From positions 1,178,001 through 1,242,000 of the forward strand of contig NZ_WRXM01000001.1 of assembly GCF_010119205.1 (NCBI RefSeq): 64,000 nucleotides of DNA. The letters are read 5' to 3'. Of the stretch, positions 1 through 64,000 are shown one piece after another. Under the pieces are notes generated by a model. It did no database searches, was not told the DNA's origin, and worked only from the letters and a program-made list of their open reading frames with translations. The position numbers and the translations under genes were made by a program. The first letter of the stretch is position 1, and each line of letters begins with the position of its first letter. This DNA is from Haloarcula limicola (GTDB lineage Archaea > Halobacteriota > Halobacteria > Halobacteriales > Haloarculaceae).

Positions 1-40
1 GAAGAGGGGGCCGAACGTTCGAGCCGCTCTCGCCGACCGC

Positions 41-2113
41 TCAGTCCGCGGTCGCCGGCGGCAGTTCCGCCTCGGGTGCGGTGAGCCTGACCGCGCACTG
101 CTTGAAGTGCGGTTCCCTCGACTGCGGGTCCAGTTCCGAGAGCGTGAGCCGGTTGGTCTCCGGATGGTGGATCGGCAGCCACACCATCCCCCGAGGGACG
201 CCCTCGTCGGGGTCGAGGCGAGCGGTCGCGGACCCGCGCCGGGAGACCACCGCGAGACGGTCTTCAGTCACGTCGTCGGCGTGCTCGTCGACGGTGTCGG
301 GATGGACCCGGGCCACGAGGTCGCCGGCGGCCCCGCCGCGCGACCGGACGCCCGTGTTGTAGCCGTCGGCCTCCCGCGCGGTCGTCAGGGTCAGCGGGTA
401 GTCGTCGTCGGTCGGTTCCGGCAGGGCGGCCTGCCGGCCGGTGGAGAACTGTGCGTTGCCCGACACCGTCGGAAATGACCACGACTCGCCCTCGTCGGTG
501 TCGGCGTCGTAGTAGCGGTACCCGCCGGCGCTCTCGACGTCGGGCGCGGGCCACCGGACCGCGTGAGCGTCCTCCAGCCGGTCGTAGGTGATGCCCGAGC
601 AGTCCGCGACGGTCCCCTCGGTGAGCGCGGTGAACTCCTCGAATATCGATTCGGGGTCCGGCGACGTGCTCTCGAAGAGGCCGAACAGTCGCGAGCCGAT
701 GGTAGCGATGATGTCGAGGTCCGGTCGGACGCCGCTCGGCACCTCGGTCGCCGCCCGGACCCGCGAGATGGTCCGCTCCATGTTGGTTGTCGTCCCCTCG
801 CTCTCGCCCCACGTCGCCGCGGGCAACACCACGTCGGCGAGCTCGGTCGTCTCCGTGTGGAAGGCGTCCTGCGCGACGACGAAGGCGTCGCCGAGCGCCT
901 CGCGGGCGGTGTCGGCCTCCGGCATCCCCGCAACGGGGTTGGTGGCGACGGTCCAGACCGCGTCGGGACCGGCTTCGAGGACGCCGACCGGTCCCGGCCC
1001 GGGGTCGTCGGGCAGGCGGTCGACCGGCACGTCCCAGCGGTCCGCGACGGTCCGGCGGTGATTCGGGTCCTCGAACGCTCGCTGTCCGGGCCACGACCCC
1101 TTCGAGGAACAGACGCGGGTCCCCATCGAGTTGGCCTGCCCGGTCAGCGAGAACGGGCCGCCGCCGGGCCGGAGGTTGCCGGTGGCGAGCGTCAGGTCGA
1201 CGAGCGCCCGCGCCGTCTCAGTTCCTTGGACGTGCTGGTTGATACCCATCCCCCAGTAGACGAGGGCTTGCTGGTCCAGCGCGTCGGCCAGCAGGTCCAC
1301 CTTCGCCGTCGGGACGCCGGCCGTCTCGGCGGCGCGCTCGGCGTCGGGCAACACGTCGAGCAGCGCGTCGAAGCCGTCGGTGGCCGATTCGACGAACGCC
1401 TCGTCCACGCGGTCGGTCTCGACGATCCGAGCGAGCACCGCCCGCGCCAGCGCGAGGTCCTTTCCGGGGTCGGGCGCGACGTGGTGCTCCGAGTTCTCGG
1501 CCGTCTCGGAGCGCACCGGATCCACGACGATGATCTCCACGTCTTCCTCGTCCGCGGCCTGCCGTATCCAGCGGAACATCACGGGGTGGGCGACCGCCGG
1601 GTTCGCCCCCCAGACGACGTGGCGGTCGGCGTCCTCGATGTCGGCGTAGGTACACGGCGGGGCGTCGCTGCCGAACGCCTGATAGTACGCCGTGACCGCG
1701 CTCGCCATGCACAGCGTCGTGTTCGCGTCGTAGTTGCGCGTCCCGAATCCGCCGCGGGCCAGTTTCCCCAGCGCGTAGGCGGCCTCGTTGGTCTGCTGGC
1801 CGCTCCCGAGGACCGCCACGCTGTCGGGGTCCCGTTCGTGGGCCTCGCGCAGCCCCTCGACGGCGCGGGCCAGCGCCACGTCCCACGTCGTCTGCCGGAG
1901 TTCGCCGCCGCTGCGGACGAGCGGGCGCGTCAACCACTGACCGTCTGGATCCCTGCTCTCCTGAATGCCGCGGGCACAGGCCAGCCCCTGATTGACCGGA
2001 TGGGCGGCGTCGCCGCGGACGGTGTCGATCCCGTAGCCGATGTCGGCCGCCTGCTGCACGTGACCGCAGCCGACCGCACACCGCATACACGTCGTCGGTA
2101 CCCAGTCGCTCAC
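41..2113 (-). CDS. nasA: Assimilatory nitrate reductase, molybdopterin oxidoreductase NasA
   Basis: This 690-aa protein reduces nitrate to nitrite for nitrogen assimilation. It is a soluble-type member of the molybdopterin oxidoreductase family. The N-terminus has the 4Fe-4S motif C9-x2-C12-x3-C16 with a fourth Cys near residue 46 (GLACARG). The molybdopterin-binding domains follow, with VVWGANPA, YWGMGINQH and a C-terminal dinucleotide-binding domain. There is no signal peptide or twin-arginine motif, which fits a cytoplasmic assimilatory enzyme and separates it from the respiratory NarG in this window. The start codon is GTG. The next genes on this strand and the facing strand make molybdenum cofactor. 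Formate dehydrogenase-like activity cannot be excluded from sequence alone, but length, domain order and context favour NasA. Confidence 0.87.
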   Translation of the reverse strand: MSDWVPTTCMRCAVGCGHVQQAADIGYGIDTVRGDAAHPVNQGLACARGIQESRDPDGQWLTRPLVRSGGELRQTTWDVALARAVEGLREAHERDPDSVAVLGSGQQTNEAAYALGKLARGGFGTRNYDANTTLCMASAVTAYYQAFGSDAPPCTYADIEDADRHVVWGANPAVAHPVMFRWIRQAADEEDVEIIVVDPVRSETAENSEHHVAPDPGKDLALARAVLARIVETDRVDEAFVESATDGFDALLDVLPDAERAAETAGVPTAKVDLLADALDQQALVYWGMGINQHVQGTETARALVDLTLATGNLRPGGGPFSLTGQANSMGTRVCSSKGSWPGQRAFEDPNHRRTVADRWDVPVDRLPDDPGPGPVGVLEAGPDAVWTVATNPVAGMPEADTAREALGDAFVVAQDAFHTETTELADVVLPAATWGESEGTTTNMERTISRVRAATEVPSGVRPDLDIIATIGSRLFGLFESTSPDPESIFEEFTALTEGTVADCSGITYDRLEDAHAVRWPAPDVESAGGYRYYDADTDEGESWSFPTVSGNAQFSTGRQAALPEPTDDDYPLTLTTAREADGYNTGVRSRGGAAGDLVARVHPDTVDEHADDVTEDRLAVVSRRGSATARLDPDEGVPRGMVWLPIHHPETNRLTLSELDPQSREPHFKQCAVRLTAPEAELPPATAD

Positions 2114-2415
2114 GGGCGATCACGCGCCGGTCGGGCGCACGACCGTCCACGCCGAAAAATGATTTCGATACGCTCGTTCACCATTCTACTACAAGGGTAG
2201 AAGAAACAAGAGTACAAAACAGTATTCCTTGACGAAAGTATCTGTCTGGAGATTTCGATGGACGTTTGTCGATTCGGGTTCGGAAACGTCGCGACTCCCC
2301 GGCCGGATTGGCGAAACGTTGCGTTCGCGGGCGACGCTTCGAACGTTCGCAGGCCGAACGCGCCGCTGTCGGATAGTCGTGTCTACCGGCGTAGGTCGGT
2401 CTACGAGGCCCGCAA
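2114..2415. promoter_or_regulatory. nasA upstream region with inverted repeat
   Basis: This 302-bp gap separates nasA from the 3' end of moaA and has no convincing ORF. An inverted repeat, TTCTAC-N7-GTAGAA, lies at 2184-2202. It sits just upstream of an AT-rich stretch (about 2157-2168) that could serve as the nasA TATA region on the minus strand. The repeat looks like an operator or activator site for nitrogen control. The rest (2240-2400) shows nothing recognisable. Confidence 0.45.
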
Positions 2416-3390
2416 TCAGTCGTCGGCCGTCGGCGGGTCGTCGAGATACCTCTCGTTGACGACCCACTCCCCGTCCTCCTCGACCATGTACTCGCCGTAG
2501 TACGGGACGCGGTTCTCGACCGTCTCGCGGAACGTCTCCCGGATCTCCGCCTCGGTCATCTCGCCCATCGACCGCAGGTCGTCGTTGCGGTTCAGACAGC
2601 CCTTGAGATAGCCGTCGTGAGTGACTCGGACCCGGTGACAGTTGGCGCAGAACTCCTCGTTGCCGACCGGGTCGACCACCTCGACCATCCCGCCGTCGAT
2701 GAAGTACCGCGAACGACCGTGCATCTCCCGCTGCTCGATGCGGTCGGCCTGCCCCGCCAGCCACTCGTGCATCGCCGCGGTGTCGACCGCCCAGTCGGCG
2801 TTGCCGACCAGCTCCGGCATGTACTCGATGAGCTGGAGGCGCAGCCCGTCGTTCTCGGCGACGTGGTCGACCATCTCGGGGAGGTACGGTTTGGTCCCCT
2901 GAAAGACGACCATGTTGAGCTTCACCGGCGCGAGGCCGGCGTCGAGGGCGGCTTCGACGCCCTCTATAACTTGCTCGTAGGCCCCCGACTGCGTCACCTT
3001 CGCGAAGTCGTCGGGGTCCAAGGCGTCCTGCGAGACGTTCACTCGCTCCAGCCCGGCGTCGACGAGCTCCTCGGCCCGGTCCGGCAGGAAGGTGCCGTTG
3101 GTCGTCATCGACACCTCCAGTTCGTCGGGCGTCCGACGGACGATCTCCGTGAGGTCCCCCCGGAGCATCGGTTCGCCGCCGGTGAACTTCACCGCGTCCA
3201 CGTCGAATTCCGCGGCGACCTCCAGGAAGCGGACCACGTCGTCGGCCGACATCTCGTCGTCCTGCGGGTCCATCGGGCCGCGCGTGTCGCCGAGCCCCTC
3301 GTTGTGGCAGTAGACGCAGTCGAAGTTACACCGGTCGGTCAGCGAGACGCGAACGCCGGTGACCTCCCGTCCGAACTGGTCAGCGAGCAT
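2416..3390 (-). CDS. moaA: GTP 3',8-cyclase MoaA
   Basis: This 324-aa radical SAM enzyme converts GTP to (8S)-3',8-cyclo-7,8-dihydroguanosine triphosphate, the first step of molybdenum cofactor synthesis. The radical SAM motif C21-x3-C25-x2-C28 follows LTDR, then the TGGEP motif. The C-terminal second 4Fe-4S site is visible as CANC followed by GC in a KGCLNR context. The reading frame extends 55 codons further upstream, but that extension is not family-like and runs through the moeA promoter, so the start is placed at [10 protein letters not shown]. The gene is divergent from moeA and lies upstream of nasA on the same strand. Confidence 0.93.
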
Positions 3391-3438
3391 CCGATTCCTA
3401 GTCCGGTGGCCGCGGGGAAAAGTATCCGGGTCGGTGCC

Positions 3439-3448
3439 ATTATTATCT
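3439..3448 (+). promoter_or_regulatory. moeA TATA box
   Basis: The AT-rich ATTATTATCT sits about 25 bp before the moeA ATG in otherwise GC-rich DNA. This spacing is typical of archaeal leaderless transcripts. Confidence 0.5.
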
Positions 3449-3468
3449 CGCCCGGCCCAGCCTCCGCC

Positions 3469-4659
3469 ATGACCGACCGCCAGGACGCCGGGTTCCGCGA
3501 GCACACGCCGCTCTCCGAGGCGCTGGCCCGCTTCGACGAGCAGGTCTCCCCCCACGGGCGCACCGAAACGGTTCCGGTGGCCGAGGCCGACGAGCGCTGG
3601 CTGGCGGCCGCGCTCACCGCCCGTCGGGACGTGCCCGGCGAGGCGCGCGCGGCGATGGACGGCTACGCGGTCCTCGCCGAGGACACGCTCGGTGCCAGCG
3701 AGCGCGCGCCGGTCGTCTTAGACCGGAACGATCGCGCGGGCCAGGGCCGGGCCACGCCGGTCCACACCGGGAGCGAACTCCCCGCGGGGGCCGACGCCGT
3801 CGTGAGAGTCGAACGGACCGAGGACCGGGGCGGCGACGTCGCGGTGCGGGCGACGGTCGCACCGGGCGAAAACGTCGCGCCCGCGGGCGAGGACGTGGCC
3901 GCGGGGACCGACCTCTTCGGAGCGGGCCACCGACTGACGCCCGCGGATCTCGCGGTCGCCAAGAGCACGGGCCACCAGCGACTCACCGTCGCCGAGCGGC
4001 CCCGCGTGAGCGTCGTGCCGACGGGCGAGGAACTGGTCGAGGACGACCCCGGCCCGGGCCAGACCGTCGAGACGAACGCGCTGATGGTCTCCCGACTGGC
4101 CGAGCGCTGGGGCGGGACCGCGACGTACCGCGACATCGTCACGGACGACGCGAACGCGCTGGGGGAGGCGATCGAGCGGGATACCGACCACGACGTCGTG
4201 GTGACGACCGGCGGCTCCTCGGTCGGGGAACGCGACCTCTTGCCCGAAGTAGTCGACGACCGCGGCGAGATGCGCGTCCACGGCGTCGCCATCAAGCCCG
4301 GCCACCCCCTCGGCTTCGGCGTGGTCGACGGGACGCCGATACTGGTCCTCCCGGGCTACCCCGTCTCCTGTCTCGTCGGTGCCGTCTCCTTCCTCCGGCC
4401 CGCGATAGCGTGGCTCGCGGGCGCGGAACCGGACCCCATCGCCGAGACGACGGCGACGCTGACCGAGCGGATCCACAGCGACCTCGGGACGACGCAGTTC
4501 GTCCGCGTCGGGCTGGACGACGGCGACGCGACGCCGGTGCGGGCCTCGGGCGCGGGCGTCCTCTCCAGCGCCGTCGAGGCCGACGGCTGGGTCGTCGTCG
4601 GCCCGGAGACCGAGGTGCTCGACGTCGACGCGACGGTGACCGTCGAGCGCTGGCCCTAG
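3469..4659 (+). CDS. moeA: Molybdopterin molybdenumtransferase MoeA (single-domain form)
   Basis: This 396-aa MoeA/gephyrin-E family protein inserts molybdate into adenylylated molybdopterin. Family landmarks include the early AAMDGYAV segment, the [16 protein letters not shown] segment, the MoCF-type domain with VVPTGEEL and [11 protein letters not shown], and LPGYPVSC near residue 290. The C-terminal MoeA domain IV follows. The frame is open for 284 codons upstream on the opposite strand of moaA, but the ATG at 3469 has a TATA box 25 bp upstream and gives the family length. A second, longer MoeA lies at 5631; this shorter form probably carries the basic catalytic role. Confidence 0.92.
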
Positions 4660-4677
4660 CCGTCTCTCCTCGACTCG

Positions 4678-5556
4678 TTAGTCGTGGCTGTGTTCCTCGT
4701 GCTGGTGCGCCCAGAACTCCCCGTCGACCGTGACCTCCTTCTTGAACAGCGGGACCTCGGCCTTCAGGCGGTCGATGCCGTCCTCGACGGTCTCGAAGGC
4801 CTCCGCGCGGTGGCCCGCGAGGACGACGACGAAGACGATGTCCTCGCCGGCCTCGACGACGCCGGTGCGGTGGTGTAACACTACGTCGTAGACGCCCTCG
4901 CGAGCTTCGAGTTCCTCGCTGATCGCCGCCATCTTCTCCTCGGCGACGCCGTCGTACTTCTCGAACTCCAGGAACTCCGTCGCCGCGTCCTCGGGACCGT
5001 CGCGGGCACGGACTCGACCGGTGAACGTGGCGATGGCCCCCGAGAACTCCGCGTCGGGCGAGCGCTTGGCTCGCCGAACGAGCGATTCGAGCGTCTCGTA
5101 GGGTTCCGTCTCCGCGAGCGCGTCCAGTGCCGCTTCGACGTCCACCGAGTCGGCGTCGGGCGCGCGCTGGAGTATCTCGCCCGCGTACTCTCGCCCGTCG
5201 CTGTCGTCCGCTGCGTCGCCTCCCTCGCCGCCCAACACGACGGTCGGCAGAGTCGCGTCGCCGTACCCCTCGACGAGCGCGTAGTCGTACTCGGGCGCGA
5301 AGCCGTCGAGCAGGTCCGAGAGCGACCGGTTCTCGCCGGTCGCGAACCACGACCCGTCGCTCGTGACGCCGTAGGTCTCCCCGGCTCCGGCCGCTCGGTG
5401 GCGGGCCGTGTCCTTCCCCTCGGTGTCCACGTCCGGGTCGCAGTCGATGTGTTTCACGGTCGCCACGCGGCCCTCCTCGGCCAGCCGCTCGGTGAGCCGT
5501 TCGACGAGCGTCGTCTTGCCGGCGTCGGACGGGCCGACGACGCGAAGTACGTGCAT
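4678..5556 (-). CDS. MobB-MoaE fusion: molybdopterin-guanine dinucleotide adaptor / molybdopterin synthase large subunit
   Basis: This 292-aa protein joins two molybdenum-cofactor domains. Residues 1 to about 110 are a MobB-type P-loop GTPase with the Walker A GPSDAGKTT near the start, and KHIDCDPDVDTEGKDT downstream. A linker of about 60 residues follows. Residues of about 165-290 are MoaE, with GAIATFTGRVR, LEFEKYDGVAEEKM, the HRTG segment, VLAGHRAEAF and the catalytic-lysine region PLFKKE. MoaE combines with the sulfur carrier MoaD to convert cPMP to molybdopterin; MobB assists guanylation and delivery. An in-frame ATG exists 27 bp upstream, but MHVLRVVG begins the domain exactly. The C-terminus is His-rich. 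Confidence 0.9.
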   Translation of the reverse strand: MHVLRVVGPSDAGKTTLVERLTERLAEEGRVATVKHIDCDPDVDTEGKDTARHRAAGAGETYGVTSDGSWFATGENRSLSDLLDGFAPEYDYALVEGYGDATLPTVVLGGEGGDAADDSDGREYAGEILQRAPDADSVDVEAALDALAETEPYETLESLVRRAKRSPDAEFSGAIATFTGRVRARDGPEDAATEFLEFEKYDGVAEEKMAAISEELEAREGVYDVVLHHRTGVVEAGEDIVFVVVLAGHRAEAFETVEDGIDRLKAEVPLFKKEVTVDGEFWAHQHEEHSHD

Positions 5557-5600
5557 ACGACCGGCAACGCCCTCGGGGAACATCAGCCCTCGGCTCCGGG

Positions 5601-5610
5601 TTTTTAACTC
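5601..5610. promoter_or_regulatory. Shared TATA box between MobB-MoaE and moeA2
   Basis: TTTTTAACTC lies 26 bp upstream of the plus-strand ATG at 5631. Read on the other strand (GAGTTAAAAA) it is also well placed to fire the minus-strand gene with a start near 5556. One AT-rich element may therefore serve both directions. Confidence 0.5.
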
Positions 5611-5630
5611 CGCCGCGGCGAAGGGCGACC

Positions 5631-7490
5631 ATGACCGAACGCGCGAACCGGCGGGAACTCGCCGATCTGGAGACGGCCCGGACGACCATCGCCGAGTTGG
5701 GACTGGGAAGCGAGGCGACGGCGGTCCCGCTCGACGACGCGCAGGGGCGGACGCTGGCGGCGGCGGTGTCGGCCGACATCGACGTCCCGGGGTTCGACCG
5801 GGCCGCGATGGACGGCTACGCGGTCCGGGCGAACGACACCGTCGGAGCGGGAGAGGCGTCGCCGCTCGAACTCGCCGTCGCGGGCGAACTGCACGCGGGC
5901 CAACCGCCCGAAGCGGCCGTCGGCGAGGGCGACGCCGTCGAGATCGCGACCGGAGCCGTGATGCCCGAGGGCGCGGACGCCGTCGTCGTCGTCGAACGGA
6001 CGAGCCGCGACGGCGACCGGGTCGCGGTCCGGGACACCGTCACGCCCGGCGAGAACGTCCTGCCGGCGGGGGCCGACGTGGCCGTCGGCGACTTCGCGCT
6101 GAGCGCGGGCACGCGGCTGACGCCCCGAACCATCGGGCTGCTGTCGGCGCTCGGCGAGAGCTCCGTCCCCGTGCGAGGGCGGCCCGAGGTGGCCGTCGTC
6201 TCCACCGGCGACGAACTCGTTCCCGCCGACGAGCCCCTCGACCACGACGCCGGGCAGATACACGACGTGAACACGCCCGCGATCATGGCCGCCGTCGCCG
6301 CCGCCGGGGGCGAGGCGGTCCGCTTCGACAGCGTCGGCGACGACCGCGAGGCGCTGGCCGACGCGCTCTCTCGGGCCGCCGAGACGGCCGACTTAGTGCT
6401 CACGTCGGGGTCGACGAGCGCCGGGAGCACCGACGTGCTGGCCACGCTGGTCGAGGAGCGCGAGGACACCGAGTTGCTGCTGCACGGCGTCGACATCCAG
6501 CCGGGGAAGCCGACCGTCGTCGGCCGCATCGCCGGGACGCCGTACGTCGGTCTGCCGGGCTACCCCGTCTCGGCGCTGTCCGTGTTCCGCGTGCTCGTCG
6601 CGCCGGCGATCCGCGCGGCGACGGGCGTCCCCGCGCCCGCGATGGAGACCGACGCGGAGCTGGCGACCCGCGTCCGCCACGAGGGCGGGCGCTACCGACT
6701 GGTCCCGGTGGGACTCGTCGCCGACGGCGACGGCCGAACGCTCGCCTATCCCGTCGACAAGGGCAGCGGCGCGACGACGAGTCTGGCCTACGCCGACGGC
6801 GTCGTCACCGTCGCCGCCACCACGAACTACGTCCCGAGCGGCGAGCGAGTCACCGTCGAACTGTTCGACGACGAGGCGCGCCCGCCCGCCCTGCTCTGCG
6901 TCGGCGACCGCGACCCCGTCGTCTCGTCGGCCCTCTCGGGGGTCGAGCGCGTCCGCTACCTCGCTCGCGGAACCCAAGCCGGAGAACAGTGGCTCGCCGA
7001 CGGTATCCCCGACGTGGCCGTCGTCGCAGGCGACCCCGAAGACGGGACGGCGCTGGCCGCGTGGGACCGCGAGTGGGGCCTCGCGCTCGGCCCGAACGCC
7101 GACCTCTCGGGACTGGACGCGCTGATCGACGGCGACGCGACCGTCGTCAACGCGGCCCCCGGAACGGGACTCAGAGCCGCCTTCGACGACGCGCTGGCGG
7201 CGCTGGGCGAGGAGCGCGGACGAGCGAACCTGCGAGACGCCGTCGATGGCTACGGCGTCACCGCTCACGGCCTCGACGGGCCGGCCCGCCGCGTTAAATC
7301 CGGCGACGCCGACGCCGCGCCCGCGCTCCGGCCCAGCGCCGCGTCGCTCGGCCTCTCCTTCCTCCCGCTCGGCACCCAGCGCCTCACCGTGGTGGCGCTG
7401 CCCGACCGGCGCGAGAAGGACGGCGTCGAGTCGCTGGTCGCGGCGCTCGATGAGGTCGAGAAACTGCCGGGCTACGAGCGAGTGGAATAG
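5631..7490 (+). CDS. MoeA fused to a periplasmic-binding-protein-like (LysR-substrate-like) domain
   Basis: This 619-aa protein has an N-terminal MoeA half (residues 1 to about 405) and a C-terminal PBP-like domain (about 410-619). MoeA landmarks are [35 protein letters not shown] and LPGYPVSAL. The C-terminal part has the LLCVGDRDPVVSSAL start and the alternating alpha/beta pattern of molybdate- or tungstate-binding-like domains, and it ends LTVVALPDRREKDGV. The fusion is known in archaea and is usually called a molybdopterin biosynthesis protein. The extra domain may sense or hold molybdate; that role is inferred. A TATA box 26 bp upstream fits leaderless initiation. Confidence 0.9.
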   Translation: MTERANRRELADLETARTTIAELGLGSEATAVPLDDAQGRTLAAAVSADIDVPGFDRAAMDGYAVRANDTVGAGEASPLELAVAGELHAGQPPEAAVGEGDAVEIATGAVMPEGADAVVVVERTSRDGDRVAVRDTVTPGENVLPAGADVAVGDFALSAGTRLTPRTIGLLSALGESSVPVRGRPEVAVVSTGDELVPADEPLDHDAGQIHDVNTPAIMAAVAAAGGEAVRFDSVGDDREALADALSRAAETADLVLTSGSTSAGSTDVLATLVEEREDTELLLHGVDIQPGKPTVVGRIAGTPYVGLPGYPVSALSVFRVLVAPAIRAATGVPAPAMETDAELATRVRHEGGRYRLVPVGLVADGDGRTLAYPVDKGSGATTSLAYADGVVTVAATTNYVPSGERVTVELFDDEARPPALLCVGDRDPVVSSALSGVERVRYLARGTQAGEQWLADGIPDVAVVAGDPEDGTALAAWDREWGLALGPNADLSGLDALIDGDATVVNAAPGTGLRAAFDDALAALGEERGRANLRDAVDGYGVTAHGLDGPARRVKSGDADAAPALRPSAASLGLSFLPLGTQRLTVVALPDRREKDGVESLVAALDEVEKLPGYERVE

Positions 7491-7597
7491 CGATTCGCGG
7501 TCATCCATCAACGCCGATAGTCCGCCCGTATCTCGACAACAGAGAGCCAGATAGTCCCCTTTCAGTCCCATCCTGTAGCTAATCGATCAGCCGACGC
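7491..7597. other. Intergenic segment with an inverted partial copy of the 7.6-kb hairpin element
   Basis: CCCCTTTCAGTCCCA at 7556-7570 is the exact reverse complement of 7601-7615, the left end of the structured element that follows. CCAG at 7547-7550 also matches the element's opposite end (CTGG) when inverted. The segment therefore looks like a collapsed, oppositely oriented relative of the neighbouring element. No gene is seen here. Confidence 0.5.
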
Positions 7598-7711
7598 GGG
7601 TGGGACTGAAAGGGGCCGTGCCGTCGCCGAACCCCGACGACACAAGCACCGCAGACCGAAGGTCGAGGAGCGCAGCGAGTCGCGGGAGGCGACGGCACGG
7701 GGGCTTTCTGG
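7598..7711. repeat. Structured intergenic element, copy A (long hairpin, possible ncRNA or mobile hairpin)
   Basis: The left boundary TGGGACTGAAAGGGG (7601-7615) leads into a perfect 13-bp stem, CCGTGCCGTCGCC (7616-7628) pairing with 7688-7700. The right boundary is GGGCTTTCTGG (7701-7711), where GAAAG and CTTTC can extend the pairing. Just inside the stem is GAACCCCGACGACA (7629-7642). Copy B at 63698-63815 keeps the ends and the GAACCCC box but has a different stem sequence that still pairs. The element lies between moeA2 and the MFS gene, and the transcribed strand is unknown. Confidence 0.6.
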
Positions 7712-7754
7712 TAGTCGAGTGGTCGTTTTCACGAGCAACAGATGCTGATTCTGC

Positions 7755-9116
7755 TCACGCGTACGCGTCGAACTCCTCGCCGAAGACGAGGAAGTACAGA
7801 ACGCCGACGACGCCGATAGCCGTCGCCGCGCCGAAGGCCAGTTCCGGGCCGGCGGTGACGGTGACACCCGCGATCTCGACGGCCCACTCGCTGCCGTAGA
7901 TCCAGCCGCCGAGCGCGGCGCTCGGGATGACGACGGTGTTGCGAATCAGGTAGTACGTCCCGGTGACGCGGCCGCCGGCGTCGCGCTCGGCCGGGCCGAC
8001 GATGAGCGCCTTGTGGGCGGGCAGGCCCGCGAAGCGGAGCCCGGAGTACGCGAAGAGGGCGACCAACACCCACTGGTCGGACGGGGCGTAGATGAGCGCG
8101 AGGGGAAACAGCGCGTACACCGAAAACCCGAGCGCGACGGCGGGCTTGAGGCCGAACGCCTCGGTGAGCTTCGAGACGGGGAGCATCGAGACGATGGCGA
8201 CGACCATCTCGACGCCCAGTAGGACGCCGAAGAAGGCGTCGGGCCGGAGCGAGACGCCGAAGCCCGAGAAGCCGACCGAGAGGAACTCCGTGACGACGAT
8301 GACGAAGAAGACGTACACCATCCCGTTTGCGAAGCGCACCAGCGTGTCGGCGACGAGCAGGGGTCGCAGCGTCGCGGGCATGGCTCTTAGGTCGTCTATA
8401 ACCTGTTTCACGCCCTCGAAGGACTTCCCTAAGGAGTCCTCGCCGGCGTCGTAGAGGACGTGCTGGGCCACCGTGGCGACGGCCCCGCAGCCGACCGCGG
8501 CGAGCAGGACCAACTGGAAGCCGCCGACGAACGTCGCCGTCGCCGCGAGCAGGCCCGCGGCGGCCAGCGGGCCGATGAGGAATCCCAGTCGTCGGAACAC
8601 CTCGGTGCTGGCGAAGCCCATTGCTAACCGGTCGTCGGGGACGCTCTGCTTGACGATGGCGAAGGTCGCCCCGAGGCCGAACGACTTCCAGGCCTGCGCG
8701 AGGAAGAGGCCGACGAAGACGAGGGCCCACGCGGGCATCGTGACCGGCCCGATCGCCACGTCGCCGACGACCGAGGCGAGGTACCAGACGCCGAAGCCGA
8801 CCGTCGCCAGCACGGCGAAGGCCGTCAGCGCGAGGCGCGAGCCGACGCGGTCGGAGACGGCCCCGCCGGGGTAAGGATAGACGGCGCTGATGAGGTTGCC
8901 GACGCTGCCGTAGAGACCGATGACGCTCGCGCTCGCCCCGAGGAGGCGCATGTACTCGGGCACGTAGCGGCTGGTCATCTGGAAGGCCAGCGAGAACGCC
9001 AGCATCGACAGCGAGAGCACCAGCACGTCCCGCTCTAAGGCGAAGAACTGCCGGAACGCCGAGAGCAGGTCGACGTCGGCGTCGCCGTCTCCGTCGCGAC
9101 CGCGGTCCGTAGCCAT
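7755..9116 (-). CDS. MFS transporter
   Basis: This 453-aa integral membrane protein of the major facilitator superfamily has about 12 hydrophobic helices. The first begins with VLVLSLSMLAFSLAF, and there is a cytoplasmic loop of about 35 residues in the middle (EDSLGKSFEGVKQVIDDL). A conserved family-type motif after helix 2 reads GGAVSDRVGSRLAL. Substrate cannot be read from the sequence. The frame allows 12 more codons upstream, but MATDRGRDGDGDADVD gives a typical acidic haloarchaeal N-terminus. It stands alone between two intergenic regions, so context gives no clue to its substrate. Confidence 0.85.
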   Translation of the reverse strand: MATDRGRDGDGDADVDLLSAFRQFFALERDVLVLSLSMLAFSLAFQMTSRYVPEYMRLLGASASVIGLYGSVGNLISAVYPYPGGAVSDRVGSRLALTAFAVLATVGFGVWYLASVVGDVAIGPVTMPAWALVFVGLFLAQAWKSFGLGATFAIVKQSVPDDRLAMGFASTEVFRRLGFLIGPLAAAGLLAATATFVGGFQLVLLAAVGCGAVATVAQHVLYDAGEDSLGKSFEGVKQVIDDLRAMPATLRPLLVADTLVRFANGMVYVFFVIVVTEFLSVGFSGFGVSLRPDAFFGVLLGVEMVVAIVSMLPVSKLTEAFGLKPAVALGFSVYALFPLALIYAPSDQWVLVALFAYSGLRFAGLPAHKALIVGPAERDAGGRVTGTYYLIRNTVVIPSAALGGWIYGSEWAVEIAGVTVTAGPELAFGAATAIGVVGVLYFLVFGEEFDAYA

Positions 9117-9272
9117 CGGTCGAAGCCAGAAGCGGAACCCACGTATAGCCACGGATTCCGGAGGGTAGAGAGCTATTGTGGGCTACGTCGACCTACGGAG
9201 ACGAGACTCGGCTGCGGATTAGCGCGCACATAACCAGAAAGGCCCGAACCGTCCCTCGAAGCGAGAGCACCA

Positions 9273-9437
9273 GTGAGCGAACACGATTCCGAATCCGAGA
9301 ACGGGGAACGGCACGAGCCCAGCCGGCAGGGGCGACCGGACGAGGTGGAGATACGGGAGTTCGGCGGCCGCACCGTCGCCTACCTCCCGGACGCCGACGA
9401 CGCCTGGATCTGCGGCTGGGTCGAGGTGCCGCGGTAG
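9273..9437 (+). CDS. Small conserved haloarchaeal protein (54 aa)
   Basis: A GTG-initiated ORF encodes 54 residues: an acidic, disordered N-terminus (about 24 residues) followed by a compact segment, EIREFGGRTVAYLPDADDAW, ending ICGWVEVPR. The FGGRTVAYLPD...AWI pattern resembles short haloarchaeal proteins of unknown function, and codon use is strongly haloarchaeal. It lies convergent to psmB, with its promoter region between it and the MFS gene. The function is unknown. The call rests on codon bias and the composition of the C-terminal half. Confidence 0.6.
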   Translation: MSEHDSESENGERHEPSRQGRPDEVEIREFGGRTVAYLPDADDAWICGWVEVPR

Positions 9438-9541
9438 GTCGGCGGTCCGCGCAGCGTCGGCACTCGCACAGCGCCGAGCAGTGTCGGACGGCGGCGAAAT
9501 GCGCGGAAAAAACGACGGAAAGCGAGCGGTTCGGGGCCGAG

Positions 9542-10234
9542 TCAGGCCGCCGAGTCGTAGTCGTCGAAGCGGTCGATGCCGACGCCGTCGCCGGTGATCT
9601 CGGCGATGACGACGCCGTTGCCGGAGCCGGTGTCGCGCTCGGCGGCGGCCTCGACGGCGCGGATGGCCAGTTCGCGGGCGTCTTCGAGGCTCATCTCGGG
9701 GTCGTACTCGCCCTCGATGGTCCCCGTGGCGACCATCGTCCCCGAGCCGGTGACGGTGTAGTCGTCCTGCAGGACGCCGCCGGCCGGGTCGATGCTGTAG
9801 ACGTGGCTGCCCTCCGCGTCGACCCCGCCGAGGATGGGGTTGATGGCGAAGAACGGGCCGCCGCGGGCGAAGTTACCCGCGAGCGTCGCCAGCGCGTGGA
9901 TCGAGAGCGGCTCGTTCCGGCGGACCTCGTAGAGGTTCGCCTCCGAGCGCAGCGAGCGGATGAACGACTGCGCGCCGCCGACGCTGCCGACCAGCGTGAG
10001 CGCGGCCGTCGGGTGGATCTGCTCGACCTTCTGGACGTTCTTGTTCGAGACGAACCGGCCGCCGAGCGAGGCGCGCCGGTCCGTGGCGATGATGACGCCG
10101 TCGTCGGTGCTGATGCCGACGGTGGTGGTCCCCGTCTTGGTGACGTTCTCCTCGTCGCGGCCCTCGTCGTCGTTCGGGAGGGTCCCGACTTCGGGTTCGT
10201 AGGCGTCGGTCAGGCGGTTCTCGGGGTCGTACAT
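9542..10234 (-). CDS. psmB: Proteasome subunit beta
   Basis: This 230-aa catalytic subunit of the archaeal 20S proteasome carries an N-terminal propeptide of about 35 residues. It is removed at the TKTG/TTT junction to expose the nucleophile Thr36. The mature part begins TTTVGI, followed by the TDRRASLGG region containing the conserved Asp and the GSGTMVATG segment typical of beta subunits. Its start overlaps the stop codon of psmA (TGATG), so the two are translationally coupled and made together. The 35-residue propeptide is in the usual range for haloarchaeal beta subunits. Confidence 0.96.
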   Translation of the reverse strand: MYDPENRLTDAYEPEVGTLPNDDEGRDEENVTKTGTTTVGISTDDGVIIATDRRASLGGRFVSNKNVQKVEQIHPTAALTLVGSVGGAQSFIRSLRSEANLYEVRRNEPLSIHALATLAGNFARGGPFFAINPILGGVDAEGSHVYSIDPAGGVLQDDYTVTGSGTMVATGTIEGEYDPEMSLEDARELAIRAVEAAAERDTGSGNGVVIAEITGDGVGIDRFDDYDSAA

Positions 10235-10968
10235 CAGTTCTCACCTCCGAGTTCGAACTCGTCGAGGCGCGCCGAGACCTCGTCCTCGTCGAGCTTGCCG
10301 AACTGCTTGCTCTCGACGTCGATGGTGGCGATGTCCACGCCCGAGGCGTCCAGCCCGTCGTCGTTGACCGATTCGAGGGCGCGGAGCGCCAGTTCGACGC
10401 CGCCCTCTAGGTCCATCTCCTCGGTGTACTCGTCCTCGAGGAAGTTCTGGATCTCCTCTCGGGACCCGCCGATGGCGACGGCCTGCCACTCGTAGGGCGT
10501 CCCCGAGGGGTCCGTCTCGAACAGGCGGGGCTCGCCGTCCTTGATGCCGCCGACCAGCAGGGCGACCCCGAACGGCCGCGCGCCGCCCGTCTGGGTGTAC
10601 TGCTGGATGTAGTCGGTGACTTCCTTCGTCAGCGACTCGACGCTCGCGGGTTCGTCGTAGCGCAGCCGGTTGACCTGCGCCTGCCGGCGGGCCACGTCGA
10701 TGAGCTGGCGGGCGTCGGCGACGTGGCCGGCGCTCGCGACGCCGACGTGGTCGTCGATCTCGTGAATCTTCTCGATGCTGTCGCGCTCGATGAGCGGCGA
10801 GCGGGCGTGGCGGTCGGCCGCCAGCACGACGCCGTCCGCGGTGCGGACGCCGACGCTTGCCGTGCCGCGCTTGACTGCCTCACGAGCGTACTCCACTTGG
10901 TACAGGCGACCGTCCGGCGAGAAGATGGTGATCCCGCGGTCGTACGCCTGCTGATCGTTTCCTTGCAT
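10234..10968 (-). CDS. psmA: Proteasome subunit alpha
   Basis: This 244-aa alpha subunit forms the outer, gating rings of the 20S proteasome. The alpha signature is complete: YDRGITIFSPDGRLYQVEYAREAV at residues of about 9-32, followed by KRGTASVGVR and LAADRHA. The N-terminal gate segment (MQGNDQQAYDR) is present, and the C-terminal tail is acidic, as in other haloarchaeal alpha subunits. It is the first gene of a two-gene operon with psmB. A TATA box on the minus strand at 11011-11020 implies a short leader. Confidence 0.96.
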   Translation of the reverse strand: MQGNDQQAYDRGITIFSPDGRLYQVEYAREAVKRGTASVGVRTADGVVLAADRHARSPLIERDSIEKIHEIDDHVGVASAGHVADARQLIDVARRQAQVNRLRYDEPASVESLTKEVTDYIQQYTQTGGARPFGVALLVGGIKDGEPRLFETDPSGTPYEWQAVAIGGSREEIQNFLEDEYTEEMDLEGGVELALRALESVNDDGLDASGVDIATIDVESKQFGKLDEDEVSARLDEFELGGEN

Positions 10969-11010
10969 TGTGTGTTACTCTCTGTTATTCACCTGAGGTT
11001 AGGTCTTTTG

Positions 11011-11020
11011 GTATATAACC
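11011..11020 (-). promoter_or_regulatory. psmAB TATA box
   Basis: GGTTATATAC on the minus strand lies about 45 bp upstream of the psmA ATG. It is the only strong AT-rich box in the gap between psmA and the pth2 gene. Confidence 0.6.
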
Positions 11021-11041
11021 GTATCGGCGCGTTCGCCGCCC

Positions 11042-11380
11042 TCAGTACAGCGAACAGTCGCCGGTGACGCGGTCCACCAGGTCGTCGTCGGCGGGGCCGA
11101 CCGCCAGTGCAGTGACCGTCCCCGGTTCCAGCTGCGTGTGGCCGGCGTCCCTGATGATGGCATGCGGCAGGCCCTCGCGCTCCGCGGCGTCGGCGAGTTC
11201 GAACAGCTCGGACTCGCCGGTCGCCTCGAGGACGACTTTCTTCTGACCCTCGCCCTTCCAGGCTTTGCGGGCCTTCCGGCCGGCGTCCTCGTACGCCGAC
11301 AGCGACGCGTGGGCGACCTGAGCGGCGAGTTTCCCCTCGCTCATCCCGATGTCCGCCCGCGCGACGATGGCCTGCTTCAT
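11042..11380 (-). CDS. pth2: Peptidyl-tRNA hydrolase, archaeal Pth2 type
   Basis: This 112-aa Pth2-family enzyme releases peptides from prematurely dropped peptidyl-tRNAs. Family features include [26 protein letters not shown] at the N-terminus, the KKVVLEA strand, and [17 protein letters not shown] with the catalytic-region Asp/His near the end. It ends DCSLY, a close match to the usual C-terminus. A TTTAAG element at about 11401-11406 on the minus strand lies near 25 bp upstream, which fits leaderless transcription. The upstream in-frame extension covers this promoter and is rejected. Confidence 0.93.
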
Positions 11381-11478
11381 ACCCACATATGACGACCCCG
11401 ACTTAAACCCCCGTCGGAGTACCCGCCCGGTTGCACGTACCACAGGGCACTTACCGCACGGGTGAGCATTCGTCGGGG

Positions 11479-12213
11479 ATGCCCTCCACAGTTCGAACTT
11501 TCCTGGCCCGCCCGGGCGCGTTCTTCGAGTCGCGCGTCGACCGCTTGAACGGCTTCCGAGGGGGCGCGCTCGCCCTCCTGTTCAGCGTCGTCGCGACGGT
11601 GATCCTCGGCGGCGTTCTCAGGCGTTTCACCGCGATGTTCACCGGGACGACGACCGTCGACAACCCGTCGTATCCGGGCGACATGATCTGCGAGGACGGC
11701 GCGTTCGCGGAGATGAACATGACGGTGACGACGAGCGGCTGTGACCTGCCGAAGCGAAAGTCGGTCGAGATCAGCTCGCTCCTCTGGGACGAGGTGGCCG
11801 GCGTCGTCCCGTGGCTCGTCGTCGGCTTCGTCGTCGTCTGGTTCGTCTTGGCCGTTGCACTCCACGTCGGCGCGTGGCTCGGCGGCGGCACCGGCCGGTT
11901 CGGGCAGACGCTCGAAGTGGCGGCGTGGGGCTTCCTGCCGACGCTCGTCACGTCGGTGGTCGGCGGCGCGGCGCTGCTGTTCTTCGCCAGTCGCACGGAT
12001 CTCTCGGCGAGTTCGCCCGAGGCGCTCCTCCCGGCCATCCGATCGCTGCAGTCCGGCGTCTCCGGGCTCACGCTCCTCCTGATTCAACTGCTCGGAGCGA
12101 CGTGGCAGGCGTACGTCTGGGCCGCCGGCCTCCGGGTCGTCCACGAAGTCAGCCGGCGAGCGGCCGTCGCCGTCGCCGTGCTGGTCGCGTTGGTTCCCGT
12201 GTTGCTGTCGTAA
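11479..12213 (+). CDS. Yip1-like integral membrane protein
   Basis: This 244-aa membrane protein has about five hydrophobic helices. One lies after [20 protein letters not shown], three are in the centre, and one is at the very end ([12 protein letters not shown]). An extracellular loop after helix 1 contains several Thr, Asn and two Cys residues. The architecture, with a soluble N-terminal [16 protein letters not shown] segment, is typical of archaeal Yip1-domain proteins, whose function is unknown. The ATG at 11479 is chosen because the earlier in-frame start lies in the divergent promoter of pth2. Confidence 0.75.
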
Positions 12214-12306
12214 GGGGGGCCGTCTGTCGAGAGGACGCCGCGTCCCCCGTTCACCGTTCGATACGAGACGGGACGCTTTAGGCACCCGGCGTCACTACCT
12301 CGGGTA

Positions 12307-12894
12307 ATGATACTCTCGGACGCCGACATCGAGCGCCGCCTCCGCGAGGGCGACCTCGTGGTCGAACCGCTCGACGACCCCGACATCCAGATCCAACCGG
12401 CCAGCGTCGACCTCCGACTGGGCCGAGAGTTCCTGGAGTTCCAGCACGCCAACATCCCCTGTATCCACCCCAACGCCGAGGCCGAGGTCGCCGACTACGT
12501 CGAGGAGACCGAGATCGACGAGGACGGCGAGTACATCCTCCATCCCGGCGACTTCGTGCTGGGGACGACCCACGAGCGCGTCGAGATCCCCGACGACCTC
12601 ATCGCCCACGTCGAGGGCCGGTCGTCGCTCGGCCGTCTTGCGATTGTGGTGCATGCAACTGCCGGACTCTGCGACCCCGGATACGAGGGTCAGATAACCC
12701 TCGAACTCTCCAACCTCGGCACTGCCCCCGTCGCGCTCACGCCCGGCATGCGAATCTCCCAGCTCACCTTTACCGAACTGAAGAACCCCGCCGAGCGCCC
12801 CTACGGCTCCGAGCGCGGGTCGAAGTATCAGGGCCAGCGGGGGCCGCAAGCGTCGAAGATACAGGGGGACCGCGAGTTCGGAGGCGACCAATGA
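12307..12894 (+). CDS. dcd: dCTP deaminase
   Basis: This 195-aa enzyme deaminates dCTP to dUTP, a step towards dTMP. Conserved elements include [39 protein letters not shown] with the substrate-binding Arg-Ser-Ser, and the [21 protein letters not shown] block. The latter carries the catalytic Glu and nucleotide contacts. Length matches the archaeal Dcd family. It is followed after a short hairpin-containing gap by a ThiN regulator, an arrangement that may be accidental. A weak CTTTAG promoter element sits about 26 bp upstream. Confidence 0.95.
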
Positions 12895-12958
12895 GGACCG
12901 AAGCCAGCGGCTTCGTGTCCGAGTCTCGGCTACGAGCGAGTGAGGTCGGAGGCGACCA
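12878..12958. repeat. 13-bp direct repeats flanking a short insert between dcd and thiR
   Basis: TCGGAGGCGACCA occurs at 12878-12890 and again at 12946-12958. The roughly 55 bp between them begin with a perfect hairpin, CGAAGCC-AGC-GGCTTCG (12899-12915), and continue with low-complexity CGAG-rich sequence. The second repeat supplies the GGAGG ribosome-binding site for the next gene. The layout looks like a small insertion with a target duplication. Confidence 0.5.
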
Positions 12959-12963
12959 GTAGC

Positions 12964-13860
12964 ATGCGCTTCGTCGAGGAGATCGTCGTCGAGGAGTTCC
13001 TGCCGACGTTCCGCTCGATGCTGGCCGAGTCGCTCCGCGAGCGGGGGCTGACCCAGTCGGAGGTGGCGGCACTGCTCGGTATCAGCCAGAGCGCCGTCTC
13101 GAAGTACGTCCACGGCGACGTCGAGCGCAACGAGCGACTGCTCGACCACCGAGGGATGACCGAACTCGTCGAGCGACTGGCCGAGGGACTGGCCGACGGT
13201 GAGATGAGCCCGGTGCAGGCGCTCGTCGAGGCGGAGGTGTTCGTCCGCGAACTCGAACACGGCGGCCTGCTCGCGGCGCTCCACGAGGAGGCGGTGCCGG
13301 AGCTCGCCGAGTACGGCGGCGAGTTCGCGGTCCACGACCCCGACTCGACGCTCCGAGCGGCCGAGCGGACCCTCTCGTCGGTCCGGCAGGGCCTGCGCGT
13401 CTTAGAGAACACCAGCGGCTTCGCCACGCTCATCCCCGCCGTCGGATCGAACCTCGTGCAGGCGCTCCCCGACGGGACCGCCATCGAGGACGTGGCGGCG
13501 GTGCCGGGCCGACTGCTGGACGTGAAGGGCCGAACGACCATCCCCGCCGAGCCGGAGTACGGCGTCAGCGAACACGTCGCCGGCGTGTTGCTGGCCGCGC
13601 GGGCCGCCGGGAGCGACGCGCTCGCGGCGCTGAACGTCGGCTACGACCCCGAGCTCGTCGAGGCGCTCGAGGCCGCGGGCCACACCGCCGTCGAGTTCGA
13701 CGCGGAGACCGACGTCGAGGCGGCCATCGACGAGGCGCTGGCCGGTTCGCCCGACGCCGACGTCATCTACCAGACCGGTGGCGTGGGCGTCGAACCGGTG
13801 ATCTATCTGCTGGGCGAGGACGCCGTGGCCGTCGCCGAGCGGGCGCGGGACCTGCTGTGA
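12964..13860 (+). CDS. HTH-ThiN transcriptional regulator (ThiR-type)
   Basis: This 298-aa protein has an N-terminal helix-turn-helix (LTQSEVAALLGISQSAVSKYVHG, about residues 30-52) and a C-terminal ThiN (thiamine-phosphate synthase-like) domain from about residue 125. ThiN domains bind thiamine phosphates. When joined to an HTH they act as thiamine-responsive regulators (ThiR) in archaea rather than as enzymes. The domain has SVRQGLRVLENTSGFATLIPAVGSN and YQTGGVGVEPVIYLLGEDA. The start MRFVEEIVVEEF has a GGAGG about 11 bp upstream. A likely target in this window is thi4 at 31747. Confidence 0.85.
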   Translation: MRFVEEIVVEEFLPTFRSMLAESLRERGLTQSEVAALLGISQSAVSKYVHGDVERNERLLDHRGMTELVERLAEGLADGEMSPVQALVEAEVFVRELEHGGLLAALHEEAVPELAEYGGEFAVHDPDSTLRAAERTLSSVRQGLRVLENTSGFATLIPAVGSNLVQALPDGTAIEDVAAVPGRLLDVKGRTTIPAEPEYGVSEHVAGVLLAARAAGSDALAALNVGYDPELVEALEAAGHTAVEFDAETDVEAAIDEALAGSPDADVIYQTGGVGVEPVIYLLGEDAVAVAERARDLL

Positions 13861-14507
13861 GCGACACGCGGGAGTTCTACGGGCGGTGGGCCGACCTCTA
13901 CGACCGGCTGGCGAGCCTGCCGTTCGCCCGGTCGTGGCGGGAACGGGCCGCCGACTCGCTCGCCCTCTCGCCGGGCGACACCGTCGTCGAGATGGGATGT
14001 GGCACCGGCGCGAACGTCCCCATCCTCCGTCGGCGGGTCGGTCCCGAGGGCCGGGTCGTCGGCCTCGACCTGACGCGAGAGATGATCGAGCGCGCACGCG
14101 GCCAGCCGGAAAGAGCGGGCGCGGGCGTCCACTACCTGCTCGGCGACGCGACCCGACCGCCGGTCCAGGGAGCCGACGCCGCGCTGGCGACGTTCGTCGC
14201 GGGCATCTTCGCGGACCCCGCAGCGGCCGTCGACGCGTGGTGTGACAGCGTCCGACCGGGCGGCCGGGTCGCCCTGCTGAACTTTCAGCGGAGCGACAGC
14301 CCGCTCGCCGCGCCGCTCGATGTCGCCTTCGAGGGATTCGTCAGGCTCTCCGCGCCCGGCGCTCGCCTCTCCCGGCAGTCGCACGCGAGCGCGTTCGAGC
14401 GGCAGGTCGCGGCCGCCCGCGACCGCCTCACGGAGCGCACCGTCGACCGGCGCTACGAGACGTTCGGCGGCGGTTTCCTGGGACTGGTCTCCGGGCGGGT
14501 GGAGTAG
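13857..14507 (+). CDS. Class I SAM-dependent methyltransferase
   Basis: This 216-aa protein has the class I methyltransferase fold: motif I VVEMGCGTGANV near residue 48, the acidic residue ending strand 2 (VVGLDLTREM), and the motif IV-V region VRPGGRVALLNF. It resembles UbiE/COQ5-like methyltransferases, but the substrate cannot be inferred. It begins at GTG, overlapping the stop of the ThiN regulator by 4 bp (GTGA), so the two are translationally coupled. The link with thiamine control is only contextual. Confidence 0.85.
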   Translation: MSDTREFYGRWADLYDRLASLPFARSWRERAADSLALSPGDTVVEMGCGTGANVPILRRRVGPEGRVVGLDLTREMIERARGQPERAGAGVHYLLGDATRPPVQGADAALATFVAGIFADPAAAVDAWCDSVRPGGRVALLNFQRSDSPLAAPLDVAFEGFVRLSAPGARLSRQSHASAFERQVAAARDRLTERTVDRRYETFGGGFLGLVSGRVE

Positions 14508-14531
14508 TCAACGGTCGGCCGCGCCGGTCAG

Positions 14532-15800
14532 TCAGCGGTCGGTCGTATCGGTTCTGCGGAGGGTGTCCGGTATCGCCAGTCCGCCGGTCTCCATTCGGTA
14601 GACGACGCAACCGAGCAGCGTCAGGAGACAGCCGTACAGCACGGGCGTCCCGACCGCGAACACCGGGCGGAGCGTCGCCGCGACGGCGTCGGCCGTCGCC
14701 GGGGAAAACGGCGCGAGACCGAGCACCTGCGGAACGGTTCTGAAGGACAGCGAGACGTTGGCGAGGACGGTGCCGGCGACGAACAGTCGTCGGCCCCACC
14801 CGCGCGGGAGGTGATACAGCAGGGCGACGAGCGGGAACGTCAGGTAGACGTAGTAGAGCAACAGCGACGGGAAGAACAGCAGCATCGCCGTGACGGTGGC
14901 GTACAGCGCGACGAGGCGGTCGGTGACGCCGCGGACCCGCCAGTAGCAGAGGGCGACGACGGGCGCGAGCAGGGCCGCCGCGCCGACCGCGTACCACGTC
15001 GGGTCGACCGCCGGGAAGGCGACCGACAGCGGCCGCCGGAGCGTGACGTAGCTGATCCCGGGGTCTAATCCGCCGACGAAGGCGTCGGTGTCTCGGCGGG
15101 CGAGCAGGACGTCGAAGGCGTAGGTCCGGTAGGTGTCGAGGCCGAACGCCGCGAGTCCCGCGATCGTGAGAGCGCTCGCGGCGGCGACGGCGGCCGCGAT
15201 CGCCCGCCACGCGCGCTCGCGGAGGAGCCAGAGGCCGATGGCCGCCGGGAACACTTTGACGAAGGCGGGCAGCGCCAGCGCCGTGCCCGCGAGCCGCTCC
15301 CGGTCGCGTTCGAGCCAGACCAGTCCGGCGGCGAAGGCGGCGACCAGCAGGTGGTTCACCTGCCCGTAGGCCAGCGACGGGACCGAGTGGACGGAGACGA
15401 GGAGGTACGTCCCGAGCAGGAGTCGGTCGGCGGTCGGGATGCGGTGACCGAGCGACTCGATGTATCCGACGAGCAGATGCGTCAGCACGGCGGTGACCAC
15501 GAGCGAGGCGAGCGTCACGACGGCGTAGCCGACGGGCCACGGTCCCAGCCACGCCAGCGGGACAAACGCGAGCACCGTCACCGGCGGATAGAGGTAGTGG
15601 AAGTTCTCGGGGGAGGCCGCGGCGTAGAAGTCGCCGCCGGCCAGCGCCGTCCGCGCGGCCACGTCGTAGACGCGGTAGTTCAGCCCGACTTTGACCGGGC
15701 GGGCGAGGACGTAGTACGCCCCGAGCGCGACGCCGAGGAGGAGGGCGGTGCCGAGCGCGAGCCAGACGTCGCGGCGGGTGCGAGAGAGCGAATCGGACAT
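14532..15800 (-). CDS. Glycosyltransferase family 87-like membrane protein (DUF2029)
   Basis: This 422-aa polytopic membrane protein has about ten hydrophobic helices and a first extracytoplasmic loop of about 50 residues with VYDVAARTALAGGDFYAA and LYPPVTVLAF. This matches the GT87/DUF2029 family of polyprenyl-phosphate-sugar dependent mannosyltransferase-like enzymes. The Asp/Glu-bearing first loop normally holds the catalytic acid. Members act at the outer face of the membrane in glycan assembly. The start MSDSLSRTRR is chosen because the 20-codon extension is Pro-rich and not family-like. Confidence 0.8.
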   Translation of the reverse strand: MSDSLSRTRRDVWLALGTALLLGVALGAYYVLARPVKVGLNYRVYDVAARTALAGGDFYAAASPENFHYLYPPVTVLAFVPLAWLGPWPVGYAVVTLASLVVTAVLTHLLVGYIESLGHRIPTADRLLLGTYLLVSVHSVPSLAYGQVNHLLVAAFAAGLVWLERDRERLAGTALALPAFVKVFPAAIGLWLLRERAWRAIAAAVAAASALTIAGLAAFGLDTYRTYAFDVLLARRDTDAFVGGLDPGISYVTLRRPLSVAFPAVDPTWYAVGAAALLAPVVALCYWRVRGVTDRLVALYATVTAMLLFFPSLLLYYVYLTFPLVALLYHLPRGWGRRLFVAGTVLANVSLSFRTVPQVLGLAPFSPATADAVAATLRPVFAVGTPVLYGCLLTLLGCVVYRMETGGLAIPDTLRRTDTTDR

Positions 15801-15888
15801 GGGTGGAGGTAGGGGACGAGTCGTCGGAGTACCCGATACTCCAGCCACCGGCCGCTTCAACGCGTCGGTCGCCGTCCGCCGCGGTCCG

Positions 15889-16875
15889 TCACTCGCTCGC
15901 TTTCGAATCGAGGAATTCGCTCGCCGTCGCGCGGCCGCGCTCGAAGAGGTCCTCGATGAACGACGGCGAGCGGTCGAACCGCGAGGAGAGGGGGAGGTCG
16001 GCGTCGAGCCTGAGCTGTTCGACCGCGACGCGCTTGTAGCGCTCGCCGTCGAGCCGGCCCTCGGCGACCCACTCGTTGATCCGGTCGATGAAGGCCAGTT
16101 CCTTCTCCAGCGCGAGGTTGCCCGAGAGCTCGTTCTGTCGGTCCGCGATGGCCCGCAGCGAGCTGGGCACTTCCTCGCGGCGTTCGGGCGCGACCCGGAG
16201 GACCCAGACCTCGTCGGGTTTGCGGTCGGCGTCCTCGACGCCGGAGAGGAAGTTCGTCACCGGCGGGTTCTGGGCGAACATGCCGTCCCAGTACGGGCTG
16301 CCGTCGATCTCGACCGCCTCGAACAGCAGCGGGACCGCGGCGGAGGCCAGCAGCGCGTCGGCGGTCACGTCCCCGTCGGCGAAGATGCGCGCGTCGCCGC
16401 CGGTCACGTCGACGGCGCTGACGAGCAGTCGCGGGCTCGGGCCGGCCGCCAGTTCGGGGATACGGTCGAAGTCGACCACGGACTCGATCGACCGGCGGAG
16501 GTCGCGCCGGGCGATCTCGGACGCCGGCGAGAGGTACGGGCTCACGTCGGGCACCGGGACGCCGCCGTTGTCGAGCGCGATCGTCCATCTGGCCGCCTCG
16601 TTGACGGCCCGGTCCAGCGGGGTCCGCGCCGCCACGTCGGACCAGAGCGCTTCGAGGCGGTCGGCGGCCCCGTCCGGTCCGTCTTCGAGCAGGCCGTACC
16701 ACGCCGTCGTCGCACAGAGCGCGCCGCCGGAGGTGCCGCTGAAGCCGATTATCTCGTACTCCTCCGGGAGGTCGACGAGCAGGGTCTGGAGGGTACCGGC
16801 ACAGAACGCGCTGTGTGAGCCGCCGCCCTGACAGGCCAGCGCCACCGTCGTCGCGTCGCTACGGTCAGGAACCAT
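15889..16875 (-). CDS. Patatin-like phospholipase
   Basis: This 328-aa patatin-family hydrolase has all catalytic elements. The oxyanion loop is CQGGGSHSAF at residues of about 15-24, the nucleophile elbow GFSGTSGG has Ser near residue 47, and the catalytic Asp lies in the DGMFAQNPP motif near 199. It lacks a signal peptide and is probably cytoplasmic. Patatins cleave acyl ester bonds. Haloarchaeal membrane lipids are ether-linked, so the natural substrate may be a fatty acyl ester, a PHA-type polymer or another acylated compound. It is divergent from nothing obvious and stands alone. Confidence 0.88.
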   Translation of the reverse strand: MVPDRSDATTVALACQGGGSHSAFCAGTLQTLLVDLPEEYEIIGFSGTSGGALCATTAWYGLLEDGPDGAADRLEALWSDVAARTPLDRAVNEAARWTIALDNGGVPVPDVSPYLSPASEIARRDLRRSIESVVDFDRIPELAAGPSPRLLVSAVDVTGGDARIFADGDVTADALLASAAVPLLFEAVEIDGSPYWDGMFAQNPPVTNFLSGVEDADRKPDEVWVLRVAPERREEVPSSLRAIADRQNELSGNLALEKELAFIDRINEWVAEGRLDGERYKRVAVEQLRLDADLPLSSRFDRSPSFIEDLFERGRATASEFLDSKASE

Positions 16876-16940
16876 CTCTGTCGGTGAGTGACCCGCTCGG
16901 TACGTAAACGGCGACCATGATTGCTAAACGAGCGCGCCGG

Positions 16941-17711
16941 TCACGCCGGCGGCCGATACCGCTTGGCGTGACGCGAACAGAACTCGGTCCCTCGCAACTG
17001 CGCGCCGACGACGGCGGGTTGGCGGTGGGCGTTGTGGAGGCGACAGCCCCCGTCGTCGCAGAACGCCTCGCCCGTCGAGAGGTAGTGATACGCCTGCAGG
17101 ACGTACCCTTTCAGCGCGTCGGTCGTCCGCGGATCGTCGGCGACGAGGAACTCCCCCTCGACCTGTTCTTCGAGGACCTCGCGGGGCGGGGCGTCGCCGG
17201 ACAGCAACGCGTGTCGCTGTTGTTCCCTGTAGTAGCTCTCGGGTTTCGCCGGCGCTTCGTACAGCCCCGGCACCGACACCAGCGCCGGTTGCCCGAGGAC
17301 GTTCACGCGCTTGTGCCACCGGCCGTCGTGATCGCCCCACGTCCCCACGACGCGGTCCAGCAGCGGGACGTGGAGGTGCGAGAGCGATCGCTCGTCGGCG
17401 GGAATCCGTCGGTGGAGCGACCGCTGGAGCGCCTGCCCGTCGTAGATGACGCCGCCCGCCCGTTCAGGGTGTTCGATAGCCCGTTCCTCGTAGCGGACCA
17501 CGCCTAACATGGTGTTGCCGGTCTCGGAGTCGTACGGGTCCAGCACGCGCACGCCGGCCAGTTCCTCGGGGAGGTCACCGTCCGCGTGGCGGGAGAGAAA
17601 TCTGTCGCGGACCGCCACCCCGGCGTCGATCCGCTCCGACAGCCACGCCGCGATGGCGTCGGCGTCCGCCTCGGTCGTCGGGGCGCGATAGAGCGAGACC
17701 TGCTTGATCAT
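16941..17711 (-). CDS. Conserved haloarchaeal protein with possible zinc site
   Basis: This 256-aa protein has an unknown function. It starts MIKQVSLYRAPTTEADADAI and looks globular and soluble. A C-terminal block carries C-x4-C-x18-C-x2-H (FCDDGGC ... FCSRH), which could bind a metal. The central part has many His residues (HLHVPLLDRVVGTWGDHDGRWHKR). The 150 codons of in-frame upstream sequence run antisense to the next gene and are discarded. A TATA-like GGTATATC on the minus strand at about 17732-17740 precedes the chosen ATG. I do not recognise the family. Confidence 0.7.
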   Translation of the reverse strand: MIKQVSLYRAPTTEADADAIAAWLSERIDAGVAVRDRFLSRHADGDLPEELAGVRVLDPYDSETGNTMLGVVRYEERAIEHPERAGGVIYDGQALQRSLHRRIPADERSLSHLHVPLLDRVVGTWGDHDGRWHKRVNVLGQPALVSVPGLYEAPAKPESYYREQQRHALLSGDAPPREVLEEQVEGEFLVADDPRTTDALKGYVLQAYHYLSTGEAFCDDGGCRLHNAHRQPAVVGAQLRGTEFCSRHAKRYRPPA

Positions 17712-17812
17712 ATCTGAGAGTGGTACCACCGAGATATACCAGTTGCGGAGCCGCGGAGTTCCCCTTCGTCGCATGACCTCTGAGCGTCCCACACCTGGAG
17801 CGATAGCCCGGA

Positions 17813-18334
17813 TTACGGCGTCCCCCCTTCGGACACCTCGATCATCTCTCCTTCGTCGGCGTCGGGGAGCGGCGTCGAGTCGCGTTCGAGCGCGTCTAAG
17901 AACTCCCCGATGGTCCACGTCCGCTCGCCGTCGGCACAGGGGTAGACGCCGACGAGTTCGCCGTCCTCGTAGGCGGCGGCCAGCATCATCGGCGTCGTCA
18001 ATACCTCCTTGCTCCCGCCGACCAGTAGCGACGCCGTCCGCGTCTCGAAGGGCGGGCGAAGCGTCAGCCCGTGCTCCGCTGCCCACTCCTCGAAGTCGTC
18101 GACCGTGTCGAGCAGCTCGCTGTGGTTGGTCCGCCCGGAAACGACGATCTCCTCGGGCCACGTCGTCACCGAGAAGTCGTCGATCACCTCCGCGGTTCGG
18201 AGGCTACTCAGGCGGTCGATGACCGTCGCCCGCGGACCGCAGACCGGGCGTCGGGTCCACAGGTCGACCGTCAGCCCGACCGACGCGGGTAGTTCGGTAC
18301 GGTTTCCGTCCGTTCGTCTTCTTTCGTTCGACAT
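17813..18334 (-). CDS. Conserved haloarchaeal protein, possibly regulatory
   Basis: This 173-aa soluble acidic protein has no membrane helices. It has a two-part layout: VIDRLSSLRTAEVIDDFSVTTWP, then SLLVGGSKEVLTTPMMLAAAYEDGELVGVYPC and an acidic tail. The family is seen widely in haloarchaea as a hypothetical protein. The promoter side is distinctive, because a perfect 13-bp palindrome abuts the start codon. The role is unknown; autoregulation is possible given that operator-like site. Confidence 0.65.
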   Translation of the reverse strand: MSNERRRTDGNRTELPASVGLTVDLWTRRPVCGPRATVIDRLSSLRTAEVIDDFSVTTWPEEIVVSGRTNHSELLDTVDDFEEWAAEHGLTLRPPFETRTASLLVGGSKEVLTTPMMLAAAYEDGELVGVYPCADGERTWTIGEFLDALERDSTPLPDADEGEMIEVSEGGTP

Positions 18335-18347
18335 TGATTGTCAATCA
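18335..18347. promoter_or_regulatory. Perfect palindrome at the start of the 173-aa gene
   Basis: TGATTG-T-CAATCA directly abuts the ATG at 18334 on the minus strand. The surrounding 18335-18425 is unusually AT-rich and contains a second dyad, TATGAAT (18383-18389) with ATTCATA (18405-18411). Both look like protein-binding sites in the promoter region. Confidence 0.5.
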
Positions 18348-18480
18348 CAACCATATCTCGGCTAAAGGGACATAATCGTTTGTATGAATATGATATTAGT
18401 TGACATTCATAAACTAGTCTGATTAAATACGAGCCGAGCGTCGGCTGTCCGCCGCGTCGGAGCGCGTCATCGAGCCCACC
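18348..18480. other. AT-rich intergenic region before the mobA 3' end
   Basis: This stretch between the 173-aa gene promoter and the end of mobA has local AT-richness (about 18370-18425) that stands out from the genome. It carries a TATGAAT/ATTCATA dyad. No coding frame or RNA gene is evident. Confidence 0.4.
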
Positions 18481-19167
18481 TCACCGCTCGCCGGCGAGAT
18501 CGACCCGGAGCGAGCGGAGGGCGTCCTTCGTGTTCACGTTCAGGACCGACCGAGCGGCGTCGAGGCCCGGCGGAGCGTCCGCGGCGGCCACCGAGCGGCA
18601 GTTCGGAAGCGCCGACAACAGCGCCCGGAGCCCGGCGGCGGCGGGGAGGTCGGCGAGTGCGGCCGTCACCGCGTCCCTCCGATAGAGGGCGTGCAACGGC
18701 TCGGGTCCGTCGTCGGTTTCGAGACAGACTGCGTCGTCGCCCTCGGCCCGTTCGCCGCCGAGCCACCGGACGACGTCGACCGAGACGAGCGGCATGTCAC
18801 AGCCGCAGGCGAACAGCCACGCCTCGTCGGCGGCCCTCGCCGCGGCCGCGAGCCCGGCGACCGGTCCCTCGAAGTCGGAACTGTCGTAGACGTACGTCAC
18901 GTCTCGGCCGTCGAGTACCGCGTCGTATTGCGACCGCTGTGCCTCGTCGTGGACGGCGACGAGCGGTGGCGCGCCGGTGGCGGCTTCGAGGGCGGTCACT
19001 GCGCGTTCGAGCAGCGTCGTCCCGTCGAGCGTCGCCAGCGCCTTGTTCTCGCTGCCGAACCGCCTGCTCCGCCCGCCCGCGAGGACGACGCCCCGAACGC
19101 CGTCGAGCGTTGCGGAAGCACCGCTCCCGGTCGCTGTTCCGGCGTTCGAATCGGCGCGGTCGGTCAC
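18481..19167 (-). CDS. mobA: Molybdenum cofactor guanylyltransferase MobA
   Basis: This 228-aa nucleotidyltransferase transfers GMP from GTP to molybdopterin to form the guanine dinucleotide cofactor used by NarG and NasA. The signature GVVLAGGRSRRFGSENKAL lies near the N-terminus; the metal-binding ACGCDMPLV segment and the EPLHALYRR region follow. It is the last gene of the nitrate-respiration operon, 38 bp after the Mrp gene. The start is uncertain: GTG at 19167 is preferred; the frame is also open from a TTG at 19194. Confidence 0.88.
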   Translation of the reverse strand: MTDRADSNAGTATGSGASATLDGVRGVVLAGGRSRRFGSENKALATLDGTTLLERAVTALEAATGAPPLVAVHDEAQRSQYDAVLDGRDVTYVYDSSDFEGPVAGLAAAARAADEAWLFACGCDMPLVSVDVVRWLGGERAEGDDAVCLETDDGPEPLHALYRRDAVTAALADLPAAAGLRALLSALPNCRSVAAADAPPGLDAARSVLNVNTKDALRSLRVDLAGER

Positions 19168-19205
19168 ACGCGGTCCGAGGAGCGGCCGGCCCAAAACTCA
19201 CTCGC

Positions 19206-20573
19206 TCACGGCCGGACCGTACGTACGATCCACGTCTCGGGGTTCTGCTGTCTCACCTCGAAGCGCTCCAGCGACTCGACCCCCTCGCCGGCGACGTCGA
19301 GCAGGTACTCGCGGACGGCCGCCGGATTGCGGTCGCTCACGACGTGGAACTCCGTGCCCGAGTCGAGCGCCTCGAACCCCGCTCGGACCCGCTCGTGACG
19401 GTCCGCCGGCGCGACGCCCCTGAGGTCCACCGCGCGGTCGGGCACGTCCACGTCCCAGATGTCGGCGAGCCGCTCTCGCACCGCGTCACCGAGTTCCCGA
19501 GCGTGAGACGGGACGCCGTCGGCGGCGGGCCTCGGCGTCCCCTGCATCTCGCCGTCGAACGGGATGTCCGCGAGCAGTGGGGCGTCGAGGGCGTCGATCG
19601 GGTCCTCGCCGTCGAAGAGGTCGTGAACCTCTCCGCAGCCCTCACAGACGAACTCGCCCATGTTCGAGACGACGCCGAGCACCGGGACGTCGTTCTCGCG
19701 GAACAGCTGAATCGAGCGGTGGGTGTCCGAGACGGCGGCGTGGAACGGCGTGGTCACGAAGACGACGCCGTCGACGGGCACCTCCTGCAGCGTCGTCAGC
19801 GCGATGTCGCCCGTCCCAGGCGGCAAGTCGAGGACGACGGTGTCCGGATCGTCCCACGCCGTCTCCTCGAACAGCTCCGAGAGCGCGTCGTGGGCCATCG
19901 CGCCGCGCCACGCCAGCGGCGCGCTGGAGGACATGAGCCCGACGCTCATCACGTCCAGCCCGTCGGCGTCGACGGGAATCGGGTTGCCGTCCTCGTCGGA
20001 GTGGACCGGCCCGCTGACCGACAGCAACTCCGGAACGTTCGGTCCGTGGATGTCGGCGTCGAAGAGGCCCACGTCGTCGCCGTCGGCGGCCAGCGCGCAG
20101 GCCAGGTTCGCGGCGACGGTCGTCTTCCCGACGCCGCCCTTCGCGCTCGCCACGGCGACGACGCGGTCGGCGGTGGTGATCCCCGCCTCCCGGCCCTCGA
20201 CGTCCGGCGTGGGATCGACGTGTTCGACGTGGGCGCGCTGGACGCCCTCTACGTCCGAGAGGGCTCGGACCATCGTCGCTGTGACCGCCTCCGCCTCCCG
20301 CGGCGGGAAGTCGCCGAGGTCCGCCTCGACGGTCACGTCGCCGTCGGCGACGCGGACGTCCTCGATCAGCCCCGCCTCGAAGACGGTGACGTCGGCCTCC
20401 GGGTCCCGGACCTGCCTGAGCGCCGCCTCGACGGCGTCCGACAGATCGGTACCCGCGTTCGGTTCGTCGGCGTCAGGCCGGTCGACAGTCTCGTCGTTCG
20501 TCGGTCGGTCGTCGGTCGATTCCTCCGCGGCCGGTCCGTCTCCGCGTTCGTTCGTCGATGGGTCCTGTGACAT
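19206..20573 (-). CDS. Mrp/NBP35-family P-loop ATPase with N-terminal MIP18 and C-terminal DUF2249 domains
   Basis: This 455-aa protein has three parts. After an acidic linker of about 43 residues, a MIP18/FeS-assembly domain (about 44-120) is followed by the Mrp ATPase. Its P-loop ASAKGGVGKTT is at about 142-152, and it has the metal-binding CEGC motif near 310. The C-terminal 80 residues match DUF2249 (sulfur-carrier-like fold). Mrp proteins carry and deliver Fe-S clusters. Its place between the HEAT protein and MobA in the nar operon suggests it matures the Fe-S clusters of NarG, NarH or the Rieske protein. The gap to the upstream gene is 1 nt. Confidence 0.88.
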   Translation of the reverse strand: MSQDPSTNERGDGPAAEESTDDRPTNDETVDRPDADEPNAGTDLSDAVEAALRQVRDPEADVTVFEAGLIEDVRVADGDVTVEADLGDFPPREAEAVTATMVRALSDVEGVQRAHVEHVDPTPDVEGREAGITTADRVVAVASAKGGVGKTTVAANLACALAADGDDVGLFDADIHGPNVPELLSVSGPVHSDEDGNPIPVDADGLDVMSVGLMSSSAPLAWRGAMAHDALSELFEETAWDDPDTVVLDLPPGTGDIALTTLQEVPVDGVVFVTTPFHAAVSDTHRSIQLFRENDVPVLGVVSNMGEFVCEGCGEVHDLFDGEDPIDALDAPLLADIPFDGEMQGTPRPAADGVPSHARELGDAVRERLADIWDVDVPDRAVDLRGVAPADRHERVRAGFEALDSGTEFHVVSDRNPAAVREYLLDVAGEGVESLERFEVRQQNPETWIVRTVRP

Positions 20574-20574
20574 G

Positions 20575-21411
20575 TCAGAGGTCGGGTCGTCGGTTCAGTC
20601 GGCTCTCGCCGGGGCGTTGCGCGCTGTCCTGTTCGGTGCCGCCGGTGAACTGTCGCCGGAACTTGCCGGGGTCGGCCTCCAGCGACCGGGCGGCCGTGCT
20701 CCGGACGACCGCCGGTTCGGCGTCGTCGCTCGCCAGTTCGGTGAGCCGGGCCTCGGCGCGGTCGTCGTCGACGCCGGCCAGCAGGTGCGCGGCCCACTCT
20801 CGAACCCGCTCGCTCTCGTCGCGTGACTGTTCGAGCAGGATATCGAGCGTGTCCTCGCCGCGGAGCTTAAACAGCGAGACGGCGGCGTTCCGGCGGACAG
20901 CGTGGTGGTCGTCTTCCAGGGCCGCCTCGATGTGGGACTCGAAGGCTTCCCTGTCGATGCGGTCCAGCGCGACGAGCGCCTCCGCGCGCACCCACGGGTT
21001 CTCGTCGCCGAGCGTCTCGACGGCGGCGACGCCGGCCCGCTCGCCGCCGAGGTTCCCGAGCGACTCGACGGCGAACTGCCGCACGTCGGCGTCGTCGTCG
21101 GTCAGCCCGACGCCGACGAGCGCGTCCAGCAGCCCCTCGCTCGCGGATTCCTCGCCGAGCGCGAGCGCGACGCGGCGGCGCTCGACGACGTCCCCCTCCG
21201 CGAGGGCCCGGATCTTCTCCTCGACGGAGTCGTCGGCGACCGGGCGGATGTCGGTCGCCTGTAGCTCCCGGGGCGTCGCCTCGCCGATGGTGACGTCCCG
21301 GTCCACCTCGATGTCTTCGAGGCCGTCGGGGTCGACGCCGAACCCCGGGCTCTCCTCCGGGTGGACGCGCGGGTCGGTCGGGCCGTCGGTCGCCTCCTCC
21401 TCGTCTCTCAT
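20575..21411 (-). CDS. HEAT-repeat protein of the nar operon
   Basis: This 278-aa acidic protein has an N-terminal disordered segment (about 1-60) followed by about five HEAT/PBS-lyase-type helical repeats with recurring VR.AA or VRREA patterns (DVRQFAVESLGNLG, WVRAEALVALDRI, AVRRNAAVSLFKL, RVREWAAHLLAG). HEAT repeats form protein-binding solenoids. Its start overlaps the preceding gene's stop by 4 nt. It is probably an assembly or scaffold factor for the nitrate reductase; no catalytic residues are visible. A long upstream extension of the frame is antisense to the membrane gene and is rejected. Confidence 0.82.
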   Translation of the reverse strand: MRDEEEATDGPTDPRVHPEESPGFGVDPDGLEDIEVDRDVTIGEATPRELQATDIRPVADDSVEEKIRALAEGDVVERRRVALALGEESASEGLLDALVGVGLTDDDADVRQFAVESLGNLGGERAGVAAVETLGDENPWVRAEALVALDRIDREAFESHIEAALEDDHHAVRRNAAVSLFKLRGEDTLDILLEQSRDESERVREWAAHLLAGVDDDRAEARLTELASDDAEPAVVRSTAARSLEADPGKFRRQFTGGTEQDSAQRPGESRLNRRPDL

Positions 21412-22343
21412 GCCGACCCCTCCGCGGTCGCGGCGGCCGGGTCCGGACGCTCGAAGGCCTCGCGGTCGAGCACCGCCAGCGTCGCGCCGACCAGCACCGC
21501 CATCGCCCGCGGGAGCGTGGCCGGGACGCCCGCCAACAGGAGCAGCGACGCGCCGACCGCGAGCGAGGGCGAGAGCGCGTCCCGTCGAACGCCCGTGACG
21601 GCGGCCGCGACCGCGCCGGCGACGGCGAGCGCGACGAGGACGTGCGGGACGCCGACGACGGCGAAACCGGTCACGAGCGCGCTGCCGACGACGTAGGGCT
21701 TCGCACCGCTCGCGAGGGCGACGGCGGCGAATCCGACGCCGCCGGCCGCCGCGCCAGCGCGGTCGACCGCCGTCCCCAGCGGGAGGACGGCGAGACTCCC
21801 CAGCGCGAGCGCCGCGCCGAGCGCGCGGAATCCGCCGTCGACGACGCCGACGCCGCTCCCGAGCGAGACGGCGACGGCGGCGACGAGGCCGGCGGCGACG
21901 ATCCACCGCGGCCAGTCGTCCCGGGACGCGGGGACGCCGAGCGTCCCGAGCAGCGCCAGCCCGCCGCCGACGGTGACGGCGGCGACGGCCGGCAGCGTCG
22001 CGGCGTCGCTCAGGACGGCCATCGGCCCGAAGACGCCCGCGAACAGCAACCCGACGCGGGCGGGTGCCGCGGTGGCGGCGAGCGCGCACGCCACCAGCGC
22101 GAGCGCCAGGACGAGCGGCGTGCCGAGCGCGACGCCCGCCCGGATCGTCGGTCCGAACGTCACCGGGTCGAACGGGACGTTGTGGAGGACGTGAACGGCG
22201 GTCCGAAGCGCGACCGCCGCCAGCGCGACGGCACCCGCCGCGCGGACGGCCCGGTGGCGCTCGCCCGCGAGCGCCGAAGCGATCCGCGCCGGGGAAAACG
22301 CCGAATCGCCGTTCGGGTTCGCTCGCCGCGTCTCACTGCTCAC
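21408..22343 (-). CDS. Polytopic membrane protein of the nar operon
   Basis: This 311-aa protein has about nine or ten hydrophobic helices rich in Ala, Val and Gly. The cytoplasmic N-terminus has about 30 polar residues, and the tail is acidic. It has no haem-binding His pairs, Cys clusters or transporter signatures that I can recognise. The start is GTG, overlapping the stop of the TorD-like gene by 4 nt. Its position, next to chaperones and subunits, suggests a role in assembling or anchoring the nitrate reductase, but a transport role for nitrate or nitrite is an alternative. Confidence 0.7.
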   Translation of the reverse strand: MSSETRRANPNGDSAFSPARIASALAGERHRAVRAAGAVALAAVALRTAVHVLHNVPFDPVTFGPTIRAGVALGTPLVLALALVACALAATAAPARVGLLFAGVFGPMAVLSDAATLPAVAAVTVGGGLALLGTLGVPASRDDWPRWIVAAGLVAAVAVSLGSGVGVVDGGFRALGAALALGSLAVLPLGTAVDRAGAAAGGVGFAAVALASGAKPYVVGSALVTGFAVVGVPHVLVALAVAGAVAAAVTGVRRDALSPSLAVGASLLLLAGVPATLPRAMAVLVGATLAVLDREAFERPDPAAATAEGSA

Positions 22344-23065
22344 GCGCCATCACCCCCCTCGCGCCGGGCGGCCAAGTCTTCGACGTCCGCCGCCGTGAAG
22401 CGGTCGAGGAAGTCGGCGAGCCGGCCGAACAGCCCCGTTCCGGGTTCGGTTCCCATCGCGTCGGCGATGCCCTCCGAGATGACTCGGAGATGCCGGTCGT
22501 GGAAGTCGAGGCGGGCGGCGGCCACGCCCGGGTCGACGGCGGCCTCGCGCCGGCAGAGGTAGCCCGCGAACTCCAGTTGCAGGCGGAGGTGGTCGTGGTT
22601 GCGCCGGACCTCCTCGTCGACCTGACAGCCGAAGTGCTCGTAGGCTCGCGCCAGGTCGAGGTTGACGTCGTTCCAGGAGACCTCCGGACGATAATCCGAT
22701 TCGTACAGCGAGACCGGCGGCCCCTCGTTGGCGACGGTCCCGTCGGTCTTGTCGACGACTTCCGAGTAGCCGACGACGAACAGGTCGTTGAACCGCGCCG
22801 ACAGCGTGTCGTGGTCGTCCTCGACCGCACAATCCGGCGGGGCCACGTCGAGCCCCGAGCGATCGACGAGGCGCTCGAACTCCGCCGTCACCGCGCCGCG
22901 CTCCAAGTCGCGATACAGCTCCTCGTCCGGTTGCGCGAAGAGGGTCGCGAGGAGGGCGTAGACGCCGCCGCGAGCGGCCGGTTCGACGGCGACGCCCTCG
23001 GGCGGTCGTCGCTCGTCAGTCTCCGCCGGCGATCGGTCGGAATCGGGGGTCGCCACGTCAGTCAC
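22340..23065 (-). CDS. narJ: TorD/DmsD/NarJ-family chaperone for the nitrate reductase
   Basis: This 241-aa all-helical protein belongs to the TorD family of system-specific chaperones. Family-like features are GGVYALLATLFAQPDEELY at about residues 33-51, LSARFNDLFVVGYSE, PPVSLYESDYRP, and FAGYLCRREAAVD. Such chaperones bind the twin-arginine signal of the molybdoenzyme and hold it until cofactor is inserted. The target here is the NarG encoded two genes earlier in the operon, which has a Tat signal. Overlaps: 8 nt with the haem protein gene, 4 nt with the next gene. Confidence 0.87.
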   Translation of the reverse strand: MTDVATPDSDRSPAETDERRPPEGVAVEPAARGGVYALLATLFAQPDEELYRDLERGAVTAEFERLVDRSGLDVAPPDCAVEDDHDTLSARFNDLFVVGYSEVVDKTDGTVANEGPPVSLYESDYRPEVSWNDVNLDLARAYEHFGCQVDEEVRRNHDHLRLQLEFAGYLCRREAAVDPGVAAARLDFHDRHLRVISEGIADAMGTEPGTGLFGRLADFLDRFTAADVEDLAARREGGDGA

Positions 23066-23876
23066 CCCCCGTTCGGCGGACGCCCTGAACCGTCACGAGC
23101 GTCGTGACGACGATGCCGATGCCGGCGATCGCCCAGAGGATGGCCTCGTAGGGCGGTCCCTCGGGGCCGGGGCCGAGCGCGAGGTAGTACCACTGGCTCG
23201 TGGACTTCTGGCCCGACCGCTCCATGTTCGACCCGTTCCACGCCGCGAAGGCCACGTCCACGTCCCGGTCGCTCGGGACGGTCGTCCGGTTCTCGCCGGG
23301 GGCCGACAGCGAGCGCGAGAAGACGACCTCCCAGCGGCCGTCGGTGTGGGTGTAGTTCGTCGCCACGGTGCCGTTGCGGAACTGTGTGGTCGACCCGGGT
23401 CCGCCGGCCAGCAGTTCCTGGGTCTGCCCGGAGCCGCTCCAGTACCAGACGTTGACCGTGTTGTCCGTCCCGCCCATGGCGATTGGCGGCCGCTCCGCCG
23501 GGTCCGTCGGCAGCTGGACGGCCACGGCGTCGGCGAACTCCCGGACGCTCGCCGCGGACGTGTCGTTCGTCGGGTCCGCCCACTCGACTTGGAGGTAGAG
23601 GCGGTCGTCGGTCCGCGCGGCCGAGACTTGGATCTGCTCGACGGTCGTGTTGTCCGCCGAGGGGACGGCCGCGCCGGCGCTGCTCATCGGGACCGTCACC
23701 GGCGGTGCCCGCCCCCACTCCTCGCCGTCCACCCTGTCGAGGGAGTCGCCGTCGGTCGCGTAGTGCACCGGGATCTCGAAGGCCGGCCGGGCGTCGACGG
23801 TCATCGGAGCCACGACCGTCGCGGCGAGCAACCCGACGGCGAGCAGCCCCGCCAGCCGGAGTTCCCTACCCGTCAT
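23058..23876 (-). CDS. Haem-binding subunit (EB_dh-type) of the nitrate reductase
   Basis: This 272-aa protein has an N-terminal signal-like helix (residues 7-24), a large extracytoplasmic domain, and one C-terminal transmembrane helix (LWAIAGIGIVVTTLVTV, about 247-263). The middle domain matches the ethylbenzene-dehydrogenase-type/cytochrome c-552 haem-binding fold, with RLYLQVEWADPTND and the late segment VAFAAWNGSNMERSGQKSTSQWYYL. Such subunits carry a b-type haem and pass electrons to the FeS subunit. It overlaps narH by 11 nt. The cell-surface placement agrees with NarG and NarH facing outwards. Confidence 0.85.
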   Translation of the reverse strand: MTGRELRLAGLLAVGLLAATVVAPMTVDARPAFEIPVHYATDGDSLDRVDGEEWGRAPPVTVPMSSAGAAVPSADNTTVEQIQVSAARTDDRLYLQVEWADPTNDTSAASVREFADAVAVQLPTDPAERPPIAMGGTDNTVNVWYWSGSGQTQELLAGGPGSTTQFRNGTVATNYTHTDGRWEVVFSRSLSAPGENRTTVPSDRDVDVAFAAWNGSNMERSGQKSTSQWYYLALGPGPEGPPYEAILWAIAGIGIVVTTLVTVQGVRRTGGD

Positions 23877-24924
23877 CGAAGACCTCCAGCCGGTACTGGT
23901 CGGCGGTGTCGGTCGTGGTCAGCATCTCCATCAGTTCGCTCTCCTCGCCGCGTTCGACCCGGTTCCGCTCGCGTTCGATGGTGTTCAACGCCTCGTTGAC
24001 CGCCGGCCCGAACAGCTCTTCGAGGTAGTTCCGGGGGATGCGTTCGGCGTCCAGCGACTCGCCCGCGTCGGAGTGCTGGGGCGGGGCGAACGGCGGGATG
24101 TAGTAGACGTTCGGCTCGGTGCGGTACTCGGGGTGCAGTCGGACCGCCGCCTCGTACTCGTTGACGAGCTTGTGGATCGGTCCCTCCTCGTCGTCGAGGA
24201 AGCCGACCATCCGGAGCTGCGGCGGACAGTCCGCCGCACAGGAGGGCGGCTTCACCTCGCCGTCCGGCCCCTCGCCCTCGATGCGGGGGTAACAGAAGAT
24301 GCACTTCTCGGAGGTCTTCTTCATCGCGTTGTAGTACACCTTCTTGTACGGACAGCCCTCGACGCAGTAGCGGTAGCCCCGACAGCGGTCCTGGTCTACG
24401 AGGACGATGCCGTCCTCCTCGCGCTTATAGAGCGCCGACCGGGGGCAGGCCTCGACGCAGGAGGGGTGCGTGCAGTGGTTACAGATGCGCGGGAGGTAGA
24501 AGTAGTAGGAGTTGGGGTACTCGCCGGCCCCCTCGTCCTCCTCCCAGTTCGGTCCCCACTCGGCGTTGTCCATTGGCCGCAGCGGTTCGTCGCTCCCCTC
24601 GAACATCACCTGCTCGTGATTGAACTCCCACGGCCGGCCGTAGTCCTCCTCGCTGGGGAGGTCTCCGGGGCTCCGTTCGGTGTGTTCGTCGGACTCCCAC
24701 CCGCCGCCCATCTCCTCCCAGTCGCGCGGGTAGCCGGGGCCGGGCTTGGTCTCGACGTTGTTCCAGTACATGTACTCGCGGCCGCCGCCGTCGGTCCAGT
24801 TGGTCTTACAGGCAATCGTGCAGGTCTGACAGCCGATGCACTTGTTCAGGTCCATCACCATCGCGACCTGGTGGTCGATCCCCTCCGCGAGGTCGACGGC
24901 GTCGCCCTCGTCGGTCTGGCTCAT
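23866..24924 (-). CDS. narH: Respiratory nitrate reductase beta subunit NarH
   Basis: This 352-aa electron-transfer subunit has four Fe-S cluster sites. Site 1 is C29-x2-C32-x2-C35-x3-C39 (CIGCQTCTIACK). The later sites use CNHCTHPSCVEACP, CRGYRYCVEGCPYKK and CIFCYPRIEG...CAADCPP. The third site has Tyr in a Cys position (CRGYRYC, where E. coli NarH has Trp), predicting a 3Fe-4S cluster. The subunit has no signal peptide of its own and is probably exported with the NarG twin-arginine signal. Length is shorter than E. coli NarH. It overlaps narG by 4 nt. Confidence 0.95.
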   Translation of the reverse strand: MSQTDEGDAVDLAEGIDHQVAMVMDLNKCIGCQTCTIACKTNWTDGGGREYMYWNNVETKPGPGYPRDWEEMGGGWESDEHTERSPGDLPSEEDYGRPWEFNHEQVMFEGSDEPLRPMDNAEWGPNWEEDEGAGEYPNSYYFYLPRICNHCTHPSCVEACPRSALYKREEDGIVLVDQDRCRGYRYCVEGCPYKKVYYNAMKKTSEKCIFCYPRIEGEGPDGEVKPPSCAADCPPQLRMVGFLDDEEGPIHKLVNEYEAAVRLHPEYRTEPNVYYIPPFAPPQHSDAGESLDAERIPRNYLEELFGPAVNEALNTIERERNRVERGEESELMEMLTTTDTADQYRLEVFDDG

Positions 24925-27812
24925 CGGCTCTCACCTCCGTCGGCCTCGCCGTCGCCGATTCTCTCCACTTCGACGCGGACGTCGCTGTTGACGCCGGTCG
25001 GTCCCCAGTAGTTGGGCTTGAAGTAGAGGTGTTCGCCGGTGTCTTCGGGGTACTGGACGAGCTGGGTGGGTTTCATGTACAGGGGCACGAGTGAGTTGAA
25101 GTTGTTCCGGTCGGGGAACTGGAACCGCTCCCAGGCGAAGTACATCCGGGCTGTTCCGGGTTCGCCGCTCGGGTACCGTTTCGCCTGGATCTCCACCTCC
25201 CCGAGGTCGTTGTAGATGCGGACGGTGTCGCCGTCCTCGATACCGCGCTCTTCCATGTCGTCCGGGTTCAGGTGGACGACCGGTTCGCCCCGCTGGAGTC
25301 GGAGCATCTTCTCGCTGTCCCGCCACGTCGAGTGGATGGACCACCGGCCGTGCGGCGTCGCGTAGTTGAGCGGGTACTCCGACTTGTCCTGGAGCGTCGG
25401 CGAGCGCTTGTACGTCGGCAGTTCCTCGTCCATCTCCAGGAACCAGTCGTGGTCGATGTAGTACTGCTGGCGGCCGGTGAAGGTCGGCCAGGGCTGCTTG
25501 TCCTGGACGTAGCGCTGCCACGGCGTGTAGGCCTCTCCCTCCGCTAAGTCCGAGGTCCAGTGGTCGCCGACGGCGAGGACGCGCCGCGGCTGCTCGTCGA
25601 TGTCCTCGAAGGTTATCCGCTCGTCGGTGCCCTCGGGGTTGGTCTCCTCGGAGTGTTTGAGGATGAACTCGCAGGCCGCCCTGTCCTCGCCGAGGGCGTC
25701 GTCCTCGCCGCTCTCCCGGTCCCGGAGGAAGTCCTCGTGGATCGACTGGAGGTCGATCTCGCGGTCGAACTCCCTGTCCGCGACCGGCGGGGCGTCCCGC
25801 TCGCGGGCGACCTCCTGTATCTTCGCGGCCAGTTCGCGGAATATCTGCCAGTCGGTCTTGGCCTCGCCCAGCGGCTCGACGGCGGGGGTGAACGGATGCA
25901 CGTACGAGTGCATGTCCGTCATCGACAGGTCGTACTTCTCGTAGTGGCTGGCCGTCGGGAGGACGATGTCGCTGTACAGCGCCGAGGAGTCCATCCGGAA
26001 GTTGACGTCGACGATCAGGTCGAGTTTCGGCCACAGCCGCTCCTCGATGGCGACGTTGCCCTTGGCCTGGTTGAAGTAGTTGCCCCGCCACATGAACAGG
26101 ACGCTCGGGTCGGGCCTGTTACCCTCGTCCCGCTCGGCGGGGTACACCGGCATCCAGTCCTCGTCGATGGCCGTCTGTACGCGCTGTCGGGTCTGCCGGT
26201 CCGCGTTGTCGAGCACGTCGCAGTGGTAGTACGTCCACAGCGTCGTGGGCACGCTCCGGCCCGGGACCGGGTTACTGAGTTTGTTCCAGCCCTCGTGGGT
26301 CCAGATCTTCTCCTGGCCGACGTAGTGGTCGAGGCCGGTGCCCTGCCGACCGATGTGGCCGGTGAGGGTGACGAGCAACTGGATGGCGCGGTTGCCCAGG
26401 TCGTTGTGGTACCAGTCGTTGACGCCCTTGCCGTGGATTATCTTCCCGCGCTCGGCCTCGGCGAACTCGCGGGCGATCTCCTGGTGGGTCTCCCGGCCGA
26501 CCTCGGTCTCCTCCCGGACGTACTCGGGCGTGTAGTTCGACAGTTCGTCCCGGAGGTTGTTCCACACCGACCGCACCGAGACGGTCCCCGAGTCGGTCGT
26601 CCGGACGCTCGTCTCGACGGCCAGTTGCGGGTCGAAGTCCAGTTCGATGCTCGCCGTCTCGTCGTGCTGGCCGTCGCGCGCGCCGAGGGACCCCGGCGCG
26701 GCCCGCAAGTTCCCGTCGGCGTCCCGCATCACGAACACCTGGTCGGGGCGGTCGGCGTCGACGCGCAACCCGGCGACCTCGCTGGCCCGGAGGAACTTCT
26801 CCGTGTCCTCCCGAACGAGCAGCGGCATGTCGCTCTGCTCCTTGAGGTGGGCCTCGTCGTAGAGGCCCTCGTCGACGATGGTCCGCGCCATACCGAGGGC
26901 GAGCGCCGTGTCGCTGCCGGGGTCAGGCCCCAGCCACTCGTCGCAGTGGATAGCGGTCTGAGAGTAGTCGGTGAAGACGCCGACGCGCTTCGTGCCGTTG
27001 TAGGCGGCTTCGAGGAAGTACTTCGCGTCGGGGATACGCGTGACGTTGACGTTCGACCCCCACGCGATGATGTAGTCGGCGTTGTACCAGTCGGCGCTCT
27101 CGGCGTTGTCCGTCTGGGTTCCCCAGGTGATCGGCTGGCCGGGCGGCAGGTCGGAGTACCAGTCGTAGAAGGAGTGAGAGACGCCGCCGAGCAGCGACAT
27201 CAGGCGGCTGCCGGAGGCGAAGGAGATCGGGCTCATCGCGGGGATGGGAGTGAACCCGCTGATGGCGTCGTAGCGCTCGTCCTGCACGGTGTCGACGACC
27301 TCCTCGGCGATCTCGGTCAGCGCCTCGTCCCACGAGATTCGCTTCCACTTGCCCTCGCCGCGCTGGCCGGTCCGCCTGAGCGGGTGGAGCACGCGGTGGT
27401 CCGCGTTGACGTAGTCCGAGTAACACGCTCCCTTCTGACAGCCCCGCGGGTTCGGGTCCGGGAGGCTCTCGTCGAACTGGGGGTAGTCGGCGGCCTGCTC
27501 CTCGCGCCAGACCTGTCCGTTGCGGACGTACACCTCCCACGAGCAGCTGCCGGTGCAGTTGACGCTGTGGGTGGAACGGGCCGTCGAGTCCCAGTCCCAC
27601 TGCTCGCGGTAGAGGTCCTCCCAGTCGCGGTAGGGGTACGAGCCGATGGGGTCGTCGACGACCTCCAGGCCGTCCATCGCGAAGCGGTCGTCCGCGAGGC
27701 CGATGCCGGTCGCGCCGACGGCCGCGGCCGCGCCGAGGCCCTTCAGGAAGTTCCGTCGTCCGGTGCTGAAATCGTCGGGTGTCGTGTCGTCCGTCTCCTG
27801 TTGGTTGCTCAT
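24921..27812 (-). CDS. narG: Respiratory nitrate reductase alpha subunit NarG (exported type)
   Basis: This 963-aa catalytic subunit carries molybdenum bis-MGD cofactor. A twin-arginine signal (RRNFLKGLGAAAAVGATGIG, from residue 19) sends the folded enzyme outside the cell. The FS0 cluster ligands are His82, Cys86, Cys90 (THSVNCTGSCSW) and Cys125 (RGCQKGAC). The Mo ligand should be Asp221 in WYSDLPPGQP. WGSN and the C-terminal domain follow. His in the first position is the nitrate-reductase pattern, different from DMSO reductase. The start at MSNQQE was chosen over one 10 codons earlier because it overlaps the previous stop in ATGA style. Confidence 0.97.
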   Translation of the reverse strand: MSNQQETDDTTPDDFSTGRRNFLKGLGAAAAVGATGIGLADDRFAMDGLEVVDDPIGSYPYRDWEDLYREQWDWDSTARSTHSVNCTGSCSWEVYVRNGQVWREEQAADYPQFDESLPDPNPRGCQKGACYSDYVNADHRVLHPLRRTGQRGEGKWKRISWDEALTEIAEEVVDTVQDERYDAISGFTPIPAMSPISFASGSRLMSLLGGVSHSFYDWYSDLPPGQPITWGTQTDNAESADWYNADYIIAWGSNVNVTRIPDAKYFLEAAYNGTKRVGVFTDYSQTAIHCDEWLGPDPGSDTALALGMARTIVDEGLYDEAHLKEQSDMPLLVREDTEKFLRASEVAGLRVDADRPDQVFVMRDADGNLRAAPGSLGARDGQHDETASIELDFDPQLAVETSVRTTDSGTVSVRSVWNNLRDELSNYTPEYVREETEVGRETHQEIAREFAEAERGKIIHGKGVNDWYHNDLGNRAIQLLVTLTGHIGRQGTGLDHYVGQEKIWTHEGWNKLSNPVPGRSVPTTLWTYYHCDVLDNADRQTRQRVQTAIDEDWMPVYPAERDEGNRPDPSVLFMWRGNYFNQAKGNVAIEERLWPKLDLIVDVNFRMDSSALYSDIVLPTASHYEKYDLSMTDMHSYVHPFTPAVEPLGEAKTDWQIFRELAAKIQEVARERDAPPVADREFDREIDLQSIHEDFLRDRESGEDDALGEDRAACEFILKHSEETNPEGTDERITFEDIDEQPRRVLAVGDHWTSDLAEGEAYTPWQRYVQDKQPWPTFTGRQQYYIDHDWFLEMDEELPTYKRSPTLQDKSEYPLNYATPHGRWSIHSTWRDSEKMLRLQRGEPVVHLNPDDMEERGIEDGDTVRIYNDLGEVEIQAKRYPSGEPGTARMYFAWERFQFPDRNNFNSLVPLYMKPTQLVQYPEDTGEHLYFKPNYWGPTGVNSDVRVEVERIGDGEADGGESR

Positions 27813-28003
27813 TGTGAGATGAATACGGTAGCGAGTCCGCACGCGACGCCGAGCGTCGCGAAGAGGAGACCGGTCGTCGTGCCGCCGCCGGCCTCCAGTC
27901 CGGCGGCGATCAGCGCGACGCCGGCGAGTTTCGTCGTCCGGTCCAACCAGCGATACTGCCGCGCGGAGAGCGCGAGTCCGCCCGAGGCGCGCCCGTCAGT
28001 CAT
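27809..28003 (-). CDS. Small two-helix membrane protein of the nar operon (64 aa)
   Basis: This 64-residue protein has a polar N-terminus (about 25 residues) and two predicted membrane helices, [17 protein letters not shown] and [21 protein letters not shown]. It overlaps the cytochrome b gene by 8 nt and narG by 4 nt, so it is expressed with them. It may be a structural component of the cytochrome b complex or an assembly factor. No cofactor ligands are visible. The coupled overlaps on both sides are the main evidence that it is real. Confidence 0.75.
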
Positions 28004-29387
28004 CGTCTCCCTCCCCGCTCGTCGCCGATTCGGGTCGGTCCGCCGGCCCCGACCCCGTCGGCCGCTCGGGGTCGCCGCCGGGGGCGTCGCCCCGGAGCGC
28101 CGCGTAGGTTATCGCCCCCGCGGCGAGCGGTCCCAGGACGAGCGCCGCGATGAGATACGGCTTGATGGCGTCGGTCGTCGTCCCGGCGATCTCCGCGACG
28201 ATGACGTCCATCCCGGCGATGGAGGCGAGCATGATGAACACCACGCCCGCGACGCCGCAGGCCGTCTGCCACGGGCGAGCGAGCGGGCTCGCCGAGAAGT
28301 GGCGCTGCTCGCTCTCGTAGTCGATGAAGGGCCAGAGGGCCACCACCGCGAAGACGATGCCGGGGAGGACGAGGCCGCCGATGAACTCCGAGCTGACGTG
28401 GACGCCCAGCACGTCGAAGCTCAGCCACGAGGGGACGAGCTTCAGGAAGCCGTAGCCCCACATCAGGAACCAGTCGGGCATGATGAGCGACGGCGTCGTC
28501 GCCGGGTCGTTGGGACCGTACTCGGCGATGTTGTGCACCGGCAGGAACCCCGCCAGCAGCGACAGCGTCGCCAGCGTGAGGAAGAAGACGACGGCGCTGA
28601 CCGCCGTCTGGTTCGGCACGGCCGGCAGGCCGACGACGACGCTCCCGTCGTCCCGCTCGACTCGCTCCCGGCCGGGGACCGCCTCGTCGCGCTCGGCCTC
28701 GGTGTGTTTCTGCCGTATCAGTATCGCCATGTGGACGCCGATCAGCCCCGCGATGGCCAGCGGCAGGACGAAGACGTGCAGGAAGAACAGCCGCGGGATC
28801 GTCGCGCTGGAGGGGAACGACCCGCCGAAGACCAGGTGCGCGAGCGTCTCGCCGATCAGCGGCACCGACAGCGCGACGTTGTAGCCGATGCCGACGGCGG
28901 TGCTGGCGAACTCGTCGAAGGGGAGCGCGTAGCCGGTGTAGGCCGCGAACATCGAGAGGCCGGCCAGCCCCGTGCCGACGAGCCAGTTCGGCTCGCGCGG
29001 GTTCCGGTAGGCCCCGGTGAAGAACACCCGGAGCATGTGCAGCGCCATCGAGGCGACGAAGAGGTGGGCCGCCCAGTGGTGCATCCGCCGGAGCAACATC
29101 CCGAAGGGCACGTCGTAGGTGATATTCAGGACGCTGGCGAAGGCCGCCGGCAGCTCCTCGCCCTGGAACTGCGCGACGCTGCCCTCGTACTCGACGGCGG
29201 TCGTGCTCGGCTCGAAGAAGAAGCCGAGGAACGTCCCGGTGAGGACGAGTATCCCGAAGCAGAACAGCGCGACCTCACCCAGCAGGAACGAGTCCTCGGC
29301 GGGGAAGGCCTTCCCGAGGAACGACTGTGCGCCCTCGGCGTCGAGTCGGTCGTCGACCCAGTCGTAGAGGCGCTCGCTGCGACTCAT
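27996..29387 (-). CDS. Cytochrome b subunit of the nitrate-respiratory complex
   Basis: This 463-aa membrane protein resembles cytochrome b/b6 fused to a subunit IV-like part. It has about nine helices. The haem-ligand His pairs are in [23 protein letters not shown] (helix B) and [20 protein letters not shown] (helix D), which would hold two b haems. The [10 protein letters not shown] segment is the typical start of the subunit IV-like part. Together with the Rieske protein it forms a bc-type quinol oxidase module for passing electrons to NarGH. The start overlaps the Rieske stop by 1 nt; the longer in-frame extension is rejected as antisense. Confidence 0.92.
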
Positions 29388-30070
29388 CACTCGCCCCCGG
29401 GGCCGACCGGCCCCTCGAAGTCGCCCGTGGCGACCAGATACCCGTCGCTCGACAGCGTTATCGGGAGCTGCGGGAGCGCCCGCGGCGGCGGCCCGCCGAC
29501 GACCGTCGCCCCCGAGAGCGCGTCGAACCGGCCGGAGTGACAGGGACAGACCAGCGTCGTACCGTCCCGATCCGCTACCATACAGCCGGCGTGGGTGCAC
29601 ACCTTCGAGAAGGCGGCGTACCCGCCGACGGTGAACTCCGCCCGCGTCTCGCCGCCGTACTCCCTCTCCTCGAACCGCACGAGCAGCGTCGGCGCGCGCT
29701 GGATACCCGGATGGCTCGCCGGGAACACGGTCAACTGCTCGCCCGGCGCGAGGCGGTCCTCGGCGATCTGCTCGCCCTCGGCGTCCACGAGCGCCACGCC
29801 GTCGGAGTACACCGGGCCGGTGTACTGCCGCTCGAAGACCTGCGTCAGGCTGGCGAGCGGCGCGGCGAGGCTCCCCAGCGCCGTCAGGCCGCCGATGGTC
29901 GCGAGCACCTTGGCGTAGTCCCGCCGCTCCATCTCGCCGCGGGCGTCCCGCCAGAACGCCTGATAGATGCTCGGTTCGTCGGCGTCGTCAGCGCCCTCCA
30001 CACAGCAGTCGGTCGCCTCGCGCTCCGCTCCGCCGGGGTACTCCCGGCCGAAGAGGTCGTCGTCGGCCAT
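29387..30070 (-). CDS. Rieske 2Fe-2S protein of the nitrate-respiratory complex
   Basis: This 227-aa Rieske protein has the cluster motifs CTHAGC and CPCHSG, with two Cys and two His ligands to a 2Fe-2S cluster. An [20 protein letters not shown] segment near residue 52 combines a twin-arginine-like pair with a single membrane helix, as is common for Rieske proteins. The soluble domain would be on the outside. It pairs with the following cytochrome b gene. Its start overlaps the preceding gene's stop by 1 nt (TGATG). Confidence 0.93.
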
Positions 30071-30693
30071 CAGTGCTCCCTCCGCTCGGCGACCTCGACG
30101 TGGGGCATGAACCAGGCGTAGTACGAGACGGTCAGCCCGGTCAGGGACATGAACATGCCGAAGGCGTAGACGCCGAAGTACTGCGTCCGGGCCAGCGTGA
30201 GGTACTCCCCGGTGAACAGCGCGGCGAACGTGATGGCGAGCACCGTCAGGCCGCCCATCGCGACCAGCCCTTCGATGGCGTCGCTCGGCGGGTGATACTC
30301 GGTTATCCAGCGGTCGTCCGTCTCTAACCACGGGAACGTCGAGACGCCGCCGGACCGAGCGTCAGAAGCGGTGTCGCTCCCGCCACTGACGGTCCCGCCG
30401 TCGGCGACCGCGGCGTCGACGTCGGCGTCGGGCCTCGCCGCCTCGTTCATGAACCGGTGGAAGAAGGCGAGTACGCCGACGAGGGCGAACAGCGCCACCC
30501 AGACGACGACGCCCACCTGACTGGGCGAGAGTTTGTTCGGCGTCTCCACGAACCCTTCGAGGGGTCGTATCTCGTTGACGCTCTGGTCGATCTCGATCTC
30601 CTCGGAGGGCGGTTCGCCGTGCAGCGCGACGAACCACATCGGGAGCAGGACCGCCAGGAGCACCAGGACGATGAGTATCGTTCTCAGTTGCAT
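30070..30693 (-). CDS. First subunit of the nar operon, multi-helix membrane protein
   Basis: This 207-aa protein has an N-terminal helix (LRTILIVLVLLAVLLPMWFVAL), a second at about residue 60, a soluble acidic loop of about 60 residues, and two more helices near the C-terminus. It has several Trp and His residues (AWFMPHVEVAERREH) but no clear cofactor motif. It is the first gene transcribed from the divergent nar promoter. Its stop overlaps the Rieske start by 1 nt. Its role is probably structural, within the membrane module. Confidence 0.75.
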   Translation of the reverse strand: MQLRTILIVLVLLAVLLPMWFVALHGEPPSEEIEIDQSVNEIRPLEGFVETPNKLSPSQVGVVVWVALFALVGVLAFFHRFMNEAARPDADVDAAVADGGTVSGGSDTASDARSGGVSTFPWLETDDRWITEYHPPSDAIEGLVAMGGLTVLAITFAALFTGEYLTLARTQYFGVYAFGMFMSLTGLTVSYYAWFMPHVEVAERREH

Positions 30694-30703
30694 TGGATAC
30701 AGG

Positions 30704-30715
30704 TCGAATCAGTTC
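30704..30715. promoter_or_regulatory. CGAA-N4-TTCG palindrome at the nar operon promoter
   Basis: CGAA-TCAG-TTCG lies 11 bp upstream of the first nar gene start. CGAA-N4-TTCG is, to my knowledge, the palindrome reported for NarO control of the nar promoter in Haloferax volcanii. A second, variant copy with a 5-bp spacer (CGAA-TTCAG-TTCG) occurs at 30816-30828 in the same divergent gap. Confidence 0.55.
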
Positions 30716-30860
30716 GCTATCGGTACCACCGCTCGGACGCTGAAGCCCGCCCCGACGCTGCTCGCGCGGCCGTCGTGACACCGTTCGACCGCCGGCCCGG
30801 ACCGGAGCCCTTGCCCGAATTCAGTTCGATTTCGGCAGCGAATCGTGTTAAAGAACGACA

Positions 30861-30884
30861 CACTATATGTGGGTGATTTAAGTA
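30861..30884. promoter_or_regulatory. Divergent TATA boxes between nar operon and narO-like gene
   Basis: ACATATAGTG on the minus strand (30861-30870) could serve the nar operon with a leader of about 145 nt. GATTTAAGTA on the plus strand (30875-30884) could serve the regulator gene starting at 30936. These are the only strong AT-rich boxes in the gap. Confidence 0.4.
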
Positions 30885-30935
30885 GGGGTCACGGAGCGGA
30901 CAAACGCTTAACAACGGTGCCGGGGAAACCCCACT

Positions 30936-31586
30936 ATGCCGACAGGAATCCTCGCCACGGTGACGGTGCGAGATCCCGCCGCCTGTCCAGTCGTCGAATT
31001 CGGACGAAACCGCCGCGTTCGGTCGGTCACTACCGGTCAGCCCTCCCGGGGTCGAATTCCGCTGGAGGTGACCACCGACGGACCCGTAGAGCGAGACGAC
31101 CACCCCGGCGAGGAGGTCTTCAGTTACGACGCCGAGACCGTCTACCGGCTCGATCGACCCGCGGACCAGGGCTGTGCGTGTGACTGCGTCGAGCGCCACG
31201 ACTGCCCCGTCCGGGACATCAGCGCCGAGGACGGCGAACTCCTCGTCACGTTCATCGCGGCCGACCTCGCCGAACTCCGCGACGTCGTCGCCGACCTCCG
31301 GACCCGCGAACAGTCGGTGACCGTCCGCAGTCTGCGCCAGTCCGGTACCGACGAGGGCGACTCGGAGCCCGTCTTCGTCGACAAACAGGCGTTCACCGAC
31401 CGGCAGCGCGAAGTGCTACGGACGGCCCACGAACTGGGGTACTTCGAGCGGCCGAAACAGGCCAACGCCGGCGAGGTCGCCGCCGAACTGGACGTCTGCC
31501 CCTCGACGTTCGCGGGGCATCTCGCCGCCGCACAGACGAAACTCATGGACGCGCTCTTCGAGGAAGACGCCGCCGAACTGGACTGA
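30936..31586 (+). CDS. NarO-like HTH_10 transcriptional regulator with N-terminal cysteine cluster
   Basis: This 216-aa regulator has a cysteine-bearing N-terminal domain. One Cys lies near residue 17 (AACPVVEF), followed by a GCACDCVERHDCP cluster near residue 80. A bacterio-opsin-activator-type HTH_10 domain forms the C-terminus (about 150-210, LTDRQREVLRTAHELGYFERPK). This layout matches NarO, the redox or oxygen-responsive activator of denitrification in Haloferax, and the related DmsR. It is divergent from the nar operon and separated by a gap with CGAA-N4-TTCG sites. It probably binds an Fe-S cluster; that is inferred. Confidence 0.85.
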   Translation: MPTGILATVTVRDPAACPVVEFGRNRRVRSVTTGQPSRGRIPLEVTTDGPVERDDHPGEEVFSYDAETVYRLDRPADQGCACDCVERHDCPVRDISAEDGELLVTFIAADLAELRDVVADLRTREQSVTVRSLRQSGTDEGDSEPVFVDKQAFTDRQREVLRTAHELGYFERPKQANAGEVAAELDVCPSTFAGHLAAAQTKLMDALFEEDAAELD

Positions 31587-31746
31587 GCGCGGCGACTCGA
31601 CGCGCTATCCGAACGGGTTCGAATCGCCAGCGAGCCGTCCGACGACGAGTGATGCCGGCGGCTGAACCGGAAGCGCTGGAGGGCGGCGGAGAGTCAGCGG
31701 GGCCGTCGCCGGGACACCGAGTAGGGAACCCACAGAGAGATCGCCG

Positions 31747-34234
<2,488 letters not shown>

Positions 34235-34320
34235 GGGCGGCGTAGACACCTGTCTCGGCGGTCGTTTCCCGGTACTCTCGGGAGACCGACGGCGCTGGGC
34301 GCGCCTTCCGCGTCGCTCGG

Positions 34321-34328
34321 TTATATAT
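34321..34328 (+). promoter_or_regulatory. Acylphosphatase TATA box
   Basis: TTATATAT lies 41 bp upstream of the GTG start, with GGAGG at 34353-34357 as a ribosome-binding site. The position rules out the in-frame ATG at 34327 as the start codon because it overlaps the TATA box. Confidence 0.6.
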
Positions 34329-34368
34329 GAGACACAGTGTTCTTCCGTCCCCGGAGGCAAACGTTTCC

Positions 34369-34644
34369 GTGACCGAATCACGCGCTCACGTCTTCGTCGA
34401 GGGGGACGTACAACACGTCCACTTCCGCGACAACGCCCACGAGACCGCCCGCGCACACGACGTCGAGGGGTGGGTCAGGAACCTCGAAGACGGGCGGGTC
34501 GAGGCGCTGTTCGAGGGGCGCGAGGAAGACGTGAACACGATGATCGACTGGTGCGAGCGCGGGCCGATAAAGGCCGACGTGAGCGGTATCGAGGTCGAGG
34601 AGGGGGACCCCCAGGGGGACCTCGGCGGGTTCGAGAAGCACTGA
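34369..34644 (+). CDS. acyP: Acylphosphatase
   Basis: This 91-aa enzyme hydrolyses acyl phosphates. The catalytic Arg is in VQHVHFRDNA (family motif VQGVGFR) and the catalytic Asn in GWVRNLEDGRVEALFEG. Length matches the family. The GTG at 34369 follows a GGAGG 11 bp upstream and a TATA box 41 bp upstream. It lies between the YjiH-like gene and the histidine regulator, but there is no known link to histidine use. Confidence 0.93.
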   Translation: MTESRAHVFVEGDVQHVHFRDNAHETARAHDVEGWVRNLEDGRVEALFEGREEDVNTMIDWCERGPIKADVSGIEVEEGDPQGDLGGFEKH

Positions 34645-34707
34645 CCGTCGGCAGGCGAATCCCGTCGTCTCCGGGGTGAACGCGAAGAACTGTTCTCCGA
34701 GATCGCC

Positions 34708-35352
34708 TTAGAGAAACGCCACCAGCGCGTCGGTCAACTTCTTCTCCGCGCGACGCAGGTGCTCCTCGGCCGTCCGCCGCGTCACGCCGACCGCCTCGGC
34801 GATCGCCGCCGTCGATGTCTCCCGCGGGAGCTCGTAGTACCCCATCTCGTAGGCCGTCAGGAACACCTCGCGCTGGCGCGTCGAGAGGTCCGGTAGTACC
34901 GCGTCCACCGTCAATAGCGGCGCGTCGGGGGTCACCGACCTGATCTCGCGCTTCGACTCGACGGTCACCGCGTAGTCGTCGGCCATCGCCGCGTACACGG
35001 CGGACAGCGACTCGGCGTCGAGCGCGAGGACGCGGGCGAGTTTCGCGCCCTCGGTGTATTTGAGCGGCGGGACGAGCAGACAGCCGTGGTCGGCGAGGTA
35101 GCCCTCGACGTTGTGTTCGAGGTGGGCCGTGAGACACTCGGCGGTGACGACCACCAGTTCGTCGCCCTGTCGCAACTGCTCGCTGACGCCGACGGTGTCC
35201 CGCACCTCCTCCAGCACGGCGTCGGCACCGCGCCCGCTGACGTGCAAGAGGTCGCGGTGGTCGTTACACCACAGTTCGATGGTCGTGTCGGTGTCGTCGG
35301 TGGCCACCGCGTACGCCCCGTCGCCGACGACGCGGAAGACGGCCTCGTACAT
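34708..35352 (-). CDS. HTH_10 transcriptional regulator of the histidine-utilisation operon
   Basis: This 214-aa protein has an N-terminal ligand- or partner-binding domain (about 1-150) and a C-terminal bacterio-opsin-activator-type HTH ([53 protein letters not shown]). It is transcribed divergently from hutU with the starts 82 bp apart and is the natural candidate for controlling hutUGIH. Histidine or urocanate is the probable inducer, inferred only from position. A TATATAAAATA box at 35373-35383 sits near the midpoint of the gap. Confidence 0.85.
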
Positions 35353-35372
35353 GGCTACCAGTACGCACGCGC

Positions 35373-35412
35373 TATATAAAATAACCACCGTGCGGAGGGA
35401 TTTCGCTATCCC
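35373..35412. promoter_or_regulatory. hut divergent promoter with operator-like repeat
   Basis: TATATAAAATA (35373-35383) can act in both directions, giving a near-leaderless regulator transcript and a hutU leader of about 30 nt. GGGAT (35397-35401) and ATCCC (35408-35412) form an inverted repeat near the hutU initiation site. This is a good position for a repressor. Confidence 0.5.
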
Positions 35413-35434
35413 GTTCGCGGTCGTACGTCAGTTC

Positions 35435-37177
35435 ATGTCACAGCAACCCGCGACCGAGGACGACCACGGGGTCGGGGAACCGTCCGAGCAGTGGCGCGAG
35501 TACCAGGGCGCACCGACCGGGACGGACATCGAGTGCGAGGGCTGGCGACAGGAGGCCGCCCTCCGGATGCTGAACAACAACCTCGACCCGGAGGTCGGCG
35601 AGCGGCCCGAGGACCTCGTCGTCTACGGCGGCACCGGGCGGGCCGCCCGCTCCTGGGACGCCTACGACGCGATCGTCGACGAACTGCGCGAACTGGGCGA
35701 CACCGAGACGCTGCTCGTCCAGAGCGGCAAGCCGGTGGGCCGCTTCGAGACCCACGAGAAGGCCCCGCGGGTTCTCATCGCCAACTCGAACCTCGTCGGG
35801 AAGTGGGACGACTGGGAGCACTTCCACGAACTCGAGGCGAAGGGCCTCATCATGTACGGGCAGATGACCGCCGGGTCGTGGGCGTACATCGGCACGCAGG
35901 GCATCATCCAGGGGACCTACGAGACGCTCGCGGCCCTCTCGCGGGAGCACTACCCCGACGGGGACGGCCTGCGCGGGAAGATAGTCGTCACGGGCGGCCT
36001 CGGAGGGATGGGCGGCGCACAGCCGCTCGCGGTGACGATGAACCACGGCGTCTGCATCGCCGCCGAGGTCGACGAGCGACGCATCGACCGCCGCATCGAG
36101 ACGGACTACTGTCAGGAGAAGACCGACGACCTGGACGAGGCCATCGAACGGGCGAGAGAAGCCGCCGAGAGCGGCGAGGCCTACAGCGTCGGCGTCCACA
36201 TGAACGCCGCGGACATGCTGGAGGAGATGCTCGAACGCGGGTTCGTCCCCGACGTGATCACCGACCAGACTAGCGCTCACGACGAACTGGAGGGGTACTA
36301 CCCCTCGGGCTACTCCGTCGAGGAAGCCGACGAACTGCGAGAAGAGGACCCCGAAAAATACGTCGAGGAGAGCCTCGACACGATGGAACGCCACGTCGAG
36401 GGCATCTTGGAGATGCAGGACCGCGGAGCCATCGCCTTCGAGTACGGCAACAACATCCGCGGACAGGTGCGGGAACACCGCAAGATGGAGAACGCGTTCG
36501 ACTTCCCCGGATTCGTCCCCGCGTACATCAGGCCGCTGTTCTGTCAGGGGAAGGGACCGTTCCGCTGGGCCGCCCTCTCCGGCGACCCCGAAGATATCCA
36601 CCGCACCGACGAGGCGGTTAGGGAGTTGTTCCCCGGGAAGGAGTCGCTGCACCGCTGGATCGAACTGGCACAGGATCAGGTCTCCTTCCAGGGGCTCCCC
36701 TCGCGGGTGTGCTGGCTCGGCTACGCGACGGAGGACGGTCTGACCGAGCGCGCGCGGTTCGCGCTTCGCATCAACGAACTCGTCGCCGAGGGCGAGATCT
36801 CGGCCCCCATCGTCGTGACCCGGGACCACCTCGATGCGGGCAGCGTGGCTTCGCCGAACCGCGAGACCGAAGCGATGCGGGACGGCTCCGACGCCGTCGC
36901 CGACTGGCCCATCCTCAACGCCCTGCTGAACTGCGCGGCCGGTGCGGACATCGTCAGCGTCCACGACGGCGGCGGCGTCGGCATCGGCAACGCGCTGCAC
37001 ACGAACAACCACGTCGTCCTCGATGGCTCTGACCTCGCCGCCGAGAAGGCCAGGCGCGTCTTCACCACGGACCCCGGGATGGGCGTGATTCGCCACGCCG
37101 ACGCCGGCTACGACGAGGCGATCGAACAGGCCGACGCCGACGACGTGGCCGTGCCGATGCGGGACCGCGAGCGATGA
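35435..37177 (+). CDS. hutU: Urocanate hydratase
   Basis: This 580-aa enzyme converts urocanate to 4-imidazolone-5-propionate, the second step of histidine breakdown. It has tightly bound NAD as cofactor. Conserved blocks include [60 protein letters not shown] (nucleotide site), [10 protein letters not shown] and [12 protein letters not shown]. It is the first gene of a four-gene operon hutUGIH and overlaps hutG by 4 nt. Length is typical of the family. Confidence 0.96.
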
Positions 37178-38097
37178 GCGAACTCACTGCGCCGCCGGAG
37201 TGGGGCGGCCCCTCCGCGGACCCGAACGACGAGCAGTTCGGCGACGTGATCGAGGGGGCGACGCTCGCTTCGGCGGGCGACTACGACGCCGTCCTCGTCG
37301 GCGAACCGTACGACGGCGCGGTCATCGGCCGGAAGGGGGCAGCGGAGGGTCCTGCGGCCATCCGCCGGGAACTCGCCGAGACGAAGACCCACCACGTCGA
37401 GCGCGGTCCGGTGGCGTCCGTCGGCGACCTCGGCGACGTCGGGATCCCCGACGGCGGCGTCGAGGCGGTCCAGTCTGCCGTGCGGGAGACCGTGACCGCC
37501 ATCTACGACGCGGACGCGTTCCCGGTCTTCCTCGGCGGCGACAACTCGCTCACCGTCCCGAACGCCGCGCCCCTGCTGACCGACGGGACGCTCGGGGCGC
37601 TCAGCTTCGACGCCCACCTGGACTGTCGCGAGGTCCGAGGCGATCCCACCAGCGGGACGCCCTATCGCCAACTCCACGAGGCGGGGCTGGACGCCTTCGC
37701 CGTCGTCGGCGCGCGTCACTTCGAGACCTCGACGGCGTACCACGACTACGTCGCGGAACGGGACGGGCGCGTCGTGGCACCCGAGGTCGTCGAGCGAGAC
37801 CCGAAGGCGGCGGTAGACGAAGCCCTCGACTCGATGGGCGACGTCGATTCGGTGTACGTCAGCCTCGATCTGGACGTTCTCGAAGCGTCCGCCGCACCGG
37901 GCGTGAGCGCGCCGACCCCCGGCGGCGTCACGACGCGCGAACTGTTCGAGATGCTCGGCCACGTCGCGGCCCACGACCGGGTCGCCGGGTTCGAGGTAGT
38001 CGAGTGCGCGCCGCCGCTAGACGACGGCTTCCGGACCGCCCGCGTCGCTGCCCGCGCCGTCGCGCACTTCCTCTCCGGGCTGGAGGCGGCGCGATGA
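37174..38097 (+). CDS. hutG: Formimidoylglutamase (arginase/ureohydrolase family)
   Basis: This 307-aa metal-dependent ureohydrolase turns N-formimidoyl-glutamate into glutamate and formamide, the last step. The binuclear manganese motifs are present: [20 protein letters not shown] and [18 protein letters not shown]. Agmatinase is an alternative by sequence alone, but placement between hutU and hutI settles it. Both ends overlap neighbours by 4 nt, so the genes are coupled. Confidence 0.93.
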
Positions 38098-39341
38098 CCG
38101 ACCTCGACGCGGTAGTCCACGGCGCGAACGAACTCGTCGTCGGCCCCGCGGAGAGCGGTCGCGAACTAGAGACCGTCGAAGACGGCGCGGTCGCGGTCGT
38201 GGACGGCGAAATCGCGGCCGTCGGCCCGACCGCGGACGTGACTCGCGAGTATCCGCCCGCCAACGCCGACCGCGCCATCGACGCCGACGGCCGGGCCGTC
38301 CTCCCGGGCTTCGTCGATCCGCACACGCACGGCCTGTTCGCCGGCGACCGCTCCGACGAGTTCGCCGCGAAGCTCCGCGGGAAGTCCTATCAAGACATCC
38401 TCGCCGAGGGCGGCGGCATCCTCCGTACCGTGCGCGCGGTCCGCGAAGTAGACGACGAGACGCTCCTCTCGAATCTGCTGGGCCACCTGGATACGATGCT
38501 CGCTCACGGGACGACCACCGTCGAGGTGAAGTCGGGGTACGGCCTCGACACGGAGACGGAACTGCGGATGCTCGACGTCATCGGCCGCGCCGACGACCGC
38601 CACCCCGTCGACGTGGTGCCGACGTTCATGGGCGCGCACGCCGTCCCCGAGGGACGGGACGCCGACGACTACGTCGACGAAGTCGTCGAGGAGCAGATTC
38701 CGGCCGTCGAGTCGCAGGGCGTCGCCGAGTTCTGCGACGTGTTCTGCGAGGAGGGCGTCTTCTCCGTCCCCCAGTCCCGGCGCGTCCTCGAAGCGGGCGA
38801 GGCCGCGGGGCTGACGCCGAAGGTCCACGCCGAGGAACTCGCCCACATCGGCGGGACGCAACTGGCCGCCGAACTGGGCGCGGCCAGCGCCGACCACCTC
38901 CTGCACGCCACCGACGAGGACATCGACGCCGTGGTCGAGTCGGGCGTCACGCCGGTCCTGCTTCCCGGGACGGCGTTCGGTCTCGGTGCCGACTACGCCG
39001 ACGCCGAGGCGTTCCTCGACGCGGGCGCACCGCTCGCCGTGGCGACGGACTTCAACCCCAACTGTCACAGCCACAGCATGGGGTTCGCGATGGCGCTGTC
39101 CTGCGTCGAGATGCGGACGACGCCCGCCGAGGCGCTGATCGCGGGCACGCGCAACGCCGCGCTGGCGCTGGACCGCGAGGACGGCCGCGGGACGCTCCGC
39201 GAGGGCGCGCCCGCCGACATCCTCGTTCTCGACGCGCCGACGCACGTCCACGTCCCCTACCAGTACGGCACGAACGTCGTCGGGAGGGTGCTCGCGGACG
39301 GGCGCGTGGTCGCCGAGGGCGGGAGCACAACGTATGAGTGA
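38094..39341 (+). CDS. hutI: Imidazolonepropionase
   Basis: This 415-aa amidohydrolase opens the ring of 4-imidazolone-5-propionate to form N-formimidoyl-glutamate. The metal ligands HTH appear in FVDPHTHGLFAGDRSDEF near residue 79. Further conserved blocks are GTTTVEVKSGYGLDTETELRML, FMGAHAVPEG, VHAEELAHIGGTQLAAELGA and ATDFNPNCHS. Overlap with hutG is 4 nt; the gap to hutH is 19 bp. It has no signal peptide and acts in the cytoplasm. Confidence 0.96.
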   Translation: MTDLDAVVHGANELVVGPAESGRELETVEDGAVAVVDGEIAAVGPTADVTREYPPANADRAIDADGRAVLPGFVDPHTHGLFAGDRSDEFAAKLRGKSYQDILAEGGGILRTVRAVREVDDETLLSNLLGHLDTMLAHGTTTVEVKSGYGLDTETELRMLDVIGRADDRHPVDVVPTFMGAHAVPEGRDADDYVDEVVEEQIPAVESQGVAEFCDVFCEEGVFSVPQSRRVLEAGEAAGLTPKVHAEELAHIGGTQLAAELGAASADHLLHATDEDIDAVVESGVTPVLLPGTAFGLGADYADAEAFLDAGAPLAVATDFNPNCHSHSMGFAMALSCVEMRTTPAEALIAGTRNAALALDREDGRGTLREGAPADILVLDAPTHVHVPYQYGTNVVGRVLADGRVVAEGGSTTYE

Positions 39342-39360
39342 GTGGCACGTATCGTGACAC

Positions 39361-40953
39361 ATGACCGGAGTTGGCACGGATAGCGTCGTCCTCGACGGCG
39401 CGTCGCTCTCGCCCGAAGACGTGGTCGCCGTTGCCCGCGAGGACGCGACCGTCTCCATCGCCGACGAGGCGCGGGAAGCGGTGCGTGAGTCCCGCGAACG
39501 CGTCGAAGCCGTCTTAGAGAGCGGCGAGGCCGTCTACGGGGTCAACACGGGCTTCGGCGAACTGGTCGACGAGCGCATTCCGAGTTCGGACCTCGAACCG
39601 CTCCAGGAGAACCTCCTGCGGAGCCACGCCGCGGGCGTCGGCCGCGGACTGAGCCGCGAGGAGGTCCGATCGATGATGGTCGCGCGAGCGAACGCGCTCG
39701 TGAAGGGCTATTCGGGCATTCGCGAGGGCGTGGTCGACCTGCTCGTCGCCATGTTGAACGAGGGCGTTCAGCCAGTGGTCCCCTCACGCGGCAGTCTCGG
39801 CGCGAGCGGCGACCTCGCGCCGCTCGCACACATATCGCTGGTATTGATTGGAGAAGGGGCAGCGGAGATTCAGACAGACGCGGGAACGGCGCGACTCCCC
39901 GGTGACGAATCCCTCGATCGGGCGGGTTTAGAGCCAGTTACCCTCGAAGCGAAAGAAGGACTGGCGCTCATCAACGGCACGCAGTTGAGCGTCGGTCTGG
40001 GCGCGCTCGCCGTCCACGACGCGACCGCGGCCGTCCAGAGCGCGGACGTGGCCGGCGCGCTCACGACGGAGGTGACGATGGGGTCGACCGTACCGAGTCA
40101 CGAGGCCATCTCGGCGGTCCGCCCGCATCCCGGACAGGCCGCCAGCGCGCGGAACGTCCGCCGCCTCACCGCCGAGTCGGGCGTCGTCGAGTCCCACCGC
40201 AACTGCGACCGAGTGCAGGACGCCTACTCCCTGCGCTGTCTCCCGCAGGTCCACGGCGCGGTCCGGGACGCCCTCAACCATCTCCGCGAGGCCGTCGAGA
40301 CGGAACTCAACAGCGCTACCGACAACCCGCTGCTGTTCGCCCGCGCGGACGCTCCCGACCGGGCCAGCGGCACCGGCGACGCGGCGGTGCTGTCGGCCGG
40401 CAACTTCCACGGCGAACCACTGGCGCTCCGACTGGACTACGCCGCGGGCGCGCTGACGGAGCTCGCGGCCATCTGCGAGCGCCGCGTCGACCGCATGCTC
40501 AATCCCAACCTGCAGGAGGATCACCTGCCGCCGTTTCTCACCGAGCGCGGCGGCGTGATGTCCGGCTACATGATCGCCCAGTACACCGCCGCAGCGCTGC
40601 TGAACGAGTGCCGAGCGACCGGCAGACCCTCCATAGACTCGACGCCGGTCAGCGGGAATCAGGAGGACCACGTCAGCATGAGCGGCCAGTCCGCACTGTC
40701 GTTCCGCAGCGTGGTCGAGAACGTCCAGACCGTCGTGGGTATCGAACTGCTGTGTGCGGCGCAGGCCGCTGAGTTTCTGGACGACTCGCTCTCGCACGGC
40801 GTCGGAACCGGCGTCGCCTACGAGACGGTCAGGGACGTGATTCCGAAACTCGACGCCGACCGCGAGGTCCACGAGGACATCGACCGAGCGCGGACGCTCG
40901 TGACCGAGGGCCTGCTCGTCGACCGCGTCTCCGAGGCCGTCGACCTCGAATAG
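39361..40953 (+). CDS. hutH: Histidine ammonia-lyase
   Basis: This 530-aa enzyme removes ammonia from histidine to give urocanate, the first step. The catalytic cofactor forms from Ala148-Ser149-Gly150 in GSLGASGDLAPLAH. The early motif YGVNTGFGEL carries the catalytic Tyr, and later blocks include SVQDAYSLRC-like RVQDAYSLRCLPQ, LNSATDNPL and GNFHGEPLAL. It is last in the hut operon even though it acts first. Its end faces the AAA gene, 14 bp away on the other strand. Confidence 0.97.
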   Translation: MTGVGTDSVVLDGASLSPEDVVAVAREDATVSIADEAREAVRESRERVEAVLESGEAVYGVNTGFGELVDERIPSSDLEPLQENLLRSHAAGVGRGLSREEVRSMMVARANALVKGYSGIREGVVDLLVAMLNEGVQPVVPSRGSLGASGDLAPLAHISLVLIGEGAAEIQTDAGTARLPGDESLDRAGLEPVTLEAKEGLALINGTQLSVGLGALAVHDATAAVQSADVAGALTTEVTMGSTVPSHEAISAVRPHPGQAASARNVRRLTAESGVVESHRNCDRVQDAYSLRCLPQVHGAVRDALNHLREAVETELNSATDNPLLFARADAPDRASGTGDAAVLSAGNFHGEPLALRLDYAAGALTELAAICERRVDRMLNPNLQEDHLPPFLTERGGVMSGYMIAQYTAAALLNECRATGRPSIDSTPVSGNQEDHVSMSGQSALSFRSVVENVQTVVGIELLCAAQAAEFLDDSLSHGVGTGVAYETVRDVIPKLDADREVHEDIDRARTLVTEGLLVDRVSEAVDLE

Positions 40954-40967
40954 CCGCGACGAGTTCC

Positions 40968-43511
40968 CTACAGGTCCAGCGCCGAGGTGTCGGCGGCGTC
41001 GCCGTACCGGTCGCGGCCGCTCCAGTCGGCGATGCTCGATTTCGTCTCTCGAACGGCGGTTTCGAGGTGGGCCTGCGTGATGTGCGAGTCGTCTCGTAGC
41101 GCGTGGCGAGCGGCGTCCTCGGCGAGCAGTTCGAGGTCGCTGGCCGCGTAGCCCGCGGTCGGTTCGACGATGGTGTCCCAGTCGACGCCCTCGGCGACCG
41201 GCCGGTTCCGGAGGTGGACACCGAGAATCTCGCGGCGGGCCGTCGCGTCCGGCGGCGGCACCTCCACGCGCTCGTCGAAGCGGCCCGACCGTCGCAGGGC
41301 TTCGTCCACGTCCTCGACGAAGTTCGTCGCACCGACGACGACCACGTCCTCCTCGGCGGCGCTCTCTACTTCGGTGAGCAGTTGGTTGACGAGTTGCTGC
41401 TCGCTCGTGTTCATCGACCCGCGGCGGGAGCCGGCGATACCGTCTATCTCGTCGATGAACAGCACGCAGGGCGCGTTCGCCCGCGCGATCTCGAACAGGT
41501 CGGCGACGTTGCGGGCCGGTTCGCCCATCCACTTGCTCGTCACGTCGGCGGGCGACACCTCGACGAACGAGTGGCCGAGTTCGCCCGCGAGCGCCCCGGC
41601 GAGGTGGGTCTTCCCGCAGCCCGGCGGCCCGTAGAGCAACAGCCCGGAGAGCACGTCGATGTCGTACGCGGCGTAGGCGTCGCTGTTCTCGATCGGGTCC
41701 AAGACGGCGTCTTCGAGTCGCGCCTTCAGGTCGGCCATGCCGCCGACCGCCGAGAAGTCCCGGCCCGGGTTCGGGTCGACCAGGTTCGTCGCCCGCAGGT
41801 CCACGCCGTCTGGTTGGACGACGCCGCCCTCGGCCGCGTCCGCCGGGTCGACCCAGTCGGGGATGCTCGTCGCGGAGTCGTCGGCGGCCGACCGGAGGTG
41901 GGCCGTACCGATGGGTTCGTCCGCCCGGAGCGCCGCACGAGCGGCGTTCTCCGCGAGCAGTTCGAGGTCGCTGGCCGCGTAGCCCGCCGTCTCCTCGACC
42001 ACCGAGTTCAGTTCGAGGTCCTCGGCGACCGGGCGGCCCGCGAGGTGGAGGCCGAGGATCTCCCGGCGGGCCTCGGCGTCCGGCGGCGGCACCTCCACGC
42101 GCTCGTCGAACCGGCCCGAGCGCCGGATCGCGCCGTCGACGTCCTCGACGAGGTTCGTCGCGCCGACGACCACCACGTCTTCCTCGGCGATGCCCTCCAG
42201 CTCGGTCAGCAGTTGGTTGACGAGTTGCTGCTCGCTGGCGTTCATGTCGCTGTCGCCGTCGCGCGAGCCGGCGATACCGTCGATCTCGTCGATGAAGAGG
42301 ATGCACGGAGCGTTCGCCCTGGCGATGGCGAACAGCTCTTCGACCCTCTTCGCGGGCTCGCCCATGTACTTGCTCGTCACGTCGGCGGGCGTCACCTCGA
42401 CGAACGAGTGGCCGACTTCGCCGGCGAGCGCGCCCGCGACGTACGTCTTCCCACACCCCGGCGGGCCGTGCAACAGGACGCCGTTGACGACGCCGATACC
42501 GTACTCCTCGAACGTCTCGGGGTCTTCGAGCGGCCGGACGACCTTGTGGTTGAGCGTCGAGAGCAGATCACTCATGCCGCCCACGTCCGCGAAGCTCCGG
42601 TCGGGGTTCGGGTCCACCAGCCCTTCCGCGCTCATCTCGACGCCGTCCGGCTGGACGACGCCGCCCTCGCTCTGTCGCTCCCGGTTCACCGTCGGCGCAC
42701 CGTCGGGGTCCGGTGACGACGAGCGATCCGGCCCGAGGTCGTCCGTCCGCTCTCGCCCGCCCTCGCCGTTCGATTCGAGGCGCTCGCGGATATTCCGTTC
42801 GAGGCGGTCCGGGTCCACCTCGTAGCCGTAGGTCGCCAGTCGGCGGGGCCGCTCGCTGACGAACGTCGCCAGCCAGGCGTGTTCTCGCATCTCCGCCGCC
42901 GGAGCGTCGGGGTCCCGGAACGTGACCATCGCTGCGTCTTCGGAGCGGGGCGAGTGGAACTCCGCCAGCCAGAACGGGAGATACCACCGTTCGACGTCGG
43001 TCACGCCCTCGAAGCCGTCGGGGTCGAAATCGCCCGGCAGGCCGTAGGACTCCCGGAGCTTTCGCAGGAAGACGTTCGCGGTACCGCCGCGCTGTTCGCG
43101 GTACTCCTCGACGCGTCGCGGGAGTAGCGACTCGGCGTCGCCGGTCGGCACCTGAAACCGCAGGAGGACCGACTCGCCCAGCCCCGGGTCGTCGAGCCCG
43201 AAGTCGTAGTCGTTCGTGGCTCGCCGCACCGGGCTCTCGGTCCCGTTGACGTACCGGACCAGTTCGGCGTCGTTGTCCGCCCAGAGGCCGTCGAGCAGCG
43301 CCGTCGCCTCTTTCCGGTCGGTGCCGAACAGTTTGCCCTTCCCGCTCTCGTAGGCGTAGATGACCCGGAAGACGGGGTAGAACACGCGGTGGAGGCGGGC
43401 CAGCTCCTCGTCGTCTCCGAACTTCGTCAGCGTCCGGTCGGCGAGCGTCTCCCGGACCGTCTCGGCGTCGGGGAGCCGCCGGTCGGCGTAGATGTACGGC
43501 CGTAGCCCCAT
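40968..43511 (-). CDS. Tandem AAA+ ATPase (CDC48-like) with unfamiliar N-terminal domain
   Basis: This 847-aa protein has an N-terminal domain (1 to about 250) that I do not recognise, an acidic linker, and two AAA modules. Module 1 has Walker A GPPGCGKT at 349-356, Walker B CILFIDEIDG near 403, and RRSGRFDERV. Module 2 has GPPGCGKT at 628-635 and CVLFIDEIDG near 682. Each module begins with the same EGGVVQPDGV segment (282-291 and 561-570), so the halves arose by duplication. Both Walker sites look active. The protein probably unfolds or remodels a protein complex. PPS lies 1 nt upstream on the same strand. Confidence 0.85.
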   Translation of the reverse strand: MGLRPYIYADRRLPDAETVRETLADRTLTKFGDDEELARLHRVFYPVFRVIYAYESGKGKLFGTDRKEATALLDGLWADNDAELVRYVNGTESPVRRATNDYDFGLDDPGLGESVLLRFQVPTGDAESLLPRRVEEYREQRGGTANVFLRKLRESYGLPGDFDPDGFEGVTDVERWYLPFWLAEFHSPRSEDAAMVTFRDPDAPAAEMREHAWLATFVSERPRRLATYGYEVDPDRLERNIRERLESNGEGGRERTDDLGPDRSSSPDPDGAPTVNRERQSEGGVVQPDGVEMSAEGLVDPNPDRSFADVGGMSDLLSTLNHKVVRPLEDPETFEEYGIGVVNGVLLHGPPGCGKTYVAGALAGEVGHSFVEVTPADVTSKYMGEPAKRVEELFAIARANAPCILFIDEIDGIAGSRDGDSDMNASEQQLVNQLLTELEGIAEEDVVVVGATNLVEDVDGAIRRSGRFDERVEVPPPDAEARREILGLHLAGRPVAEDLELNSVVEETAGYAASDLELLAENAARAALRADEPIGTAHLRSAADDSATSIPDWVDPADAAEGGVVQPDGVDLRATNLVDPNPGRDFSAVGGMADLKARLEDAVLDPIENSDAYAAYDIDVLSGLLLYGPPGCGKTHLAGALAGELGHSFVEVSPADVTSKWMGEPARNVADLFEIARANAPCVLFIDEIDGIAGSRRGSMNTSEQQLVNQLLTEVESAAEEDVVVVGATNFVEDVDEALRRSGRFDERVEVPPPDATARREILGVHLRNRPVAEGVDWDTIVEPTAGYAASDLELLAEDAARHALRDDSHITQAHLETAVRETKSSIADWSGRDRYGDAADTSALDL

Positions 43512-43512
43512 C

Positions 43513-44256
43513 TCACTCGCCCTCTCTGATCGCGCGCTCGGCGGCCGAGAGCGCCTCGTCGGCGTCGAACGCCTCGATGGCTTCGGCCTGCGCGTCCGGG
43601 TCGTCCCGGAGTTCCCGCGCGTGGTCAGTCACGTTCGGAATCGCCCGAACGATGTTGTCGATCATCGGAACCGTCGCCACCTGCGCCGACCGACTGAGGG
43701 GGTTCAGGTCGACGACCAGCTCCGTCTTGCCCATCTCGCCCAGCGCCTTCGCCCGGTCGCCGTCTTCGAGCGGGACCAGCACCACGTCGGCGGCACCGAT
43801 GCCGTCGGCGTCGACCTTGCCGCGCTCGTGGTCGAGGCCGGGGATGCGGCCGTCGGCTTCGAGTCCCAGCACCTCGGTCGCGCCGTGTTCGCGGAGGAAC
43901 TCGGCGATGGCCCTCATCCGCTCCTCGGTCCGGTTGAACAGGTTCACCTCCAGCGCTGCGCCGGTGGCCTCGGCCAGTTCGACGAGCTCGCCGGGGACGA
44001 GCGCCGCCGCGTTGCCGTTGACGGAAATTACGGCGCGATCGGCTCGGAGGAGGTGCGCGGCGGCGGCGCGTTCGGCCCGGTCGGCGCTCTCGATGGTCCG
44101 CTCGCCCAGCAGGTAGTCGTAGGCCTCACCGCGACCCTGCGCGATGAGCCCCTGTCGGGAGGTGATGCCGCGGTCGACGCCGCGTTCGATGCGATGGCGA
44201 GTCAGCAGCGACTCGTAGCGGGGGTGGCTCTCGGGGACCTCGACCTCGTCGCTCAT
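43513..44256 (-). CDS. 4-phosphopantoate--beta-alanine ligase (phosphopantothenate synthetase)
   Basis: This 247-aa archaeal-specific enzyme joins 4-phosphopantoate and beta-alanine, using ATP, on the archaeal route to coenzyme A. Family landmarks include HPRYESLLTRHRIERGVDRGITSRQGLIAQGRGEAYDYLLGE near the N-terminus, ISVNGNAAAL, and VVDLNPLSRSA near the C-terminus. Bacteria use a different order of steps (PanC then PanK). The following plus-side neighbour on this strand is pantoate kinase, the enzyme that acts just before it. Together they replace bacterial PanC and CoaA. Confidence 0.95.
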   Translation of the reverse strand: MSDEVEVPESHPRYESLLTRHRIERGVDRGITSRQGLIAQGRGEAYDYLLGERTIESADRAERAAAAHLLRADRAVISVNGNAAALVPGELVELAEATGAALEVNLFNRTEERMRAIAEFLREHGATEVLGLEADGRIPGLDHERGKVDADGIGAADVVLVPLEDGDRAKALGEMGKTELVVDLNPLSRSAQVATVPMIDNIVRAIPNVTDHARELRDDPDAQAEAIEAFDADEALSAAERAIREGE

Positions 44257-44373
44257 AGCGTGCGTTCTATGGCGGACCGTAGAAAAGTCGTCGGTCAGCG
44301 GCGAACGCGGACGCTCGGTCGCGTCGATACCGTCCGCCGATGGCCGTCCTCGCCGACACCCGACGCCGGCGAC

Positions 44374-45204
44374 TCACTTCTCGACGGTCGCGCCGGGGGG
44401 ATACACTTCACAGACGCTGGCGTCGTAGCCGGCGTCGGTCAGCCCCGTCCCGACGGCGAACACCGTCTCGCCGAGCATCGCCATCCCGGCGTCGCCGCCG
44501 GCCGCCGTCACGTCCTCGACGACGCTTCGCACGCTCTCGGTCAGCAGATTCGCCTCGCGGGAGAACTGGCGGGCGGCGCGAGTGAACGTTTCGAGCGTCG
44601 GCTCCTCAACGACCGCCGAGAGGGCGCGCTCGCCGGCCCGCGTCAGCGCCTCGGTGTCGCCGCCGACCACGTCGGCCGTCGAGAGTTCGCCGAGCGTGTG
44701 ATACTCCACGCGAGTACGCGCGGGGATCGCGTCGACGTAGTTGTGCCGCGGCCCGCCGGGTTCCAGACGGAGCGGGACCCCGCCGCGGGCCTGCCCGACC
44801 ACGTCGCCCAGCCCCGTTCCGGCCTGCACCTCCGCGCCGTGGGCGACCGTCACGAGTTCGTTGTACGAGAGGTGGCGGTCGAACGCGGCGTTGGCCGCGA
44901 GCGCGGTTCCGAGCGCCATCGCGCCGGAGACGCCGAACCCCGCGCCCAGCGGCAGCGGCGTCTCGGCGGTGACGGTCGCAGACGCTCGCAGCGCGTCGAG
45001 CACTCGCTCGACGGCCTCCATCTCGACTCGCTCGCCGTCGAGTTCGACCGTCGTCTCGTCGGCGGGTTCGACCCGCACGGAGACGCCGTCGGAGAGCGCC
45101 AGTCCGCCGCCGCGGGAGCCGGTCTTCGTCGGGTCGTCGGCCCGGTCGACCGTGAAGAAGCCGGTCACGTGTCCCGGGACGAACGCCCGTGCGTCGTCGC
45201 TCAT
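44374..45204 (-). CDS. Pantoate kinase (GHMP kinase family)
   Basis: This 276-aa kinase phosphorylates pantoate to 4-phosphopantoate, which feeds the adjacent ligase in archaeal coenzyme A synthesis. The GHMP ATP-binding motif PLPLGAGFGVSGAMALG lies near residue 90; the early AFVPGHVTGFF and late AGGDAGMAMLG segments match the family. The start at MSDDARAFVPGH is clear, as the frame upstream is another gene's shadow. The gap to the ligase gene is 117 bp and contains no clear promoter. Confidence 0.94.
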   Translation of the reverse strand: MSDDARAFVPGHVTGFFTVDRADDPTKTGSRGGGLALSDGVSVRVEPADETTVELDGERVEMEAVERVLDALRASATVTAETPLPLGAGFGVSGAMALGTALAANAAFDRHLSYNELVTVAHGAEVQAGTGLGDVVGQARGGVPLRLEPGGPRHNYVDAIPARTRVEYHTLGELSTADVVGGDTEALTRAGERALSAVVEEPTLETFTRAARQFSREANLLTESVRSVVEDVTAAGGDAGMAMLGETVFAVGTGLTDAGYDASVCEVYPPGATVEK

Positions 45205-45229
45205 GCCCGTGGTGTCGGCGACGGCCCGC

Positions 45230-45436
45230 TTAACCGTTGGCGGTTCTCCGCTCCGGGCCGAGCCCGAGGAACGCGAGCAGGCCACCGATACCGAATAGGA
45301 CTGCGACCGAGACCCACCCCAGCCGCCGGCGCCGTGACAGGTCGGCCGTCTCGGCGTAGACGTACCAGCCACACGCAGCCCCGACGACGAGGACGTACAG
45401 CCCGTAGCGAAGCAAGAGCGTCCCGACGGCGACCAT
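45230..45436 (-). CDS. Small two-helix membrane protein (68 aa)
   Basis: This 68-residue protein has two predicted membrane helices, GTLLLRYGLYVLVVGAACGWY and WVSVAVLFGIGGLLAFLGLG, separated by a positively charged loop (RRRR) that would face the cytoplasm. It lies 25 bp upstream of pantoate kinase on the same strand and may be co-transcribed. The function is unknown. Codon use and hydrophobic spacing support it as a real gene. Confidence 0.65.
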   Translation of the reverse strand: MVAVGTLLLRYGLYVLVVGAACGWYVYAETADLSRRRRLGWVSVAVLFGIGGLLAFLGLGPERRTANG

Positions 45437-45521
45437 ATCCCTGCTTCGGGCGGGACGAGCGAAACGCTTTCTGGTAGTTCACGTTCGCTGATACTCGCTT
45501 CTCTGACCCCTACATTGATGT

Positions 45522-45536
45522 GTGTTTACGTTACAC
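45522..45536. promoter_or_regulatory. Toxin-antitoxin promoter with small dyad
   Basis: GTGT-N7-ACAC overlaps the TTTACG TATA-like box about 23 bp upstream of the antitoxin ATG. Such placement fits autoregulation by the antitoxin. Confidence 0.4.
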
Positions 45537-45549
45537 TACTGCGCAAACG

Positions 45550-45852
45550 ATGCCAACGATTAGCGCGCGGCTCCCCGACGAGGAGAAGGCCGAACTGGAC
45601 GAAGTCGCCGAACTGCTCTCGGAGGACCGCTCGACGACGATTCGGAAGGCGCTCCGGGAGGGACTGGAGACGCTCCGCATCCGCGTCGCCGTCGAGCAGT
45701 ACCAGTCCGGCGAGGCCTCCGCGGCTGAGGCCGCACAGATCGCCGACCTCTCGATGGCCGAGTGGTTAGACGTGGCCCGCGAGCGGAATCTGACGACGCA
45801 ACTCGAACTCTCCGACCTCGAACTCGACGCCGACGCCGCCGCGGAGCTATGA
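45550..45852 (+). CDS. UPF0175-family antitoxin
   Basis: This 100-aa protein has a ribbon-helix-helix-like N-terminus (TISARLPDEEKAELDEVAELL) and a UPF0175 C-terminus (YQSGEASAAEAAQIADLSMAEWLDVARERNL), where the toxin-binding segment lies. UPF0175 proteins pair with DUF3368/PIN-like toxins. The next gene starts within its stop codon (ATGA overlap), so they form a two-gene unit. It probably represses its own promoter through the dyad at 45522-45536. Confidence 0.83.
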   Translation: MPTISARLPDEEKAELDEVAELLSEDRSTTIRKALREGLETLRIRVAVEQYQSGEASAAEAAQIADLSMAEWLDVARERNLTTQLELSDLELDADAAAEL

Positions 45853-46361
45853 CTCGCATCTACGTCGGGCCGACGTCGCTGTACAGCCTCGGGCAGATCG
45901 GCGAACTCTCGCTCCTCGATGCCTTCGACGGCGGCATCGTCATTCCGGGACCGGTCGCCGACGAGGTGCGCGTCGAACCGACCGCGACGAACCTCGAAGA
46001 GTACCTCGAAGCCGACGTAGAGACCGCCGTCGACGAGGACCGGGTCGAACAGGCCCGGTCGCTGCTCGGCGAGAAGGACATCGGTGCCGCCGTCACCGTC
46101 CTCGCCGGCGTCCTCGCCCACCGCGACCCGTCCGACCGCTCGGCCGTCGCCGTCGTCTCGGAGGACCGAACCGTCCGTCGAATGGCTCAGGGACTCGGCG
46201 CTGAGATCACCAGCAGTTTCGGCGTCGTCGTCCGCGCGGCCATCGAGGACAAGTATCTCAGTTCGCGGCAGGCCAAGCGCATCGTCCGCCGCATCGACCA
46301 GCACGGGATGCACCTGACTGGCGAGTTGCGCGAGCGAGCGGTCGGGGAAGTGGCGGAGTAG
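45849..46361 (+). CDS. PIN-like (DUF3368-type) putative toxin, degenerate active site
   Basis: This 170-aa protein is of the PIN/DUF3368 type paired with UPF0175 antitoxins. PIN nucleases start with a strand ending in a catalytic Asp (as in xVVDAS); here it reads IYVGPTSLYSL, so Gly7 stands where the Asp should be. Later parts are intact (IVIPGPVADEV, VSEDRTVRR, FGVVVRAAIED). Loss of the first Asp suggests reduced or lost nuclease activity, or a shifted role. The last 67 bp are duplicated at 46469-46535. Confidence 0.78.
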   Translation: MTRIYVGPTSLYSLGQIGELSLLDAFDGGIVIPGPVADEVRVEPTATNLEEYLEADVETAVDEDRVEQARSLLGEKDIGAAVTVLAGVLAHRDPSDRSAVAVVSEDRTVRRMAQGLGAEITSSFGVVVRAAIEDKYLSSRQAKRIVRRIDQHGMHLTGELRERAVGEVAE

Positions 46362-46535
46362 CGAGACAGTCGCGAGTGCGACGAGCGACTGCTTTTTCGC
46401 GTAGCTTTTTCGACGAGTGGTACCCACAGGCCCTCGCGGCCGAGGATACCCGACGTCGAAAAAGGTACACCAGCACGGGATGCACCTGACCGGCGAGTTG
46501 CGCGAGCGGGCGGTCGGTGAGGTGGCGGAGTAGCG
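46297..46535. repeat. Duplicated toxin tail flanking a hairpin insert
   Basis: The 67 bp at 46297-46363 (the toxin gene 3' end plus 2 bp) recur at 46469-46535 with only four differences. All four are silent third-codon changes, and the second copy keeps the same reading frame to its stop. Between them lies a near-palindrome whose arms are CTTTTTCGACG (46405-46415) and CGTCGAAAAAG (46454-46464). This looks like the end of a lost paralogue with a hairpin element inserted. Confidence 0.65.
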
Positions 46536-46586
46536 CTCCGAACAGTTACAGCACCCAGAGAGCCGCGTGCGGAAACTGTGCAGATT

Positions 46587-46829
46587 CTAAATCGGCTCGA
46601 CGCGTACGGTCTCGTCGGCGTCGACGGTGACCTCGTACCCGTAGAGTTCGAGGGTTATCTCGACCGACTCGGCCGTTTCGACGAGCGCGTTCAGCGCCGC
46701 CGGATCGGTCTGTTCCGAGAGAGCGGGTAACGCAGTCGGTTCCACGCCCTCCCTGTCCGCGATGCGATCGACTATCTCGTACACGATCGACCCGACGGCC
46801 TCGGGACGAGACCCCCTTCCCGTGGTCAT
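46587..46829 (-). CDS. HalOD1-domain protein (80 aa)
   Basis: This 80-aa protein consists almost only of a HalOD1 output domain: VYEIVDRIADREGVEPTALPALSEQTDPAALNALVETA, followed by VEITLELYGYEVTVDADETVRVEPI. HalOD1 is a small haloarchaeal domain found alone or at the end of regulators; its partners are unknown. It stands alone with an AT-rich upstream region (46830-46930), suggesting strong promoter sequences. Confidence 0.8.
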   Translation of the reverse strand: MTTGRGSRPEAVGSIVYEIVDRIADREGVEPTALPALSEQTDPAALNALVETAESVEITLELYGYEVTVDADETVRVEPI

Positions 46830-47003
46830 TGTATCGGCACTTCGAACAGAATTAGCAAAACTCTATTGGATATTAAGAAATGGTACCACATCCGAATTAA
46901 ACAAATAGATAACCAGCCAACTCGCTAATTTTGTGTGTTTCTAGTTAATAGCGGAGTCAATCCAAGCAAAGCGGTTATCTATAGGTGGTATGACAAATGG
47001 ACA
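46830..47003. promoter_or_regulatory. AT-rich divergent promoter region between HalOD1 and DUF7344-like genes
   Basis: The 170 bp around 46850-46960 are much richer in A and T than the genome, with many short A and T runs. It probably holds the promoters of both flanking genes. No single TATA box can be picked with confidence, and no ORF is present. Confidence 0.45.
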
Positions 47004-47321
47004 GTGAACGTGAATCTGGACCTCGTACATCGGGCGCTGGCCGACGAGATTCGTCGCACGATTCTCGCCCGCTTGCGGACCGGAGAGCCCGTTCCGCTAT
47101 CGGCGCTCGCTGAGACGATAGCAGCGTCGGAGATCTCGACTGAAGTCACCAGTTCGGTCGAGACGCTGCGCGTCGAACTGTACCACGTACACGTCCCGCT
47201 GCTGTGTGATGCCGGACTCCTCGAGTACGACGACCGGCGGTCGGCGGTCGTACTCACGGACCTCGGCGGCGAAGTCGAGTCGAAACTGCTCCGACCGTCA
47301 GTCGAAGTGGCACAGGGCTAG
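47004..47321 (+). CDS. DUF7344-type winged-helix protein
   Basis: This 105-aa protein matches the haloarchaeal winged-helix domain whose pattern is LDLVHRALADEIRRTILARL, followed by PLSALAETIA, VELYHVHVPLLCDAGLLEYDDR and VVLTDLG. Members act as DNA-binding regulators, alone or near HalOD1 genes. GTG at 47004 is chosen because the frame further upstream (from 46935) runs through AT-rich DNA without haloarchaeal codon use. An ancient relation to the divergent HalOD1 gene is likely, as both are regulatory. Confidence 0.75.
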   Translation: MNVNLDLVHRALADEIRRTILARLRTGEPVPLSALAETIAASEISTEVTSSVETLRVELYHVHVPLLCDAGLLEYDDRRSAVVLTDLGGEVESKLLRPSVEVAQG

Positions 47322-47437
47322 GGAGCTAGGGAGGGCCCGTCGATTCGGGGAGCTTCCGCGTGCTGGTGCCGCCGCTCGTAGCGCAGCAGCGAGTCCAGAT
47401 GCGTGGGTTTAACACGCCGGACCCCAACCGTCGGAGT

Positions 47438-47839
47438 ATGCAGGGCAATCTTCCGCCGGAAGCACAGGAGAAGCTCGAGGAACTGCAGGACCTGCAGGAG
47501 ACCGCACAGCAGGTCGCCGCGCAGAAACAGCAGGCCGAGACGAACCTGCAGGAGTCCCGCACCGCGCTGGACGAACTCGACGACGTCGATAAGGACACCA
47601 CGATGTACCGCGAGGTCGGCGAGCTGCTCGTCAAGACCGACTTCGACGAGGCGCAGGACGACCTCGAAGAGAAGGTCAGCAGCCTCGAAGTCCGCGTCGA
47701 GACCCTCGAAAAGCAGGAGGAGCGCGTCCAGGAGCAGTTCGAGGACCTGCAGGGTGACCTCCAGCAGATGCTCGGCGGCGGCGGCGGCGCGGGCGGCCCC
47801 GGCGGTCCGGCAGGCGGTCCCGGCGCGGGCGGCGCGTAA
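47438..47839 (+). CDS. pfdB: Prefoldin beta subunit
   Basis: This 133-aa co-chaperone subunit binds unfolded proteins and hands them to the thermosome. Its two long helices with heptad repeats ([24 protein letters not shown] and later [26 protein letters not shown]) make the coiled-coil arms of prefoldin. The C-terminus is a Gly/Ala/Pro-rich tail, common in haloarchaeal forms. The ATG at 47438 has a TTTAAC box about 30 bp upstream. Two bases after its stop begins DUF3194, a pairing seen repeatedly in archaea. Confidence 0.95.
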
Positions 47840-47841
47840 GG

Positions 47842-48078
47842 ATGCCGACCGACGACGAGGTCGTTGAGACGGCCGCTTCCGCGGCCGAGAACGTCGTTTT
47901 CTCGCGATTCGATAAGAACGACGTCGAAGACATCGACGTGACGGTCACGTTCGAAGACGGCGTACTGGAGGTCGACGTCTACGTCAACGCGCCGGAGAGC
48001 CGCCTCGACGAGGAACGGGTCGCGGAGGACGCCGCGCTGGCCGCTCGATCGGCGGTCGACGACCTCTTCGAGGAGTAA
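47842..48078 (+). CDS. DUF3194 family protein
   Basis: This 78-aa acidic protein is of the DUF3194 family (TDDEVVETAASAAENVVFSRFDKNDVEDIDVTVTFEDGVLEVDVYVNAP). Its function is unknown, but it is widely conserved immediately downstream of prefoldin beta in haloarchaea, which suggests a linked role in protein folding. The 2-bp gap indicates co-transcription. Confidence 0.85.
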   Translation: MPTDDEVVETAASAAENVVFSRFDKNDVEDIDVTVTFEDGVLEVDVYVNAPESRLDEERVAEDAALAARSAVDDLFEE

Positions 48079-48105
48079 CGTCGCGGTCAGGCAGGTCTAA
48101 ATTGA

Positions 48106-48393
48106 TCAGGTCCGGTCGCTGGCGAACCCGGTCCGGAACGCGATCCAGCCCAGCGCGCTGACGAACAGGATCGGGGGCAGAATCATGAACCCCCACAGCG
48201 GGTCGAGTCCCCAGCCGAGCAGCAACACGAGGTCCAGCAGGCCGATGGCGACGAACGGCGAGATGTACTTCGTCGCCTGCCAGCGGTCGACGCCCTCGGT
48301 CTCCAGTACGTCGTCCGAATCAGCCGACAGCAGGTCCTCCGTGGTTCGCTCGCCGCCGTCGCTACGGACGCCGGAGTCGGCTGTGTCGTCCAT
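48106..48393 (-). CDS. Small two-helix membrane protein (95 aa)
   Basis: This 95-residue protein has an acidic N-terminus of about 45 residues and two membrane helices, FVAIGLLDLVLLLGWGL and GFMILPPILFVSALGWIAF. It is converging on the prefoldin genes and probably independently transcribed. No family is recognised. Homologues in haloarchaea are typical small hypothetical membrane proteins. Confidence 0.7.
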   Translation of the reverse strand: MDDTADSGVRSDGGERTTEDLLSADSDDVLETEGVDRWQATKYISPFVAIGLLDLVLLLGWGLDPLWGFMILPPILFVSALGWIAFRTGFASDRT

Positions 48394-48462
48394 AGCGGGT
48401 CTCGGTTCCGGACGAGGAAAAAGACCGCGCTTGGTCGTCGGCAGTCGCCGGACGACGCTCGG

Positions 48463-48741
48463 TCACTCCCCGAGCGTCCGCTGTCGGCCCGGCGGCTCGG
48501 ACCGTGAGACGTCCCGAGAGCGGCCCACGAGGTAGCCGTCGGCGTCGTCCTCGGCCCACGGCGGGGCGTCCTGAATCCAGACGGGCGCGGTCGGCCCGCC
48601 GCAGGTGCGCGCCCACTCGCGGGCCAGCGCCTTCGAGTCGAAGGCGCGACGCGGTCCCGCCCGGTTGACCCACCGGCCGACGCGAGCGCTCACCCGTCGC
48701 GCGGACGGCTTCACCACCACGTGGTAACGGTCTTCGGCCAC
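48463..48741 (-). CDS. Small conserved protein (92 aa), possibly DUF2188-like
   Basis: This 92-aa basic protein has a start MAEDRYHVVVKPSARRVSARVGRWVNRAGPRRAFDSKALAREWAR that resembles DUF2188 (a short beta-beta-alpha fold). The rest (VWIQDAPPWAEDDADGYLVGRS) is unlike it. The basic character is unusual for a haloarchaeal protein and suggests nucleic-acid contact. The function is unknown, and its neighbours give no hint. Confidence 0.6.
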   Translation of the reverse strand: MAEDRYHVVVKPSARRVSARVGRWVNRAGPRRAFDSKALAREWARTCGGPTAPVWIQDAPPWAEDDADGYLVGRSRDVSRSEPPGRQRTLGE

Positions 48742-48815
48742 GGGTTGAACTACGGGGCGGCGTCGGTAAAGCGCCCCGGCCTAGCTTTTCATACCCGCAC
48801 GCCGAACTAGCGGGC

Positions 48816-49265
48816 ATGGAACACGAGGCAACGGTCGAAGGGGTCGGTGTCGGCGTCAGCGAAGAGGGGTCGGGAACGCCCGTCGTCCTCCTGCACGTCC
48901 GCGGCGAGATACTGCCGATCTTCGTCAGCTCGGACCAGGCCCAGTCGATGCAGTTGGCCATCGACGGCGACCCCTTCGAGCGGCCGCTGACCCACGACCT
49001 GCTGGTCGAGATGGTCGCGGAGTTCGGCAGCGCCATCGACCGCGTGCGCATCGACGACCTCGCCGACGGCACCTTCTACGCGAAGATCGACACGGAGCAG
49101 TACGTCGGCGACCGACGGAAGGACATGGTGTTCGACGCCCGCCCCTCCGACGGCATCGCCATCTCGCTGCGGGTGGACTGTCCGCTCGTCGTCTCCGACG
49201 AGGTCATCGACGAGGCCGGCCGCCCGCCGGAGGAGTTCGACACCAGCGACGAACTCGGTCGGTAA
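48816..49265 (+). CDS. Bifunctional nuclease (BFN, DUF151) family protein
   Basis: This 149-aa protein belongs to the BFN/DUF151 family, found in bacteria, plants and archaea, with reported RNase and DNase activity in plants. The family landmarks are VVLLHVRGEILPIFVSSDQAQSMQLAIDG, RPLTHDLLVEMV and the late FDARPSDGIAISLRVDCPLVVSDEVIDEAG. It is alone and soluble. A TATA-like CTTTTCATA lies about 30 bp upstream. Its cellular role in haloarchaea has not been established. Confidence 0.85.
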   Translation: MEHEATVEGVGVGVSEEGSGTPVVLLHVRGEILPIFVSSDQAQSMQLAIDGDPFERPLTHDLLVEMVAEFGSAIDRVRIDDLADGTFYAKIDTEQYVGDRRKDMVFDARPSDGIAISLRVDCPLVVSDEVIDEAGRPPEEFDTSDELGR

Positions 49266-49302
49266 TAGAAACGCTCTCGGGGAGTCGACTCTTTTAGCGT
49301 AT

Positions 49303-49959
49303 ATGGGCTACGACGCGGTCATCTTCGACAACGACGGGGTCTTGCTGACGCTGACCAGCATGGAGGCCCACCGGGAAGGGTCACGCGACGCGTTCGCTCG
49401 CGCCGGCGTCCCCGACCCCCACCCCGACCACGTCGAGGCGATGAGCATCGGCGTGAGCGTCGCTGAACTCGAATCGATCTGTGAGCGCTACGACTTAGAG
49501 CCGGAGGCGTTCTGGTCGACCCGCGACGCCGCCATCTCGGCGGCCCAGCAGGCCGAGATGACCGCCGGGGAGAAGCGGCCCTACGACGACATCGACGCGC
49601 TCGATAAGTTCGAGACGCCGCTCGCCGTCGTCTCCTCGAACCAGCAGGAGACCGTCGAGTTCGCCTTCGACCACTTCGGCCTCGACACGCACTTCGAGAC
49701 GGTGTACGGCCGAGAGCCGACGGTGAAGAGCCTCGAACGGAAGAAGCCACACCCCCACTACGTCGAGCGGGCGCTCGCCGACCTCGACGTCGAGGACGCC
49801 CTCTTCGTCGGCGACAACGAATCGGACGTGCGGGCGGCACACGGCGCCGGCATCGACTCGGCGTTCATCCGCCGACCGCATCGGGTCGACGCGTCGCTGT
49901 CGGTTCGCCCCGACTACGAGATCTGGGGGCTTGACGACGTGGTCGACATCGCCGAGTGA
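49303..49959 (+). CDS. HAD-family hydrolase, phosphoglycolate-phosphatase-like
   Basis: This 218-aa HAD hydrolase has motif I FDNDGVLL (nucleophile Asp at residue 8), motif II with VVSSN, motif III with Lys in LERKKPHPHYVERAL, and motif IV FVGDNESD. The cap domain lies between motifs I and II, as in phosphoglycolate phosphatase or beta-phosphoglucomutase. A specific substrate cannot be chosen. The gene begins 38 bp after the BFN gene and may share its transcript. Confidence 0.85.
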   Translation: MGYDAVIFDNDGVLLTLTSMEAHREGSRDAFARAGVPDPHPDHVEAMSIGVSVAELESICERYDLEPEAFWSTRDAAISAAQQAEMTAGEKRPYDDIDALDKFETPLAVVSSNQQETVEFAFDHFGLDTHFETVYGREPTVKSLERKKPHPHYVERALADLDVEDALFVGDNESDVRAAHGAGIDSAFIRRPHRVDASLSVRPDYEIWGLDDVVDIAE

Positions 49960-50075
49960 GACCGGTTCGCGTCGTCCCTGTCGGCAGCGAGTGGTAACCA
50001 ACGTCCGACTACAGTGACGTAGTTGACGTGGACGCCGAAATCACGCTTTCGTACCCCAGGCGTCGACCGGGGTGC

Positions 50076-52469
50076 ATGGAGAAGTCGGTCAGCGACTCCG
50101 CTGATGTGGCCGGGAAAGAGAGCGAGGAGACGGGACGAGAGACGCCGGCGGCCCTGTTGACCACGCTGGTCACACGGGTTCCCGAACCCGCGTTCGTCCT
50201 CGACGGGGGAGCGACCGTCGTCGCCGCCAACGACCCGTTCGGGGAACTGTTCGGGCGCGGCGGCGACGCGCTCGTCGGCGAGTCGCTGTCGTCGCTGTTG
50301 CCCTCGGTGACCCGCGAGGCCGTCGCGTCGGCCGCCGACGGCGACGAGCCCCTCACCGCTCGCTGCGCGGGCGAGACCGACCGCTGGGTCGAGCTGACCG
50401 TCGAACGACACCGCTCAGACGGGCAGACGCGCTTTCTCGCCGTCGGTCACGAAGTCACCGCCCACCGGGAGCGCGAGCGAGACCTCGACCGGCACCGCCG
50501 GCTCGTCGAGGCGATGGGCGACGGCGTCTACACCCTCGATGAGTCCCTCGCCGTCGAGACGGTCGACGACACCGTCACGGCGCTGACCGGCCGCGACCGG
50601 GCCGACCTCGTCGGGTCGGACGCGGGAGCGCTGCTCGACGACTCGACGGCCGAGCGAGCCGGGAAGTTGCGCGAACGGCTCCTCGACGGGGACCGCGAGG
50701 ACGTGACGCTCACCGGCGAACTCGAAGCGGCCGACGGGGAGCGCCGTCCCGTCGAGACGCGGTTTTCGACGTTCGAACGGGACGACGGCGCGCGGCGCAC
50801 GGTCGGCGTCGTCCGGGACGTCAGCGACCGACGGCAGTTCGCGCGCACGCTCGAAGCCCTCCAGCAGTCGACGAGACGCCTGCTCCACGCGGAGACCGCC
50901 GACGAGGTGGCGACGATCATCGCCGAGACCGCGAGTGACGTCCTCGACGCCCCCGGCGCGACCGTCTATCTGTTCGACCGGGGAGAGAACGTCCTCCGAC
51001 CGGCCGCAGTCGCCGACGCGTCGGCGACCGACGACTCCCCCACGACCGTCGGCCCCGACGGGGGGCTCGTCTGGGACGTCTTCGTCGACGACGAGGGCGT
51101 CACGCTCGGAACCGGCGAGACGTATCGGCCGCTCGACGACCAGGGCGTGCTCTCCGTCCGGTCACCGACCGCCGATCGGAACGGTCGGACCCGAGAACTC
51201 GTGGACCTGCTCGCAGACACCGCGAGGGCGGCGCTCGCGCGAGTCGACCGGGAGACGGTACTCAGAGAGCGCGAAGCCGAGCGCCGCCACCGGAACGAGG
51301 AGCTCAGGCGGTTGAAACAGGTCAACGCCGTCATCCGCCGGGTCGACCGCGCGCTCGTCGAGGCCGAGACCCGCGAGGAGATCGAGCGGGCCGTCTGCGA
51401 CGAACTGACGGCGTCACACTGGATCACCTTCGCGTGGCTCGGACGGTGTGAGAACGCGAGCGTCGAACCGCGGACGTGGGATGGACGATCGGAGGGGTTT
51501 CTGGAGACGGTCTCCACGTCGGCGGTCGGCGACGGCGGGACGCCCGCCGTCCGGACCGCTCGGTCGGGCGAACCCACCGTCGTCCCCGCGATCGCGGACA
51601 ACCTCAGGGATGAACACTGGCGAACCGAGGCCATCTCTCGGAACTTCCAGTCGGCTATCAGCGTCCCGCTGAAGCACGACGACTTCCGCTACGGCGTGTT
51701 GACCGTCTACGCCGATCAGTCGGACCGCTTCGGCGAGACGCTCCGGTCGGTGTTCGTCGAACTCGGCGAGAACATCGCCAACGCGATCCGGGAGGTGGAA
51801 TCGCGCAAGCGCCGGCTGACCGACAGCGTGGTCGAACTCGACCTCTCGCTGGCCGCGCCGGACTGCTTGCCGGTCCAGTTGGCCCGGGAGTTCGACCGCT
51901 CCGTGATCTGTTCGGGCGTGGTCCCGAGCGGCGACCGGACGCGGCTGTTTCTCCGGATACCCGACCGGGACCCGACGGCCGTGCGCGAGTACGTCGACGG
52001 GGTTCCGAACGTGGAATCGGTCTCCTCGGTCTCGGACGACGGGGACTACGAGGTGGTCGTCGACGGACCGACGGTGCCGCGAACCGTCGTCGAACAGGGG
52101 GCTCGACTCGGGGGGCTCGAAGCGACCGCCACCGGCGTCGACCTCGTCGTCCACCTCTCGGCGGAGACGAACGTCCGGACCTTCGTCGAGCAGCTGTCGA
52201 GTCGCTACGCCGACGTCGAGTTGGACGCGCGGCGAGAGAAGCCGACGCGACACCGGACGAAAAGCGGGACGCGCGCCGACCTCGAAGAGCGCCTCACCGA
52301 CCGGCAACTCGAAGTACTCCGGACGGCGTACCTGAGCGGCTTCTTCGAGTGGCCCCGAGAGACGACCGGCGAGGAGGTGGCGTCGATGCTCGACATCACC
52401 CAGCCGACGGTGAACCGCCACCTCCGCGTCAGCCAGCGGAAGCTCTTAGACCTCGTCTTCGGTGAGTGA
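50076..52469 (+). CDS. PAS-GAF-BAT-HTH_10 sensor and transcription regulator
   Basis: This 797-aa soluble multi-domain regulator has two PAS domains (about 25-130 and 140-250), two GAF domains (about 265-400 and 420-570), a bacterio-opsin-activator domain (about 580-735), and a C-terminal HTH_10 (about 740-795; LTDRQLEVLRTAYLSGFFEWPRETTGEEVASML). It resembles Bat, the activator of bacteriorhodopsin genes. It lacks a kinase or receiver domain, so it should sense light, oxygen or small molecules directly and bind DNA. ATG at 50076 is favoured; GTG at 50028 would extend it. Confidence 0.88.
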   Translation: MEKSVSDSADVAGKESEETGRETPAALLTTLVTRVPEPAFVLDGGATVVAANDPFGELFGRGGDALVGESLSSLLPSVTREAVASAADGDEPLTARCAGETDRWVELTVERHRSDGQTRFLAVGHEVTAHRERERDLDRHRRLVEAMGDGVYTLDESLAVETVDDTVTALTGRDRADLVGSDAGALLDDSTAERAGKLRERLLDGDREDVTLTGELEAADGERRPVETRFSTFERDDGARRTVGVVRDVSDRRQFARTLEALQQSTRRLLHAETADEVATIIAETASDVLDAPGATVYLFDRGENVLRPAAVADASATDDSPTTVGPDGGLVWDVFVDDEGVTLGTGETYRPLDDQGVLSVRSPTADRNGRTRELVDLLADTARAALARVDRETVLREREAERRHRNEELRRLKQVNAVIRRVDRALVEAETREEIERAVCDELTASHWITFAWLGRCENASVEPRTWDGRSEGFLETVSTSAVGDGGTPAVRTARSGEPTVVPAIADNLRDEHWRTEAISRNFQSAISVPLKHDDFRYGVLTVYADQSDRFGETLRSVFVELGENIANAIREVESRKRRLTDSVVELDLSLAAPDCLPVQLAREFDRSVICSGVVPSGDRTRLFLRIPDRDPTAVREYVDGVPNVESVSSVSDDGDYEVVVDGPTVPRTVVEQGARLGGLEATATGVDLVVHLSAETNVRTFVEQLSSRYADVELDARREKPTRHRTKSGTRADLEERLTDRQLEVLRTAYLSGFFEWPRETTGEEVASMLDITQPTVNRHLRVSQRKLLDLVFGE

Positions 52470-52520
52470 CGAACGGCGCGCAGGGCAGAACTCGGTCAGC
52501 CCGGCGGTGAGATCAGTCGG

Positions 52521-53093
52521 TCAGACCAGCAGTTGGATGTCGCTGTCGGCCATGTCCTGGATGGCCGTCGCCGCGCCGACGCCGGTCGTGACGCCGTCGT
52601 AGAAGTCGTCCTCGTCGTAGTCCATCAGGTCGATGGTCATCTGACAGGCCTGGAACTCGACGCCCATGTCCAGCGAGGTCTCGATGAGTTCCTCGATGGT
52701 CGCCGTGTCGTTGTCGTCGATCTTCTTCGCCATCATCCTCGTCGTCATCCGGTCCATCCCGGGGAGCGCGCCGAGGACGTTCGGGACGGGCATGTTCGGA
52801 TTGCCGACCGAGCTCAGTTTGAGGTCCTTCGAGCGCTCCTCGTGGAGGATGTCCAGCCCCCAGAACGTGTGGAAGACCGTCACCTCGTAGCCGAAGGCGG
52901 CGGCGGTGCTGGCGAGGATGAGCGGCGGGTACGCCATGTCCAGCGTCCCCTTCGTGGCGATGATAGACATCTTCCGCTCGCCGTCGTCCTCGGTCGCCTC
53001 GGCGAGCGACTCCTCCAGCTCCTCGATGCGCGCGGCGAGTTCGGCTCGGGTCGGGACGTCGTCGTCGGCGGCCGTGGGCGTGTCTGTGCTCAT
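52521..53093 (-). CDS. DsrE/DsrF/DrsH-like sulfur-relay protein
   Basis: This 190-aa protein has an acidic coiled N-terminus (about 1-40) and a DsrE-fold domain: MSIIATKGTLDMAYPPLILASTAAAFGYEVTVFHTFWGL. The single Cys150 in VEFQACQM is where DsrE-type proteins carry a persulfide. The domain is found in sulfur-relay clusters with TusA and rhodanese. The following TusA gene on the same strand is 7 bp away, so they form a persulfide hand-over pair. Expression is divergent from the rhodanese-MBL gene. Confidence 0.88.
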   Translation of the reverse strand: MSTDTPTAADDDVPTRAELAARIEELEESLAEATEDDGERKMSIIATKGTLDMAYPPLILASTAAAFGYEVTVFHTFWGLDILHEERSKDLKLSSVGNPNMPVPNVLGALPGMDRMTTRMMAKKIDDNDTATIEELIETSLDMGVEFQACQMTIDLMDYDEDDFYDGVTTGVGAATAIQDMADSDIQLLV

Positions 53094-53100
53094 GGCTGGA

Positions 53101-53343
53101 TCACTCCGTCTTGCGGACGTAGTGCTTGAAGACCTCCTCGCCCTCCTCCTGGCCGAGGAGTTCGACGCCGTCGGTCGTGTCGGCCCACCCGCCGAGGTCG
53201 CTCATGCTCCCCGGGTCCGTCGCGAGCACTTCGAGGACCTCGCCCTCGGCGAGTCGGTCGACGTTCTGCTTGGTCTTGACGACCGGCATCGGGCAGTTCT
53301 CCCCCTTCACGTCGAGCGTCTGGGTGACTTCGTGTTCAGTCAT
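53101..53343 (-). CDS. tusA: TusA-family sulfur carrier protein
   Basis: This 80-aa sulfur carrier has the defining CPMP motif (Cys17-Pro-Met-Pro) after the TLDVKGENC segment. TusA-type proteins carry persulfide between rhodaneses, DsrE-like proteins and final acceptors. It is the first gene of a two-gene minus-strand unit with the DsrE-like gene. The promoter has an inverted repeat, GGTATTG/CAATACC (53344-53368), and a TATA box near 53378. Confidence 0.93.
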   Translation of the reverse strand: MTEHEVTQTLDVKGENCPMPVVKTKQNVDRLAEGEVLEVLATDPGSMSDLGGWADTTDGVELLGQEEGEEVFKHYVRKTE

Positions 53344-53368
53344 GGTATTGTCTTCACCACCCAATACC
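53344..53368. promoter_or_regulatory. tusA operator candidate
   Basis: GGTATTG (53344-53350) and CAATACC (53362-53368) form perfect 7-bp arms separated by 11 bp. They lie between the tusA ATG and the minus-strand TATA box (about 53375-53386). The arms share the core TATTG with the motif of the other sulfur promoters. Confidence 0.5.
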
Positions 53369-53480
53369 GGGTGCAGTATAAAAAATGTGTCGGTAGTAAT
53401 CCCGCTATTATGCACGACTATATCACCAAAGACCCGATATATCCGAATATAGGGCCTGAAATATCGATTTCTCTGCCTCT

Positions 53481-53490
53481 AGTATTGTGC
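53481..53490 (+). promoter_or_regulatory. Sulfur-regulon motif site 1 (rhodanese-MBL 1)
   Basis: AGTATTGTGC lies upstream of the CCTTATTTCG TATA-like box (about 53512-53521) of the 53550 gene. CTATGCAAA follows 23 bp downstream, as it does at site 3 with 10 bp less spacing. Confidence 0.5.
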
Positions 53491-53549
53491 GAAAGTTGAA
53501 CTACTATGCAAAGCCTTATTTCGGAGTAGCCGATAGATAGGGGTGAACG

Positions 53550-54731
53550 ATGACGCAAGGGACCAACCCCGACACCGGCGAACCGGTCGCATCGACGACG
53601 CCGACCGAACTGAAAGCCCGCATCGACGACGGCGAGGACGTGTTCATCCTCGACGCGCGCTCGGAGGACGACTTCGAGGAGTGGCGCATCGGCGGCGAGT
53701 CCGTCGAGATCGTGAACTATCCGTACTTCCAGTTGCTCGACGGCATCCCCGAGGACCTCCACGAGGCGCTCCCGGACGACCGGCGCATCACCGTCCTCTG
53801 TGCGAAGGGCGGTTCCAGCGAGCTGGTCGCCGAGCACCTCGAAGCCGAGGGGTACGAGGTCGACCACCTCGAACGCGGGATGAAGGGCTGGGCGCGCATC
53901 TACGAGTACCAGGAACTGGACGCGGCCGGCGACGTGACCGTCGCGCAGTATCAGCGTCCGTCGAGCGGCTGTCTCGCCTACCTCGTCGTCTCCGACGGGG
54001 AGGCGGCGGTCGTCGACCCGCTTCGCGCCTTCGCCGACGAGTACGTCCGGGACGCGAAGGCGCTCGGGGCCGACCTGACGTACGCGCTCGATACGCACGT
54101 CCACGCGGACCACATCTCGGGCATCCGCGACCTCTCCGCCGGAACCGACACGACGGCGGTGCTGCCCGAGGCGGCCGCCGACCGCGGCGTCGACTACGAC
54201 GCGGACTTCGCGACAGTCGAGGACGGGGAGACGCTCTCGCTCGGCGACACCGAGATCGAGGTCGTTCACACCCCCGGCCACACGACGGGCATGACCGCCT
54301 ACAGGGTCGGTGACGTCCTGTTCACCGGCGACGGCCTCTTCACCGAGAGCGTCGCCCGGCCGGACCTCGAAGACCCCGAAGCCGCGAGAGACGCCGCCCG
54401 GACGCTCTACGAGAGCCTGACCGAGCGCGTCCTCTCGCTGCCCGACGAGACGGTCGTCGCACCGGCGCACTTCAGCGACGCGGCGACGCCCGCCGACGAC
54501 GGCACGTACACAGCCGAACTCGGCGATCTCGAAGCGCGGATGGACGCGCTCTCGATGGACGAAGCCGAGTTCGTCGAGTTCATCGTGGCCGACATGCCGC
54601 CCCAGCCCGCGAACTACGAGGAGATCATCGCGGCCAACCTCGGGCGGCAGTCCCCCGACGACGAGACGGCGTTCGAACTCGAACTCGGCCCGAACAACTG
54701 CGCCGCCAGCGAGGACGCGCTGACTAACTGA
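53550..54731 (+). CDS. Rhodanese--metallo-beta-lactamase fusion (persulfide dioxygenase-like), paralogue 1
   Basis: This 393-aa protein has an N-terminal rhodanese domain (about 15-125) with active Cys84 in LCAKGGSS, and a C-terminal MBL domain with HVHADH at 183-188 and the later HTPGH. Persulfide dioxygenases of this kind oxidise glutathione- or other persulfides to sulfite with a mononuclear iron. The C-terminus ends in an LELGPNNCAA segment shared with paralogue 2. It heads a plus-strand unit with two YeeE genes, 2 bp apart. Confidence 0.88.
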   Translation: MTQGTNPDTGEPVASTTPTELKARIDDGEDVFILDARSEDDFEEWRIGGESVEIVNYPYFQLLDGIPEDLHEALPDDRRITVLCAKGGSSELVAEHLEAEGYEVDHLERGMKGWARIYEYQELDAAGDVTVAQYQRPSSGCLAYLVVSDGEAAVVDPLRAFADEYVRDAKALGADLTYALDTHVHADHISGIRDLSAGTDTTAVLPEAAADRGVDYDADFATVEDGETLSLGDTEIEVVHTPGHTTGMTAYRVGDVLFTGDGLFTESVARPDLEDPEAARDAARTLYESLTERVLSLPDETVVAPAHFSDAATPADDGTYTAELGDLEARMDALSMDEAEFVEFIVADMPPQPANYEEIIAANLGRQSPDDETAFELELGPNNCAASEDALTN

Positions 54732-54733
54732 CG

Positions 54734-55234
54734 ATGGAACCGTTCACACCGCTGCTCGCGCTCGGTGACCCCTTCCCTCGCGGAGTGGTGCCGTATCTGA
54801 TCGGCGGCCTCCTCGTCGGGCTCGGAGCGTCGGTCGTCTACCTCTCGACGGGCATCATCGCGGGCGCGAGCACGTTCCTCGAGTCGACGCTCTCGTACGT
54901 CTCGAACGTCGACCGGTTCAACCGCTTCAAGTACCGCCAGTCGCGGGGGTGGCGACTCGTGTTCACCGCGGGCATCGTCAGCGGCGCGGCGCTCTGGGCG
55001 TTCGTCCTCGCGCCCGACCCCGGCATCTGGACGACGAGAGTCGAGTGGTGGCGGCTGCTCGGCGGCGGCTTCCTCGTCGGCGTCGGCACCCGCCTCGGGA
55101 AGGGTTGCACTTCGGGACACGGCGTCTGCGGCGTCGGGTCCCTCTCGAACACGTCGCTCGTGAACGTCGCCACGTTCATGACCTTCGCCATCGGCACCGC
55201 GCAGATAGTGCAGGCGCTGGGGGTGAGCCCGTGA
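54734..55234 (+). CDS. YeeE/YedE family half-transporter, part 1
   Basis: This 166-aa membrane protein has four to five helices and the sulfur-transport motif GKGCTSGHGVCGVG near residue 122 with Cys residues. YeeE/YedE proteins import thiosulfate or other sulfur compounds, and haloarchaea often split them into two genes. It begins 2 bp after the rhodanese-MBL and overlaps the second half by 4 nt (GTGA), indicating tight co-expression. Thiosulfate is a likely but unproven substrate. Confidence 0.87.
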   Translation: MEPFTPLLALGDPFPRGVVPYLIGGLLVGLGASVVYLSTGIIAGASTFLESTLSYVSNVDRFNRFKYRQSRGWRLVFTAGIVSGAALWAFVLAPDPGIWTTRVEWWRLLGGGFLVGVGTRLGKGCTSGHGVCGVGSLSNTSLVNVATFMTFAIGTAQIVQALGVSP

Positions 55235-55698
55235 GCGACGCCGGACGGAGCCCGCTGTTCCTCCCCATGATCTACGTCGGGGGGCTGATATTCGGTCTCG
55301 GTCTCGCCGTCAGCGGGATGGCCAAGCCCGAGATCGTGCTGGACTTCCTCCAGTTCGAGGACTTCGGCCTCCTGTTCGTGATGGGCGGGGCGGCCGTCGT
55401 CAGCGGCGTCGCGTTCGCCGTCGCGACGCGGTATCTCGACCGAGCGCCGCTGACCGCCCGCGAGTACGCGCGACGCGTGAAGGAGTTCGACCGGAACGTC
55501 GTCCTCGGCGGCGCCGTCTTCGGCGTCGGCTGGGGGCTCTCGGGCATCTGTCCGGGCGCCGCCTACGCCAGTTTCGGGGTCGGTAACTATCCGATCCTCT
55601 GGGCGATCGCCGGCATGTTCCTCGGCGCGTACGCGCAGGGATACGTGCGCCCGACCAGTACAGACGACACGACCACGGCAGACGCGACCACACGCTAA
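55231..55698 (+). CDS. YeeE/YedE family half-transporter, part 2
   Basis: This 155-aa membrane protein has four helices. It includes GLIFGLGLAVSGMAKPEIVLDF and the matching pore motif GWGLSGICPGAAYAS with Cys near residue 105. The two halves together have about eight helices, as in a full-length YeeE. It starts at GTG, overlapping the first half's stop. The split is a known arrangement and not a frameshift: both parts have their own start codons and clean ends. Confidence 0.86.
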   Translation: MSDAGRSPLFLPMIYVGGLIFGLGLAVSGMAKPEIVLDFLQFEDFGLLFVMGGAAVVSGVAFAVATRYLDRAPLTAREYARRVKEFDRNVVLGGAVFGVGWGLSGICPGAAYASFGVGNYPILWAIAGMFLGAYAQGYVRPTSTDDTTTADATTR

Positions 55699-55743
55699 CA
55701 GTACCACAGATGTCTCGACTCGATACCCTAACCGTTTGGAAGC

Positions 55744-55753
55744 AGTATTGTGT
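55744..55753 (+). promoter_or_regulatory. Sulfur-regulon motif site 2 (DUF7512-TauE)
   Basis: AGTATTGTGT lies upstream of an AT-rich box (ATCATACAAACC, about 55767-55778) and 42 bp before the 49-aa gene start. GTGT and ACAC around it give a short dyad. Confidence 0.5.
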
Positions 55754-55794
55754 AGTAATGACACTATCATACAAACCAATAGAGGGAGCGTGAG

Positions 55795-55944
55795 ATGTTC
55801 GGGCTCGAATCGCTGAGTGGGTCCGCACAGGCCGTCGCCACCGTGGGAGTCGTCTTCGCGGAGGCCATCGCGCTGTACGTCGGGTACGGCGCGCTCAGCA
55901 GCGTGCTCGGCTCGACCGTCCTCGACGCGCTCGGGGGTGACTGA
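55795..55944 (+). CDS. Small hydrophobic protein (49 aa), DUF7512-like
   Basis: This 49-residue ORF reads as a short amphipathic start (MFGLESLSGSAQAV), one membrane helix (VGVVFAEAIALYVGYGALSSVLG) and an acidic end. Haloarchaeal codon use is clean, and the TauE gene starts 2 bp later, so it is a real part of the unit. It resembles a haloarchaeal family found before TauE/SafE exporters. It may be a subunit or stabiliser of the exporter; this is inferred from adjacency. Confidence 0.7.
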   Translation: MFGLESLSGSAQAVATVGVVFAEAIALYVGYGALSSVLGSTVLDALGGD

Positions 55945-55946
55945 CG

Positions 55947-56945
55947 ATGGCGATACTCGGGCTGAGTCTCGGCATGATCGCCCTCTTCGTGGGCTTCGGT
56001 CTGCTCATCGGGACCCTGTTCGGGTTCTTCGGGATGGGCGGGTCGTTCCTCGTGACGCCGGCGCTGCTCGTGATGGGCTATCCCTCGACAGTCGCCGTCG
56101 GGAGCGGGCTCGCGTTCGTCTTCGGGACGAGCGTCATCGGCGCGCTCCGGCACCGCGACCACGGGCAGGTCGACTACACGCTCGCCGTGATAATGACCGT
56201 CGCCATGACGCTCGGCATCGAGGGCGGGAAGCGCGTCGTGTTCTTCCTCGACGCCACCGGGGCGGCCGACCTCGTCATCAACGTCGCCTACGTCGGCCTC
56301 CTCGCGACGGTCGGACTGTTCACCCTGCGCGACGCGTGGTCGGACGACGAGGAGAGCGAGACGGGCGGTGACCTCGCCGACCGCGTCCAATCCCTTCACA
56401 TTCCCCCGATGGTGACGTTACGCGGCGGCGTCCGCGTCTCCGGGACCGTCGTCTTCGCCGTCGGACTCGTCATCGGCGTCCTCTCGGGGTTCCTCGGCGT
56501 CGGCGGCGGTTTCCTGCTGATGCCGGCGATGATGTACGGGCTCGGCGTGCCCGCTGCCATCGCTGTGGGGACGGACATCCTCCAGATAACGATCTCCGGC
56601 GCGTTCGGCGCGTTCACCTACGCGCAGTCCGGGTCGGTCGCACTACCCGTCGTTGGCGCGCTGCTCGTGGGAAGCGCCCTCGGCGCGCGAGTGGGGGCCG
56701 GGGCGACCAACCTCGTCGACGAGGGCGAGATAAAGGGCTACTTCGCCGCGATGCTGCTCGCCGGCAGCGCCGCCGTCGCCTCGAACAGGCTCGGGACCGT
56801 CTACGGGATCGAAGTCCTGAACACGCTGAGCACCGTGCTCATCTTCGGATCGGCCCTGCTGGTGAGCGGTGCGGTGGTGCTCGCCGCGGTCTGTCGGCTC
56901 CGGGGAGACTCGGACGGCACGTGGTGTCGCCTCACCACGTCGTAG
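55947..56945 (+). CDS. TauE/SafE-family sulfite or sulfonate exporter
   Basis: This 332-aa membrane protein has about eight helices in two homologous halves. The duplicated GGSFLVTPALLVMGYPSTVAVGSG and GGGFLLMPAMMYGLGVPAAIAVGTD segments are the family hallmark. Members export sulfite, sulfoacetate or similar anions. Next to persulfide dioxygenase-like genes, the cargo may be sulfite, the product of persulfide oxidation. That would remove the toxic end product. It starts 2 bp after the 49-aa gene. Confidence 0.88.
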   Translation: MAILGLSLGMIALFVGFGLLIGTLFGFFGMGGSFLVTPALLVMGYPSTVAVGSGLAFVFGTSVIGALRHRDHGQVDYTLAVIMTVAMTLGIEGGKRVVFFLDATGAADLVINVAYVGLLATVGLFTLRDAWSDDEESETGGDLADRVQSLHIPPMVTLRGGVRVSGTVVFAVGLVIGVLSGFLGVGGGFLLMPAMMYGLGVPAAIAVGTDILQITISGAFGAFTYAQSGSVALPVVGALLVGSALGARVGAGATNLVDEGEIKGYFAAMLLAGSAAVASNRLGTVYGIEVLNTLSTVLIFGSALLVSGAVVLAAVCRLRGDSDGTWCRLTTS

Positions 56946-56967
56946 GACCCGCGGCGTCAGAGATAGG

Positions 56968-56981
56968 CACAGTATTGTGCC
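56968..56981. promoter_or_regulatory. Sulfur-regulon motif site 3 (regulator)
   Basis: GCACA-GTAT-TGTGC is a palindrome that contains the core AGTATTGTGC. It is followed 3 bp later by CTATGCAAATACTTTT, which includes the TATA region (about 56990-56999). It stands before the winged-helix regulator gene, so self-regulation is likely. Confidence 0.55.
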
Positions 56982-57028
56982 ATCTATGCAAATACTTTTG
57001 CTCGTCCGGTTCGTACGTTCCGCTAACA

Positions 57029-57430
57029 ATGGCTAACTCGATGAACGAGATGCTCCGCAAGGACATGCAATGCGAGGGGTTACTGGAGTGTTTCCACGAC
57101 CTCAAGGAGATCGACAAGGAGATCTTCCAGTTACTGCACGACCGCGCGGAGCCGCTCACCGTCGACGAGATCGCGGAACGCGTCGACCGTGAGCGCTCGA
57201 CCGCTTACCGCGGCGTCCAACGTCTGATGCAGGCGGGGTTCATCCAGAAAGAGCAGGTGAACTACGACCAGGGCGGCTACTACCACGTCTACCGGCCGCG
57301 CGACGGCGAGGAGATCGCCCAGGAGATGCAACGGACCCTCAACGACTGGTACGCGCAGATGGGACAGCTCATCGGGGAGTTCGGCGAGAAGTACGACAGC
57401 GAGTCACGTCCCGCCGCCGCCGAGAACTGA
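57029..57430 (+). CDS. Small winged-helix regulator with two N-terminal cysteines
   Basis: This 133-aa protein has a TrmB/MarR-like winged-helix DNA-binding domain (ERVDRERSTAYRGVQRLMQAGFIQKEQVNYDQGGYYHVYRP, about residues 50-90) and an acidic C-terminal helix likely to dimerise. An N-terminal extension holds Cys15 and Cys21 (MQCEGLLEC, CX5C). These could sense persulfide or redox state, a role inferred. The gene sits inside the sulfur island with a palindromic motif in its own promoter. It is the prime candidate for the regulator of the shared motif. Confidence 0.82.
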   Translation: MANSMNEMLRKDMQCEGLLECFHDLKEIDKEIFQLLHDRAEPLTVDEIAERVDRERSTAYRGVQRLMQAGFIQKEQVNYDQGGYYHVYRPRDGEEIAQEMQRTLNDWYAQMGQLIGEFGEKYDSESRPAAAEN

Positions 57431-57511
57431 GATCTGGCTTTCTCTTCGCGCAATGCGTGCGCCTATCGGTCGTCCAATAGCCGAGGGTTCGTCTCGGTAG
57501 TTCGCACGTCG

Positions 57512-57880
57512 TTACGGGACGAACCGCCGGAGGAGGGAAGCCACGCGATAGAGGATCGTCCGCTCGCGGTACTGTCGCCAGCCGGTAAATCCGCCTGTGA
57601 GCGTGGTCGCTTCGTAGCCCCGTTCGTCGAGGCGGGCCGTCGCTTTCCGTGCGACTATCCCCGCCTTGCAGACCGTCACGACAGCTTGGTCGTCCGGAAT
57701 CTCAGCGAGGTGCGAGTCGAGCGACTCGGTGTCTCCTCGCCGGAGGTCGTCGTAGACCGGGACGTTGTAACTGCCCTCGATGTGGTCCTCCCGGTAGTGA
57801 GCCGCGGGGCGAACGTCGAGGACGAACGCGTTGTCGCTCGAAAGCCGGTCGTCGAGTTCGGACGGTCCGATTCGGCTCAT
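57512..57880 (-). CDS. Single-domain rhodanese (sulfurtransferase)
   Basis: This 122-aa rhodanese-like protein carries the persulfide-forming Cys71 in VCKAGIVARKA, after SELDDRLSSDNAFVLDVRPAAHYREDHIEGSYNVP. The C-terminal YLYRVASLLRRFVP-like tail is unusual: it is amphipathic and basic, and may contact the membrane. It is transcribed against its neighbours and may act with TusA and DsrE in moving persulfide sulfur. Confidence 0.88.
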   Translation of the reverse strand: MSRIGPSELDDRLSSDNAFVLDVRPAAHYREDHIEGSYNVPVYDDLRRGDTESLDSHLAEIPDDQAVVTVCKAGIVARKATARLDERGYEATTLTGGFTGWRQYRERTILYRVASLLRRFVP

Positions 57881-58077
57881 TCGTCTGTAGTTGTGTGAGA
57901 ACGGTGAAATAGTTGGCGGTCAAGAAGCGACATCTCGATATTCTCTGAACACTCGAATTTTTCGTCGATAGTCATTAGTGCCCCCATATACGCATGATTT
58001 CCGGCGTCTGAAGTGATTTCCGGAGTCAGTACGTCGCGTTACTGCCAACGGATTTATGAGCGTGGAAACTCATAGTA
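57881..58077. promoter_or_regulatory. Divergent promoter region with direct repeat
   Basis: The 197-bp gap serves the rhodanese and the second rhodanese-MBL gene. TGATTTCCGG occurs at 57995-58004 and again at 58014-58023, offset by 19 bp, upstream of a TTTAT box near 58052. The AGTATTGT motif of the other sulfur genes is absent. Confidence 0.45.
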
Positions 58078-59205
58078 ATGGATACGATGAGCAATACTGG
58101 ATACGAGCCGAGCGAGCTCGCGCGTCGCGTTCGAGACGACGAAGACCTCTTCGTCCTCGACGTCCGGAACGAAGAGGACTACGAGGAGTGGCGGATACCG
58201 GGCAGCACGAACCTCCCGATATACGACGATCTCCTCGAATACGACTACTCCTCGCTGGAGGAGCGACTCGACGACATCCCGAAGGAGAAGGAGATCGCCG
58301 TCGTCTGCGTCGCGGGCGTCACATCCGCGCGCGCCGCGGAGTTCCTGCGCGAACGGGGCTACGACGCCGAGTCCATCGACGACGGGATGAACGGATGGGG
58401 GAAGGCACATCGCCAGTACGAGGTCGAGGGAGTCGACGGCGTCGTCCAGGTCGTCCGTCCCGGTACGGGCTGTGTCTCCTACCTCGCTCACGACGACGGC
58501 GAGGCCGTCGTCGTCGACCCGACGCAGTACATCGAGGAGTACCTCGAGGCCGCGGACGAGCGCGACCTCGAGATCGTCGGCGTCGTCGACACGCACGCCC
58601 ACGCCGACCACGTCTCCGGCGCGCGCCGGCTGGCGGGCGAGCTCGACGTCCCCTACTACCTCCACGGCGAGGACGCCGGCGAACTCGACGAAGTGAGCGA
58701 GCTCGAGGACGGCGACGCGATCGACGTCGGCGGCCGCGAGCTCGACGTTCACCACACGCCCGGCCACACGCCCGGGAGCGCGTCCTTCGACTTCGGCGAC
58801 GCGCTCCTCTCCGGCGACACGCTGTTCCTCCGCAGCGTCGGTCGCCCGGACCTCGAAGACGGTTCCGAGGACGCCGTCCGGGAGGCCGCGAGCCGACTGT
58901 TCGACAGCCTCGACGAGCTGACCGACTTCGGCGACGAGACCGTCGTCCTCCCTGGCCACTTCAACGACGAGGAAGTGCGCCCGCTCGCGACCGAACTCGG
59001 CGACCTCGTGGCGGAGTCGAACAACGAGCTCCTGGGCTACGTCGAAGACGGCGACGAGGAGGCGTTCGTCGAGACCATCGTCGAGAGCCTCGCCGACGAG
59101 CCCGCGAACTACAACGAGATCAAGCAGATCAACTGGGGCAAGGAGCAGCCGGGCGGCGACGTGGAGTCCCTCGAACTCGGCCCGAACAACTGCGCCGCTA
59201 ACTGA
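58078..59205 (+). CDS. Rhodanese--metallo-beta-lactamase fusion, paralogue 2
   Basis: This 375-aa protein has the same layout as the 53550 gene: rhodanese (about 8-115) with Cys77 in VCVAGVTSARAAEF, then MBL with HAHADH at 173-178 and HTPGHTPG. It also ends LELGPNNCAA. The two are about as long and share segments such as NNCAA and AHADH/VHADH, but differ widely otherwise, so they are old paralogues. The TATA-like ATTTAT about 26 bp upstream suggests leaderless expression. Likely function: persulfide oxidation. Confidence 0.87.
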   Translation: MDTMSNTGYEPSELARRVRDDEDLFVLDVRNEEDYEEWRIPGSTNLPIYDDLLEYDYSSLEERLDDIPKEKEIAVVCVAGVTSARAAEFLRERGYDAESIDDGMNGWGKAHRQYEVEGVDGVVQVVRPGTGCVSYLAHDDGEAVVVDPTQYIEEYLEAADERDLEIVGVVDTHAHADHVSGARRLAGELDVPYYLHGEDAGELDEVSELEDGDAIDVGGRELDVHHTPGHTPGSASFDFGDALLSGDTLFLRSVGRPDLEDGSEDAVREAASRLFDSLDELTDFGDETVVLPGHFNDEEVRPLATELGDLVAESNNELLGYVEDGDEEAFVETIVESLADEPANYNEIKQINWGKEQPGGDVESLELGPNNCAAN

Positions 59206-59284
59206 GTCCCCTCTCTCTGAATCTCTCGCCGGCTTCAACCTCGCTCAGAGACACACAATCACACGCTAACTCCCGTGAGGCATT

Positions 59285-59294
59285 AGTATTGTAG
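59285..59294 (+). promoter_or_regulatory. Sulfur-regulon motif site 4 (thioredoxin)
   Basis: AGTATTGTAG lies 12 bp upstream of the CTCTTAATTACC TATA region (about 59307-59318), before the thioredoxin start at 59341. It matches the first eight bases of sites 1-3. Confidence 0.45.
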
Positions 59295-59340
59295 AATATA
59301 CCCAAAACTCTTAATTACCGCTGGCACGTACTAGCGAGTG

Positions 59341-59697
59341 ATGACTGTAGAACCCTCGACCGATTCGAATGGCCGATCGCCCGCGGAACCGGTCGCTATC
59401 GACGGACAGGCGGCCCTCGACGAGTTCGTGGCCGAGAACGACGTGGTCCTCGCCGACTTCTACGCCGACTGGTGCGGACCCTGCAAGATGCTGGAACCGA
59501 CTGTCGAACGGCTCGCGGCCGATACCGACGCCGCCGTCGCGAAAGTCGACGTCGACGCCAACCAACCGCTCGCGCAGGCCTACGGCGTCCGCGGCGTGCC
59601 GACGCTCATCCTCTTCGCCGGCGGTGAGAAGGTGGAGGAAGTCGTCGGCGTTCAATCGGGAGACCGGCTCCGGTCGTTGATAGAGCGCTACGCCTGA
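59341..59697 (+). CDS. trxA: Thioredoxin
   Basis: This 118-aa thioredoxin has the active site WCGPC (Cys45 and Cys48) after VVLADFYAD. The conserved cis-Pro lies in GVPTLILF. An N-terminal extension of about 20 residues, rich in Ser and Pro, is present. It reduces disulfides and could also remove persulfide from rhodanese or Rhd-MBL enzymes. Its promoter carries the motif shared with the sulfur island. ATG at 59341 is taken; GTG three bases earlier is equally in frame. Confidence 0.93.
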   Translation: MTVEPSTDSNGRSPAEPVAIDGQAALDEFVAENDVVLADFYADWCGPCKMLEPTVERLAADTDAAVAKVDVDANQPLAQAYGVRGVPTLILFAGGEKVEEVVGVQSGDRLRSLIERYA

Positions 59698-59819
59698 GAC
59701 GCTCCCGTCGGGTTTCCGCCGGCGTCACTACTCACGTAGTGACCGAATCTGATTGACGCAATCTGTGTAGCCAGAACTCGTTTTTACCGGGGCAGATATT
59801 GACCGCTACGGAGCCAAGG

Positions 59820-60110
59820 ATGACCGGAACGAAGCACGTACACTCGACAGCACCGGCAGAACCGCTGAGCGAAGCCGTCGTCTACGCCGTCGCGGCGGCG
59901 AAGGGGGTCGATCCGCTCGATCTCGACGAACGCCTCTACGACCACGTCAATCCCGAAGCGTTGGACGAACTGTTTCGAGAGCCCGACTCCGAGCGCCACG
60001 CCGCGCTCACGTTCTCGATGGCCGGGTGTCGCATCGAGATAGAGAACGGCGAGGTCGTGGTCGTCGTGACCGAGCCCGAGGAACCGTCAGCACCCGAGGT
60101 ACCCGCGTAG
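59820..60110 (+). CDS. HalOD1-domain protein (96 aa)
   Basis: This 96-aa protein carries a HalOD1 domain: EPLSEAVVYAVAAAKGVDPLDLDERLYDHVNPEALDELFRE, then a beta-strand rich end. The N-terminal 18 residues are polar. It lies between thioredoxin and a LeuA-type gene on the opposite strand. A TTTTTACC box sits about 35 bp upstream. Function unknown, probably regulatory. Confidence 0.82.
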   Translation: MTGTKHVHSTAPAEPLSEAVVYAVAAAKGVDPLDLDERLYDHVNPEALDELFREPDSERHAALTFSMAGCRIEIENGEVVVVVTEPEEPSAPEVPA

Positions 60111-60221
60111 ACCGGGTCTTCGGGACGATCCGGAACCGAGTCGTCGCCGAGACGGATGTTCTCGCGTTGTCGTCGGGATCGATACCGCGCTCTTCTCGTC
60201 GTCCGCTTCGCCGAGCGTCGC

Positions 60222-61766
<1,545 letters not shown>

Positions 61767-62146
61767 AGAAGATTCACGTCCTTCACGCTGTGGGGCGAAT
61801 TTCACACCCAGCCGCCTCGCGGCGACTTCCTCTATCCTCCGTCGGGTATTCCGACATAGTGGTACCCACTCGAACGTTCACGGTCTAAAGTCTGTTGGAT
61901 GTGGTCGCGGATCGCGCCCGAATACTGATTCGTCCCGTCGGCCGCCGTGCCGCCGACAGTTCAGTTCGAACAGCGATTATAGTAATTACTGTACAAACAT
62001 TGTCCGCGACCGTCTGCGCGTACCCGTCCTGTCGACCTCCGTCGCCCGTCGAGTGGCTCTTAGCCGAGCAGTATATGCCATCTGCATATCGAACGGCTAT
62101 CAGTATACGGGCAGGTATTATTGAAGTGGTATCTAATTGGATACCC
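61767..62146. promoter_or_regulatory. Long divergent gap before HalOD1 genes
   Basis: This 380-bp gap lies between the LeuA-type gene and the next plus-strand ORF. It contains an AGTAATTACT palindrome at 61981-61990 and alternating AT-rich blocks (61970-62005 and 62070-62135). A GGTATTATTG box (about 62115-62124) is well placed for the ORF at 62147. No RNA gene or protein gene is visible in the rest. Confidence 0.4.
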
Positions 62147-62260
62147 ATGACGCAGCGTTACGCGACTCGTTTCACTCGTGAACCCTCCGCGGAGACCCCT
62201 ATTTTCGAAGCGACTGACGACAGCCCCGCAGACGCCTCGTGGAGACTCGCGCGACGATGA
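62147..62260 (+). CDS. Possible short upstream ORF coupled to HalOD1 gene (37 aa)
   Basis: A 37-codon ORF begins MTQRYATRFTREPSAE and ends with TGA overlapping the next ATG (ATGA). A TATTATT box lies near 28 bp upstream. The encoded peptide is polar and unstructured. It may be a leader peptide or a small regulator that couples translation; evidence is only the overlap and the promoter distance. Confidence 0.35.
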   Translation: MTQRYATRFTREPSAETPIFEATDDSPADASWRLARR

Positions 62261-62598
62261 CCATGACTGTCAACGAGAATCCGCAGAGCTCGACCTCGCG
62301 GCCGTCTGACGACGACGTATCGCCGAATCTCGTCTTCGAGACGACGTACGAGTACGGGACCGAAACCGACGAGCTGACCGTTCTCATCGTCGACGCCATC
62401 GCCGACGAGATGGACGTCTCTCCGGTGAAATTCGTCTCGAAGATCAACGAGGCCGTCAACCCCGACGCGATGGAGCGGATACTCCGCCCGCTACCGGACG
62501 GGACGAAGCGAAACGGCCAACTCATCTTCTTCCTCCACGGGTTCCGAATCAGCATTCACGGCGACGGCACGGTCCGGATTCACGAGACCCCGGCCTGA
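62257..62598 (+). CDS. HalOD1-domain protein (113 aa)
   Basis: This 113-aa protein has a HalOD1 domain (about 45-113): ELTVLIVDAIADEMDVSPVKFVSKINEAVNPDAMERIL, then GQLIFFLHGFRISIHGDGTVRIHE. The N-terminal 40 residues are polar. A second ATG at 62263 is also possible. It ends 1 bp before the DUF192 gene on the other strand. The role is unknown; the fold is common in haloarchaeal regulators. Confidence 0.82.
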   Translation: MTMTVNENPQSSTSRPSDDDVSPNLVFETTYEYGTETDELTVLIVDAIADEMDVSPVKFVSKINEAVNPDAMERILRPLPDGTKRNGQLIFFLHGFRISIHGDGTVRIHETPA

Positions 62599-62599
62599 G

Positions 62600-62947
62600 T
62601 CACCCGTCGACGACGACGGTGTCTCCCGTCTCGACGCCATCCGCCGCTCCAGCCGGGAGTTCGAGGACGGTATCGGCTTTCGCGTAGCCCACCGACCGCC
62701 ATGGGCGTAACGTACTCGCGCGCTGGACAGTCTCGTCGGCCAGCCAGATCACGTCCAGGGGAAAGCGGACGAACAGCATGTGAATGAACCGCCGGCCGAC
62801 GCCGTCGAAGGGAAAGACGAGCGCGTAGTCCTCGGGGATCGAGCGCCGGAACATCAGCCCCCGAGACTGTTCGATCATCGTCTCGGCCCGGTCTACGGTC
62901 GAGGCGATGGTCCGCGAACGTCCCTCCGGGTCGTGGACGACGGGCAT
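62600..62947 (-). CDS. DUF192 family protein
   Basis: This 115-aa protein is a DUF192 (COG1430) member with GLMFRRSIPEDYALVFPFDGVGRRFIHMLFVRFPLDVIWLADE as the central block and a final VLELPAGAADGVETGDTVVV. Family members are often exported or membrane-attached, but this one lacks a signal peptide. Function is unknown in archaea. The extension upstream of MPVVHDPEG is not conserved in style and is rejected. Confidence 0.87.
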   Translation of the reverse strand: MPVVHDPEGRSRTIASTVDRAETMIEQSRGLMFRRSIPEDYALVFPFDGVGRRFIHMLFVRFPLDVIWLADETVQRASTLRPWRSVGYAKADTVLELPAGAADGVETGDTVVVDG

Positions 62948-63053
62948 ACGCCGGGCGATGGGGGGCGACGGCAAAAGCGTTCTGTCGGAAACGCGAGGGG
63001 AGTGACCGACCGTCGGAGACAGATTCAGGTAGCGCCGGCCCCGAGGCGACGGC

Positions 63054-63677
63054 ATGGAGAAGGCACCGGGCGGCACGAGCGTCGGCGTCGACGACCCCTA
63101 CGAGCACGTCGACCGCTGTGACTTCGTCACCGACGAGGGGAAGTGCCGCTGGGCGCGCGAACACGGCCAACACGACCCGGAGTTCGCCGACGCCCGGAGC
63201 GCCGAGGAGTTCCGCTGTCCGGCGGCGGTGGGTCCGGACGGTGACCCCGAGGGCGCCGAGTGGGACTGGGCGGACTGCCCGCACTTTCGCTGTCGGAACC
63301 GCGACCGCGAGTGCATCCGCTGTGGCCTCGAAGAGCGGCGGATGGCCCACTCCGACGAGCGGCCGCTCTTGGAGGAGCATCACCTCTCGTATAGCGAGGC
63401 GTGCGAGGAGCGCAGCGACGAGCGGGCCTCGGCCACAGCGAGCGGTGAGCGAAGCGAACCGCGAGACAGCGGGTCAGCCGACGAGGCCGACCCGGCCCAC
63501 GAGATCACGGTCTACCTCTGCCGCTGGTGTCACTCGAAGGTCCACGGGTCGTGGGCGCGCATCGACGACGACGCGAACCCCGACCCGGAGGCCATCGCCG
63601 AGAAAGAGGGCCGACGCACGAAAGAGCAGTCGGAACTGGGCTTTCAGTCGGCGGCCGAGCGGTACGACGAGGAGTGA
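63054..63677 (+). CDS. HNH-like zinc-binding protein with low-complexity insert (DUF7097-like)
   Basis: This 207-aa protein has Cys pairs CIRCGLEERR and CRWCHSKVHG around an EEHHLSYSE block, matching the treble-clef pattern of HNH endonuclease-like domains. It has an unusual low-complexity stretch, residues of about 118-143 (ACEERSDERASATASG ... EPRDSG), between the two halves, encoded by repeated CGAGCG-type DNA. The N-terminal part has extra Cys (FRCPAAV, DCPHFRC). The function is unknown. Confidence 0.75.
   Translation: MEKAPGGTSVGVDDPYEHVDRCDFVTDEGKCRWAREHGQHDPEFADARSAEEFRCPAAVGPDGDPEGAEWDWADCPHFRCRNRDRECIRCGLEERRMAHSDERPLLEEHHLSYSEACEERSDERASATASGERSEPRDSGSADEADPAHEITVYLCRWCHSKVHGSWARIDDDANPDPEAIAEKEGRRTKEQSELGFQSAAERYDEE
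63402..63477. repeat. Low-complexity GCGAGCG-type insert within the HNH-like gene
   Basis: The DNA here is made of overlapping GAGCG/AGCGA units (GAGGAGCGCAGCGACGAGCG and so on). It encodes a Glu/Arg/Ser-rich disordered strip that separates the two conserved halves of the protein. Similar short motifs occur in the intergenic elements near 7670 and 63770. Confidence 0.5.
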
Positions 63678-63697
63678 CGGCCAGCCGACCAGACGAC

Positions 63698-63815
63698 GGG
63701 TGGGAACGAAAGGGGCGGCACGCTGCGCGAACCCCGACGACAGGAGGACCACAGCGAACGGAGTGAGCGAGGACCGCAGCGAGTCGCGGGAGCGCAGCGT
63801 ACCGGGGCTTTCTGG
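63698..63815. repeat. Structured intergenic element, copy B
   Basis: The left end TGGGAACGAAAGGGGC (63701-63716) runs into GGCACGCTGCGC (63717-63728), which pairs with GCGCAGCGTACC (63792-63803) with one mismatch. The box GAACCCCGACGACA (63729-63742) and the right end GGGGCTTTCTGG (63804-63815) are as in copy A, and so is GCAGCGAGTCGCGGGAG inside the right half. The stem sequence is different from copy A, yet still pairs. Confidence 0.6.
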
Positions 63816-63882
63816 CGGTTCGCGACTGTCTCGGTCGTGTCGAACTCCCCATTGGTTATCGCCGCTAGCGGCGTTTCAGGGG

Positions 63883-63890
63883 ATATATAC
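63883..63890 (+). promoter_or_regulatory. guaA glutaminase-subunit TATA box
   Basis: ATATATAC lies about 25-32 bp before the ATG at 63915, giving an essentially leaderless transcript. Confidence 0.55.
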
Positions 63891-63914
63891 GCACCGGTAG
63901 CGTGACACTATCCA

Positions 63915-64000
63915 ATGACTCAGATCGTCGTCATCGACAACCACGGCCAGTTCACCCACCTGGAGCAGCGCGCGCTCCGGGACATGGGCGTCGACGTCGA
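63915..64000 (+). CDS. guaAA: GMP synthase, glutaminase subunit A (start of gene, runs off the window)
   Basis: The first 28 codons read MTQIVVIDNHGQFTHLEQRALRDMGVDV, the typical beginning of the archaeal GMP synthase glutaminase subunit. It releases ammonia from glutamine and passes it to the synthetase subunit for making GMP from XMP. The active-site Cys lies beyond the window edge. Confidence 0.85.
   Translation, partial: MTQIVVIDNHGQFTHLEQRALRDMGVDV

Follow-up and report, generated by a model that had tools for sequence, protein, structure and literature searches.

The closest described systems to the locus analysed here are bacterial persulfide-detoxification operons, among them the bigR operon of Xylella and Agrobacterium and the BigR-regulated yeeE-yedE-pdo2 operon (Acinetobacter, Serratia pmp) (PMC5823870, PMC7315123). 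The cst operon of S. aureus, with its regulator CstR, and the FisR operons place a persulfide dioxygenase and TauE under a sulfane-sulfur sensor (PMC7315123), and YeeE transporters split into two proteins, PmpA and PmpB, have been described (PMC11582611). Among the regulators, OxsR of Haloferax volcanii is of the TrmB type and a proven thiol switch, with a key cysteine, C24, and a CG-rich DNA motif (PMC9426492).

In Haloarcula limicola, 11 adjoining genes arranged in seven transcription units occupy positions 52521-59697 of the window, the 64-kb stretch of DNA that was analysed (Table 1). Profile searches identify DsrE2, TusA, two rhodanese-MBL fusions (RM1 and RM2), a split YeeE, DUF7512, TauE, a winged-helix protein of the Lrs14/TrmB type (REG) and a lone rhodanese. 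The gene list of the original prediction was borne out, every gene being present where it had been placed and the families being assigned by Pfam and NCBIfam profiles; its thioredoxin call agrees with the WCGPC motif, which was spotted by eye. Start codons were corrected to the ATG at 53343 for TusA, most likely to 57029 (MANSMNEM...) for REG and probably to 58087 (MSNT...) for RM2. The island is best read, by analogy, as an archaeal counterpart of the bigR/pmp/cst operons with an unrelated two-Cys winged-helix regulator. It shares with bigR-type operons a sulfurtransferase-ETHE1 fusion or PDO, a split YeeE/YedE, TauE and a two-Cys winged-helix regulator, but BigR is an ArsR-family repressor whereas REG is Lrs14/TrmB-like and has a different operator. 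Moreover, the N-terminal domain of the island fusion is a rhodanese and not DUF442, and the haloarchaeal island contains, in addition, the TusA-DsrE2 pair, DUF7512, a second fusion and thioredoxin, distributed over several transcription units. Unlike the cst and FisR operons, the island has no sulfide:quinone reductase and its regulator is unrelated to theirs; relative to CstB-type proteins, the domain order of its fusions is reversed.

Table 1. Genes and operator dyads of the Haloarcula limicola island (positions within the window)
Feature	Position	Strand	Description
dsrE2	52521..53093	-	DsrE/DsrF/DrsH-like sulfur carrier, 190 aa; Pfam DrsE_2 1.3e-51
tusA	53101..53343	-	Pfam TusA 2e-20; CPMP motif; same orientation as dsrE2
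tusA-dsrE2 operator	53345..53367	-	perfect dyad GTATTGGGTGGTGAAGACAATAC, 0 mismatches, 24 nt ahead of ATG
RM1-YeeE unit operator	53482..53504	+	class-20 spacing; one helical turn upstream of CAAA/TATA element
RM1	53550..54731	+	rhodanese-MBL fusion (Pfam Rhodanese + Lactamase_B); predicted persulfide dioxygenase
YeeE C-terminal-half homologue (PmpA-like)	54734..55234	+	Pfam Sulf_transp, profile positions 174-305
YeeE N-terminal-half homologue (PmpB-like)	55231..55698	+	Pfam DUF6691 2.5e-24; Sulf_transp positions 22-110
DUF7512-tauE operator	55745..55767	+	GTATTG-N11-CAAWAC dyad
DUF7512	55795..55944	+	49 aa; Pfam DUF7512 2e-21; single hydrophobic stretch
TauE/SafE family permease	55947..56945	+	Pfam TauE 1e-41; predicted sulfite exporter
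REG gene operator	56972..56994	+	right half overlaps CAAA/TATA; autoregulation predicted
REG	57029..57430	+	single winged-helix, Lrs14/TrmB type; Pfam TrmB winged helix
Lone rhodanese	57512..57880	-	Pfam Rhodanese; rarely conserved
RM2 operator	58075..58097	+	GTAATGGATACGATGAGCAATAC, 1 mismatch; spans RM2 start codon
RM2	58078..59205 (likely start 58087)	+	second rhodanese-MBL fusion (Pfam Rhodanese + Lactamase_B)
trx operator	59286..59308	+	GTATTG-N11-CAAAAC
Thioredoxin (trx)	59338..59697	+	WCGPC

The two fusions, which are 42% identical, are predicted from their sequences to be ETHE1-type persulfide dioxygenases that would form sulfite in an O2-dependent manner at a mononuclear iron. Cysteines C84, C141 and C384 of RM1 are invariant, and so are, in 20 sequences, the MBL metal ligands H183, H185, D187, H188, H244, D261 and H307, which make up the H-x-H-x-D-H, H, D, H set of ETHE1-type persulfide dioxygenases. 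The matches of the RM1 sequence search include ETHE1 and PDO-type chains. In its structural model, the fold of RM1 is closest to these enzymes: the best matches are human ETHE1, Beggiatoa PDO, the S. aureus MBL protein 3r2u and BpPRF, with human ETHE1 at the top (TM 0.89 by target), above glyoxalase II. The MBL domains may instead have a glyoxalase-like or other thioesterase activity. The fusions score 48.7 and 51.1 bits against the NCBIfam profile Blh (bifunctional sulfur transferase/dioxygenase), far below its cut-off of 625.

The remaining sulfur genes point to transport and to carriage of sulfur. TusA is the sole TusA match in the genome, and DsrE2 matches NCBIfam SulfCarrDsrE2 at 7e-48, under that profile's cut-off. 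The two adjoining short genes corresponding to the C- and N-terminal halves of YeeE resemble PmpA/PmpB, an assignment made by profile alone; each half carries one Cys in the window copies, and a comparison of the first half (54734..55234) with PDB sequences gave zero matches. TauE belongs to the TauE/SafE family (143.5 bits, Pfam cut-off 32.6), and DUF7512, which ends two bases ahead of the tauE start, also neighbours TauE in other loci. From family membership, the YeeE pair would serve import and TauE export. An island that serves thiosulfate or sulfur assimilation or dissimilation, as a sulfur source or electron donor, and not detoxification, would accord with the role of bacterial YeeE and TusA relatives in thiosulfate uptake and sulfur oxidation (PMC11582611); we regard this as improbable, since sulfur would be lost through two fusions of the dioxygenase type and a homologue of sulfite exporters, and no Sox/Hdr-like genes were seen when the neighbourhoods were looked over without a profile search.

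REG is the genome's sole match at E<=1e-25. It shows no ArsR-family identity of the BigR kind: Pfam assigns a TrmB winged helix, the nearest NCBIfam profiles are Sta1 (75.9 bits, cut-off 80) and Lrs14 (42 bits, cut-off 90), and the fold is near 3r0a and the Lrs14-like AbfR2. REG is related to Haloferax OxsR and HVO_1360, with which it shares the single winged-helix, TrmB-type architecture of thiol regulators (arCOG02242; PMC9426492). Its invariant C-x5-C pair, present in 18 orthologues, falls at Cys15/Cys21 from the 57029 start, as in HVO_1360, a likeness by residue numbers and not by alignment. This kinship, the common cysteine numbering and the frequent presence of thioredoxin among the targets would fit an OxsR-kind regulon for oxidative (hypochlorite/disulfide) stress, in which REG senses oxidants and not persulfide and the sulfur genes are repair partners (PMC9426492). 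Such a regulon is unlikely, however: the conserved targets are specific to sulfur (TusA, DsrE2, YeeE, TauE, rhodanese-MBL), the single key Cys (C24) and CG-rich motif of OxsR differ from the two invariant cysteines of REG and the AT-rich dyad linked to it, and Haloarcula limicola also encodes a distinct one-Cys paralogue that resembles OxsR.

The island promoters carry a 23-bp AT-rich dyad, GTATTG-N11-CAAWAC, at six units (tusA-dsrE2, RM1-yeeE-yeeE, DUF7512-tauE, the regulator gene, RM2 and trx), so that this operator links ten of the 11 genes and six of the seven transcription units. The promoter scan of the island found none before the lone rhodanese. The heptamer GTATTGT occurs five times in the window, always within an island promoter, against an expectation of 0.82, and none of 100 shuffles reached five. 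The pattern AGTATTGT-N9..22-CAAA, partly derived from the same four island sites, has four occurrences in the 3.9-Mb genome, all within the island and with spacings of 20, 20, 10 and 10 (control, 0). The position of the dyad relative to the core promoter varies: it abuts or overlaps BRE/TATA at REG, TRX and many DUF7512 genes, lies one helical turn further upstream at RM1, and covers the start region at tusA and RM2. Exclusion of RM2 from the regulon was considered and rejected, as the dyad covers its start codon. AGTATTGTR with one mismatch is weakly enriched; a relaxed dyad search (2 mismatches) in the same genome remained at background level (41/38 against 35/33), and hence further targets cannot be listed.

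The spacing rule extends to other haloarchaea. Among the 150 sites listed from 117 genomes, the distance to CAAA is 10 in 82 and 20 in 17, every other spacing accounting for 1-10 sites. An RM1-like gene lies within 15 kb of 59 of the 99 phased sites as against 5 of the 51 others. A dyad with up to 2 mismatches precedes 70 of 72 tusA genes, nearly always at spacing 11 (0.25 in shuffles, a control that takes no account of kinship between loci), and covers the start codon in all 20 distinct RM2 orthologues. Perfect dyads accompany REG: they were found in 82 of 101 REG-positive and 4 of 16 REG-less genomes (p=1.6e-5) and, among genomes at least 90% complete, in 74 of 90 with REG and 1 of 7 without it (p=4e-4), which leaves 16 of the 90 near-complete REG-positive genomes without a perfect dyad. 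One near-complete genome (G024) has no detectable REG yet carries dyads, and REG itself is assigned to the dyad by inference; both facts would suit a genuine operator bound by another factor, for example a general one or the paralogue resembling OxsR, with REG as a passenger. The co-occurrence of REG and perfect dyads argues against a passenger role, as do the site in REG's own promoter and the frequent location of sites distant from RM1 at REG itself, and we hold that role to be unlikely. Phased sites distant from RM1 lie mostly upstream of TRX (the most frequent), REG or DUF7512.

The gene set and order of the island recur in most of the sampled RM1-centred loci, in many genera, and in about half of 80 named REG-centred loci; roughly between one quarter and one third of the loci centred on REG have no other island genes. 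The original prediction would have fallen had the genes been scattered in relatives, and the comparison of gene order found them kept together. Its proposal of one functional system is supported by the conserved gene order and by the operator shared by six units, but not for the lone rhodanese, which has no operator and occurs in 4 of the 80 loci. RM2, found in 13 of the 80, is an accessory member. Many plasmids of haloarchaea carry copies of the island (86 plasmid records), and the nearest copies sit in other families, as might be expected of functionally unconnected sulfur genes brought together at random or by lateral transfer; a chance cluster of this kind has next to no likelihood and was rejected because the same order and operator are conserved across genera.

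We propose that the island is a haloarchaeal detoxification regulon for sulfane sulfur (persulfide, polysulfide or thiosulfate) with REG as its regulator, a reading that we consider probable; the import-relay-oxidise-export loop originally envisaged is better described as a detoxification pathway. In the model, the split YeeE pair would let sulfane sulfur into the cell, where TusA, DsrE2 and the rhodanese domains would carry it as protein persulfide. In both RM1 and RM2, the MBL domain would convert persulfide to sulfite by ETHE1-type dioxygenation, probably acting on the persulfide form of gamma-glutamylcysteine, a thiol of haloarchaea. Sulfite would be exported by TauE together with the small membrane protein DUF7512, and stray persulfides would be reduced by thioredoxin. 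A REG dimer would bind the 23-bp dyad, its Cys-x5-Cys pair sensing persulfide; the odds are somewhat better than even that REG is a repressor released by persulfide and not an activator of the OxsR type.

To our knowledge, the sensing and removal of reactive sulfur in haloarchaea have been little described. No paper on the island, the operator or DUF7512 was found in a search in which subscription journals were barely covered, and searches among studies of haloarchaeal denitrification and oxidative stress brought up nothing on the island. The operator GTATTG-N11-CAAWAC and its spacing rule are new here. What was a poorly annotated neighbourhood is now defined as a regulon, for which an operator, its spacing rule and a candidate sensor are at hand and which a few standard experiments in Haloferax or Haloarcula could test; DUF7512, of unknown function, gains a firm context beside TauE. 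On balance, we lean slightly towards the view that REG, a two-Cys single winged-helix protein, represents a class of archaeal sulfane-sulfur sensors that is new and independent of BigR, CstR, SqrR and FisR. Through a single dyad that occupies three different positions with respect to the core promoter, of which two differ by a helical turn, REG would then govern a haloarchaea-wide persulfide regulon including thioredoxin.

All the genes named in the original prediction, dsrE2, tusA, the rhodanese-MBL fusions RM1 and RM2, a split YeeE pair, DUF7512, tauE, the winged-helix regulator gene REG, a lone rhodanese and the thioredoxin gene TRX (a call that rests on a WCGPC motif), are found in the window, which sits on a 1.82-Mb contig of a haloarchaeal genome of 3.9 Mb. 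That they form one functional system, as had been proposed, is supported by a gene order that recurs across many genera, in loci centred on RM1 as well as on REG. In 40 loci around RM1 homologues, the placement of DsrE2-TusA divergent from RM1-YeeE-YeeE recurs in many genera, and this core is often followed by DUF7512-TauE, REG, RM2 or TRX. A second, independent synteny sample consisted of 80 REG-centred loci from named genomes, several of them ending at contig ends. Here the transport and relay genes were represented by YeeE (42/80), DsrE2 (40/80), TusA (39/80), TauE (39/80) and DUF7512 (26/80), and the enzymes by RM1 (39/80), TRX (35/80), RM2 (13/80) and the lone rhodanese (4/80).

Inspection of the sequences showed additional recurrent neighbours of REG in loci L105-L184 (e.g. 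L173, L138, L108 and L160): a PiT-like permease in 19 loci, and DUF2270-like, DUF302-like, DUF1641-like, thioredoxin reductase and SQR-like flavoprotein genes. Just past the thioredoxin end of the island, the window encodes two small related-looking proteins, which we take to be HalOD1-like.

The closest named relative found, Haloarcula amylovorans LR21, is collinear over the 16-kb locus compared, with about 88-90% DNA identity. The same island order, with a few extra genes, is carried by the Salarchaeum plasmid pJOR178, and an RM1 homologue is present in 86 plasmid records. RM1 reaches up to 81% identity in other families vs about 64-66% in the other genomes of the same genus sampled; this pattern points to lateral transfer. 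The own genome holds eight RM1 matches. At another place on the same contig, a second rhodanese-MBL homologue with 54% identity to RM1 lies without other island genes.

Features within and outside the island (C, contigs of the H. limicola genome, G000; L, fetched loci)
Feature	Position	Locus
Sulfur island	window 52521-59697	
Small protein, first	window 59799-60110	
Small protein, second	window 62239-62598	
OxsR-like paralogue	C2:952873-953184	L206
Second rhodanese-MBL homologue	C1:1404573-1405712	L070
Dyad-like site, 1 mismatch	C1:613571	
Dyad-like site, 1 mismatch	C2:29974	
Dyad-like site, 1 mismatch	C2:1076594	
Dyad-like site, 1 mismatch	C4:154042	
Dyad-like site, 1 mismatch	C5:104028	
Dyad-like site, 1 mismatch	C5:175615	
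Dyad-like site, 1 mismatch	C6:61690	

When the intergenic DNA was read, AGTATTGT was seen ahead of several island units. GTATTGT occurs five times in the window (0.82 expected), each time in an island promoter, and AGTATTGT-N9..22-CAAA occurs four times genome-wide, always in the island, with no occurrence in the control; this pattern was built in part from the four sites that it recovers, and independent tests therefore weigh more. Among the 150 matches listed from 117 genomes, the spacing to CAAA was 10 in 82 cases and 20 in 17, each other spacing being represented 1-10 times. Of these matches, 59 of the 99 phased ones (spacing 10 or 20) lay near RM1-like genes vs 5 of the 51 unphased ones, and the sites away from RM1 were mostly upstream of TRX, REG and DUF7512.

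In full, the element forms a dyad, GTATTG-N11-CAAWAC. With up to two mismatches it is present in 70 of 72 distinct tusA promoters vs 0.25 in shuffles, a control that takes promoters as independent despite their shared ancestry; the spacing of 11 was counted 68 times and every other spacing at most 6 times. The RM2 start codon is covered by the dyad in 20 of 20 distinct orthologues, and two of the RM2 loci, L112 and L118, retain CAATAC despite a different second codon. The dyad of the RM1 class is located one helical turn farther from CAAA/TATA than that of the REG/TRX class, and none was found upstream of the lone rhodanese. Elsewhere in the own genome seven dyad-like sites with one mismatch were noted, the relaxed search giving background level. 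Nine perfect dyads in genome G063 and eight in G090 suggest that these two carry enlarged regulons.

The dyad goes together with REG. A perfect copy is present in 82 of the 101 genomes that have REG vs 4 of the 16 that lack it (p=1.6e-5) and, when only genomes at least 90% complete are taken, in 74 of 90 with REG vs 1 of 7 without (p=4e-4). One near-complete genome, G024, has two perfect dyads yet no REG at E<=1e-25. REG, a winged helix of roughly 130 residues, is the sole match of its kind in the genome at that threshold, and its predicted model (mean pLDDT 82) matches the structures 3r0a and AbfR2. Its C-x5-C is invariant in 18 orthologues and, counted from the ATG at 57029, corresponds to Cys15 and Cys21, numbering identical to that of the cysteines of Haloferax HVO_1360 (PMC9426492). 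Away from the island, a 128-aa winged-helix paralogue with a single Cys near its N terminus is likely the OxsR orthologue. The operator sites overlap or adjoin BRE/TATA and the start regions; given these positions we favour a repression that would be released by persulfide, with OxsR-like activation as a somewhat less probable alternative.

The functions of RM1, the YeeE pair and TauE in the island are predicted ones. The nearest folds to the RM1 model (pLDDT 87) are human ETHE1, Beggiatoa PDO, S. aureus 3r2u and BpPRF, and the invariant residues of RM1 are the metal ligands and three cysteines (rhodanese C84, C141 and the C-terminal C384). One gene of the YeeE pair matches the C-terminal half of the family and the other the N-terminal half, resembling PmpA/PmpB, where the halves are also separate genes (PMC11582611). 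For relatives of TauE, a role in sulfite export has been proposed in both the bigR and the FisR system (PMC5823870, PMC7315123). The island would work like the bigR, pmp and cst systems; identity with a bigR operon was ruled out, since both the regulator family and the operator differ.

The best account of the island is a persulfide-detoxification regulon with REG as its predicted switch. In haloarchaea, whose thiol is gamma-glutamylcysteine, sulfur would first be imported and then relayed, to be oxidized afterwards to sulfite, which would be exported, while thioredoxin would do the cleanup and REG, through its predicted binding to the dyad, would switch the regulon.
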